64,000 bases of DNA, taken from assembly GCF_009742705.1 (NCBI RefSeq), contig NZ_WPCU01000010.1:50164-114163 (forward strand). The letters are read 5' to 3'. This DNA comes from Auraticoccus cholistanensis. GTDB taxonomy: Bacteria > Actinomycetota > Actinomycetes > Propionibacteriales > Propionibacteriaceae. Below the pieces are notes generated by a model that searched no databases, was not told where the DNA came from, and saw only the letters and a list, made by a program, of their open reading frames with translations. This document shows positions 1-64,000 of this stretch, one piece after another. The first letter of the stretch is position 1. Every line of letters starts with the position of its first letter. Position numbers and translations under genes: made by a program.

Positions 1-437
1 AGGCCCCGCTCTTCGACGTCGACGACGCCTCGCTGCTGGCGCCGGGCCCCATGACGCCGCGGATCGCCGCGCTGCTGCGGGCCGAGGGCCGAGCGGTCCC
101 GGACTCCCCGCAGGCGTGGGTGGCCAGCATCGTGGCCAGCCTGGCCGCGGCCATGGCCGGGGCCGTCCGGACCGCGTGCGCGCTGGCCGACCGCGAGGTG
201 GACGTGGTGCACGTGGTCGGCGGCGGCGCGCTGAACACCCTGCTCTGCCAGCTGGTGGCCGACCACGCGGGGCTGCCCGTGCTGGCCGGACCGGTGGAGG
301 CCACGGCGATGGGCAACCTGCTGGTGCAGGCCCGCACCGCCGGGCTGGTGCACGGCGGGCTGGACGAGCTGCGCCGGCTGGTGGCGCGCCACCACGCCCC
401 GGACCGCTTCGAGCCGAGGAGCGTCCCCGCGCGGTAG
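1..437 (+). CDS. Rhamnulokinase-like FGGY sugar kinase, C-terminal part (5' end outside window)
   Basis: The reading frame enters from the left edge (first complete codon at base 3) and ends at TAG 435-437. About 144 residues are visible. The segment VHVVGGGALNTLLCQLVAD is the nucleotide-binding glycine loop of the second FGGY kinase domain. The following stretch, in which a conserved alanine/glycine patch (ATAMGNLLVQA) packs against ATP, is typical of rhamnulokinase-type kinases that phosphorylate a ketose such as L-rhamnulose. The substrate cannot be fixed from the C-terminus alone; xylulo- or fuculokinase are alternatives. The stop codon lies inside the first copy of a 25-bp tandem repeat, which is unusual for a gene end. 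Confidence 0.75.
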   Translation, partial: APLFDVDDASLLAPGPMTPRIAALLRAEGRAVPDSPQAWVASIVASLAAAMAGAVRTACALADREVDVVHVVGGGALNTLLCQLVADHAGLPVLAGPVEATAMGNLLVQARTAGLVHGGLDELRRLVARHHAPDRFEPRSVPAR

Positions 438-510
438 CGCACCGGGACGGCCCGCGCGGTAGCGCACCTGGACGGCCCGCGGTCGCGCACCTGGGGGCCC
501 GCGCGGTGGG
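426..510. repeat. 25-bp tandem repeat covering the stop codon of the upstream kinase gene
   Basis: Two near-identical 25-bp units (426-450 and 451-475, one mismatch) start CCCGCGCGGTAGCGCACC. They are followed by a degenerate 22-bp unit (476-497) and a partial unit (498-510). The kinase TAG stop (435-437) is inside unit 1, and unit 2 repeats it. The array fills most of the space before the next gene. A second, unrelated array with the same 25-bp period lies over the stop codon of the gluconokinase gene at 41911-42010. Confidence 0.85.
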
Positions 511-537
511 CCGCGCGCGGGTGGGTAGGTGGAGGCC

Positions 538-1035
538 ATGACCGACACAGCACGCAGCGGCGGCATCGGCCGCGCGGCCGCCACCGGCGCCCTGGCCGGG
601 CTGGCGGGAGCCGCGGTGATGTCGCTGGGCGAGAAGCTCGAGCAGGCCCTCACCTCCCGCCCGGACTCCTACGTGCCCGCCCGCACGCTGCTGACCCTGC
701 TCGGCCGGCACCCCGGCGACGACGAGCGGCCGGTGGTGTGGAACCACGTGATGCACTTCGGCACCGGGGCCGTGCTGGGCGCGGTCCGCGGGGTGTGGGC
801 CGCCACCGGGATCCGCGGGCCGTACGCCAACGCCTGGCACACGGTGGTCCGGCTGGCCTTCGACCAGACCCTGGAGAACGGCACCGGGGCGGGCGCGCCC
901 CCGCCGAGCTGGCCCCGACGGGAGCAGGCCGTCGACGTGCTGCACAAGGCGGTCTTCTCGGTGGTGACCGGGATGGTCGCCGACCGGCTGCTCCGCCCGG
1001 CGCTCCGGTCGCGGCGGGGACGGACCAGCCACTGA
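538..1035 (+). CDS. Small conserved protein with hydrophobic N-terminus, function unknown
   Basis: This encodes 165 residues from ATG 538. A GTG at 529 is an alternative start, because GGAGG at 531-535 sits only 2 nt before the ATG. After a short polar head comes a glycine/alanine-rich hydrophobic segment (AAATGALAGLAGAAVMSLGE, residues about 13-32) that looks membrane-inserting. A second weakly hydrophobic stretch follows near residue 75 (HFGTGAVLGAVRGVWAATG), with a basic C-terminal tail. The overall plan resembles YagU/DUF1440-type membrane proteins seen in actinobacteria, but this is resemblance only. It stands alone after the tandem repeat and converges on the aldo/keto reductase. No function is assigned. 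Confidence 0.6.
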   Translation: MTDTARSGGIGRAAATGALAGLAGAAVMSLGEKLEQALTSRPDSYVPARTLLTLLGRHPGDDERPVVWNHVMHFGTGAVLGAVRGVWAATGIRGPYANAWHTVVRLAFDQTLENGTGAGAPPPSWPRREQAVDVLHKAVFSVVTGMVADRLLRPALRSRRGRTSH

Positions 1036-1063
1036 CCGGCCCTCGGCCAGGTCGTCGCGGCGC

Positions 1064-2050
1064 TCAGCGGTTGTAGGCCGGCATGGCACCCCGGAGCGGC
1101 TCCGTGAGCCGGTCCAGCCGCTCGACCAGGTCGGCGGGCAGCGGTCCGCGCGCCAGCGCCTCGACGCCGGCCAGCACGTGCGCGGTCCGGTTGGCGCCGA
1201 GCAGGACGCTGCCCACGCCCGGGCGGGAGACCACCCACCGCAGACTCAGCTCGGCCAGCGGCATCCCCGCCTCGTCCGCCACGTCGGCCACCGCGCCGGC
1301 GGCGGCGAGCAGCTCGGGCGACCAGTACCGCCGGCTGTACATCTGGGCCAGCCGCGACGTCCGGAACCGGCTGGGCGGCGCGTCGGGGTCGGGGCGCGAG
1401 CCCAGCAGCCCGCCGGCCAGCGGGTTGTAGACCATGGTGTGGACCCGGTGGGTGGTGGCGTACTCCAGCCACTCGTCCTCGATCCGGCGGGCCAGCAGGT
1501 TGTACACGTTCTGCCCCACCACCGGCACCGGGATCCCGGCCCGACCGGCCGCCGCGGCCACGTCGGCAGCCTGCCAGGCGGCGTGGTTCGACACCCCGAG
1601 GGCCGTGAACCGTCCCGCCGCGTGCAGGCCCGCCAGGGCGTCGACGGTCTCGGCGAGCGGCGTGGCGCGGTCGGGCTGGTGCAGGTAGAACAGGTCGACG
1701 TGGTCCACGCCGAGGCGGCGCAGCGACCCCTCCAGGCTCCGTCGCAGCGCCTCGGCCGACAGCGGTGGACGGCCCCCGGCGTCCGGGTGCGGGATCCCCG
1801 CCTTGGTGGCCAGCACGATCCGGTCGCGGTGCCGGCGCACCAGCGGGGCGATGATGCGCTCGGTCTCCCCGCCGGCGTAGCCGTTGGCGGTGTCCACCCC
1901 GCTCACGCCCGCCCCGACCGCGGCCTCGAAGACCTCCTCGGCGCGGGCGGCGTCGGTGGTGTCGCCGAAGGACATCGTGCCGAGCACGGCGCGGCTGAGC
2001 GGGACCTCCAGCCCGGGCAGGGTGGTGGCGGCAGAGGGGGCATGCGTCAC
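1064..2050 (-). CDS. Aldo/keto reductase
   Basis: This is a 328-residue TIM-barrel NADPH-dependent reductase of the AKR superfamily, presumably cytosolic, interconverting an aldehyde or ketone and an alcohol. The catalytic tetrad is visible: Asp53 and Tyr58 in GVDTANGYAGG, Lys83 in LATKAG, and His124 in FYLHQPD. The C-terminal SVLLGANRTAHV loop fits the NADPH 2'-phosphate pocket. The GTG start at 2050 is chosen because GAAGGA lies about 9 nt upstream and the fold begins immediately after it. The gene diverges from the tetronate kinase operon and shares with it a 93-bp region holding an inverted repeat and two -10-like boxes. It may therefore reduce a sugar or aldonate-derived carbonyl in the same pathway, but that is inference; the substrate is unknown. 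Confidence 0.88.
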   Translation of the reverse strand: MTHAPSAATTLPGLEVPLSRAVLGTMSFGDTTDAARAEEVFEAAVGAGVSGVDTANGYAGGETERIIAPLVRRHRDRIVLATKAGIPHPDAGGRPPLSAEALRRSLEGSLRRLGVDHVDLFYLHQPDRATPLAETVDALAGLHAAGRFTALGVSNHAAWQAADVAAAAGRAGIPVPVVGQNVYNLLARRIEDEWLEYATTHRVHTMVYNPLAGGLLGSRPDPDAPPSRFRTSRLAQMYSRRYWSPELLAAAGAVADVADEAGMPLAELSLRWVVSRPGVGSVLLGANRTAHVLAGVEALARGPLPADLVERLDRLTEPLRGAMPAYNR

Positions 2051-2078
2051 GACACGTCCTTCGTCCGGTGGTGGCAGC

Positions 2079-2111
2079 ACTGTAGTGCGCGTTGTGCGCA
2101 GGCGGTAGCGT
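2079..2111. promoter_or_regulatory. Divergent promoter region with an operator-like inverted repeat
   Basis: An inverted repeat TGCGC-GTTGT-GCGCA lies at 2086-2100 between two outward-facing -10-like boxes. TACAGT (2084-2079, minus strand) would serve the aldo/keto reductase, and TAGCGT (2106-2111, plus strand) the kinase operon. GTGCGC is also directly repeated (2085-2090, 2094-2099). A repressor bound here would occlude both promoters. The DeoR-family regulator encoded two genes downstream is the natural candidate ligand. Confidence 0.5.
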
Positions 2112-2143
2112 GATCCGCGCAGGTCGAGCGCCAGGAGGTGGAC

Positions 2144-3325
2144 ATGCCGGACCGTGGGACCAGCGCCGGGCGTCCCCTCGGCGTGCTGGCCGACGACCTC
2201 TCCGGCGCCGTGGAGTGCGCCGCCGTGCTGGGCGCGGGCACCCCGGTGCTGCTCTCGCCGGAGCCGCTGCTCGACCACGGGGTGCCCGCCGGTCCCGTCG
2301 TGGTGGACGCCGACGCCCGGCTGCGGTCGGGCGCGGCTGCGGCGGGCGCGCTCGAGGGGGCCGCGCGGGCCCTCGCCGGGCACACCCTGTTCGTGAAGAT
2401 CGACTCGCTGCTGCGCGGTCCGGTGGCCGCGGCCGTGTCGGTGGCCGCCCGGCGCGGCACGGTGGTGCTCTGCCCGGCCCTGCCCGCCCACGGACGCTCC
2501 GTCCGCGGCGGGGTGCTGCACCTGGACGGGGTGCCGCTGCACCGCACCACCGCCTGGCACCTCGAGCCCGTGCCGGCACCGGACCGGGTGGCCCGGCTGC
2601 TGCCCCCCGGTCTGACGGGAGCGGTGGTGGGCCGCGACCGGCAGCGGGCGGGCGGGCTCCACCAGCTCCTCGCCGATCCGCCGGCACCCGTCCTGGTGTG
2701 CGACGCCGAGGGTCCCGACGACCTGGCCCGGCTCGGCGCCGCCGTCCGCGCGCACCCGGGCACGGTGGCCGTCGGCTCCTCCGGGCTGCTGGCCGCCGTG
2801 GCCGGCGCCACCCCGGCCCGCGGGCACCGCACGACACCCCCGGGCCGCCGGCTGGTGGTGGTCGGGTCGGCGTCGGCGGAGGCGGCCGAGCAGACCCGGC
2901 GGCTGCTCGCCCGCCACCACGTCCGCCTGCTGCCGGCCCCGCTGCATCCCGACGACGGGCTCGACACGGCCGCCTTCTCCGCCTCCCTCACCGCCGCCCT
3001 GGCCGGGGGCGACGTGGTGGTCACCCTGCCGCTCCCCGACCGGGCCGCCCGTGTGGAGCCCGCGCGGCTGGCCGCCCAGCTCGGTGCCGCCGTGGTGCGG
3101 GCCGTCGAGGAGCAGCCGGTCGACCTGGTGCTCATCGGCGGCGCCACCGCCCGCGGCGTGCTGGCCGCGGCCGGCGTCGAGCGGCTGGAGGTCGTGGCCC
3201 AGATCCACCCCGGCGCCGTCGCCTCGCTCGACCCCACGGGCCGGCTGCTGGTCACCCGACCCGGCAGCCACGGCTCCCCCGACTCGCTCACCCAGGTGCT
3301 CGACTGGCTGGAAGGACCCGCATGA
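2144..3325 (+). CDS. Four-carbon acid sugar kinase (DUF1537 / DtnK-OtnK family)
   Basis: This 393-residue protein is from the family that phosphorylates tetronates (threonate or erythronate) at O-4 using ATP. The N-terminal acid-sugar-binding domain starts with LADDLSGA (residues 15-22; family LADDxTGA) and KIDSLLRG (85-92; family KTDSxLRG). The C-terminal nucleotide-binding domain carries IGGATA and a glycine-rich GSHGSPDSL loop. ATG 2144 has an ideal AGGAGG 5 nt upstream. The stop overlaps the dehydrogenase start (ATGA at 3322-3325), so the two are co-translated. Kinase plus PdxA2-type dehydrogenase is the known two-step route from D-threonate to dihydroxyacetone phosphate. The exact stereoisomer used here is not determined by the sequence. 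Confidence 0.88.
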   Translation: MPDRGTSAGRPLGVLADDLSGAVECAAVLGAGTPVLLSPEPLLDHGVPAGPVVVDADARLRSGAAAAGALEGAARALAGHTLFVKIDSLLRGPVAAAVSVAARRGTVVLCPALPAHGRSVRGGVLHLDGVPLHRTTAWHLEPVPAPDRVARLLPPGLTGAVVGRDRQRAGGLHQLLADPPAPVLVCDAEGPDDLARLGAAVRAHPGTVAVGSSGLLAAVAGATPARGHRTTPPGRRLVVVGSASAEAAEQTRRLLARHHVRLLPAPLHPDDGLDTAAFSASLTAALAGGDVVVTLPLPDRAARVEPARLAAQLGAAVVRAVEEQPVDLVLIGGATARGVLAAAGVERLEVVAQIHPGAVASLDPTGRLLVTRPGSHGSPDSLTQVLDWLEGPA

Positions 3326-4356
3326 CCACGACCGCGAACCACCCCGACCCCGGCTCCCCGGACCGCCCGCTGCCCGTGGTGGCGGTGACCATGGGCGACG
3401 GCGCGGGCGTCGGGCCCGAGTGCACCGTCAGCGCCACCCTGGACCCCCAGGTGCAGCGGATCTGCGTGCCGGTCGTGATCGGCGACCGCCGGCGGCTGCA
3501 GCAGGCCGCCGCGGTCCTCGGGCTGGACGCCGAGGTGGTGGCCGTCGGGTCCCCCGCGGAGGCCGTGGTGGCGCCCGGTCGGATCAACGTGGTCGACCTC
3601 GGCCTGCTGCCCGAGGACCTGCCGTGGGGGCAGCTGTCAGCGGTGGCCGGTGACGCCGCCTTCCACTACGTGCGCACCGCCGCCGAGCTGGCCGTGGCCG
3701 GACGGGTGCAGGCCATTTGCACGGCGCCGCTGAACAAGGAGGCCCTGCACCTGGGCGGCCACCGCTACCCCGGGCACACCGAGATGCTGGCCGAGCTGAC
3801 CGGGACCAGCGAGGTGTCGATGATGCTGTCGAGCCCGCGCCTGAAGGTGATCCACGTGACCACCCACATCGGTCTCGTCGACGCGGTGGCCATGATCGAG
3901 CCGGGCCTGGTCGAGCGCACGGTGCGGCGCGGCCACGAGGCGCTGACCCGCAGCGGCATCCCGCACCCGCGGATCGGCGTGTGCGCCATCAACCCCCACG
4001 CCGGCGAGGGCGGGCTCTTCGGCTACGGCGAGGAGGAGGAGAAGATCGTCCCCGCGCTCGAGCGGCTGCGTGCCGACGGCGTCGACGCCGCCGGGCCGCT
4101 GCCGGCCGACACGGCCTTCTACCTGGCCGGCCGCGGCGACTACGACCTCGTCGTGGCGATGTACCACGACCAGGGCCACGGGCCCATCAAGGTGCTCGGC
4201 ATCGAGGCCGGGGTGAACATCACCGTGGGGCTGCCGGTCATCCGCACCTCGGTCGACCACGGCACGGCCTTCGACATCGCCGGCACCGGCAGGGTCCGCA
4301 CCGAGAGCATGGTGGAGGCCCTCCGCCAGGCCGTCGAGCTGGCCTCGGTGGGCTGA
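3322..4356 (+). CDS. PdxA2-type 4-phosphotetronate dehydrogenase (decarboxylating)
   Basis: This is a 344-residue member of the PdxA family, which oxidises and decarboxylates 4-phosphorylated hydroxy acids with NAD. The metal-ligand histidines are present at His182 (THIGL), His226 (NPHAGEGG) and His282 (MYHDQGHGP). Substrate-loop motifs TMGDGAGVGPE (23-33) and TAPLNKEAL (134-142) are intact. Its position directly behind a tetronate kinase, with a 4-nt overlap, argues for D-threonate/D-erythronate 4-phosphate as substrate rather than the vitamin B6 intermediate 4-phosphohydroxy-L-threonine. The expected product is dihydroxyacetone phosphate plus CO2. No pyridoxine-pathway gene is nearby. Calling it pdxA would be misleading. 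Confidence 0.88.
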   Translation: MTTTANHPDPGSPDRPLPVVAVTMGDGAGVGPECTVSATLDPQVQRICVPVVIGDRRRLQQAAAVLGLDAEVVAVGSPAEAVVAPGRINVVDLGLLPEDLPWGQLSAVAGDAAFHYVRTAAELAVAGRVQAICTAPLNKEALHLGGHRYPGHTEMLAELTGTSEVSMMLSSPRLKVIHVTTHIGLVDAVAMIEPGLVERTVRRGHEALTRSGIPHPRIGVCAINPHAGEGGLFGYGEEEEKIVPALERLRADGVDAAGPLPADTAFYLAGRGDYDLVVAMYHDQGHGPIKVLGIEAGVNITVGLPVIRTSVDHGTAFDIAGTGRVRTESMVEALRQAVELASVG

Positions 4357-4360
4357 GCGG

Positions 4361-5152
4361 GTGGGCACCACGGACGCCGCCGCCCGCCGCGAGCGGATCG
4401 CCGAGCTGGCCGCCTCGGTCGGGCTGGCCCAGGTCGAGGAGCTGTCGGCCACCTTCGGGGTCACCGCCTCCACGATCCGCCGCGACCTGGCCCGGCTGAC
4501 GGCGGAGGGACGGCTGGCCCGCACCTACGGCGGGGCCATCGCCATGACGCCGCCGCGCGAGACCGCCCCCGACGAGCGCTCGGGGCAGGCGCGCGCGGCG
4601 AAGCGGGCGATCGGGCGGTGGGCCGCCGGCCAGGTCGGCGACGGGGAGACCCTGCTGCTGGACGCCGGCACGACCACCGCGGCCCTCGCCGGGGCGCTGA
4701 GCTCCCGCGACCTGACGGTGGTGACCACCGGGCTGACCCCGCTGCAGGCGCTCGACGCCGGGACGCACCGGGAGGTCGTCTGCCTCGGCGGGCACTACCG
4801 GGCGATCAGCCAGGGCTTCGTCGGCCCGGTGACCGAGGCGGCGCTGGAGGTCTTCACCTTCGACCGGGTCTTCCTGGGCGCCGACGGCGTCTCCCCCGAG
4901 CGGGGGCTGTGCGAGGCGACCGTGGCCCAGACCCGCCTCAAGGAGCTGATGTGGCGGCGTGGTCGCGAGGTGTACGTGCTGGCCGACTCCTCCAAGCTCG
5001 GCAGCGAGCCGTTCAACGCCTGGGTGCGGATGCCGCCGCGGTGGACGCTGGTCACCGACGACGGCGTCGAGGACGCGCTGGTGGCCCGGCTGGAGCGCGC
5101 GGGTGCGGTGGTCGTCGCCGTGCCGGCCGCCGACCGCCACCTCCCGGGCTGA
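4361..5152 (+). CDS. DeoR-family transcriptional regulator
   Basis: This 263-residue repressor starts at GTG 4361, four bases after the dehydrogenase stop. The N-terminal winged helix-turn-helix covers about residues 12-58, with the recognition segment VTASTIRRDLARL and the wing ending in TYGGA. The C-terminal DeoRC sugar-phosphate sensor domain contains LLLDAGTTTAALA and the FLGADGVSPERG loop. This family normally binds a phosphorylated sugar intermediate and derepresses its own operon. Here the likely effector is a tetronate phosphate or DHAP. The inverted repeat upstream of the kinase (2086-2100) is the best candidate operator. Regulator last in the operon implies autoregulation. Confidence 0.88.
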   Translation: MGTTDAAARRERIAELAASVGLAQVEELSATFGVTASTIRRDLARLTAEGRLARTYGGAIAMTPPRETAPDERSGQARAAKRAIGRWAAGQVGDGETLLLDAGTTTAALAGALSSRDLTVVTTGLTPLQALDAGTHREVVCLGGHYRAISQGFVGPVTEAALEVFTFDRVFLGADGVSPERGLCEATVAQTRLKELMWRRGREVYVLADSSKLGSEPFNAWVRMPPRWTLVTDDGVEDALVARLERAGAVVVAVPAADRHLPG

Positions 5153-5234
5153 CGGCGCGGCTCCTCCCGCCGGGTGGGGATTCACCACCGGCCCGCCGGG
5201 TAGTCGACAGCGGGAGCCGACCGAGGAGGAGACC

Positions 5235-5282
5235 ATGGACCTTGCGACCCGCCGGCGAGCCGGAGGTGCGCGCCGTGCCTGA
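5235..5282 (+). CDS. Possible 15-codon leader peptide overlapping the TPP-enzyme start
   Basis: ATG 5235 follows a strong GAGGAGG-type ribosome site (GAGGAGGAGACC). It opens a 15-codon frame (MDLATRRRAGGARRA) ending at TGA 5280-5282, five bases past the GTG start of the TPP enzyme in another frame. The downstream gene has its own GGAGG inside this mini-frame. It could be a translated leader that couples initiation. It could also be the remnant of an original N-terminus displaced by a frameshift. There is no direct evidence of expression. Confidence 0.3.
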   Translation: MDLATRRRAGGARRA

Positions 5283-7071
5283 ACGCACCGCGGCGGACGT
5301 CCTCGTCGAACGGCTCGCCGCCTGGGGCGTGGACCGGGTGTTCGGCTACGCCGGGGACGGCATCGACGGCGTGCTGGGTGCGCTGCGCAGGGCCGGGCAG
5401 CCGGTCTTCGTGCAGGCGCGCCACGAGGAGACGGCGGCCTTCATGGCGGTCGGGCACGCCAAGTACACCGGCGGGGTGGGTGTCTGCCTGTCCACCCAGG
5501 GGCCGGGTGCGGTCCACCTGCTGAACGGCCTGTACGACGCGAAGCTCGACTCCAAGCCCGTCGTCGCGATCGTCGGCCAGCAGCTGTCCACCGTGCTGGG
5601 CAGCGCCTACCAGCAGGAGATCGACCTGGTGCGCCTGTTCGGCGACGTGTGCGCGCAGTTCGTCCAGTCCGCGCACACGCCCGAGCAGGTGCCGATGCTG
5701 GTGGACCGGGCCTTCCGGACCGCGATCGCCACCCGCAGCCCCACCTGCGTCGTGCTGCCGCACGACGTGCAGACGGCACCCGCGCCGGACCCGACGGCGC
5801 AGCAGCACGGTGTCCTGGTGACCAGCCCGGGCCTGCGCCCGGCGCGGGTGGTCCCGCACGACGACGACGTCCGCGCCGCGGCGGAGGTGCTCGCCGCCGG
5901 TGAGCGGGTGGCCTTCCTCGTCGGCCAGGGTGCCTACGGCGCCGCCGAGGAGGTCGTCGAGCTGGCCGAGAGGCTGGGCGCCGGGATCACCACCTCCCTG
6001 CTCGGCAAGCCGGTGCTGGACGAGGCCCTGCCCTTCCACACCGGGGTCATGGGACACCTGGGCACCACCGCCAGCGCCGAGCTGATGCGCGGCTGCGACA
6101 CCCTGCTGCTGATCGGCACCAACGACCCGTGGACCGAGTTCTACCCGCGGCCCGGGCAGGCCCGGGCCGTGCAGGTCGACGTGGACGGGCGACGCCTCGG
6201 GGTCCGCTACCCCGTGGAGGTGCCGCTCGTGGGCGACGCCCGCGAGACGCTGCGCGCCCTGCTGGCCGTCGTGCCGCCCAGCCAGGACACGGCCTGGCGC
6301 ACCCAGGTCGAGGGCTGGGTCCGCCGCTGGCACGAGGTCGCCGCCACGCGGGCCGCCGCGCCGGCCGAGCCGCTGAACCCGCAGCACGTCGTCCGGTCGC
6401 TGAGCGCGCGGCTGCCGGCCGACGCGCAGGTCTCGGTCGACGTCGGCTCCGTCGTCTACTGGTACGCGCGCCACCTCAGGCTGCCCCCGGGCGTGCCGGC
6501 GCACCTGTCCAGCACGCTGGCCTCGATGGGGTCGGCGCTGCCGTACGGGCTGGCCGCGAAGCTGGCCCGCCCGGAACGGCCGGTGGTGGCCCTGGCCGGG
6601 GACGGGGCCATGCAGATGAACGGCCTGGCCGAGCTCATCACCGTGGCAGCCCGCTGGCAGGACTGGCCGGACCCGCGGTTCGTGGTGTGCGTGCTGAACA
6701 ACCGGGACCTGGCCGAGGTGAGCTGGGAGCAGCGCGAGATGGAGGGCGAACCCCGCTTCGAGGCCTCCCAGCAGCTGCCGGACGTGCGCTACGACCGGTG
6801 GGCGGAGCTGCTCGGGCTGCGTGGTGTGCGGGTGACCTCCCCCGAGGAGGTGGAGGCGGCGTGGACGGCGGCGCTCGACGCCGACCGCCCGGTCGTGATC
6901 GACGCGGTGGTCGACCCCGCCGTTCCCCTGCTGCCACCCGGTCAGCCGTTCGAGAAGGTCGAGCCGATGTACACCGGCCTGGCGGCCGAGGCGACCGCCC
7001 TGGCCGACCGCGCCGCCACGTACCTGCGCCGGGAGCGGAGTGAGGAGGGCTTCGACGACCCGGAGCGGTGA
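5275..7071 (+). CDS. Thiamine-pyrophosphate-requiring enzyme (pyruvate oxidase / acetolactate synthase-like)
   Basis: This 598-residue protein has the three-domain ThDP fold. The N-terminal PYR domain contains VFGYAGDGIDG and the catalytic glutamate in QARHEETAAFM (residues 47-57). A central Rossmann-like domain follows. The C-terminal PP domain has the Mg/ThDP motif GDGAMQ near residue 442 followed by the NN pair (VLNNRDLAEV) about 30 residues later. GTG 5275 is preferred because GGAGG lies 8 nt upstream and the conserved domain starts at once. Close relatives include PoxB-type pyruvate oxidases and uncharacterised TPP-requiring proteins, so the substrate is not settled. It follows the DeoR gene by 122 bp and ends overlapping a possible GTG for the next frame. 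Confidence 0.85.
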   Translation: MPERTAADVLVERLAAWGVDRVFGYAGDGIDGVLGALRRAGQPVFVQARHEETAAFMAVGHAKYTGGVGVCLSTQGPGAVHLLNGLYDAKLDSKPVVAIVGQQLSTVLGSAYQQEIDLVRLFGDVCAQFVQSAHTPEQVPMLVDRAFRTAIATRSPTCVVLPHDVQTAPAPDPTAQQHGVLVTSPGLRPARVVPHDDDVRAAAEVLAAGERVAFLVGQGAYGAAEEVVELAERLGAGITTSLLGKPVLDEALPFHTGVMGHLGTTASAELMRGCDTLLLIGTNDPWTEFYPRPGQARAVQVDVDGRRLGVRYPVEVPLVGDARETLRALLAVVPPSQDTAWRTQVEGWVRRWHEVAATRAAAPAEPLNPQHVVRSLSARLPADAQVSVDVGSVVYWYARHLRLPPGVPAHLSSTLASMGSALPYGLAAKLARPERPVVALAGDGAMQMNGLAELITVAARWQDWPDPRFVVCVLNNRDLAEVSWEQREMEGEPRFEASQQLPDVRYDRWAELLGLRGVRVTSPEEVEAAWTAALDADRPVVIDAVVDPAVPLLPPGQPFEKVEPMYTGLAAEATALADRAATYLRRERSEEGFDDPER

Positions 7072-7130
7072 GCGCCCGTCGGAGACGACGGCTGGCACGC
7101 CCGCGGCCGCAGGCGTGCCACACTTCACCG

Positions 7131-8066
7131 GTGCTCGCCTTCGTGACGTCCCTGCGCCACCCCCGCAACTCCAACGACTACGCCCGGGTCGAGCGGCTGT
7201 TCCACACGACCCTGGAGTCCGTCACCGCCCAGACCAGCGACGACTACGTCGTGGTCGTGGTGGGGAACCGGAAGCCGTCACGACCCCTCCCGGACCGGGT
7301 CGAGTTCGTCAAGGTCGAGTTCCCGCCGCCGGTGTGGCGCCGCGGCGCGCGCACCAGCCGGCGGGCCGTGCTGCGCGACAAGGGCACCAAGCTCGTCATC
7401 GGGACCCTGGCGGCCCGCAAGCACGACCCCACCCACATCATGTTCTTCGACGCCGACGACTTCGTCAGCAACCGGCTGGCCGCGCACGTGTCCCGCCACC
7501 CCACCGCCCACGGGTGGTACGTCGAGCGCGGCTACGTCTACTCCCCCGAGCGCCAGGTGGTGGCACGGCGCCGCGAGTTCCACCGCCGGTGCGGCACCTC
7601 GCACATCGTCCGCACCGACCTGTACGGGCTGCCCGACACCCTCGACGTCGACGCGACGCAGGAGGAGCTGATCGAGACCCTGGGGGACAAGGTGTGGCGG
7701 CTGTTCGGCTCGCACCTGCACTCGGTGGAGCACCTCGCCCGCCAGGGCACCCCGCTAAAGCCGCTGCCCTTCCCGGGGGCGGTCTACGCGCTCGGCACCG
7801 GTGAGAACCACTCCGGGTACGAGATGAAGGGCATCGGGCGACCGGTCTCGGCGCGTCTGGCGGCCGAGTTCGGGCTGCCCCCGAGCGCACCCGGCCTGGG
7901 CGCGTGGCGCCGGGCGGTCGGTCGGCAGGCCCTCGCCTACTCCCTCCGGGTGGGGCTGCAGCGCCTCCGCACCCGATTCCCGGGCCGCGCGGGCAGGTCG
8001 GCGGCCGCGGCGGCGGAGGACGCGCCCGTCCGCGACCTCGGAGCCGGGGAGGGACCGGCCTCGTAG
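7131..8066 (+). CDS. Glycosyltransferase-like protein (putative rhamnosyltransferase family)
   Basis: This is a 311-residue cytosolic protein with a GT-A-like layout: an N-terminal beta strand (VLAFVTSLRHP), a region of repeated hydrophobic strands (DYVVVVVGN), and a DxD-type nucleotide-sugar/metal motif in FFDADDFVSN near residue 106. The conserved SLRHPRNSNDY opening recalls bacterial putative rhamnosyltransferases; that family placement is tentative. GTG 7131 is preferred because it abuts the first core strand. A GTG at 7068 overlapping the previous stop (GTGA) would add 21 mostly arginine-rich residues. The C-terminal 40 residues are low-complexity. A perfect hairpin terminator follows. 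Confidence 0.65.
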   Translation: MLAFVTSLRHPRNSNDYARVERLFHTTLESVTAQTSDDYVVVVVGNRKPSRPLPDRVEFVKVEFPPPVWRRGARTSRRAVLRDKGTKLVIGTLAARKHDPTHIMFFDADDFVSNRLAAHVSRHPTAHGWYVERGYVYSPERQVVARRREFHRRCGTSHIVRTDLYGLPDTLDVDATQEELIETLGDKVWRLFGSHLHSVEHLARQGTPLKPLPFPGAVYALGTGENHSGYEMKGIGRPVSARLAAEFGLPPSAPGLGAWRRAVGRQALAYSLRVGLQRLRTRFPGRAGRSAAAAAEDAPVRDLGAGEGPAS

Positions 8067-8167
8067 CGGGTGGCCCCCGCCGTGACCGCCCGCGCCCTCG
8101 ACCACGAGGACCCTCCGCGGCTCGCGCCCCGGCTGGCTGCCCGGACCGGCGACGGGCCCGAGAACGG

Positions 8168-8202
8168 CTGATGGCCCCGACCGGTGCGGTCGGGGCCATC
8201 AG
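8168..8202. terminator. Bidirectional hairpin terminator
   Basis: A perfect 16-bp stem closed by a 3-base loop (arms 8168-8183 and 8187-8202, core GATGGCCCCGACCG) lies between the plus-strand glycosyltransferase and the minus-strand tRNA-Leu. It has no T-tract, as is common for actinobacterial terminators, and can serve both strands. Confidence 0.8.
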
Positions 8203-8230
8203 GCGTGCTCAGCGGCGGTTTCCCGCCGTG

Positions 8231-8315
8231 TGTCCGAGAGAGGACTTGAACCTCCACCCCCTTGACGGGGACTAGCACCTCAAGCTAGCGCGTCTACCTA
8301 TTCCGCCACCCGGAC
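8231..8315 (-). tRNA. tRNA-Leu (anticodon GAG)
   Basis: The minus strand folds into an 85-nt class II tRNA. The acceptor stem is GTCCGGG/CTCGGAC with one G-U pair. The anticodon stem CTAGC/GCTAG closes the loop TTGAGGT, giving anticodon GAG (codon CUC). A long variable arm (CCCCGTCAAGGGGG region) is typical of leucine, and the T-arm reads GGTTCAAGTCC. The 3' CCA is not encoded. The gene is solitary, flanked by a terminator and the metB-like gene. Confidence 0.95.
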
Positions 8316-8394
8316 GAGTGGTCACCCGGCGAGCCGGACAGCGATGAACTATAGCAACTCCGGCCCCGGAATGCAGATCGGCGGCCGGCGCCGG

Positions 8395-9561
8395 TCAGCG
8401 GGCGGCCAGCGCCTGCTCGAGGTCGGCCTGCAGGTCCTCGACGTCCTCGATGCCCACCGAGAGCCGCACCATGTCCTCGGGCACGGCGCGGGAGGTGCCC
8501 TTGACCGAGGCGTGGGTCATGTCGCCGGGGTGCACGACCAGCGACTCCACGCCGCCCAGCGACTCGGCCAGCAGGAAGACCTGGGTGCTCTGCGCCAGGG
8601 CCAGCGCCGCCTCCCGGCCACCGGCCAGCTGGATCGAGACCATGCCGCCGAAGCCGTCCATCTGCCGGGCGGCCAGCTCGTGACCCGGGTGGCTCGGCAG
8701 CCCCGGGTAGTGCACGGCCGACACCGCCGGGTGGCTGCTGAGCCACTCCGCGAGGTGCTGGGCGTTGGCGCAGTGCCGGTCCATCCGCACCGCCAGGGTC
8801 TTGAGCCCGCGGATGGTGAGCCAGGCGTCCATCGGCCCCGAGACCTGCCCGGCGGCGTTCTGCAGGAAGGCGATCTGCTCGGCGAGCTCGTCGTCGTCCA
8901 CCACCACCACCCCGGTGACGGAGTCGGAGTGCCCGGCCAGGTACTTGGTCGCCGAGTGCACGACGACGTCGGCGCCGAGGGCCAGCGGGCGCTGCAGGTA
9001 CGGCGAGGCGAAGGTGTTGTCCACCACCAGCCGGGCACCGTGCCGTCGGCAGACCTCCGCGCAGGCGGCCAGGTCGACGATCTGCAGGAACGGGTTGGAC
9101 GGCGTCTCGACCCACACCAGCGCACCGGCGTCCAGCTCGGCCAGGCGGGCCTCGAGGGCGGCCGGGTCGGTGAGGTCCACCGCCGAGGTGCCGATCCCCC
9201 ACGGGCCCCACACCTGCTCCAGCAGCCGGAACGTCCCGCCGTAGGCGTCGGTGCCGGTCACCACGTGGCCGCCGGGCCGCAGCGTCGCCCGCAGCACCAG
9301 GTCCTCCGCCGCCAGCCCGGCCGGGGTCGAGAAGGCGTGCCGGCCGCCCTCCAGCCCGGCCAGCTGGCGGTGCAGCAGGTCTCGGGTGGGGTTGGCGCAG
9401 CGGGAGTACTCGTAGCCGTTGCGGGGCTGGGCGACCGCGTCCTGGAGGTAGGTGGAGGTCTGGAACACCGGCGGGGAGATGGCCCCCGTGGTGGGGTCCG
9501 GGTCGATCCCCAGGTGGACCGCGCGGGTGCTGAAACCGGCGTCGGGACGAGGTGCGCTCAC
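8395..9561 (-). CDS. metB: Cystathionine gamma-synthase (PLP, trans-sulfuration family)
   Basis: This 388-residue fold-type I PLP enzyme has the Cys/Met metabolism signature. YEYSR (50-54) is the phosphate-binding Tyr/Arg of the neighbouring subunit. Asp181 (VVDNTFASPYL) contacts the pyridine nitrogen. Lys206 in VHSATKYLAGHSD forms the Schiff base. The enzyme would join an O-acyl-homoserine with cysteine to give cystathionine; a gamma-lyase cannot be excluded from sequence alone. The GTG start at 9561 has no strong ribosome site. The upstream 166 bp contains a perfect 15-bp palindrome (9629-9643) that could be an operator for this gene or for the divergent amidase. Confidence 0.88.
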   Translation of the reverse strand: MSAPRPDAGFSTRAVHLGIDPDPTTGAISPPVFQTSTYLQDAVAQPRNGYEYSRCANPTRDLLHRQLAGLEGGRHAFSTPAGLAAEDLVLRATLRPGGHVVTGTDAYGGTFRLLEQVWGPWGIGTSAVDLTDPAALEARLAELDAGALVWVETPSNPFLQIVDLAACAEVCRRHGARLVVDNTFASPYLQRPLALGADVVVHSATKYLAGHSDSVTGVVVVDDDELAEQIAFLQNAAGQVSGPMDAWLTIRGLKTLAVRMDRHCANAQHLAEWLSSHPAVSAVHYPGLPSHPGHELAARQMDGFGGMVSIQLAGGREAALALAQSTQVFLLAESLGGVESLVVHPGDMTHASVKGTSRAVPEDMVRLSVGIEDVEDLQADLEQALAAR

Positions 9562-9628
9562 GCAGGCACGGTACTCCGGCGCTCCACGGCCACCCCGCTG
9601 CTCCGGTGGCCGAGACCGAGGGTCCACC

Positions 9629-9643
9629 TCACCTTGAAGGTGA
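9629..9643. promoter_or_regulatory. Perfect palindrome, operator-like (TCACCTTGAAGGTGA)
   Basis: TCACCTT-G-AAGGTGA is a perfect odd-length dyad in the 166-bp region between the divergent metB and amidase genes. It has the size and arm spacing of a dimeric repressor or MerR-type site. No regulator gene is adjacent, so the cognate factor is unknown. Confidence 0.45.
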
Positions 9644-9727
9644 CAGCGGCGGGGGTCGAGGCGTTGACTACGAGGACCTCGGTGCCGACCCCCGACGGCG
9701 CCGGACGCACGGAAGGCCTGACCCGCC

Positions 9728-11701
9728 ATGCCCCGACACACCACCCCACCGCTGCTGCGCACGGCTCTGCTGCTCGGCGCCACCACCGCCCTGGTCGGCG
9801 GTCTCGGCGTCGTGGCCGCCCAGCCCGCCCGCGCGGACACCCCCGAGACCGAGATCACCGAGCTCAGCCTCGCCGCCCCGGCCAGGAGCGGCGGCGAGCA
9901 GCGCACCACCACCCGCAGCCAGGACCAGACCAGCAGCGGGCAGGAGGAGGTGGGCGCCGAGACGGTGCTCGCCGAGCTCCCCGAGCAGCGGGTGGAGCAG
10001 TTCTCCACCCTGGGCGTCACCTGGGACGCCGGCGCCGAGGGCCCCGGGCCCACGGTGCAGTACCGCACCCGCACCGACGGCCGCTGGACCGACTGGGCCA
10101 CGGCGGAGGACACCGTCTCCGGCGGCGACGGGGAAGACCCGGGCGCCGGCGAGGACGCGCCGCGCACCGGCACCGACCCCATCTACGTCGGCGCCTCCGA
10201 CGGCGTGCAGGTGCGGCTGACCGGCAGCGCCGACACCCGGGTGGAGGAGCCGAAGGTGGCCCTGATCGCCGCCGAGGAGACGCCGGCGGACGCCAGCATC
10301 CAGACCACGGCGGCCCAGGCCGCCGCCCCCGGGCTGGCGCCGCGTCCGGCCTACATCAGCCGGAAGGGGTGGGGCGCCGACGAGTCCATGAAGCCCTGCG
10401 GCACCGACACCGACGACACCATCCAGGGCGCGATCGTGCACCACACCGCCGGGGTGAACAGCTACACGAAGGCCCAGTCGGCCAGCATCGTCCGCGGCAT
10501 CTACGCCTACCACACGCAGACCCTGGGCTGGTGCGACATCGGCTACAACTTCCTGGTCGACAAGTACGGCCAGGTCTTCGAGGGCCGCTCCGGCGGCGTC
10601 GACCACCCGGTCCACGGCGCCCACGCCACCAGCTGGAACACCGACACCGTCGGCATCTCGTTCATGGGCAACTACGAGACCGCCACCGCGCCCACCGCCA
10701 TGCTGGAGGCCGGTGCCAAGGTGCTGGCCTGGAAGTTCGACGCCTACTACCGCGACCCGCTGAGCAAGGTCACGCTGGCCGGCAAGTACATCAACCGGAT
10801 CAGCGGCCACGGCGACGTGATGGCGACCGCCTGCCCGGGCCGCAACATCCGCTCCAAGATGACCTGGCTCCGCGAGCGGGTCGACACCCTCGTCGGCTCC
10901 CGCAGCACCCCCAACTACCAGCGCTGGCAGGCGCTGGGCGGTGACAAGGGCCAGCTCGGCTCGCCCTACATCGGGGAGGCGGTCCACGTCGACGGCCGGG
11001 TGACCAAGTTCCGCGGCTACGACCTGTTCTCCTCCGACGCCACCGGCTCCCGCTGGACCAAGGGCGGCATCCGCACCAAGTACCGCTCGATGGGCGCCGC
11101 GCGCTCCGACCTCGGGTTCCCCACCGGCGACGAGTCCTCGAACTGGCCGCTGACCGGCATCCAGGCGCAGCGGTTCGAGGACGGGCTCATCCTGTGGTCG
11201 TCCGCCACCGGTGCCCACAGCCTGATGGACGGCTTCCAGAACCGCTACGAGAGCAGCTCGGCGATCCGCCGGGCCCTGGGCGCGCCGAGCACCGACGAGC
11301 AGACCTCGGGGTGGGGCGTGGCCTCGCAGACCTTCGTCGCGGGGCGGATGTTCTGGGTCGGCGGCGCCCGCATCATCGACGGCGAGTTCTTCGACCACTA
11401 CGCGGCCATGTCGGGCAGCGCGCGTCTCAAGCGGGGCTACCCGGTGGCGGACGAGCGGCTCTCCGGCGACGTGCTGACCCAGCAGCTGTCCCGCTCGACC
11501 TTCTACCTGATCGACGGCGACGTGATCGAGGTGACCGGTGCGCTGAACGAGGAGTACCGCAGCCTGGGGGCCGAGACCGGCCGGCTCGGGTTCCCCACCG
11601 CCAGCGTCCGCAAGGACGCCGACGGCAACTGGTACAGCAGCTTCGAGCACGGCACGCTGACCCAGCTCCCCGACGGCACGGTCGAGGTCCGCTACAGCTG
11701 A
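9728..11701 (+). CDS. Secreted peptidoglycan amidase/recognition protein with LGFP repeats
   Basis: This 657-residue exported protein has a signal peptide at residues 1-36 (basic head, hydrophobic core LLLGATTALVGGLGVVA, cleavage near ARA-D). A low-complexity linker follows. The N-acetylmuramoyl-L-alanine amidase (PGRP-like) domain spans roughly 205-390: KGWGADES, AIVHHTAG with a zinc-type histidine, and SGHGDVMATACPGRNI near the end supplying His and Cys ligands. The C-terminal 260 residues contain about five LGFP-type repeats (LGSPYIGEAV, DLGFPTGDE, ALGAPSTDE, RGYPVADER, RLGFPTASV), associated with anchoring to the actinobacterial cell envelope. It likely trims or binds peptidoglycan. It stands alone, followed by a strong hairpin. 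Confidence 0.9.
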   Translation: MPRHTTPPLLRTALLLGATTALVGGLGVVAAQPARADTPETEITELSLAAPARSGGEQRTTTRSQDQTSSGQEEVGAETVLAELPEQRVEQFSTLGVTWDAGAEGPGPTVQYRTRTDGRWTDWATAEDTVSGGDGEDPGAGEDAPRTGTDPIYVGASDGVQVRLTGSADTRVEEPKVALIAAEETPADASIQTTAAQAAAPGLAPRPAYISRKGWGADESMKPCGTDTDDTIQGAIVHHTAGVNSYTKAQSASIVRGIYAYHTQTLGWCDIGYNFLVDKYGQVFEGRSGGVDHPVHGAHATSWNTDTVGISFMGNYETATAPTAMLEAGAKVLAWKFDAYYRDPLSKVTLAGKYINRISGHGDVMATACPGRNIRSKMTWLRERVDTLVGSRSTPNYQRWQALGGDKGQLGSPYIGEAVHVDGRVTKFRGYDLFSSDATGSRWTKGGIRTKYRSMGAARSDLGFPTGDESSNWPLTGIQAQRFEDGLILWSSATGAHSLMDGFQNRYESSSAIRRALGAPSTDEQTSGWGVASQTFVAGRMFWVGGARIIDGEFFDHYAAMSGSARLKRGYPVADERLSGDVLTQQLSRSTFYLIDGDVIEVTGALNEEYRSLGAETGRLGFPTASVRKDADGNWYSSFEHGTLTQLPDGTVEVRYS

Positions 11702-11707
11702 CCACCA

Positions 11708-11759
11708 CCGTCCCGCACCGCCACCGCCCCGTCGCCGGATCGGGGGCGGTGCGGGACGG
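11708..11759. terminator. Hairpin terminator after the amidase gene
   Basis: A 15-bp perfect stem (arms 11708-11722 and 11745-11759, CCGTCCCGCACCGCC and its complement) with a 22-nt GC-rich loop begins 7 nt after the amidase stop. It has no T-tract. It lies just upstream of the small acetyltransferase gene. Confidence 0.65.
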
Positions 11760-11775
11760 GTGGCAGCATGGGCCC

Positions 11776-12060
11776 ATGAGCCTGACCTTCGAGCACGACA
11801 CGCCCGGCCAGCGGTTCCGGGCCCTCGACGAGGGCACCGAGGTCGGGGTGGTCGACTACCACCTCGACGGCACCGTGGCCACGATCACCCACACCGGCAC
11901 CGCGCCGCAGCGCCGCGGTGAGGGGATCGCCGGCCGACTGACCACGGCGGTGCTGGAGGAGATGGGCAGCCGCGGCTGGTCGGTGGTGCCGCAGTGCCCC
12001 TACACGGCCCGGTTCATCCAGGACCACCCCGAGTACGCCGGGCTGGTCCAGCGGGCCTGA
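11776..12060 (+). CDS. Small GNAT-like N-acetyltransferase (YidJ/CG type)
   Basis: This 94-residue protein is one of the minimal acetyltransferases of the Acetyltransf_CG group. The acetyl-CoA pyrophosphate loop is APQRRGEGIAGRL (about residues 42-54). The conserved C-terminal signature WSVVPQCPYTARFIQDHPEY carries the family cysteine and proline. These proteins are about 90-100 residues long, matching the size here. The substrate is unknown in the family. ATG 11776 is used; no strong ribosome site is visible. It converges on the membrane-protein gene with an 18-bp gap. Confidence 0.82.
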   Translation: MSLTFEHDTPGQRFRALDEGTEVGVVDYHLDGTVATITHTGTAPQRRGEGIAGRLTTAVLEEMGSRGWSVVPQCPYTARFIQDHPEYAGLVQRA

Positions 12061-12078
12061 GCGGCCGCCACGGGGCCG

Positions 12079-12696
12079 TCAGCGCTGCCCGCGCGGCAGC
12101 GGCGGCAGCCCCTCCCGGCGCAGCGCGGTGTCGGCCAGCGCGGCGATGACCTCGCGGTCCCCGGCCCGCCAGGCGGCGACGGGGTCGTCGCTGATCCGCG
12201 CCAGCTGGTCCAGCGGCAGGGTGGCCATGGCCCGCAGCGCGAACAGGTCCAGGTCGGCCGGTGAGTCGACCAGCCGCCGGGCGGCCCGGCTACGGGCCGC
12301 GAACCGCAGCCGGCGCGGCAGCCACACCGCGACCACGACGGCGACCGGGATCAGGAAGACCAGCACCCCGACCAGGTCCGCGAGCCGCTCGATCTGCACC
12401 GCCTGTCCGCGCGCCGCAGCGGAGAGCTGCGTGAGCCGCTCGGCGGCGGCGTCCAGCGGCGTGCGCAGCTCCCCGCCCACCCCCGGCACCTGGCCCGCGG
12501 AGCGCGCGGCGTCTCGGAAGGAGCCGACCAGCTCGGCGGTGGCCTGCTCGGTCTGGCGGGCCGGCCCGGCCAGCGCGCTCACCGCCGAGTCGAGGAACCG
12601 GCCGGCCGACCACCACGCCACCGCCCAGACCAGCACGAAGAGGTCGGCACCCAGCTGGCGCGCCAGCTGCCAGGACGGTCGGGCGTACCAGCTCAT
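12079..12696 (-). CDS. Two-helix membrane protein with coiled linker, function unknown
   Basis: This is a 205-residue protein. Transmembrane helix 1 lies near residues 17-40 (ADLFVLVWAVAWWSAGRFL). A roughly 70-residue amphipathic, possibly extracytoplasmic, alanine/glutamine-rich segment follows, with helical heptads around QTEQATAELVGSFRDAA. Helix 2 is near 105-126 (DLVGVLVFLIPVAVVVAVWL) and precedes a basic cytoplasmic tail. A -10-like TAGACT six bases before the ATG suggests a leaderless transcript, with the dprA stop codon forming the first half of that box. The family is known only as a hypothetical actinobacterial protein. It sits at the end of the dprA locus; no functional link is proven. 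Confidence 0.65.
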   Translation of the reverse strand: MSWYARPSWQLARQLGADLFVLVWAVAWWSAGRFLDSAVSALAGPARQTEQATAELVGSFRDAARSAGQVPGVGGELRTPLDAAAERLTQLSAAARGQAVQIERLADLVGVLVFLIPVAVVVAVWLPRRLRFAARSRAARRLVDSPADLDLFALRAMATLPLDQLARISDDPVAAWRAGDREVIAALADTALRREGLPPLPRGQR

Positions 12697-12702
12697 GCAC
12701 GG

Positions 12703-12708
12703 AGTCTA
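12703..12708 (-). promoter_or_regulatory. -10 box (TAGACT) overlapping the dprA stop codon
   Basis: On the minus strand TAGACT (12708-12703) is followed by six bases and the ATG of the membrane-protein gene, the spacing of a leaderless promoter. Its first three bases are the TAG stop of dprA (12708-12706). Confidence 0.5.
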
Positions 12709-13830
12709 GGGACGCACCAGCCGCCACTCCCCCCGCGGACCGCAGACGACCTGCTCCTCCTGCTCCAGCCAGGCCAGCGCCGCCAGGCACTCCGCCGGCT
12801 CCTGCCCGCTGCGCAGCGAGATCTCGGCGACCCCCAGCCCGCCCCTGGCCGGCAGCGCCTCCCGGACGGCCACCGCCACCGGGTCCCAGTCGTCCATCAG
12901 CCGAGGGTGCCCCCGGGCCGGCAGCGGGGCCTGGGCCGCGTCGAGCGGGGCCAGCAGGGCGAGGACGTCGGCGGCGGAGGTGACGAGCGTGGCCTCGGCC
13001 GCCGCGATCAGCCGGTGCGGCGTCACCGACTGGGCCGAGTGCACCGAGCCGGGCACCGCGGCCAGCACCCGCCCGCACCGCAGCGCCCAGCTGGCCGTGT
13101 TGCGGGCACCGCTGCGGGCGGTGGCCTCCACCACCACGGTGGCCTGGGACAGCGCGGCGATCAGCCGGTTGCGACCCAGGAACCGGACCCGGGTGGGGTG
13201 CTCGCCGGGCGGGTGCTCCGAGACCAGCAGGCCGCGCCGCGCGACCTCCTCCAGCAGTGCGGCATTGCCCCGCGGGTACACCACGTCCACCCCGCTGGCC
13301 AGCACCGCCAGGGTGCTCCCGGGACCGGTGACCAGCGCGCCGCGGTGGGCCGCCGCGTCGACGCCGTAGGCGCCGCCGGAGATTACCGCCACCCGCTCCG
13401 AGGCCAGATCGGCGGCCAGGTCGGTCGCGACACCCTGGCCGTAGCTGGTCGCCGCGCGCGAGCCGACGAGCGCCACCGCGCGGGAGGCCACCGCGCCCAG
13501 CCGTGCCGGGCCACGCAGCCACAGCCCGATGGGCACCCCGCCCCGGTCCGCCAGCGGCTCGGCGGTGGCCAGCGTGGTCAGCTCATCGGGCCACTCCTCG
13601 TCGCCCGGCACGACGAACCGGCTGCCGCACCGCTCGGTCAGCTCCACCATCCGGTCGAGCTCGAGCGCGGCCACCCGCCGGGCCCACACCGACCCGTCGC
13701 CGCGCCGCCGGACCGCCTCCCACACCTCCTCGCCACCCCGCTCGTGCACCAGCGCCGACATCTCCGGATCCCCCGGCTCGGCGACGCAGGCCAGCGCCAT
13801 CCGAGCCCGCCGTTCGTCCTCCTGCGCCAT
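12706..13830 (-). CDS. dprA: DNA-processing protein DprA
   Basis: This 374-residue protein belongs to the DprA/Smf family, which binds incoming single-stranded DNA and loads RecA in transformable bacteria; it is widespread even without known competence. The Rossmann-like core shows VALVGSRAATSYG, VISGGAYGVDAAAHRGAL, VVYPRGN and SEHPPGEHPTRVRFLGRNRLIAALS. A C-terminal winged-helix (GVAEISLRSGQEPAECLAAL) ends the protein. Its ATG (13830-13828) overlaps the comM stop by one base, so the two are coupled. The order yraN-comM-dprA is the standard actinobacterial arrangement. Confidence 0.93.
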   Translation of the reverse strand: MAQEDERRARMALACVAEPGDPEMSALVHERGGEEVWEAVRRRGDGSVWARRVAALELDRMVELTERCGSRFVVPGDEEWPDELTTLATAEPLADRGGVPIGLWLRGPARLGAVASRAVALVGSRAATSYGQGVATDLAADLASERVAVISGGAYGVDAAAHRGALVTGPGSTLAVLASGVDVVYPRGNAALLEEVARRGLLVSEHPPGEHPTRVRFLGRNRLIAALSQATVVVEATARSGARNTASWALRCGRVLAAVPGSVHSAQSVTPHRLIAAAEATLVTSAADVLALLAPLDAAQAPLPARGHPRLMDDWDPVAVAVREALPARGGLGVAEISLRSGQEPAECLAALAWLEQEEQVVCGPRGEWRLVRP

Positions 13831-15359
13831 CAGGCCACCCCCTCGGCGGGTTCGCCCCGACGCATCGCCAGGGCCGTGAGCAGGTGGCTGCGGGTGGGCG
13901 CGTCGGCCCCCGCCAGGTCGGCCAGCGTCCAGCTGACCCGGAGCACCTTGTCGACCCCGCGGGCGCTGATGCGTCCGCGCTGCAACGCCTGGTCCAGCGC
14001 CTCGACCCCGTCCGGGAGCGGCAGCCCGCGGCGCAGGTGGTGGCCGGGCACCTCGGAGTTGGTCAGCCACCCGCTGCCGGTCAGTCGGCGGGCCTGCCGC
14101 TCCCGGGCCTCCCGGACCCGGGCGGCCACGACCGCGCTCGTCTCCCCCACCGTGGCGGTGCGCAGGTAGGCCCGACGCAGCGGGGCGAGGGTGACGGCGA
14201 TGTCGATGCGGTCCAGGACCGGGCCCGACAGCCGCTCGGCGTAGCGGCGGATCGCCATCGGGGCGCACCGGCACTCGGCCCCCGGGGTGGCGGCCAGCCC
14301 GCACGGGCACGGGTTGGCCGCCAGCACGAGCTGGAACCGGGCCGGGTATCGGGTCTGCAGCTGGGTGCGTCCCAGCGTGACCACCCCCGACTCCAAGGGC
14401 GTCCGCAGCCCCTCCAGCACCCGCGGGCTGAACTCCGGGGCCTCGTCGAGGAACAGCACGCCGCGGTGGGCCAGCGAGATGGCGCCCGGCCGGGCGATGC
14501 GGGCGCCGCCGCCGATGATGCTCGGCTGGGAGGCGGAGTGGTGGGGGTCGGCGTAGGGCGGGCGGGTGATCAGCCCGTCCACGCCGACCCCGGCGAGCGA
14601 GTGCACCGCCGACACCTCCAGCGCCTCGGGGAGCTCGAGGTCGGGCAGCAGGCCCGGCAGCCGCTCGGCCAGCATCGTCTTGCCCACGCCCGGCGGGCCC
14701 TGCAGGTACAGGTGGTGGCGGCCGGCCGCGGCGACCTCGAGCGCCCAGCGGGCCTCGGGCTGGCCGACGACCTCCGACAGGTCGCGCGCCGGAGGGGAGC
14801 CGCCCTCCTCGCCGGTCGCCGGGTCGTCCTCGACGGGCAGCACCGGGCGCCCGTGCAGGCAGTCGACCAGGTCGGCCAGCGACCCCACCGCCGTCACCCC
14901 CAGGCCCTCGACCAGCGCCGCCTCGGCCTGCTGGCCCTGCGGCACCACCACCTGCTCGAAGCCTGCGCTGCGGGCGGCCATCAGGGCGGGGAGGACCCCG
15001 CGGACCCGGCGGACCCGGCCGTCCAGACCCACCTCGCCGAGCAGCACCCGGCGCCGGACCGACTCCCGGGGCACCACCTCGGCGGCGGCGAGCACCGCGG
15101 CGACGATGCTGAGGTCGTAGTGCGAACCCGCCTTGGGCAGCGAGGCCGGCGTCAGGTTGATGGTGACCAGCTGCGAGGGCCAGCTGTAGCCGCTGTTGGC
15201 CACCGCGGCACGGCACCGGTCGCGCGACTCGTACAACGACGCGTCGGGCAGCCCCACCAGCACCGTCCGCGGCAACCCGCCGCCGATCGCCGCCTCGACC
15301 TCGATCATCTGGCCCTCCATGCCCAGCAGGGCCACCGACCAGGTCTGCGCCAGGCTCAC
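13830..15359 (-). CDS. comM: YifB/ComM family Mg-chelatase-like AAA+ ATPase
   Basis: This is a 509-residue protein. An N-terminal Lon-protease-like domain (GLPDASLYESRDR) precedes an AAA+ module with Walker A GPPGVGKTM (221-229), Walker B VLFLDEAPEF and the sensor region LAANPCPCG. A Mg-chelatase C-terminal helical domain ends in RVSWTLADLAG. In Vibrio-type systems ComM is a hexameric branch-migration helicase helping integrate transforming DNA. GTG 15359 overlaps the yraN stop (GTGA), and the stop overlaps the dprA start. The three-gene chain is fully coupled. No truncation is seen. Confidence 0.93.
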   Translation of the reverse strand: MSLAQTWSVALLGMEGQMIEVEAAIGGGLPRTVLVGLPDASLYESRDRCRAAVANSGYSWPSQLVTINLTPASLPKAGSHYDLSIVAAVLAAAEVVPRESVRRRVLLGEVGLDGRVRRVRGVLPALMAARSAGFEQVVVPQGQQAEAALVEGLGVTAVGSLADLVDCLHGRPVLPVEDDPATGEEGGSPPARDLSEVVGQPEARWALEVAAAGRHHLYLQGPPGVGKTMLAERLPGLLPDLELPEALEVSAVHSLAGVGVDGLITRPPYADPHHSASQPSIIGGGARIARPGAISLAHRGVLFLDEAPEFSPRVLEGLRTPLESGVVTLGRTQLQTRYPARFQLVLAANPCPCGLAATPGAECRCAPMAIRRYAERLSGPVLDRIDIAVTLAPLRRAYLRTATVGETSAVVAARVREARERQARRLTGSGWLTNSEVPGHHLRRGLPLPDGVEALDQALQRGRISARGVDKVLRVSWTLADLAGADAPTRSHLLTALAMRRGEPAEGVA

Positions 15360-15718
15360 CCCACACCCCGCACGTGGCTGAGCACCGGCGCCTCGCCGTC
15401 GAGGACCACGACCCCGACCGCGTCGATGCGGATCGCCGGCGGCCGCTGCCCGCACTGCTGGCACCAGATCGCGGCCAGCTGGCGCAGCTTGCGCAGCTTC
15501 GCCCAGGTGATCGCCTCCAGCGGGTCACCCCAGCCCAGCCCGCGCCGGCACTTCACCTCGCAGAACACCACCGTCGCCGTGGACAGCTCGCGGGCCACGA
15601 TGTCGATCTCGCCCTCGGCACAGCGCCAGTTGCGGGCCAGCACCTCGCAGCCCTGCTCCTGCAGCAACCGGGCCGCCAGCTCCTCACCGAGCCGGCCCAG
15701 CGTCTGTCGGTCCCCCAT
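15356..15718 (-). CDS. YraN family (UPF0102) endonuclease-fold protein
   Basis: This 120-residue protein has the restriction-endonuclease-like YraN/UPF0102 fold. The signature pieces are RLGEELAARLL with Glu, NWRCAEGEIDIVA (the D of the E-x-D site) and FCEVKCRRG (the E-x-K catalytic pair). Activity of the family is uncharacterised; a DNA-processing role is suspected from its constant linkage to comM and dprA. ATG 15718 is chosen because GGAGG lies 8 nt upstream; a GTG at 15739 would extend it by seven residues. The 196 bp upstream of it show no gene, only GC-rich sequence with two CTGTGGAC copies. Confidence 0.9.
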   Translation of the reverse strand: MGDRQTLGRLGEELAARLLQEQGCEVLARNWRCAEGEIDIVARELSTATVVFCEVKCRRGLGWGDPLEAITWAKLRKLRQLAAIWCQQCGQRPPAIRIDAVGVVVLDGEAPVLSHVRGVG

Positions 15719-15914
15719 CGCCACCACCTCCGCCCCCACCGTGGCCGGCGACGCCCGGCAGCCGCACCCGACGGGTGGCCCTGTGGACCGGGACGGAGGG
15801 CTGTGGACGACTCCGACGGGCTCGACCCGCTGCGCCGGAGGTGCCGGGTCGGCGCCTTCGCAGGACCACGTCCCGGGCGGTTCCGGGGACGCGATGGCGG
15901 GCGGTGGTCCGGCC

Positions 15915-16229
15915 TCAGCGGTTGGAGTCGGGGACCTCGAGGTCGGAGTGGACGATCTCCTCGATGGAGACGTCGCGGAAGGTGAGCACCTTGGCGTTCT
16001 TCACGAAGCGGGCCGGGCGGTACATGTCCCACACCCAGGCGTCAGCCATGGAGACCTCGTAGTAGACGTCGCCGCCCTCGGTGCGCACCTTGAGGTCGAC
16101 GGTGTTGCAGAGGTAGAAGCGGCGCTCGGTCTCGACCGCGTAGGTGAACAGCCGGACGACGTCCTTGTACTCGCGGTAGAGCTTGAGCTCCGCTTCGCTC
16201 TCGAACTGCTCCAGGTCTTCTGCGCTCAT
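15915..16229 (-). CDS. DUF2469 family protein
   Basis: This is a 104-residue acidic protein of the DUF2469 family, almost confined to actinobacteria and nearly always found just after rnhB. It opens with MSAEDLEQFESEAELKLYRE and continues with FTYAVETERRFYLCN and a C-terminal beta region (MADAWVWDMYRPARFVKN). The function is unknown. The length matches the family. A -10-like TAGAGT nine bases before the start, made partly of the rnhB stop codon, suggests it also has its own promoter with almost no leader. Confidence 0.92.
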   Translation of the reverse strand: MSAEDLEQFESEAELKLYREYKDVVRLFTYAVETERRFYLCNTVDLKVRTEGGDVYYEVSMADAWVWDMYRPARFVKNAKVLTFRDVSIEEIVHSDLEVPDSNR

Positions 16230-16238
16230 GACGGATCG

Positions 16239-16244
16239 ACTCTA
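16239..16244 (-). promoter_or_regulatory. -10 box (TAGAGT) overlapping the rnhB stop codon
   Basis: TAGAGT (16244-16239, minus strand) begins with the TAG stop of rnhB (16244-16242) and lies nine bases before the ATG of the DUF2469 gene. The spacing suits a transcript with a 2-3 nt leader. Confidence 0.45.
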
Positions 16245-16892
16245 TCCGACCGCCCGGACCCGGACGGTCCGGACGACGTTGTCGAAGCGCATCCGGTGCT
16301 CCGGGCACGGACCCAGCCGGTCCAGCCGCTCCTGGTGCAGGCTGGTGCAGTAGCCCTTGTGGGTGGCGAAGTCGTACTCGGGCCAGCGCTCGTGCAGGTC
16401 GGCCATGATGCGGTCCCGGGTCACCTTGGCCAGCACCGAGGCCGCGGCCACGCAGGCGGCGACCCGGTCGCCCTTCCACACCGCCAGCCCCGGCACGCCG
16501 AGGCCGTCCACCCCGAAGCCATCGGTCAGCGCGTAGTCCGGTGCGGGGTCGAGCCGGTGCAGCGCCCGGCGCAGCGCCTGCACGTTGGCCACGTGCATGC
16601 CGAGCCGGTCGCACTCGGCGGCCTCGACGACCACCACCGACCACGCCACGGCCTTGGCCACCACCTCGTCGTAGCAGCGCTCGCGCTGGGCGGCGCTGAG
16701 CAGCTTGGAGTCCCGCAGCCCCTCGATCTCGCCCGAGCGGCGGTCGGACAGGATGGCCGCGGCGGCCACCAGCGGGCCCGCGCAGGCGCCCCGGCCGGCC
16801 TCGTCGGCGCCGGCCACCAGGGGGAAGCCGGCGCGGCGCAGCGCCCGCTCGTAGGCGTAGATGCCGCTGCTGCGGCGCACCACGAACCCCAT
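16242..16892 (-). CDS. rnhB: Ribonuclease HII
   Basis: This 216-residue cytosolic enzyme nicks RNA in RNA-DNA hybrids and removes misincorporated ribonucleotides. The catalytic acidic cluster begins with ADEAGRGACAGPLVAAA (Asp/Glu pair near residues 30-31). GLRDSKLLSAAQR and the YALTDGFGV and AASVLAKVTRDR regions follow, supplying the remaining acids. Family length is about 200-250. The start ATG (16892-16890) shares one base with the lepB stop, so it is coupled to signal peptidase. The order lepB-rnhB-DUF2469 is conserved in actinobacteria. Confidence 0.95.
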   Translation of the reverse strand: MGFVVRRSSGIYAYERALRRAGFPLVAGADEAGRGACAGPLVAAAAILSDRRSGEIEGLRDSKLLSAAQRERCYDEVVAKAVAWSVVVVEAAECDRLGMHVANVQALRRALHRLDPAPDYALTDGFGVDGLGVPGLAVWKGDRVAACVAAASVLAKVTRDRIMADLHERWPEYDFATHKGYCTSLHQERLDRLGPCPEHRMRFDNVVRTVRVRAVG

Positions 16893-17671
16893 CAGCAGCC
16901 CACCCCCTCGGGTTCGATCACCGCCCGCTGCGGTGCCGGCTCGGTCGCGTCGGGGACGTCGGCGAAGGTCTCGGGGACGGTCAGCCGCTGGAACCGGTCG
17001 AAGGGGGCGGCGATCAGGAAGGCCGGCCCGACGACGTTCGCGATCGGCACGAAGGCGTCGGTGCCGATCGGACCGCCGCCGGCGGGGACGTCGCCGAGGT
17101 GGCAGCGCGAGTCGCGCGAGTCGTCGCGGTGGTCGCCCATGACGAAGATGCGGTCGGCCGGTACCACCACGCTGAACGGCACCTCGGCCGGGGCGACCGG
17201 CTCGCCGTCGGAACCCCGGTAGAGGTAGTCCTCCTCCTCCAGCGGCTCGCCGTTGACGGTGATCCGCTGCTGGGCGTCGCAGCAGGTGACGGTGTCGCCG
17301 GGCATGCCGATGACCCGCTTGATGAGGTGGTTGGAGCTGGTGTCGGGCAGCAGCCCGACGAACTCCAGCAGCTTCCCGGTCGGGCCGCGCTCCTGGGCCT
17401 GGTAGTCCGGGCCCAGCCAGTTGCCGGGATCGACGAAGACGACGACGTCGCCGCGGCTGAAGTCGGTGACCTTCTGCACGACGACCTTGTCGTCGATCTG
17501 CAGGGTGTCCTCCATCGAGCCGGAGGGGATCACGAAGGGCTGGGCGACGAAGGCCCGCAGGATCGAGGAGACGATGATGGCCCCGACGACCACGATCGCG
17601 ACCTCCTTGAGGAGGGAGCCGAGCTGCCGCGCTGCTCCGGACCGTGGCTCCCCGATCCGCGATTCACTCAC
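16892..17671 (-). CDS. lepB: Signal peptidase I
   Basis: This 259-residue membrane-anchored serine protease cleaves signal peptides from exported proteins. A single N-terminal transmembrane helix lies at about 21-40 (LKEVAIVVVGAIIVSSILRA). Catalytic Ser52 is in IPSGSMEDTL and catalytic Lys118 in LIKRVIGMPGD. The GDHRDDSRDSR box (domain E) is near the end. GTG 17671 is chosen with AGGAG 9 nt upstream; the upstream in-frame extension lacks conservation signs. It lies behind rplS after a strong hairpin, so it may be expressed partly by read-through. Confidence 0.95.
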   Translation of the reverse strand: MSESRIGEPRSGAARQLGSLLKEVAIVVVGAIIVSSILRAFVAQPFVIPSGSMEDTLQIDDKVVVQKVTDFSRGDVVVFVDPGNWLGPDYQAQERGPTGKLLEFVGLLPDTSSNHLIKRVIGMPGDTVTCCDAQQRITVNGEPLEEEDYLYRGSDGEPVAPAEVPFSVVVPADRIFVMGDHRDDSRDSRCHLGDVPAGGGPIGTDAFVPIANVVGPAFLIAAPFDRFQRLTVPETFADVPDATEPAPQRAVIEPEGVGC

Positions 17672-17759
17672 TTCGCCCAGCTCCTGTTCCCTCCGGCTCG
17701 CTGCCGGACCCGGCCCCCAACGTAGCCCAGCCCGGTGACGGTCCTGCTCCCAGACGAAA

Positions 17760-17790
17760 CATCGCACGCACCCGGAGGGTGCGTGCGATG
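17760..17790. terminator. Hairpin terminator after rplS
   Basis: A perfect 14-bp stem with a 3-base loop (arms 17760-17773 and 17777-17790; CATCGCACGCACCC and complement) starts 16 nt past the rplS stop on the minus strand. It separates rplS from lepB. Confidence 0.8.
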
Positions 17791-17806
17791 CCGGTGGGTG
17801 TCGCGC

Positions 17807-18154
17807 TCAGTAGCGCTTCTCCTTGATCTTGGCCGCCTTGCCGCGCAGACCGCGCAGGTAGTACAGCTTGGCGCGGCGGACGTCACCGCGGCGCTCGACC
17901 TCGATCTTGTCGATGATCGGGCTGTGCAGCGGGAAGGTGCGCTCGACGCCGACACCGAAGGACACCTTGCGGACCACGAAGGACTCCTGCAGGCCGCCGC
18001 CGGTCCGGGCGATCACCACGCCGGCGAAGACCTGGATGCGGGAACGGTTGCCCTCGACGACCTTCACGTGCACCTTGACGGAGTCACCCGGGCGGAAGCT
18101 CGGGATGTCGTCGCGCAGCGAGGTCTGGTCGAGCGCCTCGATCAGCTTGCTCAT
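17807..18154 (-). CDS. rplS: 50S ribosomal protein L19
   Basis: This 115-residue L19 sits at the 30S-50S interface (bridges with 16S rRNA). Family landmarks are [52 protein letters not shown] and the C-terminal [21 protein letters not shown] 18154 has a GAAGGAAAG ribosome site. Upstream lies a leader with two mutually exclusive 9-bp pairings that could regulate expression. Normally trmD precedes rplS; here the upstream neighbour is a divergent sugar operon. Confidence 0.97.
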
Positions 18155-18171
18155 GTTCTTTCCTTCGCCGG

Positions 18172-18274
18172 TGCCACAGGTCACCTGGTCGGTGCAGGTT
18201 CGGGTGGTGCCGATCCGGACGTTCCCCCTGTGGCAGGAGCCGGGTACGAGCACCAGCGAAGAAGTCTGCCACAG
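18172..18274 (-). promoter_or_regulatory. Candidate structured mRNA leader of rplS with alternative pairings
   Basis: Reading the minus strand, segment A CTGTGGCAG (18274-18266), segment B CTGCCACAGG (18236-18227) and segment C CCTGTGGCA (18180-18172) occur in order. B is perfectly complementary to A (9 bp) and to C (9 bp), so the two hairpins exclude each other. The B:C hairpin ends directly before the GAAGGAAAG ribosome site. If transcription starts upstream of A, this has the form of an attenuator or autoregulatory leader. A -10-like CAGACT overlapping A (18268-18263) would instead remove A from the transcript. Confidence 0.4.
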
Positions 18275-18345
18275 CGGGGCCCCGGACCGCGAACCGGCGA
18301 CGGCAGCCGGCACCGGCGGCGAGGGCGCCGACCGGCACGTCACGC

Positions 18346-18374
18346 TGGACACCGGCTGTGAAATCGATTACTAC
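18346..18374 (+). promoter_or_regulatory. Promoter and LacI-type operator of the sugar operon
   Basis: TGGACA (18346-18351), a 17-bp spacer and TACTAC (18369-18374) form a good -35/-10 pair. The spacer and -10 hold GAAATCGATTAC (18360-18371), an approximate dyad centred on CG like LacI-family operators. It precedes an operon whose last gene encodes a LacI-family regulator, so autoregulation is likely. It is the only AT-rich patch in the 402-bp region 18155-18556, which otherwise holds the rplS leader and a small frame. Confidence 0.55.
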
Positions 18375-18413
18375 TAGCAGGGACGAGCCACACCGGTGCG
18401 AGGAGGCAGGGCG

Positions 18414-18539
18414 ATGGCGCAGCCGGTCACCGACGACCACGCGAGCCGCCCCTGCCTGCTCCCGCCCTCCTGCGCTGCCGTCGCCCCCACCCCCGCCCGC
18501 CCTCCGTCGGGCGTCGTCCACCGAACCGCCCGCACCTGA
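18414..18539 (+). CDS. Candidate 41-residue leader ORF of the sugar operon
   Basis: ATG 18414 is preceded by AGGAGG with a 7-nt spacer, identical in quality and spacing to the site of the next gene. It opens a 41-codon frame ending at TGA 18537-18539, 17 nt before the isomerase-like ATG. The peptide begins MAQPVTDDHASRPCLLPPSC, is proline-rich, contains two cysteines six residues apart and has no hydrophobic helix. It could be a regulatory leader peptide or a small protein. It could also be chance: any GC-rich leader can stay open for this length. Confidence 0.35.
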   Translation: MAQPVTDDHASRPCLLPPSCAAVAPTPARPPSGVVHRTART

Positions 18540-18556
18540 CCGCAGGAGGCCCCGCC

Positions 18557-20200
18557 ATGTCCACCTACACCCTGCCCGCACCGCTGACCCGGCCCCAGGT
18601 CGTCGAGAAGACCGTCTGGACGGTGGCCAGCGGCGACCTGCGGCCCAGCGCGAACACGAAGTGCTGGCCCACCCAGGCCGAGCTGGAGCAGCGGGTCGGA
18701 GCCGCCCTGGCCGACCTCGGCTGGTCGGTGACCCGCGCCCACGAGTACGACCCGGAGGCCGGGCACGGCTTCATCAGCAGCCAGCGGATGGGGATCGAGG
18801 TCTTCCGCTCGGTGCCGCTGGACGCCCCGCTGGTGGTGGTGGAGGCGGTCTGGCAGTACAGCCACCACCTGCTGGCCGGGCTGCGCGACCACCGGGGTCC
18901 GATCCTGCTGGTGGCCAACTGGGCCGGCGACTTCCCGGGCCTGGTGGGCCTGCTCAACCTGACCGGCTCGATGACCAAGGCCGGGATCGAGCACAGCGTG
19001 CTGTGGAGCAAGGACTTCACCGACACCTGGGCCCGCGACCGGCTGGCCGAGTGGCTGGAGACCGGGACGATCGACCACGACCTCTCCCACGTCCGCGAGC
19101 TGGACCGCGGCGCGCTGGCCGAGGACTCCGCGGAGGTCCAGCTGGGCCGCGCGCTGGCGCGTCAGCTGGTCGAGGAGAAGGCGGTCGTCGGCGTCTTCGA
19201 CGAGGGCTGCATGGGGATGTACAACGCCATCATCGACGACGAGCTGCTCAACCCGCTCGGCATCTACAAGGAGCGGCTCAGCCAGAGCGCGCTGCTGGCC
19301 GAGATGGACCGGGTCGACCCGGCCGAGGTCGAGGAGGTGCACGACTGGCTCGAGCGGGCCGGCTTCACCTTCCACTACGGCACCGACGAGGCCACCGAGC
19401 TGACCCGCGCCCAGGTGCTGCGCCAGCTCGCGATGTACATCGCCGCGGTGAGGATGAGCGACGACTTCGGCCTCGACGCGGTCGGCATCCAGTACCAGCA
19501 GGGGCTCAAGGACCAGTGCCCGGCCAGCGACCTGGCCGAGGGGCTGCTCAACAACGTGGAGCGGCCGCCGGTGCGCTCCCGGGACGGCTCCCGCGAGCTC
19601 TACCCGGGCTCGGCCCTGCCGCACTTCAACGAGGTGGACGAGGCGGTCGCCGTCGACGCCCTGGTCACCAACCGGATCTGGACGGCCATGGGTCTCGACC
19701 CGGCCACCACCCTGCACGACATCCGCTGGGGCGAGGACTTCGAGGGCACCTTCGTGTGGGTGTTCGAGATCTCCGGGTCGGTGCCCGCCTCCCACAACGG
19801 CGGCTACGACCGCTCCTACGGCATGCGCCAGCCCCCGATGTTCTTCCCCCTCGGCGGCAGCACGCTGAGCGGGGTCTCGCGCCCCGGTGAGATCGTCTGG
19901 TCGCGGGTGTTCGTGGCCGAGGGCGTGCTGCAGGTCGACCTGGGCCGCGGTCACGTGGTGGAGCTCCCGGAGGAGGAGACCCGGCGTCGGCTGCAGGCCA
20001 CCGACCCGCAGTGGCCGATCATGCACGCGGTGCTGCACGGCGTGAGCCGCGACCAGCTGATGGCCCGGCACAAGGCCAACCACATCCAGGTCGTCTACGC
20101 CCCCGACGCCGAGACCGCCGACCGGGCGCTGACGGCCAAGGTGGCGATGTTCGACGCCCTGGGGCTGCGGGTCCACCTCTGCGGCGACGTCGCCCTCTGA
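18557..20200 (+). CDS. L-fucose isomerase-like protein
   Basis: This is a 547-residue protein with the FucI/AraA-like architecture of ketol isomerases. Its N-terminal half begins VEKTVWTVASGDLRPSANTK, its middle contains VVGVFDEGCMGMYNAI, and the C-terminal half carries FEGTFVWVFEISGSVP. It could interconvert an aldose and a ketose with a divalent metal, but divergence from E. coli FucI leaves the substrate open. ATG 18557 follows AGGAGG by 7 nt. It is the first long gene of an operon with a GH172-type protein and a LacI regulator, suggesting the glycoside released by the second protein feeds this one. Confidence 0.72.
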   Translation: MSTYTLPAPLTRPQVVEKTVWTVASGDLRPSANTKCWPTQAELEQRVGAALADLGWSVTRAHEYDPEAGHGFISSQRMGIEVFRSVPLDAPLVVVEAVWQYSHHLLAGLRDHRGPILLVANWAGDFPGLVGLLNLTGSMTKAGIEHSVLWSKDFTDTWARDRLAEWLETGTIDHDLSHVRELDRGALAEDSAEVQLGRALARQLVEEKAVVGVFDEGCMGMYNAIIDDELLNPLGIYKERLSQSALLAEMDRVDPAEVEEVHDWLERAGFTFHYGTDEATELTRAQVLRQLAMYIAAVRMSDDFGLDAVGIQYQQGLKDQCPASDLAEGLLNNVERPPVRSRDGSRELYPGSALPHFNEVDEAVAVDALVTNRIWTAMGLDPATTLHDIRWGEDFEGTFVWVFEISGSVPASHNGGYDRSYGMRQPPMFFPLGGSTLSGVSRPGEIVWSRVFVAEGVLQVDLGRGHVVELPEEETRRRLQATDPQWPIMHAVLHGVSRDQLMARHKANHIQVVYAPDAETADRALTAKVAMFDALGLRVHLCGDVAL

Positions 20201-20231
20201 ACCGCACCCCACCACCACCGAGGAGGACCCC

Positions 20232-21287
20232 GTGTTCCGTGACATCTCCCAGCTCCGCACCAGCGTCTCGCGCTCGATCTGCCCGGAGAACTTCGACGGC
20301 CAGCCCGGCGGCGCCGCACGGGCCAGCGAGGGCACCGGGGCCCACGCCGGGCGCGACCTCGGGGTCGGCTGGAAGATCTCGCCGTCGGTGGAGATCGCGC
20401 CCGGGGAGACCTTCGTCCTCGGCCACGTCGACTCCCCCGGCCGGATCACCCACATCTGGCTGACCACAGCCCGCGAGAACTGGCGTTCGCTGGTGCTGCG
20501 GGCGCACTGGGACGGCGACGACGAGCCCGCGGTCGAGACGCCCGTCGGCGACTTCTTCGCCAGCGGCTGGTGCCGCTTCGCCCAGGTCTCCTCCCAGGTG
20601 GTGGCCAGCAACCCGCACGGCGGCTTCAACTCCTACTGGCCGATGCCGTTCCACCGCTCGGCCCGGCTCACCCTGGAGAACCTGTCGGAGGACAAGGCGG
20701 TCGTCTACTACCAGATCGACTACGAGGTGGGCGACGACGTCCCCGGCGAGGGCGCGGCCTACCTGCACGCCCAGTTCCGCCGCAGCAACCCGCTGCCGGA
20801 GCTGACCACCCACCCGATCCTCGACGTCACCGGGCGCGGGCACTACGCCGGCACCTACATGGCGTGGGGCGTCAACTCCCCGGGCTGGTGGGGCGAGGGC
20901 GAGGTCAAGTTCTACCTCGACGACGACGGCGAGTTCCCGACCATCGCCAGCACCGGCACCGAGGACTACTTCGGCGGGGCCTGGAACTTCGACGTCCCCG
21001 GCCAGGGCTACACCGAGTTCAGCACCCCGTTCCTGGGCATGCCGCAGGTGCTGCGCCCCGACGGCCTCTACGCCAGCCAGCAGCGCTTCGGGCTCTACCG
21101 CTGGCACCTGCCCGACCCGATCACCTTCCGGACCGCCCTCCGCGTCGACATCCAGGCGCTGGGCTGGAAGTCCGGCCACCGCTACCTGCCGCTGCGCGAC
21201 GACATCTCCTCGCTGGCGGTGTTCTACCTGGACGCCTCCAGCACCACCCGCCCGCAGCTGCCCGACCTGGACGGGCTGGCGGTCTGA
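20232..21287 (+). CDS. DUF2961 protein (glycoside hydrolase family GH172-like)
   Basis: This 351-residue protein belongs to the DUF2961 group, whose characterised members are GH172 furanosidases acting on alpha-D-fructofuranosides or D-arabinofuranosides; members can form hexamers of jelly-roll folds. Landmarks are FVLGHVDSPGRITHIWLT near residue 60, the core SYWPMPFHRSARLTLENL, and the acidic ASTGTEDYFGGAWNF segment near 240-250 likely carrying a catalytic glutamate. No signal peptide is present, so the substrate must be imported or cytosolic. GTG 20232 has AGGAGG 5 nt upstream. It lies between an isomerase-like gene and a LacI regulator. Confidence 0.82.
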   Translation: MFRDISQLRTSVSRSICPENFDGQPGGAARASEGTGAHAGRDLGVGWKISPSVEIAPGETFVLGHVDSPGRITHIWLTTARENWRSLVLRAHWDGDDEPAVETPVGDFFASGWCRFAQVSSQVVASNPHGGFNSYWPMPFHRSARLTLENLSEDKAVVYYQIDYEVGDDVPGEGAAYLHAQFRRSNPLPELTTHPILDVTGRGHYAGTYMAWGVNSPGWWGEGEVKFYLDDDGEFPTIASTGTEDYFGGAWNFDVPGQGYTEFSTPFLGMPQVLRPDGLYASQQRFGLYRWHLPDPITFRTALRVDIQALGWKSGHRYLPLRDDISSLAVFYLDASSTTRPQLPDLDGLAV

Positions 21288-21301
21288 GCAGCTCGCCCAG
21301 C

Positions 21302-22294
21302 ATGGTCCGGCTGGTGGACGTGGCCCGGGCGGCCGGGGTGTCGGTGGCCACGGTGTCGCGCACCCTCAACGGCAACGCCCGGGTCGACCCCGAGCTGGCC
21401 GCCCGGGTGCACGCGGCGGTGGCGGAGCTCGACTACCGGCCCAACCTGGTGGCCAGGAACCTGCGCCGGCGGGCCACGCAGGCCTGGGCGCTGGTCGTCA
21501 CCGACGTCACCAACCCCTTCTGCACCGCGGTCGCCCGCGGCGTCGAGGACGTGGCCAACGCGGCCGGCTACTCGGTGTTCCTGTGCAACTCCGACGAGGA
21601 CCCCGGCAAGGAGCAGCGCTACCTGGCGGTGGCCGAGGCGGAGCGGGTGGCGGGGCTGATCATCACCCCCGCCTCACCGGCCTCCGACGTGGGCCGGCTG
21701 CTCGGGGCCGGCATCCCCGTGGTCGCCCTCGACCGCCACCTGCCGCAGCCGGTGGCGACGGTGGTGGCGGACTCGGCCGCCGGCGCCGCGACGGCCACCG
21801 AGCACCTGCTGGCCCACGGCTGGCGACGGCCGGCCTGCGTCACCGGCCCGGCCGGCGCGGAGACCGCCGACCAGCGCGCCGCCGCCTTCCGCGCGGTGGT
21901 GCGCCGCTGCGGGCTGGCGGAGCTGGTCGAGCACGTGCCGTACCACGCCGCCGGCGGGGCTGCGGCGGCGGCGCGGCTGCTGGACCTGCCCCAGCCGCCG
22001 GACTGCCTGTTCGTGGCGAACTCCGCGCTCGCCATCGGGGTGCTGGAGGAGCTGCGACGGCGGGGCCTGCGGCTGGGCGCCGACCTCGGCCTGGTGACCT
22101 TCGACGACGCCCCCTGGGCGCCGCTGATGGACCCGCCGATCACCGTGGTCGCCCAGCCCGCCTACGAGATGGGAGGCCGTGCCGCCGAGCTGCTGCTGGC
22201 GGCGCTGGGCTCCCCGGCGGAGCCGGCGACGCGGGGCACGGCCGTCTTCGAGCCCCGCCTGGTGGAGCGGGGCTCCTGCCTCAGGAGCGGCTGA
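21302..22294 (+). CDS. LacI-family transcriptional regulator
   Basis: This is a 330-residue repressor. The N-terminal helix-turn-helix is VRLVDVARAAGVSVATVSRT (residues 2-21) with a hinge helix near NLVARNLRRR. The periplasmic-binding-protein-like sensor domain contains VVTDVTNPFCTAVARG, IPVVALDRHLP and the late ITVVAQPAYEMGGRAAELL. It presumably senses a sugar and controls the operon it closes; the candidate operator is GAAATCGATTAC at 18360-18371. The ATG at 21302 lacks a strong ribosome site. The stop codon is part of a stem-loop shared with the convergent sdhB end. Confidence 0.9.
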   Translation: MVRLVDVARAAGVSVATVSRTLNGNARVDPELAARVHAAVAELDYRPNLVARNLRRRATQAWALVVTDVTNPFCTAVARGVEDVANAAGYSVFLCNSDEDPGKEQRYLAVAEAERVAGLIITPASPASDVGRLLGAGIPVVALDRHLPQPVATVVADSAAGAATATEHLLAHGWRRPACVTGPAGAETADQRAAAFRAVVRRCGLAELVEHVPYHAAGGAAAAARLLDLPQPPDCLFVANSALAIGVLEELRRRGLRLGADLGLVTFDDAPWAPLMDPPITVVAQPAYEMGGRAAELLLAALGSPAEPATRGTAVFEPRLVERGSCLRSG

Positions 22295-22332
22295 GCCTGG
22301 AGCCGGCCCGGCCGGCGGCGAGCCGCAGGCTC
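22293..22332. terminator. Stem-loop between convergent lacI-type gene and sdhB
   Basis: GAGCCTG (22293-22299) pairs with CAGGCTC (22326-22332) around a GC-rich interior that can extend the stem. The arms include bases of both stop codons, so one hairpin may end both operons. Confidence 0.5.
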
Positions 22333-23077
22333 ACTCGCCGCCCTTCATGAGCGCGGTCAGCAGGTCCCGGTTGAGGCGGGTGATGGTGTCGAACGGGATG
22401 CCCTTGGGGCAGACCGCGGTGCACTCGCCGATGTTGCTGCAGCCGCCGAAGCCCTCGGCGTCGTGCTGGTTGACCATGCCCAGCACGCGGCTGTGACGCT
22501 CGGGCTGGCCCTGCGGCAGCAGCCCCAGGTGGGTCACCTTGGCGGCGGTGAACAGCATCGCCGAGCCGTTGGGGCAGGCGGCCACGCAGGCACCGCACTG
22601 GATGCAGGTGGCGGCGTCGAAGGCGTGGTCGGCGTCCTGCTTCTTGACCGGGGCCGCGTGCGCCTCGGGGGCGGAGCCGGTGGGCGCGCTGATGTAGCCG
22701 CCGGCCTGGATGATGCGGTCGAAGGCACCGCGGTCGACGACCAGGTCCTTGACGACCGGGAAGGCGTCGGAGCGCCACGGCTCGACGTCGATGACGTCGC
22801 CGTCGGAGAACGAGCGCATGTGCAGCTGGCAGACGGTCGCCCGGACCGGCCCGTGGGCCTCGCGGTTGATCATGACGCCGCAGGTGCCGCAGATGCCCTC
22901 GCGGCAGTCGGAGTCGATCGCGACCGGGTCCTCGCCGGCGAGCGTCAGCCGCTCGTTGACGACGTCCATCATCTCCAGGAAGGACATGTGCTCGCTGACG
23001 TCGGGCACCTCGATGGTCTGCATGTGTCCCTCGGCGTCGGGACCGGACTGGCGCCACACGCGCAGGGTGATGTTCAC
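22331..23077 (-). CDS. sdhB: Succinate dehydrogenase iron-sulfur subunit
   Basis: This 248-residue subunit of complex II relays electrons from the flavoprotein to menaquinone. The [2Fe-2S] plant-type domain has [10 protein letters not shown] and the later Cys in VRATVC. The ferredoxin-type domain has [12 protein letters not shown] ([4Fe-4S]) and [16 protein letters not shown]. The insertion [16 protein letters not shown] resembles the actinobacterial b558-type enzymes. It is the last gene of sdhCAB, 58 bp after sdhA. Confidence 0.96.
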
Positions 23078-23135
23078 TGCTGCTTCCTCACTGCTTGCGT
23101 CTTCTTGGTGCTGGGGAGCGATCTCCGCGTGGCGA

Positions 23136-25150
<2,015 letters not shown>

Positions 25151-25154
<4 letters not shown>

Positions 25155-25864
25155 GACACCACTCCCAGGAGGACGCTGAAGGGGACGGCCAGGAAGCCGA
25201 GGGTGATCACCCAGGCGAGGGCGACCGAGACGGCGAGGATGACCCTGCGCGACCCGGACGTGGTCCCCGCGCCGAGGGTGTAGAGGGCGCTGGCGGTGCC
25301 GTGGCGCAGGTGCAGCCCGACCGCCACCATCGCGATGGTGTAGGTCACCACGACCCACCAGATGTTGAAGCCGTTGACCAGCCGCTCGTAGGGCGAGGGC
25401 GACGCACCGCCCGGGGTGATCCACTGCCAGGTCAGGTGCGCCAGGTGGTAGAGCACGAACAGCGCGATCACCAGACCGCCGCTGCGCAGGGTGAACGAGG
25501 CGTAGCTGCGCTGGATCCCGCGGCGGTTGCGCCGGGTCTCGTAGCGGTTGACGCCCGCGGCGCGCCAGGAGCGGCGGGACAGCTTCACCGCGGAGACGAC
25601 GTGCGCGGCGACCGCGACGAGCAGCACCACCCGGATGATCCACAGCGCGCCGCCGTAGGGCAGGATCGGCTCGCCCAGCTCGCGCAGGTGGTGGGAGTAC
25701 TCGTCGAAGGCCTGCTGGCCGGCGAAGGCCTTCAGGTTGCCGTACATGTGGGCGAGCAGGTAGCCCACCATGATGAGACCGCTGACGGCCATGACCGCCT
25801 TGTTCGCGACCGTCGAGCGGAGCGCCCTGCGTTGCGCGGAGATCGTTGTTGACACGTCTGACAC
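25151..25864 (-). CDS. sdhC: Succinate dehydrogenase cytochrome b subunit (five-helix type)
   Basis: This 237-residue integral membrane subunit has five hydrophobic helices (near [71 protein letters not shown] and [18 protein letters not shown]). Histidines in helices 1, 2, 3 and 4 are potential haem ligands. The single long anchor replacing SdhC plus SdhD is typical of actinobacterial dihaem enzymes. GTG 25864 has GGGAGAA 8 nt upstream. The promoter region carries an AGGCGAGCCT dyad resembling an iron box. Confidence 0.95.
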
Positions 25865-25895
25865 CTTAGTTCTCCCGCTCGACCGGCGAGAAATA

Positions 25896-25905
25896 AGGCG
25901 AGCCT
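25896..25905. promoter_or_regulatory. Iron-box-like dyad upstream of sdhC
   Basis: AGGC-GA-GCCT in the context ATAAGGCGAGCCTGC lies 32-41 bp before the sdhC start. Its core recalls DtxR/IdeR sites (AGGTTAGCCT-like), which would fit an iron-rich enzyme. The match is only to the core, so it is tentative. Confidence 0.3.
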
Positions 25906-25946
25906 GCTGTGCTGGACGTCACTCCGGGCCGGTCGTCCGCCGCGGG

Positions 25947-26513
25947 TCACTCCGCCTCGTCGTCGAGGTCGCTGAGCAGGCCCTCCACGTCGGCCAGCCG
26001 GACGTGGCCGGCGGCCAGGTCGACGACGGGCACCAGGGCCTCGACGAAGGGCACCAGCCGGGAGCCGCCGGACACGTCGACGGCGAGCAGGTCCTGGGCC
26101 GGCAGGTGCACCACCTCGGTGACGCGTCCGACCTCGACGCCGGCGGCGTCCAGCACGGCCAGCCCCACCAGCTGGCGGTCGTAGTACTCCCCCGGCTCCT
26201 CCGGGGTCTCGTCGGCGGCGACCCGGCTGACCAGCAGCGCCTCACGCAGCGCCTCGGCCGCGGAGCGGTCGCCCACGCCGACGAAGGTGACGAGCAGACG
26301 TCCCTGGTGCCAGCGGCTGTCAGCCACCTCCAGGGTCCGCTCGCTGGGCCAGCGGTCGCGCGTCGAGCGCGCCGCGGCCGGACGGACGAGCTGCAGCCGC
26401 GCACCGGGGGCGAAGCGGCGGTCGGGCTCGTCGGTGCGGGGCTCCACGGTGACGGTCCCGCGGACGCCGTGGGGTCGGCCGATCCGGCCGACCACCACGT
26501 CGACGTCGTCCAC
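25947..26513 (-). CDS. rimM: Ribosome maturation factor RimM
   Basis: This 188-residue 16S rRNA processing factor binds S19 and assists 30S head maturation. The N-terminal RimM domain opens with VVVGRIGRPHGVRGTVTVEP. A longer-than-usual linker follows, and the C-terminal PRC-barrel contains GEYYDRQLVGLAVLDAAG and VVHLPAQDLLAVD. GTG 26513 sits 11 bases after the khpA stop and has no evident ribosome site. In most actinobacteria trmD and rplS follow; here sdhCAB does. Confidence 0.95.
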   Translation of the reverse strand: MDDVDVVVGRIGRPHGVRGTVTVEPRTDEPDRRFAPGARLQLVRPAAARSTRDRWPSERTLEVADSRWHQGRLLVTFVGVGDRSAAEALREALLVSRVAADETPEEPGEYYDRQLVGLAVLDAAGVEVGRVTEVVHLPAQDLLAVDVSGGSRLVPFVEALVPVVDLAAGHVRLADVEGLLSDLDDEAE

Positions 26514-26524
26514 CGGGTGCAGGC

Positions 26525-26782
26525 TCAGCGGCGGCCGCGGCCGGGCTGGCGGTCGACGTCGACGAAGTCGACCCGCACCCGGTCACGACCGGCCAGCGCC
26601 GCCACGACGGTCCGCAGGGCGGCGGCGGTGCGTCCCTGACGGCCGATCACCTTGCCCACGTCCTCGGGGTGCACCCGCACCTCCAGCATGCGGCCCCGAC
26701 GGCCGTCGATGTCACGCACGACGACGTCGTCGGGGTGGGTCACCAGGCCCCGGACCAGGTGCTCCAGCGCCTCGGCCAGCAC
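26525..26782 (-). CDS. khpA: KH-domain RNA-binding protein KhpA
   Basis: This 85-residue single-KH protein (UPF0109), partner of KhpB in Gram-positive RNA binding, has the GxxG loop within VGKVIGRQGRTAAALRTVV (GRQG). It lies between rpsP and rimM with 2-bp and 11-bp gaps, the standard order. GTG 26782 is the start. The arginine-rich tail (GRGRR) is slightly longer than average. Confidence 0.94.
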   Translation of the reverse strand: MLAEALEHLVRGLVTHPDDVVVRDIDGRRGRMLEVRVHPEDVGKVIGRQGRTAAALRTVVAALAGRDRVRVDFVDVDRQPGRGRR

Positions 26783-26784
26783 GC

Positions 26785-27237
26785 TCAGGCCTCGCTGCTG
26801 GTCTCGCCCGCGTCGTCGCCGGAGCCCTCGGAGGCCGGCGCCTCGGCCGCGGCCTCGTCCTTGCGGCGGCTGCTGAACGCGGCCACGCTCGGCTCGTCGG
26901 CGGTGTCGGCCAGAGCGGCGTTGAAGGCGGCGAGCTTGTCCTTCTTCTCCTTCTGCGGCTGCACGCCGGAGGGGGAGCTGTCGCCGGAGAACTGCTGCCA
27001 GTCACCGGTGCGCTTGAGGATCGCCACGACGGCCTCGGTGGGCTGGGCGCCGACCGACAGCCAGTACTGGGCGCGCTCGGAGTTCACCTCGATGACCGAC
27101 GGGTCGTTCTTCGGGTGGTACTTGCCGATCTCCTCGATCGCCCGGCCGTCGCGCTTGCTGCGCGAGTCCATGACGACGATGCGGTAGTGGGGCGAGCGGA
27201 TCTTGCCGAGTCGCTTCAGACGAATCTTGACAGCCAC
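26785..27237 (-). CDS. rpsP: 30S ribosomal protein S16
   Basis: This 150-residue S16 has the conserved opening [21 protein letters not shown] and an 80-residue core ending at AILKRTGDW. It continues with an actinobacterial acidic/alanine-rich C-terminal extension of about 65 residues ([17 protein letters not shown]) absent from short bacterial S16. GTG 27237 has AGGAG 11 nt upstream. It is the first gene of rpsP-khpA-rimM. Confidence 0.97.
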
Positions 27238-27387
27238 GTGTGTGGGAACTCCTGTTGGCGATGCCCGGGACGACCCCGGACAAGGTGGGTGAGCAGTCGG
27301 CGCACTGGTGGGTCAGCGCACCTCAACCCGGGTGGACCGCGACGTCCGGGCGTGAGAGGGCACCCGGGCAGCACGGCAGCGCCCGAC

Positions 27388-27393
27388 ATTCTG
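27388..27393 (-). promoter_or_regulatory. Candidate rpsP -10 box (CAGAAT)
   Basis: CAGAAT (27393-27388) lies about 150 nt upstream of rpsP with a weak TTTGGT 18 nt before it. The 216 bp between rpsP and the amidohydrolase hold no gene, so this would give a long untranslated leader. Confidence 0.35.
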
Positions 27394-27453
27394 CCAGACC
27401 GCCCCGCCTCCACCAAACCTGCGGGCGGGCGGCTGCGTCGTGGCCGTGCCGTC

Positions 27454-28536
27454 TCATCCCTCGACGACGCGACCCCGCAGCACCACCAGCCGGGGCCGGG
27501 CCAGCACCGCCGGGTCGCGCAGCGGGTCGGCGTCGTAGACCACCAGGTCCGCCGGCGCCCCCGCCTCCAGCCCCGGGTGGCCCAGCCAGCGGCGGGCCCG
27601 CCAGCAGGCGGCCCCCACGGCCAGCTCGGCACCGCCCAGCCGGGTCAGCGCCTGCACCTCCCGGGCGATCTGGCCGTGCGGGAGGTAGCCGCCGGCGTCG
27701 GTGCCGGCGTAGACGGGCACCCCCGCCTCGACCGCGCGACCGAGGGTCTGCCAGCGGCGGGCGTGCAGGTCGGTCATGTGGGCCGCGTAGCGGGGGAACT
27801 TCTCCCGTCCCTGCTCGGCGAACCGCGGGAAGTTCTCCAGCTGGACCAGCGTCGGCACCAGGGCCACCCCGCGCTCGGCCATCAGCGCGGTGGTCGCCTC
27901 GTCCAGGCCGGTGCCGTGCTCGACGCCGTCCACGCCCGCGGCCACCAGCTCGGCGGTGGCCTGCTGGCTGAAGACGTGGGCGGTGACGCGGCACCCCAGC
28001 TCGTGGGCGCGCGCGACGGCAGCCCGGGCGACCTCCACCGGCCACAGCGGGGCCAGGTCGCCCAGCTCCCGGTCGATCCAGTCCCCCACCAGCTTGATCC
28101 AGCCGTCGCCGCGCGCGGCCTGCCGCTCCACGGCGGCCACCAGGTCCTCGGGCTCGACCTCCTCGGCGTAGTCGCGCAGGTAGCGCCGGGGCCGGGCGAT
28201 GTGGCGTCCGGCGCGGACGATCCGCGGCAGGTCGGGGCGCTGGTCGACCCAGCGGGTGTCCGCCGGCGACCCGGCGTCCCGCAGCAGCAGCACGCCGGCC
28301 CGGCGCTCGGCGAGCGCGTGCTGCTCGGTGGTCGCCCGGTCGACGGCCCCCCGCGACTCCAGCCCGACGTGGCAGTGCGCGTCCACCAGCCCGGGCAGGA
28401 TCCAGCCGTCGCCGGCGACGGTGACCGCCCCCGCCACGGGCTCCTCCGACACCCGGCCGTCGGCCACCCACAGGTCGCGGCGCTCCCCCTCCGGCAGCAG
28501 CACGCCACGCAGGTGCAGCCGGGACGGACCGGTCAC
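27454..28536 (-). CDS. Amidohydrolase-superfamily protein
   Basis: This 360-residue metal-dependent hydrolase of the imidazolonepropionase-like branch has an N-terminal beta-sandwich segment and then VDAHCHVG (metal-ligand HxH near residue 53). A lysine in GWIKLVGDW, TAHVFSQ, VEHGTGLD and the late aspartate in YAGTDAGG complete a mononuclear or binuclear site. The C-terminal sandwich returns with GAPADLVVYDADP. The substrate is unknown; members act on cyclic amides or prolidase-type substrates. GTG 28536 overlaps the GT2 stop (GTGA), so it is co-translated with a cell-wall glycosyltransferase, an unexpected pairing. Confidence 0.85.
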   Translation of the reverse strand: MTGPSRLHLRGVLLPEGERRDLWVADGRVSEEPVAGAVTVAGDGWILPGLVDAHCHVGLESRGAVDRATTEQHALAERRAGVLLLRDAGSPADTRWVDQRPDLPRIVRAGRHIARPRRYLRDYAEEVEPEDLVAAVERQAARGDGWIKLVGDWIDRELGDLAPLWPVEVARAAVARAHELGCRVTAHVFSQQATAELVAAGVDGVEHGTGLDEATTALMAERGVALVPTLVQLENFPRFAEQGREKFPRYAAHMTDLHARRWQTLGRAVEAGVPVYAGTDAGGYLPHGQIAREVQALTRLGGAELAVGAACWRARRWLGHPGLEAGAPADLVVYDADPLRDPAVLARPRLVVLRGRVVEG

Positions 28537-29954
28537 CGCGCGCCGTTGAGCTCGATGCTGAAGTTGTCCTTGATGGTGGCGTAGGGGCGCGCCCCCCGCC
28601 GAGGCGCGGGCAGCCGGGCGTGCTCGGCCACCTGGACCCGGACCCGCTGCCCCGGCTGTCCGTCACGCAGGCCCACGCTGGCGTCCAGCACCACCTCGCC
28701 GTCGCGACGCAGCAGCCTGCTGGGGACGAGGACCGAGGCCTGCCAGACGGTGAGCCGCCCCAGCGCCCGGGCCATCACCTCGTCCTTGTCCAGCACCAGG
28801 GTGGCCGTGCGCGTGCCCTCGCGGTCCTGCAGGTACAGCTCCACGGCCTGGGTCGCCGAGGGGACCCCGCCGCTGACCCGCAGCCGCAGCCGCAGCCCCC
28901 GCCAGCTCCACTCCGCCGACTCCAGCTCCGCGAGGTGCGGGCGGTGGTCGACCCCGTCGGCGGCCAGCGCGACCAGCCCGGCCTTGTCGCCGGCGCGGAT
29001 CAGCTGGGAGCGACGGCGCGCCTTGCGGTTCAGCCGGGCCTCCATCTCGGGGGTGATGAAGGTCTCGATGTGCTTGCGGTGCTCGACGAGGAAGGCGTCG
29101 CGGCGGGCGTCGGGCATCTTCCAGTAGCGCTCGGGCTCGTAGAACTTCAGGCACTTGCGCCGGTAGAGGTCCAGGACGATCCGGTCGGCCCGGGCCTGGT
29201 CGGGGTCGAGCTCCTTGATGATCCTGCTGACCTCGCCGATGGACCAGGTGTAGCCGGCCGGGTCGAAGCCCTGGGAGCTGATGTTCTTCCCGTCGTCGCG
29301 GGCGACGAGGTAGTAGTAGTCGTAGTCGCCGAGCAGCGACACCCGGCGGGCGGTGAGGTAGGCCCGGGCCAGCATCATCCCGTCCTCCAGGCGCACCTTC
29401 TCCTCGGGGAAGCGGATCTGGTGCTCCAGCAGGAAGGAGCGGCGGAACAGCTTCTGGGGGGTGAGTGTGGTGAAGACGTTCTCCAGGTCGGCGTCGACCT
29501 GGGTCTCGGCGTACATCGCCGCACGCACCCAGCGGCCCCCGACGCCCACCATCTTGGGCACCACCACGTCGCTGGCGTGCTGGTCGGCGAAGGCGGTCAT
29601 CCGCCGCAGCGCCTCCGTGCCCATCCGGTCGTCGGCGTCGGCGAAGAAGACGTAGCGGCCGCGGGCCAGGTCGAGGCCGCGGTTGCGCGGGATGCCCGGC
29701 CACCCGCTGTTCGGCTGGTGCACCACCTGGACGTTGGGGTGGGCGGCGGCGTACTCGTCCAGCACCGCGGGGCTGTCGTCGGTGGAGCCGTCGTCGACCG
29801 CCACCACCTCGAAGTCGGTGGCAGGCAGGTCCTGGGCGACCAGGGAGTCCATCAGGTCACGCAGGTAGGGCATGGCGTTGTACACCGGGACGACCACCGA
29901 CACCGCCGGCTCGTCGAGGCTCTCGGGAGCATGGGGGGAGGACTGCTCGGACAC
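28533..29954 (-). CDS. TarS-like family 2 glycosyltransferase (paralogue 1)
   Basis: This is a 473-residue protein. The N-terminal GT-A domain opens SVVVPVYNAMPYLRDLMDSL with VDDGSTD (53-59) and the metal-binding DADD (106-109). Later elements LTPQKLFRRSFLLE, EDGMMLARAYLTARRVSLL and the block after YYYLVARDDGKNISS resemble the wall-teichoic-acid GlcNAc-transferases TarS/TarP. The C-terminal 120 residues form a beta-rich accessory domain ending ARPYATIKDNFSIEL. It probably glycosylates a cell-wall polymer. GTG 29954 has AGGAG 10 nt upstream. The paralogue at 31877-33295 shares the full architecture. Confidence 0.85.
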   Translation of the reverse strand: MSEQSSPHAPESLDEPAVSVVVPVYNAMPYLRDLMDSLVAQDLPATDFEVVAVDDGSTDDSPAVLDEYAAAHPNVQVVHQPNSGWPGIPRNRGLDLARGRYVFFADADDRMGTEALRRMTAFADQHASDVVVPKMVGVGGRWVRAAMYAETQVDADLENVFTTLTPQKLFRRSFLLEHQIRFPEEKVRLEDGMMLARAYLTARRVSLLGDYDYYYLVARDDGKNISSQGFDPAGYTWSIGEVSRIIKELDPDQARADRIVLDLYRRKCLKFYEPERYWKMPDARRDAFLVEHRKHIETFITPEMEARLNRKARRRSQLIRAGDKAGLVALAADGVDHRPHLAELESAEWSWRGLRLRLRVSGGVPSATQAVELYLQDREGTRTATLVLDKDEVMARALGRLTVWQASVLVPSRLLRRDGEVVLDASVGLRDGQPGQRVRVQVAEHARLPAPRRGARPYATIKDNFSIELNGAR

Positions 29955-29992
29955 GTGGGCTGGGCTCCTGCCGCTCGTCGGGATCGCGAGCG

Positions 29993-30047
29993 AGTGTATC
30001 GCCGTGTCCGCGCCCTGACGCCGCGACGCGGGTCGCTGCGCTAAGGT
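29993..30047. promoter_or_regulatory. Divergent -10 boxes between GT2 and pyruvyltransferase genes
   Basis: TACACT (29998-29993, minus) is positioned for the glycosyltransferase and TAAGGT (30042-30047, plus) for the pyruvyltransferase. The interval is otherwise GC-rich. The plus-strand start site predicted near 30054 leaves a short leader containing GGAGG at 30078-30082. Confidence 0.45.
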
Positions 30048-30211
30048 GCGGCCCACGCACCCGCTGCCCGCACCGCTGGAGGACCACCATCGACGCCGTC
30101 GACCGCATCGTCTCGCCGCTGGGAGGTCTGATCGGGAGGGCCCGTCGCGTCGCGCGCGCGGGGGCACGACGGTCCCCCGGGATCCCCGCCCCGGAACCCG
30201 AGGTCACCGCC

Positions 30212-31849
30212 GTGCTGCGCCGCTCCTCCTGGACCGCCCTCGGCGAGCTCCAGACGACGGTCACCGTGCGGACCGCCGAGACCGTCGGCGCCTCGGCCGT
30301 GTGCGAGCTGCGGGCACGTGACGGGCTGGGACTGTCCGCCTTCACGCTCACCCGCGACCCGGCGGGCCGGTCGGGCCCGACGGCGGTGGACCTCGTGGGT
30401 ACCGCCACCGGGCCGGTCCTGGACGCGCTCGGCCCCGGCAGGCACGACCTCTCGCTCGTGGTGCAGGTGGGCGGGCGACGCCGCCACCTGCGGGTGGCCG
30501 TCGAGGAGGGCACGGAGCTGCCGCCGAGCTGGAACGGCCTGGAGGTCTACGCCACCAGGCACGGCAACCTCAGCTGGCACCGGTCCACGGAGAAGCCGTT
30601 CACCTACCGTGTGGTGCCGTCGGCCGTGCCCGTCGGTCTCGACTCGGCGGTGGTGGATCCCGCGGTGGTCGACGTGGCCGCCCGGGTGGTGCGGCAGGTC
30701 CTGCTCACCGACGTCCTCGGCCCCTGCCAGCCGGCCCACTGGTTCGGCGGCCCGCGGCGTGTCGGCTTCGACCGCCTGCTCACGGGCCGGGACGTGCTCA
30801 TCGGCGTCACGCTGGACGACGACGGCTGGGAGGTCTCGGCCGTCGGCTGCGGACGGCCCACCGCCACGCTGCTGCGCAACGTCCTGGTGAACCAGGCCCG
30901 GATGGTCGCCGACGCCGGTCAGGAGCGCCACGTGCTCGGCAGGCTCCCCCGCGACCTCCCCGCCTCGGCGGTCGCCGAGCGGGTCGTCGCCACCGTCGGC
31001 CTGCTCCGGGACCGCATCCGCCGCTTCCTGGAGGCCGGCGAGGACCCGGCGGCAGCAGGGCTGGTGCCTGCCTACTGGTGGGACGCCAAGGCGAACTTCG
31101 GCGACGTGCTCGGCCCGATGCTGATCGACTACATCACGGGACGTCCGGCGATCAACGTCAGGTCCTTCCCCTCGCACGACCCCGGTCTCTTCACGGTCGG
31201 GTCGGTGGCTGCCCACCTGACCCGCCCGGGAGCGCGGATCTGGGGTTCGGGGGTGATCGGGACGCTGCCGGCCAAGAAGCTGGCCGAGCTGGCCGAGGTG
31301 CCGCCGGCTGCGATCACCGCCGTCCGCGGCGCGCTCACCCGCCAGCAGCTCGTCGAGGGCCTCGGGTGGCAGGTGCCCGAGGTCTACGGCGACCCGGCTC
31401 TGCTGCTGCCCCGCTGGTACACGCCCCGGCCGGCGCCCGAGAGCGCAGGGAAGGTCGTGGTGGTGCCGCACTACATGCACAAGCACCTCTTCGACCGGTT
31501 CGAGGCGGACGACGTGTTCGTGCTCGACGTCCAGCAGGGTCCGGAGGTGGTGGTCGACCAGATCGCCGCGGCCCGTGCCGTCATCTCCTCCTCGCTGCAC
31601 GGGCTCGTGGTGGCCCAGGCCTACGGGGTGCCGTCCACCTGGCTCCGGGTGGGCGACGTCCGGCTGCACGGCGACCGCTTCAAGTTCGAGGACTACTTCA
31701 CCGTGGTGGAGCGCGAGGAGGTCAGCGAGCTCGACCTGGGCGTCGAGGACGTCGCCGACGTGGACTGGGTCCGGGTGGCTGCCGGAGCGCGGCTGCCGGG
31801 CTCCCGGTTCGACGCCGACCGGCTGCTGGACGCCTTCCCCCACGTCTGA
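30212..31849 (+). CDS. Polysaccharide pyruvyl transferase family protein with N-terminal accessory domain
   Basis: The frame encodes 545 residues from GTG 30212. The C-terminal half (from about 285) matches pyruvyltransferases: YWWDAKANFGDVLGPMLIDY, WGSGVI, PEVYGDPALLLP, and the signature SSSLHGLVVAQAYGVPSTWL. These enzymes move pyruvate from PEP to a sugar in cell-wall or capsular polymers. The N-terminal 120 residues look like the beta-domain at the end of the neighbouring GT2 proteins, finishing in a similar YATRHGNLSW. High-GC3 coding sequence continues upstream in frame to an ATC at 30089 that has GGAGG 6 nt before it, so the true protein may be 41 residues longer with a non-standard start. 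Confidence 0.82.
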   Translation: MLRRSSWTALGELQTTVTVRTAETVGASAVCELRARDGLGLSAFTLTRDPAGRSGPTAVDLVGTATGPVLDALGPGRHDLSLVVQVGGRRRHLRVAVEEGTELPPSWNGLEVYATRHGNLSWHRSTEKPFTYRVVPSAVPVGLDSAVVDPAVVDVAARVVRQVLLTDVLGPCQPAHWFGGPRRVGFDRLLTGRDVLIGVTLDDDGWEVSAVGCGRPTATLLRNVLVNQARMVADAGQERHVLGRLPRDLPASAVAERVVATVGLLRDRIRRFLEAGEDPAAAGLVPAYWWDAKANFGDVLGPMLIDYITGRPAINVRSFPSHDPGLFTVGSVAAHLTRPGARIWGSGVIGTLPAKKLAELAEVPPAAITAVRGALTRQQLVEGLGWQVPEVYGDPALLLPRWYTPRPAPESAGKVVVVPHYMHKHLFDRFEADDVFVLDVQQGPEVVVDQIAAARAVISSSLHGLVVAQAYGVPSTWLRVGDVRLHGDRFKFEDYFTVVEREEVSELDLGVEDVADVDWVRVAAGARLPGSRFDADRLLDAFPHV

Positions 31850-31876
31850 CCAGGGCCCGCGCCCGGACCGCGACGC

Positions 31877-33295
31877 TCATCCCGGACCGGTCAGCCGCAG
31901 GCTGAGGTTGCCCCGGACGGTGCGGTAGGGGCGGACCCGGCCCCGCCGGGCGGGCAGCTCCAGGTCGGGCGGCACGCCGACGCGGACCCGGTCCTGCGCC
32001 GGCGCCCCGCGCACCTGCACCGAGACGTCGAGCACCACCGGCGCGCTGCGCTCGAGCAGCGCCCACGGCACGGTGACCGAGGTCGACCACGGGGTCAGGG
32101 TGCCCGGGGCGCGGGTCCCGAAGTCGGTGGCCCGCAGCCGCAGCTCGACCCCTCGGCTGCTGCCGCGGTCCTGCAGGTGGAGCTCGACGCGGCGCAGCAG
32201 GGTCGGCGGGCCGCCTCCGCAGCGCAGGTCGAGCTGCAGCCCCGCCGGGTCCCAGCGGCCCGCGACCATCTCGGCCGACCAGGGCCGGTCGTCGACACCG
32301 CGGGCGGCGAGCTCGAGCAGCCCTCCGCCGTCCCCCGCGCGGACCAGGGCCGAGCGGCGCCGGTCCTCGCGGGGCAGCCCGGCCTCCATGGCGGGGGTGA
32401 TCCAGCTGCGCACGTAGCGGCGGTGCTCGGCGAGGAAGGCCTCGCGGCGCTCCGGCGGCATCCGCCACCACCGCTCCGGCTGGTAGAACTTCAGGCACTT
32501 GCGCCGGTAGAGGTCGAGCACGATCCGGTCCGCCCGGGCGGGGTCGGGGTCCAGCTCGCGGATGATGCGGCTCACCTCCGCCACCGACGCGGTGTAGCCG
32601 ACGGGGTCGAAGGGCTGGGAGCTGATGTTCCTGCCGTCGTCGCGGCGCACGAGCCGGTAGCTGCACGCCGGGTCGGCCACCAGCGACACCCGCCGGGCGG
32701 TCAGGTAGGCCCGGGCCAGCATCATGGCGTCCTCGAGCCTCACCCGACCCTCGGGGAACCGGATGCCCTGCTCGAGCAGGAAGGAGCGGCGGAACAGCTT
32801 GTGCGGCCCCAGCACGGTGAAGACCTGCTCCAGGTCGGCGTCCACCCGGTTGCGCAGGTAGAGCCGGCGCGACAGCGGCCGTCCGCCGTGGCCCAGCACG
32901 CGCGGCAGCACCACGTCGGAGCCGTGCCGGTCGGCGAACTCGCTCAGCCGGCGCAGCGTCTGCGGTGCGACCTCGTCGTCGGCATCGGCGAAGAAGACGT
33001 AGCGGCCGCGGGCGAGGTCGAGACCGCGGTTGCGGGGTGCACCGGGCCAGCCGCTGTTCTCCTGGTGGACCACCCGGAGCCGCGGGTGGGCGGCGGCGTA
33101 CTCCTCCAGCAGCTCCCCGCCGCCGTCGGTGCTGCCGTCGTCGACCGCCACGACCTCGTAGTCGGCGAGGTCCTGGGCCAGCAGGGACTCGAGCAGGGTC
33201 CGCAGGTAGGGCATGGCGTCGTGGACGGGGACGACCACCGACACCACGGGCTCCGCCGGGCCCTGTCGGGTGGCGGGAGACGGCTGCTGGCCCAC
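31877..33295 (-). CDS. TarS-like family 2 glycosyltransferase (paralogue 2)
   Basis: This is a 472-residue paralogue of the 28533-29954 protein over its whole length. It shows SVVVPVHDAMPYLRTLLESL, VDDGSTD, DADD at 104-107, LGPHKLFRRSFLLE, EDAMMLARAYLTARRVSLV, RRDDGRNISS and a C-terminal accessory domain ending VRPYRTVRGNLSLRL. The catalytic core is conserved, while the accessory domain has diverged more. It likely adds a second sugar to the same wall polymer or acts on another position. GTG 33295 has AGGAG 8 nt upstream. It converges on the pyruvyltransferase with a 27-bp gap; the stretch 33296-33359 before ffh is empty. Confidence 0.85.
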   Translation of the reverse strand: MGQQPSPATRQGPAEPVVSVVVPVHDAMPYLRTLLESLLAQDLADYEVVAVDDGSTDGGGELLEEYAAAHPRLRVVHQENSGWPGAPRNRGLDLARGRYVFFADADDEVAPQTLRRLSEFADRHGSDVVLPRVLGHGGRPLSRRLYLRNRVDADLEQVFTVLGPHKLFRRSFLLEQGIRFPEGRVRLEDAMMLARAYLTARRVSLVADPACSYRLVRRDDGRNISSQPFDPVGYTASVAEVSRIIRELDPDPARADRIVLDLYRRKCLKFYQPERWWRMPPERREAFLAEHRRYVRSWITPAMEAGLPREDRRRSALVRAGDGGGLLELAARGVDDRPWSAEMVAGRWDPAGLQLDLRCGGGPPTLLRRVELHLQDRGSSRGVELRLRATDFGTRAPGTLTPWSTSVTVPWALLERSAPVVLDVSVQVRGAPAQDRVRVGVPPDLELPARRGRVRPYRTVRGNLSLRLTGPG

Positions 33296-33359
33296 CGGAT
33301 CAGCTCCTGCTCGACGAGAGCCTGAGTGTAACCGTGCGGCCTGCGCCGCCGCGGGCGGA

Positions 33360-34961
33360 TCAGCGACCGCGGTCGAGCATCCGCCGCAGCTCGGGCGGCA
33401 GGTCGAAGTCGGCCATCGCCTGCTGCATCTCCTCCGGCGTCTGGGGCACCTGCCCGAAGGCGGCGGCCCCGTCGGCCACCCGGCCCTGCGCCGGCTGGGC
33501 ACGCTTGGCGGGGTTGCCCGACACGCCCTTGCGGCCGCCCTTCTTCTTGGCCTGCTGCTTGCCCTTGCGGGCGCCGCCGCCCGCGCCGGGGAGACCCGGC
33601 ACGCCCGGCATCCCCGGCATCTTGCCGCCGGCGAGCTGGCTCATCATCTTCCGGGCCTCCATGAAGCGGGTGACCAGGTTGTTGACGTCGGAGACCTGCA
33701 CACCGGCACCGCGGGCGATCCGGGCGCGGCGCGAGCCGTTGAGGATCCTCGGGTCGTCGCGCTCGGCGGGGGTCATCGACTGGATGATCGCCTCGATGCG
33801 GTCGATCTCCTTCTCGTCGATGTTGGCGATCTGGTCCTTCATCTCGCCCATCCCCGGCAGCATCCCGAAGATCTTCGACAGCGGGCCCATCCTGCGCACC
33901 GCCTGCATCTGCTGCAGGAAGTCGGCCAGGCCGAACTGGGTGCCGCCCTTGCTGGTCAGCTTGGCCGCGGCCTTCGCGCTCTGCTCGGCGTCGAAGGTCT
34001 TCTCGGCCTGCTCGATCAGGGTGAGCATGTCCCCCATGCCCAGGATGCGGCTGGCCATCCGGTCGGGGTGGAAGACGTCGAAGTCGGACAGCTTCTCGCC
34101 GTTGGAGGCGAACATGATGGGCCGGCCGGTCACCTTGGCGATGGACAGCGCGGCTCCACCGCGGGCGTCGCCGTCGAGCTTGGTGAGCACGACGCCGTCG
34201 AAGCCGACGCCCTCGGCGAAGGCCCGGGCGGTGTTGACGGCGTCCTGGCCGATCATGGCGTCGACGACGAACAGCGTCTCGTCGGGGCGGACCTCGGCCT
34301 TGATGGCGGCGGCCTGCTGCATCAGCTCGGCGTCGACACCCAGCCGGCCGGCGGTGTCGACCACCACGACGTCGTAGAGCTTCTGCTGGGCGTGGTACAT
34401 CGCCCGGCGCGCCACCAGCACCGGGTCACCGGTGGGCCGCTCGCCCTCGCCGTCGGCGGCGGAGGTGTTGCCGGGCTCGGGCGCGTAGACGTGCACGCCG
34501 GCCTGCTCGCCGACGACCTGGAGCTGGGTGACCGCGTTGGGACGCTGCAGGTCCGCGGCCACCAGCAGCGGGGAGTGCCCCTGCTCACGGAGCCAGCGGC
34601 CCAGCTTGCCCGCCAGGGTGGTCTTGCCGGCGCCCTGCAGGCCGGCGAGCATGATGACCGTCGGCGGCTTCTTGGCCCACCGGATGGTGCGGGTCTGGCC
34701 ACCGAGGATGGCGACGAGCTCCTCGTCGACGATCTTGACGACCTGCTGGGTCGGGTTGAGGGCTCCGCTGAGCTCGCTGCCGAGGGCGCGCTGCTTGACC
34801 GCGGCCACGAACTCCTTGACCACGGCGAGGTTGACGTCGGCCTCGAGCAGCGCGATGCGGATCTCGCGGCAGGTGGCGTCGATGTCGGCCTCGGTGAGCC
34901 GACCCTTGCCGCGCAGCGACTTGAAGGTGGCGCTCAGCCGGTCCTGCAGGGTGTCGAACAC
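33360..34961 (-). CDS. ffh: Signal recognition particle protein Ffh
   Basis: This 533-residue SRP GTPase targets nascent membrane proteins with 4.5S RNA. The N domain opens MFDTLQDRLSATFKSLRGKG. The G domain has GLQGAGKTT (107-115), DTAGRLGVD and TKLDGDARGG. The methionine-rich M domain contains MGPLSKIFGMLPGMGEM and SMTPAERDDPRIL. The C-terminal tail is glycine/lysine-rich. GTG 34961 is the start. ffh normally neighbours ftsY closely in this group; here a foreign-looking HNH gene lies between them. Confidence 0.97.
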   Translation of the reverse strand: MFDTLQDRLSATFKSLRGKGRLTEADIDATCREIRIALLEADVNLAVVKEFVAAVKQRALGSELSGALNPTQQVVKIVDEELVAILGGQTRTIRWAKKPPTVIMLAGLQGAGKTTLAGKLGRWLREQGHSPLLVAADLQRPNAVTQLQVVGEQAGVHVYAPEPGNTSAADGEGERPTGDPVLVARRAMYHAQQKLYDVVVVDTAGRLGVDAELMQQAAAIKAEVRPDETLFVVDAMIGQDAVNTARAFAEGVGFDGVVLTKLDGDARGGAALSIAKVTGRPIMFASNGEKLSDFDVFHPDRMASRILGMGDMLTLIEQAEKTFDAEQSAKAAAKLTSKGGTQFGLADFLQQMQAVRRMGPLSKIFGMLPGMGEMKDQIANIDEKEIDRIEAIIQSMTPAERDDPRILNGSRRARIARGAGVQVSDVNNLVTRFMEARKMMSQLAGGKMPGMPGVPGLPGAGGGARKGKQQAKKKGGRKGVSGNPAKRAQPAQGRVADGAAAFGQVPQTPEEMQQAMADFDLPPELRRMLDRGR

Positions 34962-35029
34962 GTGGTGATCCTCGTTCGGTGGGTGGTCCAGCAGCGGAGT
35001 CTACCGGCCCCTACGCCACGGCATCTCCG

Positions 35030-35112
35030 GGAGCCGGTGCGGCCGGCTCCTATGGGTAAGTGGTCGCAGACGGCAGACGCAAGCCCGGGAAACCCCCGTT
35101 TCAGGACCACTT
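35030..35112. terminator. Two hairpins downstream of the HNH gene, before ffh
   Basis: GGAGCCGG (35030-35037) pairs with CCGGCTCC (35043-35050) around a 5-nt loop. Separately AAGTGGTC (35058-35065) pairs with GACCACTT (35105-35112) across 39 nt. Both lie between the HNH stop and the ffh start on the minus strand and probably end HNH transcription. The outer pair could also mark an insertion edge. Confidence 0.5.
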
Positions 35113-35127
35113 GCATCGGTGAGGTCG

Positions 35128-36033
35128 TCAGATCGCCGCCAGGAAGTCGTTGTAGCGGACCTCCAGGCGGTCGGCGGACGGATCAGCGGCCGGGCTTCCT
35201 GGCACCTCCAGACGTCGACCGTCGAGCTCCTGGATGCCGTGCCGCAGCATCGGCCCGTCCACTTCGAGCAGCACCTGCTCCCGGACGACGATCTGCAGGT
35301 CGGGCCGGATCCCGATGATGTTCTGGTCGAAGGCTGCGTGATGGATCTTGCACAACGCCAGCCCGTTAGGAACAACCGGCTGCCCGAGCTCGTGTCCGTC
35401 AGGAAGGATGTGGCTGGCATCGAGCAAGCTGACGTGCCGGAGCCGGCACATCGCACAGCGTTGCTGATATGCCGCCAGAACGCGGGCACGGAACATGGGT
35501 TGGTGCAGGCGCTGTCGAGTGATCCGGTCGGCGTACCGCCGGACGTCGTCCGCGTTGCCGGCGTCGGATACCCCGAGCAGATATCGCTGCTCGGGCGCCA
35601 ACGCGACGACGAACTGCCGAAGCTCCCGCTCCTCGGCAACGAGGTACACCGGGTAGATGGGCAGATAGGTGCCACGCTCCACCCCGACGAACCAGATCAG
35701 CGGGAGACCGTGCAGCATGGCCTGGCGCAGCGCTCGATTCTCAGCGTGCTCGGGGTCGTCCCCCCGCATCTTGTAACGCTGAAATCCATCCGGGCCCTCT
35801 TGATCCGCATAGGGAGGCACCCCGTCCGGCGGCGTGAACACCGTTCGGAAGGTCAATGCCGCCGACAGCTGCCTGGGCTTGCGGATACCGCGTTGCCGAT
35901 CCATCAGCCGCATCGGCGTGCCCTGCCACACGAAGCCGGCGACATCGGACTCCGTGACGAGCTGGTTGCCGCGGAACTGGTCCAGGAACTGCATCGCCGC
36001 CGCGCGAACGGCCTGCTCCTCGGCGAGATCCAT
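35128..36033 (-). CDS. HNH endonuclease, COG3440-type putative restriction enzyme
   Basis: This is a 301-residue two-domain protein. The N-terminal region (about 35-150) has the repeated pattern of a putative modified-base-binding domain: PMRLMDRQRGIRKPRQL, QRYKMRGDDPEHAENRALR and LPLIWFVGVERGTYLPIYP. The C-terminal HNH nuclease has the zinc knuckle CAMC (193-196) with Cys228 and His232, and catalytic His208 (DASHILPDG), Asn223 and His231. Standalone proteins of this type are thought to be modification-dependent restriction nucleases, but this family is not well characterised. Codon use includes ATA and TTG codons and noticeably lower GC than ffh and ftsY on either side, indicating horizontal acquisition. 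No methyltransferase partner is adjacent. Confidence 0.85.
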   Translation of the reverse strand: MDLAEEQAVRAAAMQFLDQFRGNQLVTESDVAGFVWQGTPMRLMDRQRGIRKPRQLSAALTFRTVFTPPDGVPPYADQEGPDGFQRYKMRGDDPEHAENRALRQAMLHGLPLIWFVGVERGTYLPIYPVYLVAEERELRQFVVALAPEQRYLLGVSDAGNADDVRRYADRITRQRLHQPMFRARVLAAYQQRCAMCRLRHVSLLDASHILPDGHELGQPVVPNGLALCKIHHAAFDQNIIGIRPDLQIVVREQVLLEVDGPMLRHGIQELDGRRLEVPGSPAADPSADRLEVRYNDFLAAI

Positions 36034-36113
36034 GCTCCGGAGCTTGACGCCACCGGACTACTCAGGTCAAGGAACGAAGGGGGTCGAGCTGAACGCGCGG
36101 GGCGCCGCGGCCG

Positions 36114-37313
36114 TCAGGCCTCGGAGAGGACGGCGTCGACGAACTCCTCGGCGTCGAAGGGGGCCAGGTCGTCCACGCCCTCGCCGAGCCCGATCAGCTT
36201 CACCGGGACGCCGAGCTCGCGCTGCACCTGCACCACGATGCCGCCCTTCGCCGAGCCGTCCAGCTTGGTCAGCACGATGCCGCTGACGTCGACGACCTCA
36301 CGGAAGATCCGGGCCTGCACCAGGCCGTTCTGCCCGGTGGTGGCGTCCAGCACCAGCAGCACCTCGCTCACCGGGGCGGTGCGCTCGATCACCCGCTTGA
36401 CCTTGCCCAGCTCGTCCATCAGCCCGGTCTTGGAGTGCAGCCGGCCGGCGGTGTCGACCAGCACGACGTCGACCTCGCCCTCCTTGCCCGCCCTGACCGC
36501 GTCGAAGGCCACCGAGGCCGGGTCGGCCTGCTCGGCACCGCGGACCACGGGCACGCCGACCCGGCTGCCCCAGGTCTCGAGCTGGTCGGCCGCCGCGGCC
36601 CGGAAGGTGTCGGCGGCTCCCAGCAGCACGTCCTTGTCCTCGGCCACCAGCACGCGGGCCAGCTTGCCGACGGTGGTGGTCTTGCCGGTGCCGTTCACCC
36701 CCACCACCATCACGACGGCGGGCACCCGCTCGCCGTCTGCGGTGGTGCCGGGCTCGGTGCCCAGGGTGCGGTCCATGGTGGGGTCGACGAGCTTCAGCAG
36801 CTCCTCGCGCAGCACGGCGCGGGCGGCCGCGGGGTCGGAGACGCCGTCCACCTTGAGCCGGGTGCGCAGCGCCTCGACGAGCTCCGTGGTGGGACCGACC
36901 CCCAGGTCGGAGGTGATCAGCGTCTCCTCGAACTCGTCCCAGGTGTCGGCGTCGATCCGGTCCTTGGCCAGCAGCGCGAGGAGCCCGCGGGAGAGGGCGT
37001 TGTCCTGGCCGGCGAGCCGCCGGCGGAGCCGTGCCAGCCGGGTCTGCGGCGCCTCGGGGACCTCGACGGTCGGCGCGGGCGCCGCGGGCGGCTCCAGCAG
37101 GTCGACGGCACCGGTGCCGGGCGGCACGTCGGTGGTGGACCGGTCGTGCTCGTCCTGGACGGCCGTGCCGCCGTCGCGCCGCTCCTCCAGCTCGCCGGGA
37201 GGCGGGCCGGGCGGCAGCTCCCGGCGACGGCGGACCACCACCGTGGTGACCACACCGGCCACCACCAGCAGGGCGACGATCCCGATCAGGACGTACAGCA
37301 GGTTCAGATCCAC
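36114..37313 (-). CDS. ftsY: Signal recognition particle receptor FtsY
   Basis: This 399-residue SRP receptor has an N-terminal transmembrane helix (NLLYVLIGIVALLVVAGVV, residues 4-22), as usual in actinobacteria. A proline/glutamate-rich linker follows, then the N domain from about residue 90. The G domain has GVNGTGKTT (205-213), DTAGRLHSK and TKLDGSAKGG. It docks Ffh-bound ribosomes at the membrane. GTG 37313 is the start. A small membrane-protein gene lies just upstream. Confidence 0.97.
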   Translation of the reverse strand: MDLNLLYVLIGIVALLVVAGVVTTVVVRRRRELPPGPPPGELEERRDGGTAVQDEHDRSTTDVPPGTGAVDLLEPPAAPAPTVEVPEAPQTRLARLRRRLAGQDNALSRGLLALLAKDRIDADTWDEFEETLITSDLGVGPTTELVEALRTRLKVDGVSDPAAARAVLREELLKLVDPTMDRTLGTEPGTTADGERVPAVVMVVGVNGTGKTTTVGKLARVLVAEDKDVLLGAADTFRAAAADQLETWGSRVGVPVVRGAEQADPASVAFDAVRAGKEGEVDVVLVDTAGRLHSKTGLMDELGKVKRVIERTAPVSEVLLVLDATTGQNGLVQARIFREVVDVSGIVLTKLDGSAKGGIVVQVQRELGVPVKLIGLGEGVDDLAPFDAEEFVDAVLSEA

Positions 37314-37347
37314 CCGGTCATCCTAGGGACCGCTCCCCGGCCTCAGC

Positions 37348-37539
37348 TCACTGGAAGAGCTTCTCGAAACGCGCGGGCACCTGGCCCTCGCCGTTGAGGT
37401 GCTGCGCGGCGCGGGCCAGCCGGCCCTGCACCTCGGGGGCACGCGAGGAGAACCGGCCCTCGATGCCCATCACCACGAGCGCCGCCACCCCGAGGGCGGC
37501 AGCGATGATCACGACCATGACTACGATGGCGCCAGCCAT
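37348..37539 (-). CDS. Small single-pass membrane protein, function unknown
   Basis: This is a 63-residue protein starting MAGAIVVMVVIIAAALGVAA. One transmembrane helix fills residues 4-27. A short cytoplasmic or external tail with basic and polar residues follows (GRFSSRAPEVQGRLARAAQ). ATG 37539 has GGAAGGGG about 8 nt upstream, better than an in-frame start 33 residues earlier. It lies between smc and ftsY on the same strand. Small membrane proteins at this spot recur in some actinobacteria, but no function is known. Confidence 0.6.
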   Translation of the reverse strand: MAGAIVVMVVIIAAALGVAALVVMGIEGRFSSRAPEVQGRLARAAQHLNGEGQVPARFEKLFQ

Positions 37540-37678
37540 GAGCTGTTCCCCTTCCTGACGAGCGACAGGCCGCGGCGCGGCCAGGTCCGATTCTGGGGTG
37601 GACGCCTGAGAGAAAACCCAGACGACACGGAGAAACACCTCGGTGTCGCTGGTGCGAAGGTGAATTCTCGGTGACGGG

Positions 37679-40600
37679 TCAGGCGACGGGTTCGGTCTCG
37701 CGCAGCCGCTGGCTGATGACGGCCGACACCCCGTCCCCGCGCATGGTCACGCCGTAGAGCGCGTCGGCGATCTCCATGGTCCGCTTCTGGTGGGTGATCA
37801 CCAGCAGCTGGCTGGTGCTGCGCAGCTCCTCGTAGATCTCCAGCAGCCGGCCCAGGTTGGTGTCGTCCAGGGCGGCCTCGACCTCGTCGAGGATGTAGAA
37901 GGGGCTGGGCCGGGCCATGAACAGCGACACCAGGAAGGCCACGGCGACCAGCGAGCGCTCGCCGCCGGACAGCAGCGACAGCCGCTTCACCTTCTTGCCC
38001 GCCGGCCGGGCCTCGACGTCCACCCCGGTGGTCAGCCACTGCCCCGGCTCGGTGAGCACCAGACGTCCCTCACCGCCCGGGAACAGCCGGGCGAAGACCC
38101 GCTCGAAGGCGCGTTCGACGTCGGCGTAGGCCTCGGCGAACACCTGCTGCACGCGGGTGTCGACCTCGGCGATGATGTCGAGCAGGTCCTGGCGGGTGCG
38201 GCGCAGGTCCTCCAGCTGCTCGGCCAGGAAGGCGTGGCGCTCCTGCAGCGCCTCGAACTCCTCCAGCGCCAGCGGGTTGACCTTGCCGAGCACGGCGAGG
38301 TTGCGCTCCGCGGCGCGCAGCCGCTTCTCCTGCTCGGCGCGGACGAAGGGCACCGGCTCGGGCACCTCGTCGTCCTCGGTGAGGGCGGTGCCGTCGGGGC
38401 GGGTCAGCACCGGGACGGGGTTCTCGGGCCCGAACTCGGCCAGCAGCACCTCGCTGCCCAGCCCCAGCTCGGTCATGGCCCGCTCGGCCAGCTGCTCGAT
38501 CCGCATCCGCTGCTGGGCCCGCGCCAGCTCGTCGCGGTGGGCGGTGTCGACGAGCCGCTGCAGCTCCGCGGCCAGCTCGCGCGCCCTGCTGCGGACGCCG
38601 GCCAGCTCCCGCTCGGCGTCGGAGCGGGCCTGCTCGGCCGCCGCCCGCTGGGCGGTGGCGGCGCGGTGGGACTCCTCGACGCGCTCCAGCAGCCAGCCGG
38701 CCGCCTGCGCCACGGCCTCGGCCTCACGGCCCTCCCGCAGCAGCTGCTCGCGCCGCTGCCGCGCCTTCTCGCGGGCCGCCCGCTCCGCGGCCGCCGCCCG
38801 GCGCAGCGACTCCGCCCGTCCGGCCAGCGCCCGCACCCGTTCCTCGACCGTCCGCAGGGCCAGCCGGGCCTCCATCTCGGCCGCGCGGGCCAGCCTCGCC
38901 GACTCGGCCAGCCGGTCGCGCTCGGTGGGGTCCGGCTCCTCCTCGTCGGTCTCCTGCTCGGCCAGCGCCAGCCGCTGCTCCAGCTCGGCCAGCCCGGCGA
39001 GGTCGCGGTCGCGGGCCTGCTCGGCGGCGGTGATCGCCCGGCCGAGCCGCTCGGCCTCGCCCTCCGCGGCCCGGGCGTTCTGGCTGAGCTGGCCCAGCTC
39101 CTCGGCGACGGCGGCCATCGAGGCGTCGGACTCGTGCAGCCGCGCCAGCGCCGCGTCGGCGCGGTGGGTCGCCTCGGCCAGCCGCTCGGCCAGCTCGGCC
39201 ATGGCGAAGCGGAGCCGGTCGCACTCGTGCTGGCGCTGCACGACCTGCTCCTCGGCCTCGTCGACGGCCGCCTGCACCTCGATCAGGCTCTGCCCCGAGC
39301 CGGTGCCGCCGGCGGCCCGCCACCGGCTCAGCACGTCGCCGTCGCGGGTGACGGCGGTGAGCTCGGGGTGCTCGGCGACCAGGGCCCGGGCGGCCGGCAG
39401 GTCGGCCACCACGACCACCCCGGCCAGCAGCCGGGTCAGGGCCGGGCGCAGGGTGTCGCCGCTGACCAGCTCGACGGCCCAGCGGCCGCCCGCCGGGGCG
39501 GGACCGGGGACGTCGGCGCCGTCCGGTCCGCCGCCCAGCAGCAGGTCCGCTCGTCCGAGGTCGTCGCCGCGCAGGTGCTCCACGGCCTGCACGGCCGCGT
39601 CCACCCCGTCGACCACCACCGCGTCGGCGGCGGCACCGAGGGCGGCGGACACCGCCTGCTCCCAGCCGGGCTCCACGCCGACCAGGGTGGCGACCGAGCC
39701 GAGCACGCCGTCGAGCCGCTCGCCCGCGGCCAGCAGGGCCGCTCCGGCGTCCTTGCGCTCCAGCCCGCTGCGCAGCGCCTCCGCCCGGGCGGCCGCGGCG
39801 GCCCGCTGCTGCTGGGCGGCCTGCTCGGCGGCCACCAGCCCGGCCTGCTCCTCCCGCAGCTGCTGCAGCGCCTCGGCGGCCTCCTCGTGCTCCTGGTCGA
39901 GGCCCACCTCGCCGGCGTCCAGGCCGGCCACCGTGGCCTCCAGCGCGGTGAACGCCCGGGCGGCCTCGGCCGACTTCTGCCGGGCCTGCTCGCGCGCGGC
40001 GGTGAGCCGGCCGATCTCCTCCCCCGCGGCCTCGGCCCGGGAGCGGAGCGAGGCCACCTGACCCCGCAGCCGGGCCAGCCCCTCGCGACGGTCCGCGGCG
40101 GCGCGCACCAGCGCGGCCAGCCGGCGGTCGGCCTCGGTGTGCGCCTGCTCCTGCTCGGCGCGGTGATCGCTGGCGCGCTGCAGCGCGGCGGCGGCCGCCG
40201 CGGACTCCTCCCGCAGCTCCGCCTCCTGCCGGCCCACCTGCTCGGCCTCGGCGTCCAGCTGCTCCGGGTCGCGCCCGGTGCGTTCGTCGGGGCGCGCGGC
40301 GGCGGCGTGGCGGACCCGCTCCCGGGCGATGCTGATGGTGCTGGCCACCCGCTCGCGCAGCCCGGCGAGGGCGTACCAGGTCTCCTGGCTGGCGCCCAGC
40401 GCCCGTCCGGCGGCGCGCAGCGCCTCCTCCTGCTCGGTCTCCTCCTGCCGGGCCGACGCCAGCGCCGCCTCCACCTCGGCCCGGCGGGCGCGGGTGCGGG
40501 CCTCGTCGGCGTCGTCGCCCTGCATCTCCAAGGTGGCCTGCAGCAGGTCGTCGGCCAGCAGCCGGGCGCGGGCGTCGCGGACCTCGGCCTGCACCACCGC

Positions 40601-41245
40601 GGCCTTGCGGGCCACCTCCGCCTGGCGTCCCAGCGGCTTGAGCTGGCGGCGCACCTCACCCAGCAGGTCGCCCAGCCGGTCCAGGTTGCCCTCGCAGCCC
40701 TCCAGCTTGCGCAGCGCCTTCTCCTTGCGCTTGCGGTGCTTCAGCACCCCGGCGGCCTCCTCGATGAAGCCGCGGCGGCCCTCGGGGGTGGCGGTCAGGA
40801 TGGAGTCGAGCTGGCCCTGGCCGACGATCACGTGCATCTCCCGGCCGATGCCGGAGTCGCTCAGCAGCTCCTGGACGTCCAGCAGCCGGGCGGGCTGGCC
40901 GTTGATGGCGTACTCCGAGCCGCCGTTGCGGAACATCGTCCGGGCCACGGTGACCTCGGTGTACTCGATCGGCAGCGCGCCGTCGGAGTTGTCGATGGTG
41001 AGCACGACCTCGGCACGACCCAGCGGGGCCCTGGCCGACGTCCCGGCGAAGATGACGTCCTCCATCTTGCCGCCGCGCAGCGACTTGGCGCCCTGCTCCC
41101 CCATCACCCAGGCCAGCGCGTCGACGACGTTGGACTTGCCCGAGCCGTTCGGCCCCACCACGCACGTGATGCCCGGCTCGAACTGCAGCGAGGTGGCCGA
41201 GGCGAAGGACTTGAAGCCGCGCAGGGTGAGGCTCTTGAGGTGCAT
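37679..41245 (-). CDS. smc: Chromosome segregation protein SMC
   Basis: This is a 1188-residue SMC ATPase that compacts and individualises chromosomes with ScpA/ScpB. Walker A GPNGSGKSN is at 31-39 in the N-terminal head. Two long coiled-coil arms (heptad-rich, Glu/Ala/Arg) flank a hinge near residues 505-640 (DGVLGSVATLVGVEPGWEQAV onward). The C-terminal head has the signature LSGGERSLVAVAFL and Walker B FYILDEVEAALDD. The length is standard. ATG 41245 overlaps the gtrA stop by one base. The high GC and alanine content keep antisense frames open, but none is a gene. Confidence 0.97.
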   Translation of the reverse strand: MHLKSLTLRGFKSFASATSLQFEPGITCVVGPNGSGKSNVVDALAWVMGEQGAKSLRGGKMEDVIFAGTSARAPLGRAEVVLTIDNSDGALPIEYTEVTVARTMFRNGGSEYAINGQPARLLDVQELLSDSGIGREMHVIVGQGQLDSILTATPEGRRGFIEEAAGVLKHRKRKEKALRKLEGCEGNLDRLGDLLGEVRRQLKPLGRQAEVARKAAVVQAEVRDARARLLADDLLQATLEMQGDDADEARTRARRAEVEAALASARQEETEQEEALRAAGRALGASQETWYALAGLRERVASTISIARERVRHAAAARPDERTGRDPEQLDAEAEQVGRQEAELREESAAAAAALQRASDHRAEQEQAHTEADRRLAALVRAAADRREGLARLRGQVASLRSRAEAAGEEIGRLTAAREQARQKSAEAARAFTALEATVAGLDAGEVGLDQEHEEAAEALQQLREEQAGLVAAEQAAQQQRAAAAARAEALRSGLERKDAGAALLAAGERLDGVLGSVATLVGVEPGWEQAVSAALGAAADAVVVDGVDAAVQAVEHLRGDDLGRADLLLGGGPDGADVPGPAPAGGRWAVELVSGDTLRPALTRLLAGVVVVADLPAARALVAEHPELTAVTRDGDVLSRWRAAGGTGSGQSLIEVQAAVDEAEEQVVQRQHECDRLRFAMAELAERLAEATHRADAALARLHESDASMAAVAEELGQLSQNARAAEGEAERLGRAITAAEQARDRDLAGLAELEQRLALAEQETDEEEPDPTERDRLAESARLARAAEMEARLALRTVEERVRALAGRAESLRRAAAAERAAREKARQRREQLLREGREAEAVAQAAGWLLERVEESHRAATAQRAAAEQARSDAERELAGVRSRARELAAELQRLVDTAHRDELARAQQRMRIEQLAERAMTELGLGSEVLLAEFGPENPVPVLTRPDGTALTEDDEVPEPVPFVRAEQEKRLRAAERNLAVLGKVNPLALEEFEALQERHAFLAEQLEDLRRTRQDLLDIIAEVDTRVQQVFAEAYADVERAFERVFARLFPGGEGRLVLTEPGQWLTTGVDVEARPAGKKVKRLSLLSGGERSLVAVAFLVSLFMARPSPFYILDEVEAALDDTNLGRLLEIYEELRSTSQLLVITHQKRTMEIADALYGVTMRGDGVSAVISQRLRETEPVA

Positions 41246-41871
41246 CAGGGCACCTCCACGCTGCTGCTGGGCCCGGTGGGGGCGGACGGCCCCAGCGGCC
41301 CGGCGGGACCGTCACCCCCGCCGCCCCGGCGGCGGGGCGACCAGGCGGCCCGGCGGACCGCGGCGAAGGTCCACAGCTTGTTGACCACGAACGACATCGG
41401 GGTGACCAGCACGATGCCGGTCAGCTGCGCCCAGTAGAGCGGGGTGCGGAACCCGGTCGAGGAGTCGAAGTAGCTGGTCGGCAGGGCCAGCGGGGACTCG
41501 GGGTTGAGCATCAGCGTGACGATGACCAGGTTGACCGCCTGGCCGACCAGGCCGACGGCCAGGAAGGGCCAGTACTCGCGCCACCAGCCGGAGTGCGGGG
41601 CGCTCTTGAACGTCCACTGCCGGTTGAGCTGGAAGTTCCACACGTTCGCCACCAGGAACGCCAGCGTGGAGTAGGCGTGGTACCAGCGGACGTTGAACCG
41701 GCTCCACGGCAGGTCGACGAGGATCCCGTGCTCGTCGGCACCCACCTTGTTGCAGATGATGACGACGAGCAGGTTGACGAGGACGCCCGAGCCGCCGACG
41801 AGCCCGAACCGGATCAGCTGGACCCAGTTGTGGCGGTGCCGGATGAACAGGTAGTCGGTCAGGCGCTTCAC
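41245..41871 (-). CDS. GtrA family membrane protein
   Basis: This 208-residue protein has four transmembrane helices of the GtrA fold: LIRFGLVGGSGVLVNLLVVII, AYSTLAFLVANVWNFQLNRQWTF with the family NFxxxRxWxF motif, FLAVGLVGQAVNLVIVTLML and LTGIVLVTPMSFVVNKLWTF. GtrA proteins help flip or transfer lipid-linked sugars for wall polysaccharides. The last 45 residues are a proline/glycine-rich tail. GTG 41871 has a -10-like TATGTT (41886-41881) nine bases upstream. It is coupled to smc by a one-base overlap, which is unusual. Confidence 0.88.
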   Translation of the reverse strand: MKRLTDYLFIRHRHNWVQLIRFGLVGGSGVLVNLLVVIICNKVGADEHGILVDLPWSRFNVRWYHAYSTLAFLVANVWNFQLNRQWTFKSAPHSGWWREYWPFLAVGLVGQAVNLVIVTLMLNPESPLALPTSYFDSSTGFRTPLYWAQLTGIVLVTPMSFVVNKLWTFAAVRRAAWSPRRRGGGGDGPAGPLGPSAPTGPSSSVEVP

Positions 41872-41910
41872 GGTCGGACCAACATACCCGTCCGGCGCCC
41901 CGCAGCCCCC

Positions 41911-42010
41911 CGCGCGCCAGCGCCCCGCGTGTCAGCGCGCGCCAGCGCCCCGCGTGTCAGCGCGCGCCAGCGCCTCGCGTGTCAGGGCGCGCCAGCGCCC
42001 TGCGTGTCAG
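41911..42010. repeat. Four 25-bp tandem repeats over the gluconokinase stop codon
   Basis: Four consecutive 25-bp units at 41911, 41936, 41961 and 41986 begin CGCGCGCCAGCGCC and end GTGTCAG, with only three substitutions in total. The gluconokinase TGA (42009-42007, minus strand) lies in the last unit, and every unit repeats that TGA. No inverted structure or spacer logic suggests CRISPR. The array fills most of the space before gtrA. Confidence 0.92.
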
Positions 42011-42561
42011 CGACCGCGCAGGGGGCCCGTCGCCGGAGGCAGGTCGGGCGCGGGCTCGGGCGGCAGCCAGGCGACCACCCGCTCCACGATCTGCTCCGGC
42101 GTCTCGGCGAAGTCGACCACCAGGCCGGCCTCGTCCTCGGCCAGCGGCTCCAGGGTGAGCAGCTGGGACTGCAGCAGCACCGGGGGCATGTACTCGTGCT
42201 TGCGCCGGGCGACCCGTTCGGCCAGCAGCGCGGGGTCGCCGTGGGCGTGCACCATCACCGCCGTGGGCGCGTGCCGGCGGAGCTGGTCGCGGTAGCGGCG
42301 GCGCAGCGCCGAGCAGGTGCCGACCGGCGCCGGGACGCCCGCCAGCTCGCGTCCGACCAGGTCTAGCCAGGGCCCCCTGTCCTCGTCGGTGAGGGGGATG
42401 GCGCTGGCCATCTTGGCCCGGTTCGCGGCGCTGTGCAGGGTGTCGCCGTCGAAGAAGCGACGGCCCAGCCGGGCGGCGAGCAGCGTGCCGATCGTGGTCT
42501 TGCCGCACCCCTGCACCCCCATCACCACGATCGGGGCGCCGGGAAGGGCGGGCTGCGGCAT
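42007..42561 (-). CDS. Gluconokinase
   Basis: This 184-residue P-loop kinase phosphorylates D-gluconate to 6-phosphogluconate for the pentose phosphate route. Walker A is VMGVQGCGKTTIG (residues 13-25). The family signature DGDTLHSAANRAKMASAIPLTDEDR is present in two adjacent blocks, with ARRKHEYMPP following. Length matches GntK/IdnK. ATG 42561 has GGAG 6 nt upstream, and TAGCAT (42606-42601) is a candidate -10. The gene end overlaps a 25-bp repeat array. No gluconate transporter or regulator is nearby. Confidence 0.88.
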   Translation of the reverse strand: MPQPALPGAPIVVMGVQGCGKTTIGTLLAARLGRRFFDGDTLHSAANRAKMASAIPLTDEDRGPWLDLVGRELAGVPAPVGTCSALRRRYRDQLRRHAPTAVMVHAHGDPALLAERVARRKHEYMPPVLLQSQLLTLEPLAEDEAGLVVDFAETPEQIVERVVAWLPPEPAPDLPPATGPLRGR

Positions 42562-42628
42562 GGCACTCCAGAGACGGTCGACGGTTCCGGTGGCTTGTGA
42601 TGCTAGCCCGTGCCCGCCCTCGGTCGGC

Positions 42629-43483
42629 TCACCAGCGCGGCGCGCGCGGCCGGCGCTGGCAGCGGGGGCACCGGAAGGAGGAGCGGTTGGTGAACACCTC
42701 GCGGACGATGGGGGTGCCGCACCGCGGGCAGGGGCGGTCGGCGCGGCCGTAGGCGTTCAGCGACCGGGCGAAGTAGCCGCTGGAGCCGTTGACGTCGACG
42801 TAGAGGGCGTCGAAGGAGGTGCCGCCCTGCGCCAGCGCCTCGGCCATCACGTCCCGGGCGGCGGTGAGCACCGTGCGGGCCTGGGCGGCGGTGAGGGTGT
42901 CGGTGGCCCGCGCCCAGTGCATCCGCGCCGCCCACAGCGCCTCGTCGGCGTAGATGTTGCCGATCCCGGCCACCAGGGTCTGGTCGAGCAGCGCCCGTTT
43001 GAGACCGGTCCGGCGGCGTCGCATCCGCCGGCCCACCGCGTCGGCGTCGAACTGAGGCTCGAACGGGTCGGGGGCGATGTGGGAGATCTCGGGCGGCAGC
43101 ACGGCCCCGCCCGGGGAGAGCGACAGCCCGCCGAACATGCGCTGGTCGACGAAGCGCAGGTCGGGGCCGCCGTCGGTGAAGGAGACCACGACCCGGGTGT
43201 TGCGCAGCAGCGGGCGGTCGGCGGCGTCGAGGCGGAACTGCCCGCTCATGCCCAGGTGGGCCAGCAGGGCGTCCCCGTCGGTGAAGGGCAGCCACAGGTA
43301 CTTCCCCCGCCGGCGAGGCACGTCGAAGGTCCGTCCCACCAGGGTGGTGGCGAAGTCGGCGGGCCCGCCGAGGTGGCGGCGGACGGGGCGGGGGTGCAGC
43401 ACCTGCACCGCGGCCACCGTGCGGTCGCGGACGGCGGGCTCGAGGCCGGCGCGGACGACCTCGACCTCGGGGAGCTCCGGCAC
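42629..43483 (-). CDS. mutM: Formamidopyrimidine-DNA glycosylase
   Basis: This 284-residue bifunctional glycosylase/AP lyase removes 8-oxoguanine and FaPy lesions. The catalytic N-terminal proline and glutamate are in [16 protein letters not shown] lysine near [10 protein letters not shown] and the helix-two-turn-helix [20 protein letters not shown] bind DNA. The C-terminal zinc finger has CPRCGTPIV and FRCPRCQ. It starts six bases after rnc ends and belongs to the yceD-rpmF-rnc-mutM operon. Confidence 0.96.
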
Positions 43484-43489
43484 CGCCGG

Positions 43490-44299
43490 TCAGACGGAGG
43501 CGGGGCCGACCGGGTCGCCGGGCCGCTCGTCCTCGCCGGGCCGCTCGCCGGGGGCGTCCTCGGCGGCGGCGTCCTCCTGCAGCGCGGCGGCCGCGGCGGC
43601 GACCCCGGCCACCCGGGACTCCATCGCCCGGAACGCGGCGGCGGCGGCCTCCTGCTCGGCCTGCTTCTTGTTGCGGCCGGTGCCCGGGCCGAAGGACTCG
43701 CCGTCGACCACCAGCCACGCCTCGAACTGCTTGGCGTGGTCGGGGCCGGACTCGCTGACCTCGTACACCGGCAGCCCCAGGCCCTGGCTGGCCACCATCT
43801 CCTGCACGCTGGTCTTCCAGTCCAGGCCCGCCCCCAGCTGGGCGGCGGCCGCGGTGAGCGGGTCGAACAGGTGGTGGATGAACACCGCCGCACCCTGCTG
43901 GCCGCAGCTGAGGAAGACCGCCCCGATCAGGGCCTCCATCGTGTCGGCCAGGATCGAGGACTTGTCGGCGCCGCCGCTGTTGAGCTCGCCGCGGCCCAGC
44001 CGGATCAGCGGGCCCACCTCGAGGCTGCGGGCCACGTCGGCGAGCGCGCGGGCGTTGACCACGGCCGCCCGCAGCTTCGCCAGCTGCCCCTCGCTGAGGT
44101 CGGGGTGCTGCACGTAGAGGTGCTCGGTGACCACGACGCCGAGGACCGAGTCACCCAGGAACTCCAGCCGCTCGTTGGTCGGCAGGCCGCCGTTCTCGTA
44201 GGCGTAGGACCGGTGCGTGAGCGCAAGCTGGAGGAGCTGGGGATCGATCGAGATCCCCAGCTCCTCCAGCAGCCGGTCGAGAGCCGTGGCTCCGCTCAA
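43490..44299 (-). CDS. rnc: Ribonuclease III
   Basis: This is a 269-residue double-strand-specific endoribonuclease for rRNA and mRNA processing. The nuclease domain carries the signature [16 protein letters not shown] and the second acidic cluster near [13 protein letters not shown]. The dsRNA-binding domain follows ([15 protein letters not shown] to [16 protein letters not shown]). A 45-residue acidic tail ends the protein. No ATG or GTG fits, so the TTG at 44299, 17 nt after the rpmF stop and without a clear ribosome site, is the likely start. Confidence 0.93.
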
Positions 44300-44316
44300 C
44301 GCGTCGCGACCGCGGT

Positions 44317-44508
44317 TCAGGCCTCGAGCACCTGACGGCGGGCCGCCCCGGCGCCGTACTGCCCGCAGGTGGGGCACGCGGTGTGGGGCAGGTGCTTGGC
44401 GCGGCAGGCGGCGTTCTGGCAGGTCACCAGCGCGGGCGCGGAGGCCTTCCACTGCGAACGGCGGTGCCGGGTGTTGCTGCGCGACATCTTCCGCTTCGGG
44501 ACTGCCAT
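44317..44508 (-). CDS. rpmF: 50S ribosomal protein L32
   Basis: This is a 63-residue L32 with the conserved basic N-terminus [17 protein letters not shown] and a four-cysteine zinc ribbon ([20 protein letters not shown]). It is therefore the zinc-containing form. ATG 44508 lies three bases after the yceD stop. The yceD-rpmF pair is nearly universal. Confidence 0.97.
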
Positions 44509-44511
44509 CTC

Positions 44512-45090
44512 TTACTCCCTGTTTTCCGTGGTCGAAGAATTCGTACCGGTCGTGTCCTGCCAGCCCGCCAACGCGCCCCAGCGGGAGTCGGTCTGCTCCC
44601 CGTGGTCGTGCTCGGGGTCCGCGTTGAGGTCCTGCCCGCAGAGCGGGCACAGACCGGCGCAGTCCTCCCGGCACAGTGGCGTGAACGGCAGGTCGAGCAC
44701 CACCGTGTCCCGCAGCAGCGGCTCGAGGTCGAGCAGGTCGCCCTCCAGCCGGCTGGCCTCCTCGTCGTCGGGCTCACGCTCGGGGTAGAGGAACAGCTCC
44801 ATCAGCTCCAGCTCGGACCGCTCCGAAATGGCCGTCAGGCACCGTGCGCACTCCCCCGCGACCGTGACCTCGACGGTTCCGGTGACCAGGACCCCGTCGC
44901 CGGCACTCTCGAGCCTGAGGTCGAGACTGACCGGTGATCCGGGTGGTACTCCGATCACGCCGCTGCCGAGGTCGTCGGGTGCGTCGACCGTCCGCCTGAC
45001 CTCGAGCATGCGGCCCTGCTGGCGACCGAGGTCGTGGGTGCTGATCACCAGCCCCGACCGGGGGTCCAACGGGTTGTGCAGCGAAGTCAT
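44512..45090 (-). CDS. YceD family protein (DUF177)
   Basis: This is a 192-residue protein of the DUF177/YceD group, linked to 23S rRNA accumulation and always beside rpmF. It has the N-terminal [16 protein letters not shown], the central [10 protein letters not shown] and the acidic [17 protein letters not shown]. The C-terminal cysteine cluster is [17 protein letters not shown]. The last 25 residues are polar. ATG 45090 has AAAGG about 8 nt upstream; 54 bp separate it from coaD. Confidence 0.93.
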
Positions 45091-45144
45091 CGCGGGAGCC
45101 TTTCACACACGGCGGCACGACAGCGTCGTAACCGTCGCCCGATG

Positions 45145-45630
45145 TTACCCGCCCTCCGGCGAGGACGCCAATCCTGCCACCCGCCGCGCGGTGGCCGGCG
45201 GCACGAACGCCGAGACGTCCCCGCCCAGCCGGGCGATCTCGCGGACCAGGCTGGAGGAGACGTAGCCCCACTGCGGCGAGGTGGGCAGCAGCACCGTCTC
45301 GAGCCCGGACAGCCGGGAGTTCATCTGGGCCATCTGCAGCTCGTAGTCGAAGTCGGCGGCGAAGCGCAGCCCCTTCACCACGGTGCCGATGCCGTGCTCG
45401 CGGCAGTAGTCGACCAGCAGCCCCGAGAAGGTGGTGACCCGGACCCGCTCGACGTCGGCCAGCACCTCCTGCAGCATCTCCACCCGCTCGGCCGGGCTGA
45501 ACAGGGCCGACTTGCTGGTGTTCGCCCCGACCGCGACGACCACCTCCTCGAACAGCCCGGTGGCGCGGCGGACGACGTCGACGTGCCCGTGCGTGACGGG
45601 GTCGAAGGACCCGGGGCAGATGGCACGCAT
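45145..45630 (-). CDS. coaD: Phosphopantetheine adenylyltransferase
   Basis: This 161-residue enzyme performs the fourth step of coenzyme A synthesis, joining ATP and 4'-phosphopantetheine. The nucleotidyltransferase signature is GSFDPVTHGHVDVV (T/HxGH). FSPAERVEMLQE, KGLRFAADFDYELQMAQMN and SPQWGYVSSSLVREIA complete the active site. The ATG (45630) is separated from the rsmD stop by a single base (TGACATG). Confidence 0.96.
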   Translation of the reverse strand: MRAICPGSFDPVTHGHVDVVRRATGLFEEVVVAVGANTSKSALFSPAERVEMLQEVLADVERVRVTTFSGLLVDYCREHGIGTVVKGLRFAADFDYELQMAQMNSRLSGLETVLLPTSPQWGYVSSSLVREIARLGGDVSAFVPPATARRVAGLASSPEGG

Positions 45631-45631
45631 G

Positions 45632-46273
45632 TCAGGACTCCTCGGGTTCTCGGGGTTCGCCGGCTCCGTGGGGACCGGCCGGCACCGGCCCGTCCTCGCC
45701 GGGCTGGGCCCAGTGCAGGACGGTCTCACCGTAGCGGCGCGACCAGCTCTCCAGCCCCGCCGGCCAGCGGGGCGGGTCGGCGCGGCGGGCGCGCTCGAGC
45801 ACCACCACGCCGTTGCGGGCCAGCCAGCCGCCGGCCAGCACGGCCGCCACCAGCTCGTCCAGCTCGGTGCTGGGCAGCGCGTAGGGCGGGTCGAACCAGC
45901 ACACGTCGAAGGGCTGCGGCGCCCGCTCGGCGAGCAGGGTGCGGACGGCGGCCGTGCGGACGCGGGCGGGCACGCCGAGGGCGGCGGCGTTGCGTCGGCA
46001 CAGCTCGGCCGTCGCCCGGTCCCGCTCGACCAGCAGCACGGTCGACGCGCCCCGGCTGGCGGCCTCCAGCCCGACGGCGCCGGACCCGGCGAACAGGTCG
46101 AGGAAGGCCAGCCCGTCGAACCAGTGGTCCACCGGCTCGTCGGCGGTCCCGGCCCAGGAGGCCAGCGCGGAGAAGAAGGACTCCCGGACCCGGTCGGTGG
46201 TGGGCCGGGTGTGCGGGCCGTCGGGGGTCTCGATCCGGCGCCCGCCGTGGCGTCCGGCGATGATGCGGCTCAC
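45632..46273 (-). CDS. rsmD: 16S rRNA (guanine966-N2)-methyltransferase RsmD
   Basis: This 213-residue SAM-dependent methyltransferase modifies G966 of 16S rRNA. It has the N-terminal SRIIAGRHGGRRIETPDG and TRPTTDRVRESFFSAL motifs, the SAM-binding FLDLFAGSGAVGLEAASRGA, and catalytic DPPY in CWFDPPYALP. GTG 46273 overlaps the recG stop (GTGA). recG-rsmD-coaD is the common actinobacterial order. Confidence 0.95.
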   Translation of the reverse strand: MSRIIAGRHGGRRIETPDGPHTRPTTDRVRESFFSALASWAGTADEPVDHWFDGLAFLDLFAGSGAVGLEAASRGASTVLLVERDRATAELCRRNAAALGVPARVRTAAVRTLLAERAPQPFDVCWFDPPYALPSTELDELVAAVLAGGWLARNGVVVLERARRADPPRWPAGLESWSRRYGETVLHWAQPGEDGPVPAGPHGAGEPREPEES

Positions 46274-48507
46274 GTGCGCTCCAACCACTCGGGCTCGGCC
46301 AGCAGCTCGATCTGGGCCCGCATGTCCGCCAGCGCGGGGTCGTCCGCCCCGGCCCGCGCCACCCACTCCTCGGCGACCTCGCGGGCCAGGCCGATCTCGT
46401 CGGCGTGGCGGATCACCTGCAGCAGCCGCAGGCTGGAGCGGGCGCCGGACTGCCGGGCGCCGAGCACGTTGCCCTCGCGGCGCTGCTCGAGGTCGACGTC
46501 GGCCAGCACGAACCCGTCCCGGGTGGCGGCGACGGCGTCCAGCCGGGCCCGCGCCTCGGAGTCCGGGGCGGCCGTGGTGAGCAGCAGGCAGACGCCCGGG
46601 TGAGCGCCGCGGCCGATCCGCCCGCGCAGCTGGTGCAGCTGGGAGATGCCGAAGCGGTCGGCGTCGCTGACCACCATCACCGAGGCGTTGGGCACGTCCA
46701 CCCCGACCTCGATGACCGTGGTGGCCACCACCACGTCGCTCTCCCCCGCGGCGAAGCGGGCCATCGCCGCGTCCTTCTCCTCCGCCGGCAGCTGGCCGTG
46801 GACCACCTCCACGCGCAGCCCCGACAGCGGCCCGGCCACCAGCTCGGCGTGCAGGTCCTGCACCGTCCGCGGCGGGGCGGTGTCCTCCTCGACGTCGACC
46901 GCCACGGCCTCGGCCGAGCGGTCGGACTCGGAGATGCGCGAGCAGACCACGAACGCCTGCCGGCCGGCGGCGACCTCCTCCACCACCCGCTGCCAGGCCC
47001 GCGCCACCCAGCCGGGGTGGGCGCGCTCGTCGACCACCACGGTGCTGACCTCCGCCCGCCCGCCGGGCAGCTCGGACAGCGTGCTCACCTCCAGGTCGCC
47101 GAACACCGTCATCGCCACCGAGCGCGGGATGGGGGTGGCGGTCATCACCAGCAGGTGCGGGCGGCTGCTCGCCTTGGCCGTCAGCGCGGCCCGCTGCTCG
47201 ACGCCGAAGCGGTGCTGCTCGTCGACGACCACCAGCCCGAGGTCGGCGAACTGGACCTTCTCCGAGAGCAGGGCGTGGGTGCCGACCACGATCCCGGCCT
47301 GCCCGCTGGCGGCCTCGAGCATGGCGGCCCGCTTCTGCGCCGCCGACATCGACCCGGTCAGCAGCACCACGCGGGTGGCGTGCTCGGCGGCGGTGAGCGT
47401 GCCGGCGGCGGCGCGGTCGCCCAGCATCCGGGTCAGGGTGGCGTGGTGCTGGGCCGCCAGCACCTCGGTGGGGGCCAGCAGGGCGCTCTGCCCACCGGCG
47501 TCCACCACCGCCAGCATGGCCCGCAGCGCCACCAGCGTCTTGCCCGAGCCGACCTCCCCCTGCAGCAGCCGCTGCATCGGTACGTCGCGGGCCAGGTCGG
47601 CGAAGATCTCCTCGCCGACGCGCTGCTGACCGGCGGTCAGGGTGAACGGCAGGGCGGCGTCGAAGTCGGCGAGCAGGCCGTCCGGGCGGCGAGGGCGCGG
47701 CACGCTGGGCTCGGCCGCCGCCTCGGCCCGGCGCAGCGCCATCGTGACCTGCATGGCCAGCGCCTCGTCCAGCACCAGCCGGCGGCGGGCGGGCGCGACC
47801 TCGTCGCGGTCGCGCGGCTGGTGGACCGCCCGCAGCGCGGTCGTCAGGTCGGGCACGTCGAGGCGGCGGCGGACCCACTCCGGCAGCGGGTCCGGCAGCT
47901 CCCCGACGGCGTCGAGGGCCAGCTGGACGCACTCGGCGACCTTCCAGGTCGGCAGCTGCTTCGAGGCCGGGTACAGCCCGATCAGCCCGCCGTGGCCGAC
48001 CTGGGTCAGCGCCTCGTTGCGCTTCTGCCCGGCGACGAAGCGGCCGTCCTCGTCCACCACCACGTAGTCGGGGTTGGTGAGCTGGGGCCGGTCGTGGAAG
48101 CTGCCGACCTTGCCGGCGAAGATGCCGCGGGCGCCGGGCGGCAGCTGCTTGTGCCAGAAGCTGGTGTGGAACGGCTTGCCGAAGAAGGTGAGGTCGAGCT
48201 CGCTGGTGCCGTCGGTGATGGTCACCTCCAGCCGGGAGCGGGTCCCCTGCCGCCCGCCGAACTCCTTCACCCCGCTGCGGCGCACCACGGCCATCACCGC
48301 GACCTCCTCCCCGGGGACCAGGGAGGCCAGGTCGCTGGTCTCGTGGCCGGCGAAGTAGCGTCGGGGCAGGTGGCGCAGCAGGTCGCCGACGGTCTCGATC
48401 CGCCAGGCGGCCAGCCGCTTCGCGGTGGCTCCGCCGACGACCTTCTCCACCCGGGTGTTCAGCCGGGCGTAGGCGTCGGTGTGCCACCCGCGGCTCGGTG
48501 CACTCAC
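46270..48507 (-). CDS. recG: ATP-dependent DNA helicase RecG
   Basis: This is a 745-residue monomeric branch-migration helicase that rescues stalled forks. The N-terminal wedge/OB domain (VGDLLRHLPRRYFAGHET) is followed by helicase motif I GEVGSGKTLVALR near residue 318, motif II VVVDEQHRFGVEQR near 428, motif III MTATPIPRS, and motif VI QLRGRIGRGAHPGVC. GTG 48507 is chosen: a TAGGGT -10 lies seven bases upstream, giving a leaderless message. A GTG ten codons earlier would fall within the promoter. Confidence 0.95.
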   Translation of the reverse strand: MSAPSRGWHTDAYARLNTRVEKVVGGATAKRLAAWRIETVGDLLRHLPRRYFAGHETSDLASLVPGEEVAVMAVVRRSGVKEFGGRQGTRSRLEVTITDGTSELDLTFFGKPFHTSFWHKQLPPGARGIFAGKVGSFHDRPQLTNPDYVVVDEDGRFVAGQKRNEALTQVGHGGLIGLYPASKQLPTWKVAECVQLALDAVGELPDPLPEWVRRRLDVPDLTTALRAVHQPRDRDEVAPARRRLVLDEALAMQVTMALRRAEAAAEPSVPRPRRPDGLLADFDAALPFTLTAGQQRVGEEIFADLARDVPMQRLLQGEVGSGKTLVALRAMLAVVDAGGQSALLAPTEVLAAQHHATLTRMLGDRAAAGTLTAAEHATRVVLLTGSMSAAQKRAAMLEAASGQAGIVVGTHALLSEKVQFADLGLVVVDEQHRFGVEQRAALTAKASSRPHLLVMTATPIPRSVAMTVFGDLEVSTLSELPGGRAEVSTVVVDERAHPGWVARAWQRVVEEVAAGRQAFVVCSRISESDRSAEAVAVDVEEDTAPPRTVQDLHAELVAGPLSGLRVEVVHGQLPAEEKDAAMARFAAGESDVVVATTVIEVGVDVPNASVMVVSDADRFGISQLHQLRGRIGRGAHPGVCLLLTTAAPDSEARARLDAVAATRDGFVLADVDLEQRREGNVLGARQSGARSSLRLLQVIRHADEIGLAREVAEEWVARAGADDPALADMRAQIELLAEPEWLERT

Positions 48508-48514
48508 ACGGCGC

Positions 48515-48520
48515 ACCCTA
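48515..48520 (-). promoter_or_regulatory. Leaderless promoter -10 (TAGGGT) of recG
   Basis: TAGGGT (48520-48515, minus) followed by seven bases and GTG 48507 places the expected transcription start on the start codon. The plus strand of the same interval (48508-48704) leads to rpmB, with TACGCT at 48596-48601 as a candidate -10. Confidence 0.55.
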
Positions 48521-48704
48521 GCGAGCAGCACCCCCACCGGCGGCGGCCGCGGGGGTGGCGGACGCGCAGATTAGGCTTCCGTGGTGGCCGTCGGCTACGC
48601 TTGACCGGTTCCCGGTTCGGGACCACCACACGTGTACACCCACTCGCACCGCGAGTTCGACCTGTGCCGCTCACCCCGAGCGGTCCTCACGAGGAGAAGA
48701 TCCA

Positions 48705-48890
48705 GTGGCTGCCGTTTGTGACGTCTGCGCCAAGGGCCCGGGCTTCGGGCACAACGTCCCTTGGTCGAAGAAGAAGACCAACCGTCGCTGGAACCCGAAC
48801 ATCCAGCGGGTGCGGGCCGTCGTCGCCGGCACCCCGAAGCGCGTCAACGTCTGCACCTCCTGCCTGAAGGCGGGCAAGGTCTCGCGCTGA
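48705..48890 (+). CDS. rpmB: 50S ribosomal protein L28
   Basis: This is a 61-residue L28 with two CxxC pairs (VCDVCAKGPGFGHNV and NVCTSCLKAGKV), the zinc-binding form. The central motif is KKKTNRRWNPNIQRVR. GTG 48705 follows GAGGAGAAG with suitable spacing. It is a monocistronic plus-strand gene diverging from recG and ending in a strong hairpin. Confidence 0.96.
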   Translation: MAAVCDVCAKGPGFGHNVPWSKKKTNRRWNPNIQRVRAVVAGTPKRVNVCTSCLKAGKVSR

Positions 48891-48907
48891 CCCGCTGACC
48901 AGGTTCC

Positions 48908-48947
48908 GGAAGGGCCCGCTCCCACCTCGGTGGGGGCGGGCCCTTCC
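48908..48947. terminator. Bidirectional terminator between rpmB and RNase J genes
   Basis: A 12-bp arm GGAAGGGCCCGC (48908-48919) pairs with GCGGGCCCTTCC (48936-48947). The interior CCCACC/GGTGGG extends the stem to near-complete pairing. It lies between convergent genes with no T-tract. Confidence 0.85.
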
Positions 48948-48989
48948 GCGTCCCGGGCCCGCCTCGACCGGCCGGGGACGCGACGGGTC

Positions 48990-50675
48990 TCAGACGGTGA
49001 CGACCAGGGGGACGATCATCGGCCGGCGCCGGTAGGAGCTGCTGACCCAGCGCCCGATGGTGCGGCGGATCACCTGCTGCAGCCGGTGCGGGTCGGTGAC
49101 GCCGTCGGCCAGGGCCTCCTCCAGCGCCTTGGTGATCTGCGTGGCGACGGGGGCGAAGATCGTCTCGTCCTCGTTGAAGCCGCGGGCGTGGATGTCGGGG
49201 CCGGTGATCAGCCGCTGGCTGCGGGTGTTGACCACGGCCAGCACCGAGATGAACCCCTCCTCGCCGAGGATCCGCCGGTCGGTCAGCGAGGTCTCGGAGA
49301 TGTCGCCCACGGTGGAGCCGTCGACGAAGATGTAGCCGGTGTCCACCTGGCCGACGACGCGCGCCCGGCCCTGGGCCAGGTCGACCACGGCGCCGTCCTC
49401 GGCCACCAGGGTCCGCTCCCGGGGCACACCGGTGGCCACCGCCAGGTCGGCGTTGGCGATCAGGTGGCGGTACTCGCCGTGGACCGGCATCACGTTGCGG
49501 GGCCGCACGATGTTGTAGCAGTACAGCAGCTCCCCGGCGCTGGCGTGGCCGGAGACGTGCACCATCGCGTTGCCCTTGTGCACCACGTTGGCGCCGAGGC
49601 GGACCAGCCCGTTGATGACGCGGTAGACGGCGTTCTCGTTGCCCGGGATCAGCGAGCTGGCCAGCAGCACGGTGTCCCCCGGCACCAGGTCGATCACCGG
49701 GTGCTCCCGGTTCGCCATCCGCGACAGCGCCGACAGCGGCTCGCCCTGGGAGCCGGTGGAGACGATGACCACCTGGTCGGGGCGGTAGTTCTCGATGTCG
49801 CGCAGCTCCACCAGCGTGTCGGCGGGCACCTTGAGGTAGCCGAGGTCGGCGGCCACCTTCATGTTGCGCACCATCGACCGGCCGACGTAGACGACCTTGC
49901 GGCCGTGGCGCACGGCGGCGTCCAGCACCTGCTGGATGCGGTGCACGTGGGAGGCGAAGGAGGTGACGATCAGCCGCTGGCTGCTGGTGGCGAAGACGCG
50001 CTCCAGCGCCGGGGCGATGTCGCGCTCGGCGGTGGTGAAACCGGGCACCTCGGCGTTGGTGGAGTCCACCATGAACAGGTCGACGCCCTCCTCCCCCAGC
50101 CGGGCGAAGGCGCGCAGGTCGGTCAGCCGGCCGTCCAGCGGCAGCTGGTCGAGCTTGAAGTCGCCGGTGTGCAGCACGGTGCCGGCGGCCGTCCGCAGGA
50201 AGACCGCCAGCGCGTCGGGGATGGAGTGGTTGACGGCGACGAACTCGCAGTCGAACTCGCCGAGGACCAGGCGCTGGCCGTCCTCGACGACCCGGTAGTC
50301 GGTGTCGCGGAGGCGGTGCTCCTTCAGCTTCTCGCGCAGCAGCGCCAGGGTCAGCCGGCTGCCGATCAGCGGGATGTCGCGACGCTGACGCAGCAGGTAG
50401 GGCACCGCGCCGATGTGGTCCTCGTGACCGTGGGTCAGCACCAGCCCGACCACGTCGTCGAGGCGGTCGGCGATGGCGTCGAAGCCGGGCAGGATCAGGT
50501 CCACACCGGGGTGGTGCTCCTCGGGGAAGAGCACCCCGCAGTCGATCAGCAGCAGCTGGCCGTTGATCTCGAGGGCGGCCATGTTGCGGCCGACGTCGCC
50601 CAGCCCGCCGAGCGGGATGACCCGGAGGGTGTCACGGGCCAGCCGAGGGGGTGTTCGCAGTGCAGCACTCATCAC
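48990..50675 (-). CDS. rnj: Ribonuclease J
   Basis: This 561-residue metallo-beta-lactamase-fold RNase has 5' exo and endo activity in mRNA decay and rRNA maturation. The zinc motif LTHGHEDHIG covers His82, His84, Asp86 and His87. HTGDFKLD, MVDSTNAEVPG, the beta-CASP region (IVTSFASHVHRIQQ, VSTGSQGEPLSALSR) and GHASAGELLY follow, with a C-terminal domain from about 450. The GTG at 50675 is directly followed by ATG. TAGGGT six bases upstream makes the GTG a leaderless start. Confidence 0.95.
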   Translation of the reverse strand: MMSAALRTPPRLARDTLRVIPLGGLGDVGRNMAALEINGQLLLIDCGVLFPEEHHPGVDLILPGFDAIADRLDDVVGLVLTHGHEDHIGAVPYLLRQRRDIPLIGSRLTLALLREKLKEHRLRDTDYRVVEDGQRLVLGEFDCEFVAVNHSIPDALAVFLRTAAGTVLHTGDFKLDQLPLDGRLTDLRAFARLGEEGVDLFMVDSTNAEVPGFTTAERDIAPALERVFATSSQRLIVTSFASHVHRIQQVLDAAVRHGRKVVYVGRSMVRNMKVAADLGYLKVPADTLVELRDIENYRPDQVVIVSTGSQGEPLSALSRMANREHPVIDLVPGDTVLLASSLIPGNENAVYRVINGLVRLGANVVHKGNAMVHVSGHASAGELLYCYNIVRPRNVMPVHGEYRHLIANADLAVATGVPRERTLVAEDGAVVDLAQGRARVVGQVDTGYIFVDGSTVGDISETSLTDRRILGEEGFISVLAVVNTRSQRLITGPDIHARGFNEDETIFAPVATQITKALEEALADGVTDPHRLQQVIRRTIGRWVSSSYRRRPMIVPLVVTV

Positions 50676-50681
50676 CGGGCC

Positions 50682-50739
50682 ACCCTACCGAGCCGGGGCC
50701 CCCCGCCCGTGCCTCCCCGCGGGCGCCGGTCACTAGGAT
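50682..50739. promoter_or_regulatory. Back-to-back leaderless promoters of RNase J and GNAT genes
   Basis: TAGGGT (50687-50682, minus) is six bases before the RNase J GTG. TAGGAT (50734-50739, plus) is eight bases before the GNAT GTG at 50748. Neither gene has a ribosome-binding site, which is consistent with leaderless transcripts. Confidence 0.5.
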
Positions 50740-50747
50740 CGGCGGTC

Positions 50748-51317
50748 GTGACCTCCCGCACCGCCGACTCGGTCCGTCTGGCCCTGCCCGCCGAAGCGGC
50801 CCAGCTGGCCGCCCTGCAGCGCCGCGCCTGGGCCGCCCGCGGCGAGGTGGGCGCGGCGGCGCTCGCCGGCATCGACCTGGCGGCCATGGTGGCCGGCTGG
50901 GAGGACGCCATCGCCCGCCCGCCGCTGGCCCGGTGCCGGGTGCTGGTGGCCGTCGACGGCTCCGGCGGTGTGGTGGGCTTCGCCACCACCCTGCCCAGCA
51001 CCGACTCCGACGCCGAGCAGGGCTCCGACGGCGAGGTCGGCGAGTTCGTGGTCGACCCCGTCTCAGTGGGGCGCGGGCACGGGTCGCGGCTGCTGCACGC
51101 CTGCGTGGACACGCTGCGGGCCGACGGCTTCAGCCGGGCCCGCTGCTGGCTGGCCAGCGACGACGACGCCCTGCGCCGCTTCCTGGTGGAGGCCGGCTGG
51201 GCACCCGACGGGGCCCACCGCGAGCTCGGCGCCGAGGACGGCACGGTGCGGCTGCGCCAGGTGCGCCTGCACACCGACATCACGCCGTCCCCCGACCCGC
51301 AGGAGGAATCCCGTTGA
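50748..51317 (+). CDS. GNAT family N-acetyltransferase
   Basis: This is a 189-residue acetyltransferase. The N-terminal helix region AEAAQLAALQRRAWAARGEVG is followed by the beta strand GVVGFATTLP, acidic beta4 GEVGEFVVDPVSVGRGHGSRLL with the acetyl-CoA loop (GRGHGS), and the C-terminal EAGWAPDGAHREL. The acceptor is unknown. GTG 50748 looks leaderless. The stop overlaps the TTG start of the PhzF gene (TTGA), so both are co-translated. Confidence 0.88.
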   Translation: MTSRTADSVRLALPAEAAQLAALQRRAWAARGEVGAAALAGIDLAAMVAGWEDAIARPPLARCRVLVAVDGSGGVVGFATTLPSTDSDAEQGSDGEVGEFVVDPVSVGRGHGSRLLHACVDTLRADGFSRARCWLASDDDALRRFLVEAGWAPDGAHRELGAEDGTVRLRQVRLHTDITPSPDPQEESR

Positions 51318-52162
51318 GCACGCACCCGTTCCGCCAGGTCGACGTCTTCGGCTCCCCAGGCCGGGCCGTCTCGGGCAACCCGCTGGCCGTCGTGCTGGCC
51401 GCCGAGGGGGTCGACGAGGAGACCATGCGCTCCTTCGCGAGCTGGACGAACCTGTCCGAGACGACCTTCCTGCTGCCGCCGACCGTGCCCGGGGCGGACT
51501 ACCGGGTGCGGATCTTCACCCCCGCCCGCGCGCTCCCCTTCGCCGGCCACCCCACCCTCGGCTCGGCCGCCGCCTGGCTGGCCGCCGGCGGGGTGCCGGC
51601 CGGTGAGGTCGTCGTGCAGGAGTGCGGGGCCGGGCTGGTCCCGGTGCGCCGCGACGGCGAGCTGCTGGCCTTCCGGGCCCCGGAGCTGCTGCGCCACGAG
51701 CCGGTGGACGCCGAGCTGCGCGAGCGGGTCGCCCGGGGGCTGCGGCTGCCGCCGGAGGCCCTGCTCGAGGTGGTGTGGATCGTCAACGGGCCCAGCTGGA
51801 TCGGGGTGCGGCTGGCCGACGCCGAGCAGGTCCTCGCCGTCGAGCCCGACCCCGTGCCGCTGACCGGGCTGGACGTCGGGCTGGTGGGGCCGCACCCGGC
51901 CGGCGGACCGGCCGACGTCGAGGTGCGCGGGCTGGTGGGCGAGGGCGGGCTGGTGGAGGACCCGGTGACCGGAAGCCTCAACGCCGGCATCGCGCAGTGG
52001 CTGATCGGCAGCGGCCGGCTGCCCGCGCGCTACACCGCGGCCCAGGGGACCCGGCTCGGCCGGGCGGGCCGGGTGCACGTGCGCCAGGAGGACGACGGCA
52101 CCTGGATCGGTGGCGCCGTCACCCCGGTCGTCACCGGCACGGTCGAGCTGCCGCGGCGCTGA
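51314..52162 (+). CDS. PhzF family isomerase/epimerase-like protein
   Basis: This 282-residue protein has the PhzF/diaminopimelate-epimerase-like double fold. The opening FRQVDVFGSPGRAVSGNPLAVVLAA is followed by WTNLSETTFLLPP (the general-acid glutamate), PFAGHPTLGSAAAWL, and the C-terminal GLVEDPVTGSLNAGIAQWL. No phenazine gene is nearby, so its substrate is unknown. The TTG start at 51314 is supported by AGGAGG 7 nt upstream and by the overlap with the GNAT stop. It converges on the diiron-protein gene. Confidence 0.9.
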   Translation: MSTHPFRQVDVFGSPGRAVSGNPLAVVLAAEGVDEETMRSFASWTNLSETTFLLPPTVPGADYRVRIFTPARALPFAGHPTLGSAAAWLAAGGVPAGEVVVQECGAGLVPVRRDGELLAFRAPELLRHEPVDAELRERVARGLRLPPEALLEVVWIVNGPSWIGVRLADAEQVLAVEPDPVPLTGLDVGLVGPHPAGGPADVEVRGLVGEGGLVEDPVTGSLNAGIAQWLIGSGRLPARYTAAQGTRLGRAGRVHVRQEDDGTWIGGAVTPVVTGTVELPRR

Positions 52163-52188
52163 CCGCCGGGTCGGGCCGCCGGCCGGTC

Positions 52189-53196
52189 TCAGGCCGCGTC
52201 GAGGGTGAGGCTGGGACGTCCCTCGGCCCAGTGCGCCAGCAGCTCCTCGGAGAACCGGTCGCCGACGTAGCTGCCCGCCTGCAGGCCGAGCACGACGCCG
52301 GCGGCGAGCTCGGGCTCCAGCGCGAGCAGCGGGCGGAGGACGTCGCGTCGCAGCACCTGCTCGTGGACCGCGTCGGCCTCGACGTGCTCGGCGTAGAACC
52401 GCTCGGTGGCCGGGCCCAGCTCCAGCCGGCGGGCGGCGCGCACCAGCCGGGCGGACCCCGGCGAGGAGGTCAGCTCCACCAGGGCGAACAGCCCCACCGA
52501 GGCCCCGCGCAGGCTCCGGCGCAGCCCGCACAGCGTCTGCAGGTTGACCTCGGCGAGCACCCAGCGGCTGGTGCGGTCCAGGTAGGCGCCGTAGGTGGGG
52601 TCGAGGCCGAGCTCGGTCATCATGTCGGCGAAGAGCGTGGAGTGCATGGCGGCGGCGCGTCCGGCGCCGTACTCGTCGTGCTGCACCGTGACCAGCCCGG
52701 CCTTGGCCGCCCCCTGCAGCCGGGGCACGACCCACGACTGCGGGTCGGCCTCCTTGCGGTGGTAGTGGGCGCGGTGGGCGACGTACTCGGCGAACTGCGC
52801 GGCGGTGCCCTCGCCGGCGAGGTGGTAGCTGATGCCGGTGCCGTCGGCCGGCTCGACCAGCAGGTCGGCGACCACGTCGTCGAGGTCGTCCCCGCCGGGG
52901 AGCTCGGCGCGCAGCGCGGCGAGGTAGTGGTCGGCCATCGCGTGCCGGGCGGCGACCACGGCCGGGGCCCACTCCAGGTCGTCGTCGACGCCCTCGAAGC
53001 CGCGGTAGTGCAGCTCCGAGGTCAGCGCCAGGGCGAGCTGCAGGTCGTGCCCGAAGGGGTCGGAGGGCGTCACCTCGGGGAAGGAGCCGGTGCCGCCGCG
53101 GAGCAGGTCGCAGACGGCCGCCGACAGCTCGCCGCGCGGGGCCGGCAACCTCGGGCGGTCGAGGCGCTCGGCGGCGGGCGGCAGGGTCGTGGTCAC
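52189..53196 (-). CDS. Haem-oxygenase-like iron-containing redox enzyme family protein
   Basis: This is a 335-residue, largely helical protein of the iron-containing redox (haem-oxygenase-like diiron oxygenase/oxidase) group. Candidate metal ligands lie in ELHYRGFEGVDDDLEW, HRAHYHRKEADPQSWV, TVQHDEYGAGRAA and YAEHVEADAVHEQ, matching the Glu/His pattern of HDO proteins. No signal or membrane segment is present. GTG 53196 has GGAAGGAG 5 nt upstream and overlaps the CDGSH stop (GTGA). It is the last gene of a three-gene chain with a CDGSH protein and an NPPY methyltransferase. The reaction is unknown. Confidence 0.85.
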   Translation of the reverse strand: MTTTLPPAAERLDRPRLPAPRGELSAAVCDLLRGGTGSFPEVTPSDPFGHDLQLALALTSELHYRGFEGVDDDLEWAPAVVAARHAMADHYLAALRAELPGGDDLDDVVADLLVEPADGTGISYHLAGEGTAAQFAEYVAHRAHYHRKEADPQSWVVPRLQGAAKAGLVTVQHDEYGAGRAAAMHSTLFADMMTELGLDPTYGAYLDRTSRWVLAEVNLQTLCGLRRSLRGASVGLFALVELTSSPGSARLVRAARRLELGPATERFYAEHVEADAVHEQVLRRDVLRPLLALEPELAAGVVLGLQAGSYVGDRFSEELLAHWAEGRPSLTLDAA

Positions 53197-53426
53197 GGGT
53201 TCTCCTTCCGTCGGCGGCGGCGGCCGCGGTGGCTGGTGTCGCAGAGCGGGTAGATGCTGCTGCGCCGGCAGGTGCACACGGCGACCACCGGACGGTCGGC
53301 GAGCACGCTGCTGCCGTCGGGCAGGTCGATCTCGACCGGGCCCTCGACCAGCACGGGCCCGTCGTCGGCCACCACCACCCGGCGTCGTCCGGGGTCCTCC
53401 GCTGGCACCGTTCCTCCTCCGCTCAC
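53193..53426 (-). CDS. CDGSH iron-sulfur domain protein
   Basis: This is a 77-residue protein with the complete [2Fe-2S] CDGSH signature: Cys51, Cys53, Cys62 and His66 in CTCRRSSIYPLCDTSH. The N-terminal half forms the beta-strands of the domain (VEIDLPDGSSVLADRP). A polybasic tail (RGRRRRRK) could bind nucleic acid or a partner. GTG 53426 overlaps the methyltransferase stop, and its own stop overlaps the diiron gene start, so all three are translationally coupled. The cluster could donate electrons or iron-sulfur units to the diiron protein; this is inference. Confidence 0.92.
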   Translation of the reverse strand: MSGGGTVPAEDPGRRRVVVADDGPVLVEGPVEIDLPDGSSVLADRPVVAVCTCRRSSIYPLCDTSHRGRRRRRKENP

Positions 53427-54121
53427 CGCCGTCGACCCTCCACGACCACCAGTGTCTCCTGCTGCTCCTCAGGCGTCAGCAGCCCCTGCTCCCGCAGCCA
53501 CTGCCGGCGCTGGGTCATCACGGGTCCGAAGGGGACGACCTGCTCCTGCACCACCTCGGCGTCCAGGCCCTGCTCCGCCAGCTGCTGCAGGGTCTCGCGC
53601 ACCCCGGTCACGGTCGACTGCACCAGCACCACCCGCCCCTCGGGCGAGAGCACCTCCCCCACGCCGGCGCAGAACCGGTCCAGCACCATCCGGCCCGTCG
53701 GTCCGCCGTCCCAGCACCGGGCCGTGCGGTGCCGGGGCAGCACGTCGTTCGGGGAGGGGACGTAGGGCGGGTTGCAGACGACCAGGTCGAACTGCGAGCC
53801 GGCGACCGGGGCGAACAGGTTGCCGCGGCGGACGCGGACGGGGGCCCCGCACAGCGCCGCGTTGAGGCGGGCGCTGAGCACCGACCGGAGGGCGAGGTCG
53901 ACCGCCACCACCGAGCGGGCGCCGGCGTGGGCGGCGACCAGGGCCAGGAAGCCGGTCCCGGTGCACACGTCCAGCACGCGTCGTCCGGCGGCCGCCCCCC
54001 GCACGTGGGTGGCGAGCAGCCGGGAGTCGTGCTGGACCCGGTACGTCCCGGGCAGCGCGACCGGCGGCTCGGACCGCCGTCCGCGGGGGGTGAACCAGGC
54101 GTGGGCCTGCGTCTGCGCCAT
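53423..54121 (-). CDS. HemK/Mtq2-like SAM-dependent methyltransferase (NPPY type)
   Basis: This is a 232-residue class I methyltransferase. SAM motif I is RVLDVCTGTGFLALVAA (48-64). The acidic VVAVDLALRS ends beta2. NPPY at 117-120 (VVCNPPYVPSPND) is the motif of enzymes methylating planar nitrogen such as glutamine in release factors or adenine. It lacks the HemK N-terminal helical domain, like Mtq2. It is not next to prfA, so a different protein target is likely. ATG 54121 starts the CDGSH/diiron operon. A 92-bp gap separates it from the LmeA-like gene. Confidence 0.87.
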   Translation of the reverse strand: MAQTQAHAWFTPRGRRSEPPVALPGTYRVQHDSRLLATHVRGAAAGRRVLDVCTGTGFLALVAAHAGARSVVAVDLALRSVLSARLNAALCGAPVRVRRGNLFAPVAGSQFDLVVCNPPYVPSPNDVLPRHRTARCWDGGPTGRMVLDRFCAGVGEVLSPEGRVVLVQSTVTGVRETLQQLAEQGLDAEVVQEQVVPFGPVMTQRRQWLREQGLLTPEEQQETLVVVEGRRR

Positions 54122-54213
54122 GGGCCTCCTCGGTGCCGGGGCCCTGGAGCGAGCCGTTGCTCCCCCGGTATCCCGTCGCGCCGGCGACCAAACCGCGGCC
54201 CGGGCCGCGGGCG

Positions 54214-54951
54214 TCAGCCGGCGGTGGACAGGTCGACGTCGGTGCCGCTGAAGTCCAGGCTCATCCCCTCCGGGGTGGAGCGGAGCGCGTCCGCGCCGAG
54301 CCCCAGCGGCAGCTCGAGGGGGACGGGCCGCACGACGGCGGCGGTGATGCTCTCGGCCAGCGCGTCGGGGATGTCGTAGCTGGCCACGTTGAGCCGTACG
54401 TCGGTGAGCACGAGCTGGCGGCCGTAGGCGCCGTCGAGCACCGGCAGCCCGCTCACCTCGATGGGCACGTCGACCCCGAAGAGCTCGGCGTCGTGCGCCA
54501 CCACCCAGCGGGTGCCGGCGTCGGTGACCTCGCCCGGCGACACCGGCTCACCCGCGAGCCGGCTGATCTCGGCGTAGCCGACGTCGGCGCTGCCGTCGAG
54601 CCGGCCCGCCACCGAGGTCGTGAAGCCGTCGGAGGAGCGCACCTGCTGCAGGTCGAGCTGCAGCCGCTCCACGCTCAGCTGCTGCGCCCCCGAGCCCACG
54701 GTGGTGGCCCCGCTGCTGACCTTCACCCGCTCGAGCTCCCCGGCGAGCAGCTGGGTCAGGAAGGGGGTGCCGGTGACGTCGACCTGCGGCGGGACGGCGG
54801 TGCCGAGGGCGTGCTGCACCTGGGCCGCGGCCCGGTCCTCGGCCACCCCCTCGGCGACCCGGTCCGCGACCACCAGCCCCACCGCGAGCAGGGCCAGCAC
54901 CAGCATCCCGACGACCAGCCGTGCCACCCCGCGCGCGGAGCCTGCGGCCAC
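54214..54951 (-). CDS. LmeA-like phospholipid-binding protein (DUF2993)
   Basis: This is a 245-residue protein with one N-terminal transmembrane or uncleaved signal helix (ARLVVGMLVLALLAVGLVVA, residues 10-29) and a long extracytoplasmic beta-rich DUF2993 domain. LmeA of mycobacteria binds phosphatidylinositol and supports mannan elongation, so an envelope-lipid role is plausible. GTG 54951 lies one base after the dapB stop, making it the downstream partner of the M16-dapB unit. Confidence 0.85.
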   Translation of the reverse strand: MAAGSARGVARLVVGMLVLALLAVGLVVADRVAEGVAEDRAAAQVQHALGTAVPPQVDVTGTPFLTQLLAGELERVKVSSGATTVGSGAQQLSVERLQLDLQQVRSSDGFTTSVAGRLDGSADVGYAEISRLAGEPVSPGEVTDAGTRWVVAHDAELFGVDVPIEVSGLPVLDGAYGRQLVLTDVRLNVASYDIPDALAESITAAVVRPVPLELPLGLGADALRSTPEGMSLDFSGTDVDLSTAG

Positions 54952-54952
54952 G

Positions 54953-59294
<4,342 letters not shown>

Positions 59295-59390
59295 GGGGAT
59301 GTCCTCTCGTGGTGCGCCGACCACGCGTGCCTGCGCCCGACCCGGTCTTCGATCGAGGCCCGCGGAGCCGTGCTCCGAAGGCCACTACCG

Positions 59391-59413
59391 AGGACCGAGG
59401 TCCTGGGCCCAGC
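59391..59413. promoter_or_regulatory. Adjacent palindromes in the rpsO-pnp intergenic region
   Basis: AGGACCGAGGTCCT (59391-59404) and CTGGGCCCAG (59404-59413) are back-to-back dyads in the pnp leader. Structured RNase targets in this region autoregulate pnp in other bacteria; a similar role here is possible but unproven. Confidence 0.3.
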
Positions 59414-59508
59414 AGGTGTCGGCTGTGGTTGGGTCCGTGTTCAGTTGTGGTGCCCGGGCTGGGACCGGGTCGGGAGCACGACGCCTCGCGCCGTGCCCCC
59501 GCCCGGGT

Positions 59509-59772
59509 TCAGCGACGCAGGCCGAGGCGCGCGATCAGCGAGCGGTAGTGCTCGATGTCGTTGCGCGCCACGTAGTTGAGCAGCCGGCGGCGCTGGCCGA
59601 CCATCAGCATCAGGCCGCGCCGGCTGTGGTGGTCACCCTTGTGCTGCTTCAGGTGCTCGGTGAGGTGGGCGATGCGCTTGCTGAGCAGCGCGATCTGCAC
59701 GTCCGGGGAGCCGGTGTCACCCGGGTGGGTCGCGTACTCCTCGATGATCTTGTTCTTGGTGTCAGCGTCCAT
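59509..59772 (-). CDS. rpsO: 30S ribosomal protein S15
   Basis: This is an 87-residue S15 that organises the 16S central domain. Landmarks are [21 protein letters not shown] and [20 protein letters not shown] ending [13 protein letters not shown] 59772 has GGGGAGC upstream. The 252-bp upstream region holds TAGAGT (59909-59904, minus), a candidate -10 giving a leader of about 125 nt. rpsO precedes pnp as usual; ribF, its normal upstream neighbour, is 3 kb away. Confidence 0.97.
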
Positions 59773-59903
59773 GTGTGCTGAGCTCCCCTCGTGTCTCGTT
59801 GCGCGGCGCTCCCGCCACCGGACCGCTGGGGCCTGCTGGTGGATCCACTCGGTGTGGGTAGGAGCCCTTGGGCATCCGCGGCCGATCGAACGGCATCGTC
59901 TGG

Positions 59904-59972
59904 ACTCTACCAGTGGCGTCCGAGCCAGGCGAATCCCACCTGTCGCACGGTGCTGCATCGATTGAGTAACGT
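59904..59972. promoter_or_regulatory. Divergent -10 boxes for rpsO and the oxidoreductase operon
   Basis: TAGAGT (59909-59904, minus) faces rpsO. TAACGT (59967-59972, plus) faces the Gfo/Idh/MocA gene. ATCGAT at 59957-59962 directly before the plus -10 resembles the centre of LacI-type operators and the site at 18363-18368. Confidence 0.4.
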
Positions 59973-60024
59973 CGTGCCCGCAAGGCCCACCCTGTCGAAC
60001 ACCACCGAGGAGCTGCACCGTCCC

Positions 60025-61173
60025 ATGGCCACGTCTGAGTCCACCACGACCCTCCCCGGCGACCCCGCCCCGCCCGACGAGCTGAGGGTCGGGGTCATCG
60101 GCCTCGGCTTCGCCGGCACCACGCACCTGGACGCCTTCACCGCGCTGCCCGGCGCCCGGGTGGTGGCCCTGGCCGGTCAGGAGCCGGCCCGGCTGGCGGA
60201 GCTGGCCGACACCCGCGGCGTCGAGAGCCGCTACGCCGACTGGCAGGACCTGGTCGCCCGCGACGACCTCGACATCGTCTCCATCGGCGTGCCGAACGAC
60301 CTGCATCACCCGATCGCGGTGGCCGCGCTGAGCAGCGGCAAGCACGTGTTCTGCGAGAAGCCGCTGGCCGTGAACGGCGACCTGGCCCAGGAGATGGTCG
60401 ACGCCGCCCGGGCAGCGGACCGCGTGCTGGAGGTGGCCTACAACCACCGTCGCCGCACCGACGTGCAGTGGCTGCGCCGCCACCTCGACTCGCGGCCCTT
60501 CGGCGACATCTACCACTCCCGGGCCAGCTGGATGCGGCGCACCGGCATCCCGGGCCTGGGCTCGTGGTTCACCAGCAGGACGGCCGCCGGCGGCGGCCCG
60601 CTGATCGACCTGGGCTCCCACGTGCTGGACATCGCGCTGTTCCTGCTCGACGAGCCCCGGGTCACCAGCGTCTCGGCCGTGGCCTACGACCGGCTGGGGA
60701 CGGCCGGGCGCGGCGGCAGCACCCGCGGCGTCAGCGAGCGCCGGGACTTCCCCTACGAGGTGGAGGACTTCGCCAGCGCCCTGCTGCGGCTGGACAACGG
60801 CGCCAGCCTGCACCTGGAGGCCTCCTGGGCCTCCTACTCCAAGGCCGACGAGGACATCGAGGTCGACCTGCTGGGGGCGACCGGCGGGGCCCGGCTGCAC
60901 GTGGACAACTACTCCACCACCGACACCCTGACCCTCTACTCCGACGTGGCGGGCGCACCCACGGTGTCGCGGCCGCGGCTGACGGACCCGGGCCGGCACC
61001 ACCAGGCGGTGATCGCGGAGTTCCTGGCCGCCATCGCCCTGGGCGAGCAGGTCCCGGCCGGCCAGCCCCGCCACACCGGCCACTACGGCGAGTTCGCGCT
61101 CCACCGCAGCCGCGTGCTCGACGCCGTCTACTCCTCCGCTGCGGAGCGTCGAGAGGTCGAGGTCGTCCGATGA
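60025..61173 (+). CDS. Gfo/Idh/MocA family oxidoreductase
   Basis: This is a 382-residue NAD(P)-dependent sugar or inositol dehydrogenase-like protein. The N-terminal Rossmann motif is [17 protein letters not shown] (22-38), with the EKP lysine at 111-113 (FCEKPLAV). The C-terminal alpha/beta domain includes [19 protein letters not shown], which supplies the family aspartate/histidine near residues 190-205. The substrate is undetermined. ATG 60025 follows GAGGAG at some distance. It overlaps thuA (ATGA), a recurrent pairing in sugar-derivative catabolism. Confidence 0.9.
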
Positions 61174-61934
61174 GCACCGAGAACCAGCCCACCGCGTCCG
61201 CCCCGCTGCGGGTCACCGTCTGGAACGAGTTCCAGCACGAGACCCGTGGTGACGAGCGGGTGCTGGCCCACTACCCCGACGGCATCCACACCGTCGTGGC
61301 CGACGGCCTGCGCGAGGTGCTGGGGGACGCGGTGCAGGTGCGCACCGCCACCCAGCCCGAGCCCGAGCACGGCCTCACCGAGGAGGTGCTGGCCGGGACC
61401 GACGTGCTGATGTGGTGGGGCCACATCCGTCACGCCGAGGTCGAGGACGAGGTCGTCGAGCGGGTGCTGCGCCACGTCCACGCCGGGATGGGCATCGTGG
61501 TGCTGCACTCGGGCCACTACTCCAAGGTGTTCACCCGGCTGATGGGCTCGACCTGCTCGCTGCGGTGGCGCAACGAGGGCGAGCGCGAGCTGGTGTGGAC
61601 CATCGACGAGACGCACCCGATCGCCGAGGGCGTGCCGAACCCGATCCAGATCCCGCAGCAGGAGATGTACGGCGAGCCGTTCGACATCCCGGCCCCGCAC
61701 GAGCTGGTCTTCGTCTCCTCCTTCGCCGGCGGGGAGGTCTTCCGCTCCGGGGTGACCTACCGTCGTGGCCGCGGCCGGGTGTTCTACTTCTCCCCCGGCG
61801 ACCAGGAGTACCCCGTCTACCACCACCCCGACGTCCGCCGGGTGCTGGCCAACGGGGTGCGCTGGGCCCGCCCCCGCCACGAGCGCCGGACGCTGACAGC
61901 CGACCCCCACCCCCTGGGGTGGTTCGAGGGCTGA
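61170..61934 (+). CDS. ThuA-domain (trehalose utilisation) protein
   Basis: This is a 254-residue protein with the flavodoxin/glutamine-amidotransferase-like ThuA fold. [16 protein letters not shown] opens the domain. [20 protein letters not shown] and [19 protein letters not shown] form the central sheet, and [19 protein letters not shown] ends it. ThuA is required for alpha-glucoside use in rhizobia; the chemistry is not firmly known. The start overlaps the oxidoreductase stop, so both belong to one pathway. Confidence 0.9.
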
Positions 61935-61936
61935 GC

Positions 61937-62608
61937 ATGCTGCAGTCCCCCGCCGTGCGGGCCGGGCTGACCCTGGCCGCCGCCACCGGTGTCTACGGCG
62001 TCTCCTTCGGGGCGCTGGCCACCACGGCGGGGCTGGGCGTGCTGCAGGCCCAGGCCCTCAGCGCGCTGATGTTCACCGGTGGCTCGCAGTTCGCCTTCAT
62101 CGGGGTGGTGGCGGGCGGTGGCAGCGGTGCCGCCGCCACCGCCGCCGCCGCCCTGCTGGGGCTGCGCAACGCGGTCTACGCGGTGCAGATGAACGCGCTG
62201 CTGGCCCCGCGCGGGCTGCTGCACAAGGTCGCCCACGCCCAGGTCACGATCGACGAGTCCGTCGCGCTCGCCTCCGCCCAGACCGACCCCGACGAGCGGC
62301 GTCGGGGGTTCTGGGCCGCGGGCGCGGGCATCTTCGTGCTGTGGAACCTGTCCACGCTGCTGGGGTCGCTGCTGGGCAACGCCCTGGGCGACCCCCGCGC
62401 GTGGGGGCTCGACGGGGCGGCCGTGGCGGCCTTCCTGGGTCTGCTGTGGCCGCGGCTGCGGGGACGGGACCCGGTGGCGGTCGCCGTGGTCTGCGTGCTG
62501 GTGACCGTGGTGGCGGTCCCCTGGCTGCCGCCCGGGCTGCCGATCCTGCTGGCGGCGGCGGTGGCGGTGGTGATGCACGTGGTGCTGGTGCGGAGGAGGT
62601 CGCGGTGA
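61937..62608 (+). CDS. AzlC family amino-acid exporter subunit
   Basis: This is a 223-residue membrane protein of the AzlC/YgaZ branched-chain amino acid exporter family. It has an N-terminal GVYGVSFGALATTAGLGVLQAQ motif, then FTGGSQFAFIGVVAGGG and LLGLRNAVYAVQMNALL, which are family signatures, and about five to six helices. ATG 61937 is two bases after the thuA stop. It overlaps azlD (GTGA). The link to the sugar-type genes upstream is only positional. Confidence 0.9.
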   Translation: MLQSPAVRAGLTLAAATGVYGVSFGALATTAGLGVLQAQALSALMFTGGSQFAFIGVVAGGGSGAAATAAAALLGLRNAVYAVQMNALLAPRGLLHKVAHAQVTIDESVALASAQTDPDERRRGFWAAGAGIFVLWNLSTLLGSLLGNALGDPRAWGLDGAAVAAFLGLLWPRLRGRDPVAVAVVCVLVTVVAVPWLPPGLPILLAAAVAVVMHVVLVRRRSR

Positions 62609-62916
62609 ACCTGTGGGCCTGGGTGCTGGTGGCCTGCGTGACCGCCTTCGCCACCAAGCTGGTGGGCTGGCTGCTGCCGGCCGAGAAGCTGCAGCGCCCC
62701 TGGCTGCTGCAGGCGGCCGGGACGCTGACGGTGGGCCTGCTGGCCTCGCTGACGGTGATGAACGCGGTGGCCGCCGGTCAGGAGCTGCGCCCGGACGCGC
62801 GGCTGCTCGCCCTGGCCGCGGCGGCGGTGGCGCTGCTGCTGCGGGCGCCGTTCCTGGTGGTGGTGCTGGCGGGAGCCGTGGCGGCCGCGCTGGGACGGCT
62901 GCTCGGGCTGCCCTGA
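62605..62916 (+). CDS. AzlD-domain protein
   Basis: This is a 103-residue partner of AzlC with three to four hydrophobic helices (LWAWVLVACVTAFATKLVGWL, AAGTLTVGLLASLTVMNAV, and a C-terminal valine/alanine-rich helix). Length is typical of AzlD/YgaH. GTG 62605 has GGAGGAGG about 6 nt upstream and overlaps the azlC stop, so the two exporter subunits are made together. It converges on ribF with a 25-bp gap. Confidence 0.88.
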   Translation: MNLWAWVLVACVTAFATKLVGWLLPAEKLQRPWLLQAAGTLTVGLLASLTVMNAVAAGQELRPDARLLALAAAAVALLLRAPFLVVVLAGAVAAALGRLLGLP

Positions 62917-62941
62917 GCGCGACCGGGCCGGGCGGGGGGAG

Positions 62942-63832
62942 TCAGCCCTGCAGCACCTGGCGGATCTGCTCGACGTCGAGGCGGATCTGGGCGACCAGGT
63001 CGTCCACGCCGGTGTAGCGGACCTGGCCGCGGACCCAGGCGGTGAACTCGACCTCGATCTCCAGCCCGTACAGCTGCAGGTCCGTGCGCCCGATCACGTT
63101 GGACTCGACCCGGCGCTGGACCCCGTCGAACGTGGGGTTGGTGCCGACGGAGATCGCGGCCGGGTGCCGTCCGGCGTCGGGGCCGCTGGAGACGGTCAGC
63201 CAGCCGGCGTAGATGCCGTCGCCCGGGACCGCCATCGACTCCGGCACCAGCAGGTTCGCGGTGGGGAACCCGAGCTCGCGGCCCCGCCGGTCGCCGACCA
63301 CCACCACCCCGCGGAAGCAGTAGGGACGGCCCAGCAGCCGGTTCGCGGTCGCCAGGTCGCCCTCGGCCAGGGCGGCGCGGATGCGGGTCGAGGAGACCGG
63401 CAGGCCGTCGAGCTGGGCCAGCGGCACCGACTCCACCACCACCTCGTCGCCGAACAGCTCGGCGAGCGTGGCGGCGGTCCCGGCGGCCCGGTGGCCGAAG
63501 GTGAAGTTCTCCCCCACCAGCACGCGGGCCGGCTGCAGCGGCCGCAGCACCCGGTCGACGAACTCCGCCGGGGACCAGCGCGAGATCTCGGCGCTGAAGG
63601 GCACGACCACGACCTCGTCGGCGCCGGCCTCGCGCAGCAGCCGGTCCCGCTGGGCGGGGTCGGACAGCAGCCGGGGCTCGGCCCCCGGGCGGATCACCGA
63701 CACCGGGTGGGGCCAGAAGGTCACCGCGACCACCCGGGCACCGGGCTGGTGCTCGCGGGCCAGCTCGAGGAGCCTGCGGTGACCGGTGTGCACCCCGTCG
63801 AAGGTGCCGATCACGACTGCCGACCCGCTCAT
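62942..63832 (-). CDS. ribF: Bifunctional riboflavin kinase / FAD synthetase
   Basis: This is a 296-residue enzyme making FMN and FAD. The N-terminal nucleotidyltransferase has IGTFDGVHTGHRRLL (HxGH) and SSTRIRAAL. The C-terminal flavokinase has RGRELGFPTANL (the PTAN motif) and ending elements WVRGQVRYTGVDDLVAQI. ATG 63832 follows GGAGAGGGACGG. It lies 53 bp after truB on the same strand, matching the conserved truB-ribF-rpsO-pnp order, which is interrupted here before rpsO. Confidence 0.96.
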   Translation of the reverse strand: MSGSAVVIGTFDGVHTGHRRLLELAREHQPGARVVAVTFWPHPVSVIRPGAEPRLLSDPAQRDRLLREAGADEVVVVPFSAEISRWSPAEFVDRVLRPLQPARVLVGENFTFGHRAAGTAATLAELFGDEVVVESVPLAQLDGLPVSSTRIRAALAEGDLATANRLLGRPYCFRGVVVVGDRRGRELGFPTANLLVPESMAVPGDGIYAGWLTVSSGPDAGRHPAAISVGTNPTFDGVQRRVESNVIGRTDLQLYGLEIEVEFTAWVRGQVRYTGVDDLVAQIRLDVEQIRQVLQG

Positions 63833-63885
63833 CCGTCCCTCTCCGCCCAACCCGTGCTCCGGCCGCCCGTCATCGTAGTGCCCGC

Positions 63886-64000
63886 TCAGACGAAGACCGC
63901 CTCGGGCACCGCGTCGTGGCCGCGGGGGGTGTAGAGCGCCAGGAAGCGGCCGTCGGGGTCGAACACCGCCGTCAGCGGCCCGGGCAGCGGGGTGCCCGGC
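63886..64000 (-). CDS. truB: tRNA pseudouridine synthase B, C-terminal end (truncated by window)
   Basis: Only the last 37 residues are visible, ending in TPRGHDAVPEAVFV. The segment LTAVFDPDGRFLALY and the terminal VFV match the C-terminal domain found after the catalytic core of actinobacterial TruB, which makes pseudouridine 55 in tRNAs. Position directly upstream of ribF supports the call. The catalytic part lies outside the window. Confidence 0.7.
   Translation of the reverse strand, partial: PGTPLPGPLTAVFDPDGRFLALYTPRGHDAVPEAVFV

Follow-up and report, generated by a model that had tools for sequence, protein, structure and literature searches.

Actinobacterial haem-oxygenase-like diiron proteins are paired with small CDGSH proteins and often accompanied by a methyltransferase: a candidate N-oxygenase system

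Haem-oxygenase-like diiron proteins (HDOs) form a fast-growing superfamily in which, according to the accessible text of PMC13108848, only about a dozen members have a validated function. Except for FlcD, the characterised HDOs are described as needing auxiliary reductants for multiple turnovers (accessible part of PMC11363339), and the available sections of PMC13185094 describe a dedicated redox partner for one of them. This is MboA of the mangotoxin pathway, which forms with MboB what may be the first HDO with a dedicated redox partner to be characterised; MboB, the Fe2S2 partner encoded in the operon of MboA, is presented there as a flavin and Fe2S2 reductase using NAD(P)H. In the streptozotocin pathway, SznF has as its partner the arginine methyltransferase SznE, which makes the substrate of SznF by guanidine N-methylation (PMC11705231, as excerpted). 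HrmI and RohS are N-oxygenases of lysine and 2-aminoimidazole, respectively; RohS assays use PMS and NADH (PMC10724926), and the accessible text mentions no CDGSH partner for either enzyme. DtpC of Acinetobacter baumannii is an HDO tied, by its description, to stress survival; it is co-transcribed with the catalase gene katE, and the available portion of PMC13232832 mentions neither a CDGSH protein nor a methyltransferase with it.

The locus described here shares features with several of these systems. Three genes, here called MT, CDGSH and HDO in the order of transcription, occupy positions 54121-52189 on the minus strand of the window, that is, of the whole 64,000-nucleotide stretch that was analysed (Table 1). 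They are linked by two GTGA overlaps, in which the GTG start of CDGSH lies over the MT stop (53423-53426) and that of HDO over the CDGSH stop (53193-53196). An earlier note on this DNA had called the operon fully overlapping; the overlaps are real and lie where it had placed them, although they are just ordinary 4-base start/stop overlaps. Its residue numbers for the methyltransferase NPPY motif and for the four CDGSH ligands are correct, and its three family assignments each score above the curated Pfam or NCBIfam cut-off. The genome of the window holds one PF14518 and one PF09360 match, which are the HDO and CDGSH of this set. A family scan of three flanking genes returned an LmeA-like lipid-binding protein, RNase J and an M16 peptidase, which gave no hint of a substrate and include no stress gene. 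Desertihabitans aurantiacus, the closest named relative among the matches listed (74% identity), has kept the set together with homologues of these three genes.

Table 1. Features of the gene set, in window coordinates.
Feature	Position	Strand	Description
MT	53423..54121	-	232 aa, ATG start; class I SAM methyltransferase, HemK2/MTQ2-like (TIGR00537), NPPY at residues 117-120
CDGSH	53193..53426	-	77 aa, GTG start; small NEET-type protein, [2Fe-2S] ligand motif C51 C53 C62 H66
HDO	52189..53196	-	335 aa, GTG start; predicted haem-oxygenase-like diiron protein, ligands E149 E175 H185 E241 H271 D275 H278
Possible stress-sigma (SigB/SigF-like) promoter	54168..54194	-	GGTTT-N15-GGGATAC, 5' of MT; weak, inexact fit to the -10 consensus

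HDO matched PF14518 (Haem_oxygenas_2) with 168.9 bits (cut-off 28.9) and no other Pfam family. The four Glu/His clusters that had been pointed out as candidate metal ligands proved to contain a complete SznF-type diiron set. Aligned to SznF by phmmer, HDO runs gapless over the metal site at an offset of 40, so that all seven ligands share identical spacing (E149/E189, E175/E215, H185/H225, E241/E281, H271/H311, D275/D315 and H278/H318); E189 is, as we take it, the seventh, extra glutamate ligand of SznF. Alanine at any one of the other six SznF positions abolishes activity, according to the available excerpts of PMC11705231. The family motif E-H-E-H-(D/E)-H, to which SznF adds a seventh E (PMC11363339, accessible part), is formed in HDO by E175 H185 E241 H271 D275 H278, and E149 provides the additional glutamate of the SznF-like 3H/4C subtype in 91 of 91 rows. 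The remaining six are likewise identical throughout these 91 aligned HDO rows (window's own row included), so the loss of diiron ligands that had been considered as a possible argument against a single system was not seen. HDO would accordingly be expected to bind two metals.

The AlphaFold2 model of HDO (pLDDT 94.2, pTM 0.92) has a haem-oxygenase-like helical fold. Its best matches among PDB structures (VIA-align Z) were HrmI (32.2), SznF (29.4) and RohS (28.3), followed by FlcD (24.9), CADD (19.6), BesC and UndA (both 16.4); in the structural alignment, HrmI and RohS (Z 28-32) share 16-18% identity with HDO. Unlike SznF, HDO has no C-terminal cupin domain: its 335 aa match one Pfam family, and the model contains helices and no strands. 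That three N-oxygenases top the predicted fold matches suggests, short of proof, that HDO is an N-oxygenase as well. The 3H/4C ligand set does not by itself prove N-oxygenation, since the best structural match, HrmI, is described as 3H/3C (PMC13108848, accessible text). The ligand set and the predicted fold nevertheless narrow the diverse N- and C-oxidations named in the earlier note towards N-oxygenation, and we lean slightly towards assigning HDO this activity.

CDGSH/NEET proteins carry the cluster motif C-X-C-X2-(S/T)-X3-P-X-C-D-X-X-H, and for most small bacterial members we know of no assigned job. The CDGSH protein of the window matched PF09360 (zf-CDGSH) with 56.5 bits (cut-off 29.5) and no further Pfam family. 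The CxCx8CxxxH motif, with C, C, P, C, D and H all kept, is present in 74 of 74 linked CDGSH rows (own row included), which were retrieved with a profile that itself contains the motif. CDGSH would be expected to hold a redox-active [2Fe-2S] cluster.

The association of the two families extends far beyond the window. Among 197 sampled genomes of the class, the HDO query matched 113, of which 95 strongly (E 1.5e-44 or better), while the 18 genomes with weak matches only were counted as being without this HDO; PF09360 was found in 115. A CDGSH gene is present in 82 of 95 genomes with HDO versus 33 of 102 without it (Fisher p 4e-15 from genome lists put together by hand; the value is optimistic because the genomes are related). 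In 71 of 90 loci CDGSH is no more than 1.5 kb from HDO, and in 52 the distance is at most 300 bases; 16 loci contain no CDGSH gene. One of these 16 ends at a contig edge (L023), and the genomes of two others carry CDGSH elsewhere, at a distance of about 8 kb (L035) or on another contig (L105). Genes in the loci were called by codon scoring, with some still missed. CDGSH was detected in 35 of 40 HDO neighbourhoods versus 0 of 40 control windows; the controls were 13-kb windows at hand-picked, round-number positions on the contigs of the same 40 HDO loci, and the CDGSH and MT-like profiles used in this comparison had been trained on HDO neighbours. In the closest named loci, the best 80 of 594 confirmed and mostly from Streptomyces, CDGSH lay within 2.5 kb of HDO in 77 cases and MT in 75.

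A quick tree was built from 91 HDOs, with weak support on 30 of 88 inner branches. In these 91 rows the CDGSH gene is downstream on the same strand in 34 cases, convergent in 27, upstream in 10, divergent in 4 and absent in 16. This distribution requires at least 14 changes of arrangement when losses of CDGSH are included, and at least 10 among the 75 rows that have CDGSH. Since the neighbour was retained through at least 10 changes of order, selection probably holds the HDO-CDGSH pair together. Thirteen of the 16 HDOs without CDGSH form one clade (SH-aLRT 100) with all ligands intact; together with the 13 of 95 HDO genomes that have no CDGSH gene, this indicates that CDGSH is dispensable for the chemistry.

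The co-occurrence across actinobacteria that the earlier note had looked to is therefore found, and the homologues are not usually dispersed, linkage being kept across loci and rearrangements. The gene set is almost certainly one functional unit, as had been claimed for the three genes together. The claim needs amending in one respect: the evolutionarily stable core is HDO plus CDGSH, while the methyltransferase is a frequent, exchangeable companion that is replaced or missing in many distant relatives.

What CDGSH contributes to this core can be considered against the MboA/MboB pair. The small [2Fe-2S]-motif protein encoded next to most HDOs of this large family is the simplest candidate for an MboB-like job. 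In both systems an iron-sulfur protein is encoded together with the HDO; MboB is a reductase, and the present candidate partner is a CDGSH protein of 77 aa. A role as redox partner of HDO is plausible and fits the strong linkage, and we consider that CDGSH is probably the reductant or activator of HDO. Alternatively, CDGSH proteins can transfer clusters, and CDGSH might hand iron or a cluster to a labile HDO diiron site, in delivery or repair, instead of supplying electrons for turnover. The linkage data fit this equally well, the conserved motif suits either role, and a clade living without CDGSH suits an assembly aid. HDO diiron sites are moreover often labile through a flexible helix 3, according to the accessible text of PMC13108848. 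On the other hand, assays of MboA and RohS just add ferrous salt (PMC13185094 and PMC10724926, available sections), which suggests that no chaperone is needed there, and we regard delivery or repair as unlikely.

Many copies of the set lie among stress genes. Sigma-B/F-type genes occur near HDO in 12 of 40 neighbourhoods versus 1 of 40 controls, a difference that is significant after correction for the 14 markers compared; GAF-ANTAR genes (7/40 versus 0/40) and gas-vesicle markers (5/40 versus 0/40) are also commoner near HDO. Six of the 14 markers (sigma-B/F, GAF-ANTAR, SRPBCC, two gas-vesicle markers and a LuxR regulator) gave p values under 0.05, which are optimistic because the markers were chosen for recurring near HDOs, and the other eight (a third gas-vesicle marker, SpoIIE, CBS, SDR, LLM, zinc alcohol dehydrogenase and two more) showed no significant excess near HDO. 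According to annotation, SpoIIE, STAS and CsbD genes lie near the set on a Kitasatospora plasmid (L192) and a gas-vesicle cluster on a Streptomyces plasmid; on a Curtobacterium plasmid only HDO and CDGSH are present, and neither an MT nor a stress gene is annotated within 5 kb on either side. In two loci that are probably mycobacterial (L108 and L109), genes judged by eye to be manganese-catalase-like and hemerythrin-like lie a few genes from HDO and resemble, again by eye, the SigF-dependent block MSMEG_6210-6213 of M. smegmatis. The SigF table of that species lists MSMEG_6210-6213; MSMEG_6205-6209 are not among its genes.

The stress-sigma promoter consensus is GTTT-N14-19-GGGTA (PMC4694148). 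The possible promoter upstream of MT in the window has a counterpart in a Desertihabitans relative (L112), where GGTTT-N15-CGGATAC lies 5' of MT and departs from a strict GTT-N-GGG pattern. Across loci, GTTT-N13-18-GGGTA stands before 11 of the 139 genes that lead the set; the expectation from shuffles is about 0.1, and the pattern is present in 3 of the reverse complements. Compared with leading control genes in the same loci (18 of 447), the excess gives p 0.057, so that against neighbouring genes the signal is borderline and suggestive. A stress role of the HDO set would be in keeping with the gene neighbourhoods, and the HDO product is perhaps tied to general stress; the borderline promoter signal and the absence of MSMEG_6205-6209 from the SigF table speak against claiming this firmly.

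The same neighbourhoods could be read differently, with HDO and CDGSH scavenging oxygen or peroxide in a general stress response, in the manner of DtpC, and MT marking or repairing a protein. In dried A. baumannii cells DtpC limits hydrogen peroxide and requires its ligand residues (PMC13232832, available portion), and the 3H/4C enzyme SznF forms a peroxo intermediate without substrate (PMC13108848, accessible text). The enrichment of sigma, GAF-ANTAR and gas-vesicle genes and the catalase- and hemerythrin-like neighbours in L108 and L109 would also suit scavenging. However, the repeated association with methyl- and glycosyltransferases, detailed below, points to the making of something, and the three scanned flanking genes of the window are not stress genes. 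Scavenging seems improbable to us.

MT scored 61 bits with the MTS family (cut-off 23) and 119.6 bits with TIGR00537 (cut-off 87). Its AlphaFold2 model (pLDDT 93.0) is closest in the PDB to human N6AMT1/HEMK2 in the N6AMT1-TRMT112 structure (TM-score about 0.73 by query and 0.86 by target). MT is predicted to adopt the class I SAM fold of HemK2/MTQ2 enzymes, and its close group keeps NPPY in 25 of 25 rows. The match is to a eukaryotic protein that works with an activator subunit and shares about 22% identity with MT; further fold neighbours are small-molecule N-methyltransferases, namely a gentamicin enzyme and the carbamoyl N-methyltransferase Asc-Orf2. MT-like genes, of several kinds, occur in 23 of 40 HDO windows versus 0 of 40 controls, and within 3.5 kb of HDO in 46 of 80 loci, MT being missing or replaced in many. 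In the clade without CDGSH, 10 of 13 HDOs adjoin a different methyltransferase-like gene, which gives a weak score against the MT profile and in two loci (L037 and L090) encodes GNPPY; elsewhere the methyltransferase near HDO is of a DPPW type or a Methyltransf_25 protein. A GT2-like glycosyltransferase is found in 14 of 191 loci, all within L032-L111, and in none of the 40 controls.

Because of these fold neighbours, and because the substrate of SznF is itself made by a methyltransferase, we propose that one small molecule is both N-methylated and N-oxygenated. The resemblance to SznF/SznE, an HDO paired with an N-methyltransferase, goes with two differences, a HemK2-like MT and the additional CDGSH protein, and that MT acts on the same small molecule as HDO is a tentative assignment, close to evenly balanced. 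A genuine HemK2-type protein glutamine methyltransferase with a ribosomal or release-factor-like target, tied to HDO and CDGSH by regulation only, would explain the TIGR00537 score, the N6AMT1-TRMT112 fold and the conserved NPPY, yet to our knowledge the HemK2 substrate eRF1 is absent from bacteria and the unlike methyltransferases beside HDO in other lineages would be unexpected if the target were a protein unrelated to HDO, so we consider it very unlikely.

The operon would then encode a two-component diiron N-oxygenase and an accessory N-methyltransferase. HDO would bind two irons, reduce O2 to a peroxo-diiron species and oxygenate a nitrogen atom of a small molecule; the [2Fe-2S] cluster of CDGSH would make the diiron site ferrous again from one turnover to the next, drawing electrons from a reduced flavin or a thiol system; and MT would methylate a planar nitrogen (in an amide, carbamoyl or guanidine group) of the compound on which HDO acts, in the way that SznE acts ahead of SznF. 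We infer the electron transfer from CDGSH to HDO, the N-oxygenation and the shared substrate. Because many copies of the set lie among stress genes, the product would probably serve stress survival and not antibiosis. This reading in its entirety, a two-component N-oxygenase supplied with electrons by CDGSH and acting on a small nitrogen compound methylated by MT, is offered tentatively, as somewhat less than an even chance.

Several neighbouring genes were considered as further members or as clues to substrate and electron source. A flavin reductase gene lies near the set on the Kitasatospora plasmid; its homologues number just 4 among the 191 other loci (E 1e-3), with none in the 40 controls, and it was rejected as a general electron source. 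A dimethylargininase gene beside the set on the same plasmid had suggested arginine or methylarginine chemistry but is only a hint, because it has no homologue in the 191 other loci. YbdK-type carboxylate-amine ligases, found in 10 of 191 loci, were too few to be counted as members.

Each part of the set belongs to a known family; new as far as searched are the pairing, its breadth and the likely redox role. A literature search, mostly outside subscription journals, found among the matches listed no treatment of CDGSH together with HDO. The strong pairing across actinobacteria gives each family a testable partner, and since roughly every second genome sampled from the class has HDO (95 of 197), its product would be a common, overlooked metabolite or modification. 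A broader generalisation, which we regard as possible and rather doubtful, is that a large unrecognised class of actinobacterial two-component diiron N-oxygenases has CDGSH proteins as its dedicated electron donors and makes a stress metabolite that is N-oxidised, in many cases N-methylated and at times also glycosylated.

Some of the loci contain unusually long reading frames. In a metagenome-assembled genome (MAG; L123), CDGSH and HDO form one unbroken frame, which counts in favour of the two-component reading, and in another Pseudonocardiales MAG (L145) they are the usual two; an apparent HDO-CDGSH fusion in L080 was rejected, as CDGSH is there split over two frames, which we read as a frameshift. 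In L051 the HDO frame runs on into a GT2-like domain, and L047 has a similarly long HDO frame, of which the linker portion was inspected.

In a Pseudonocardiales metagenome-assembled genome (locus L123), the CDGSH protein and the haem-oxygenase-like diiron protein (HDO) share one unbroken reading frame, which may be a true fusion or may have arisen artefactually, from a base error in this assembly. At locus L051, a proline-rich linker joins HDO in frame to a GT2-like glycosyltransferase, and the HDO frame of L047 probably extends via a linker in the same way; in relatives, the glycosyltransferase is encoded by its own gene, close to HDO and CDGSH.

A clade of HDO proteins without CDGSH has a different methyltransferase-like neighbour (L037, L042, L045, L053, L054, L057, L065, L087, L090 and L091). 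At L090 this neighbour contains GNPPY, and it matched no Pfam family at E 1e-3.

Gas-vesicle (gvp) genes lie close to the HDO set at loci spanning several families (L034, L043, L045-L047, L051, L058, L080, L103 and L194). Manganese-catalase-like, hemerythrin-like and LLM-type genes, assigned by eye, are found a few genes away from it at L108 and L109, whose genomes look mycobacterial. The candidate promoter element upstream of the methyltransferase gene is common to the window and the Desertihabitans relative (L112).

Coordinates of the reading frame, neighbouring genes and candidate promoter element
Feature	Location	Strand	Context
CDGSH-HDO reading frame	L123:9719-10990	+	Pseudonocardiales
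Carboxylate-amine ligase and dimethylargininase genes	L192:2887-4921		Immediately upstream of HDO, Kitasatospora sp. NBC_00039
GGTTT-N15-(G/C)GGATAC	window 54168-54194	-	Upstream of the methyltransferase gene, as in Desertihabitans (L112)
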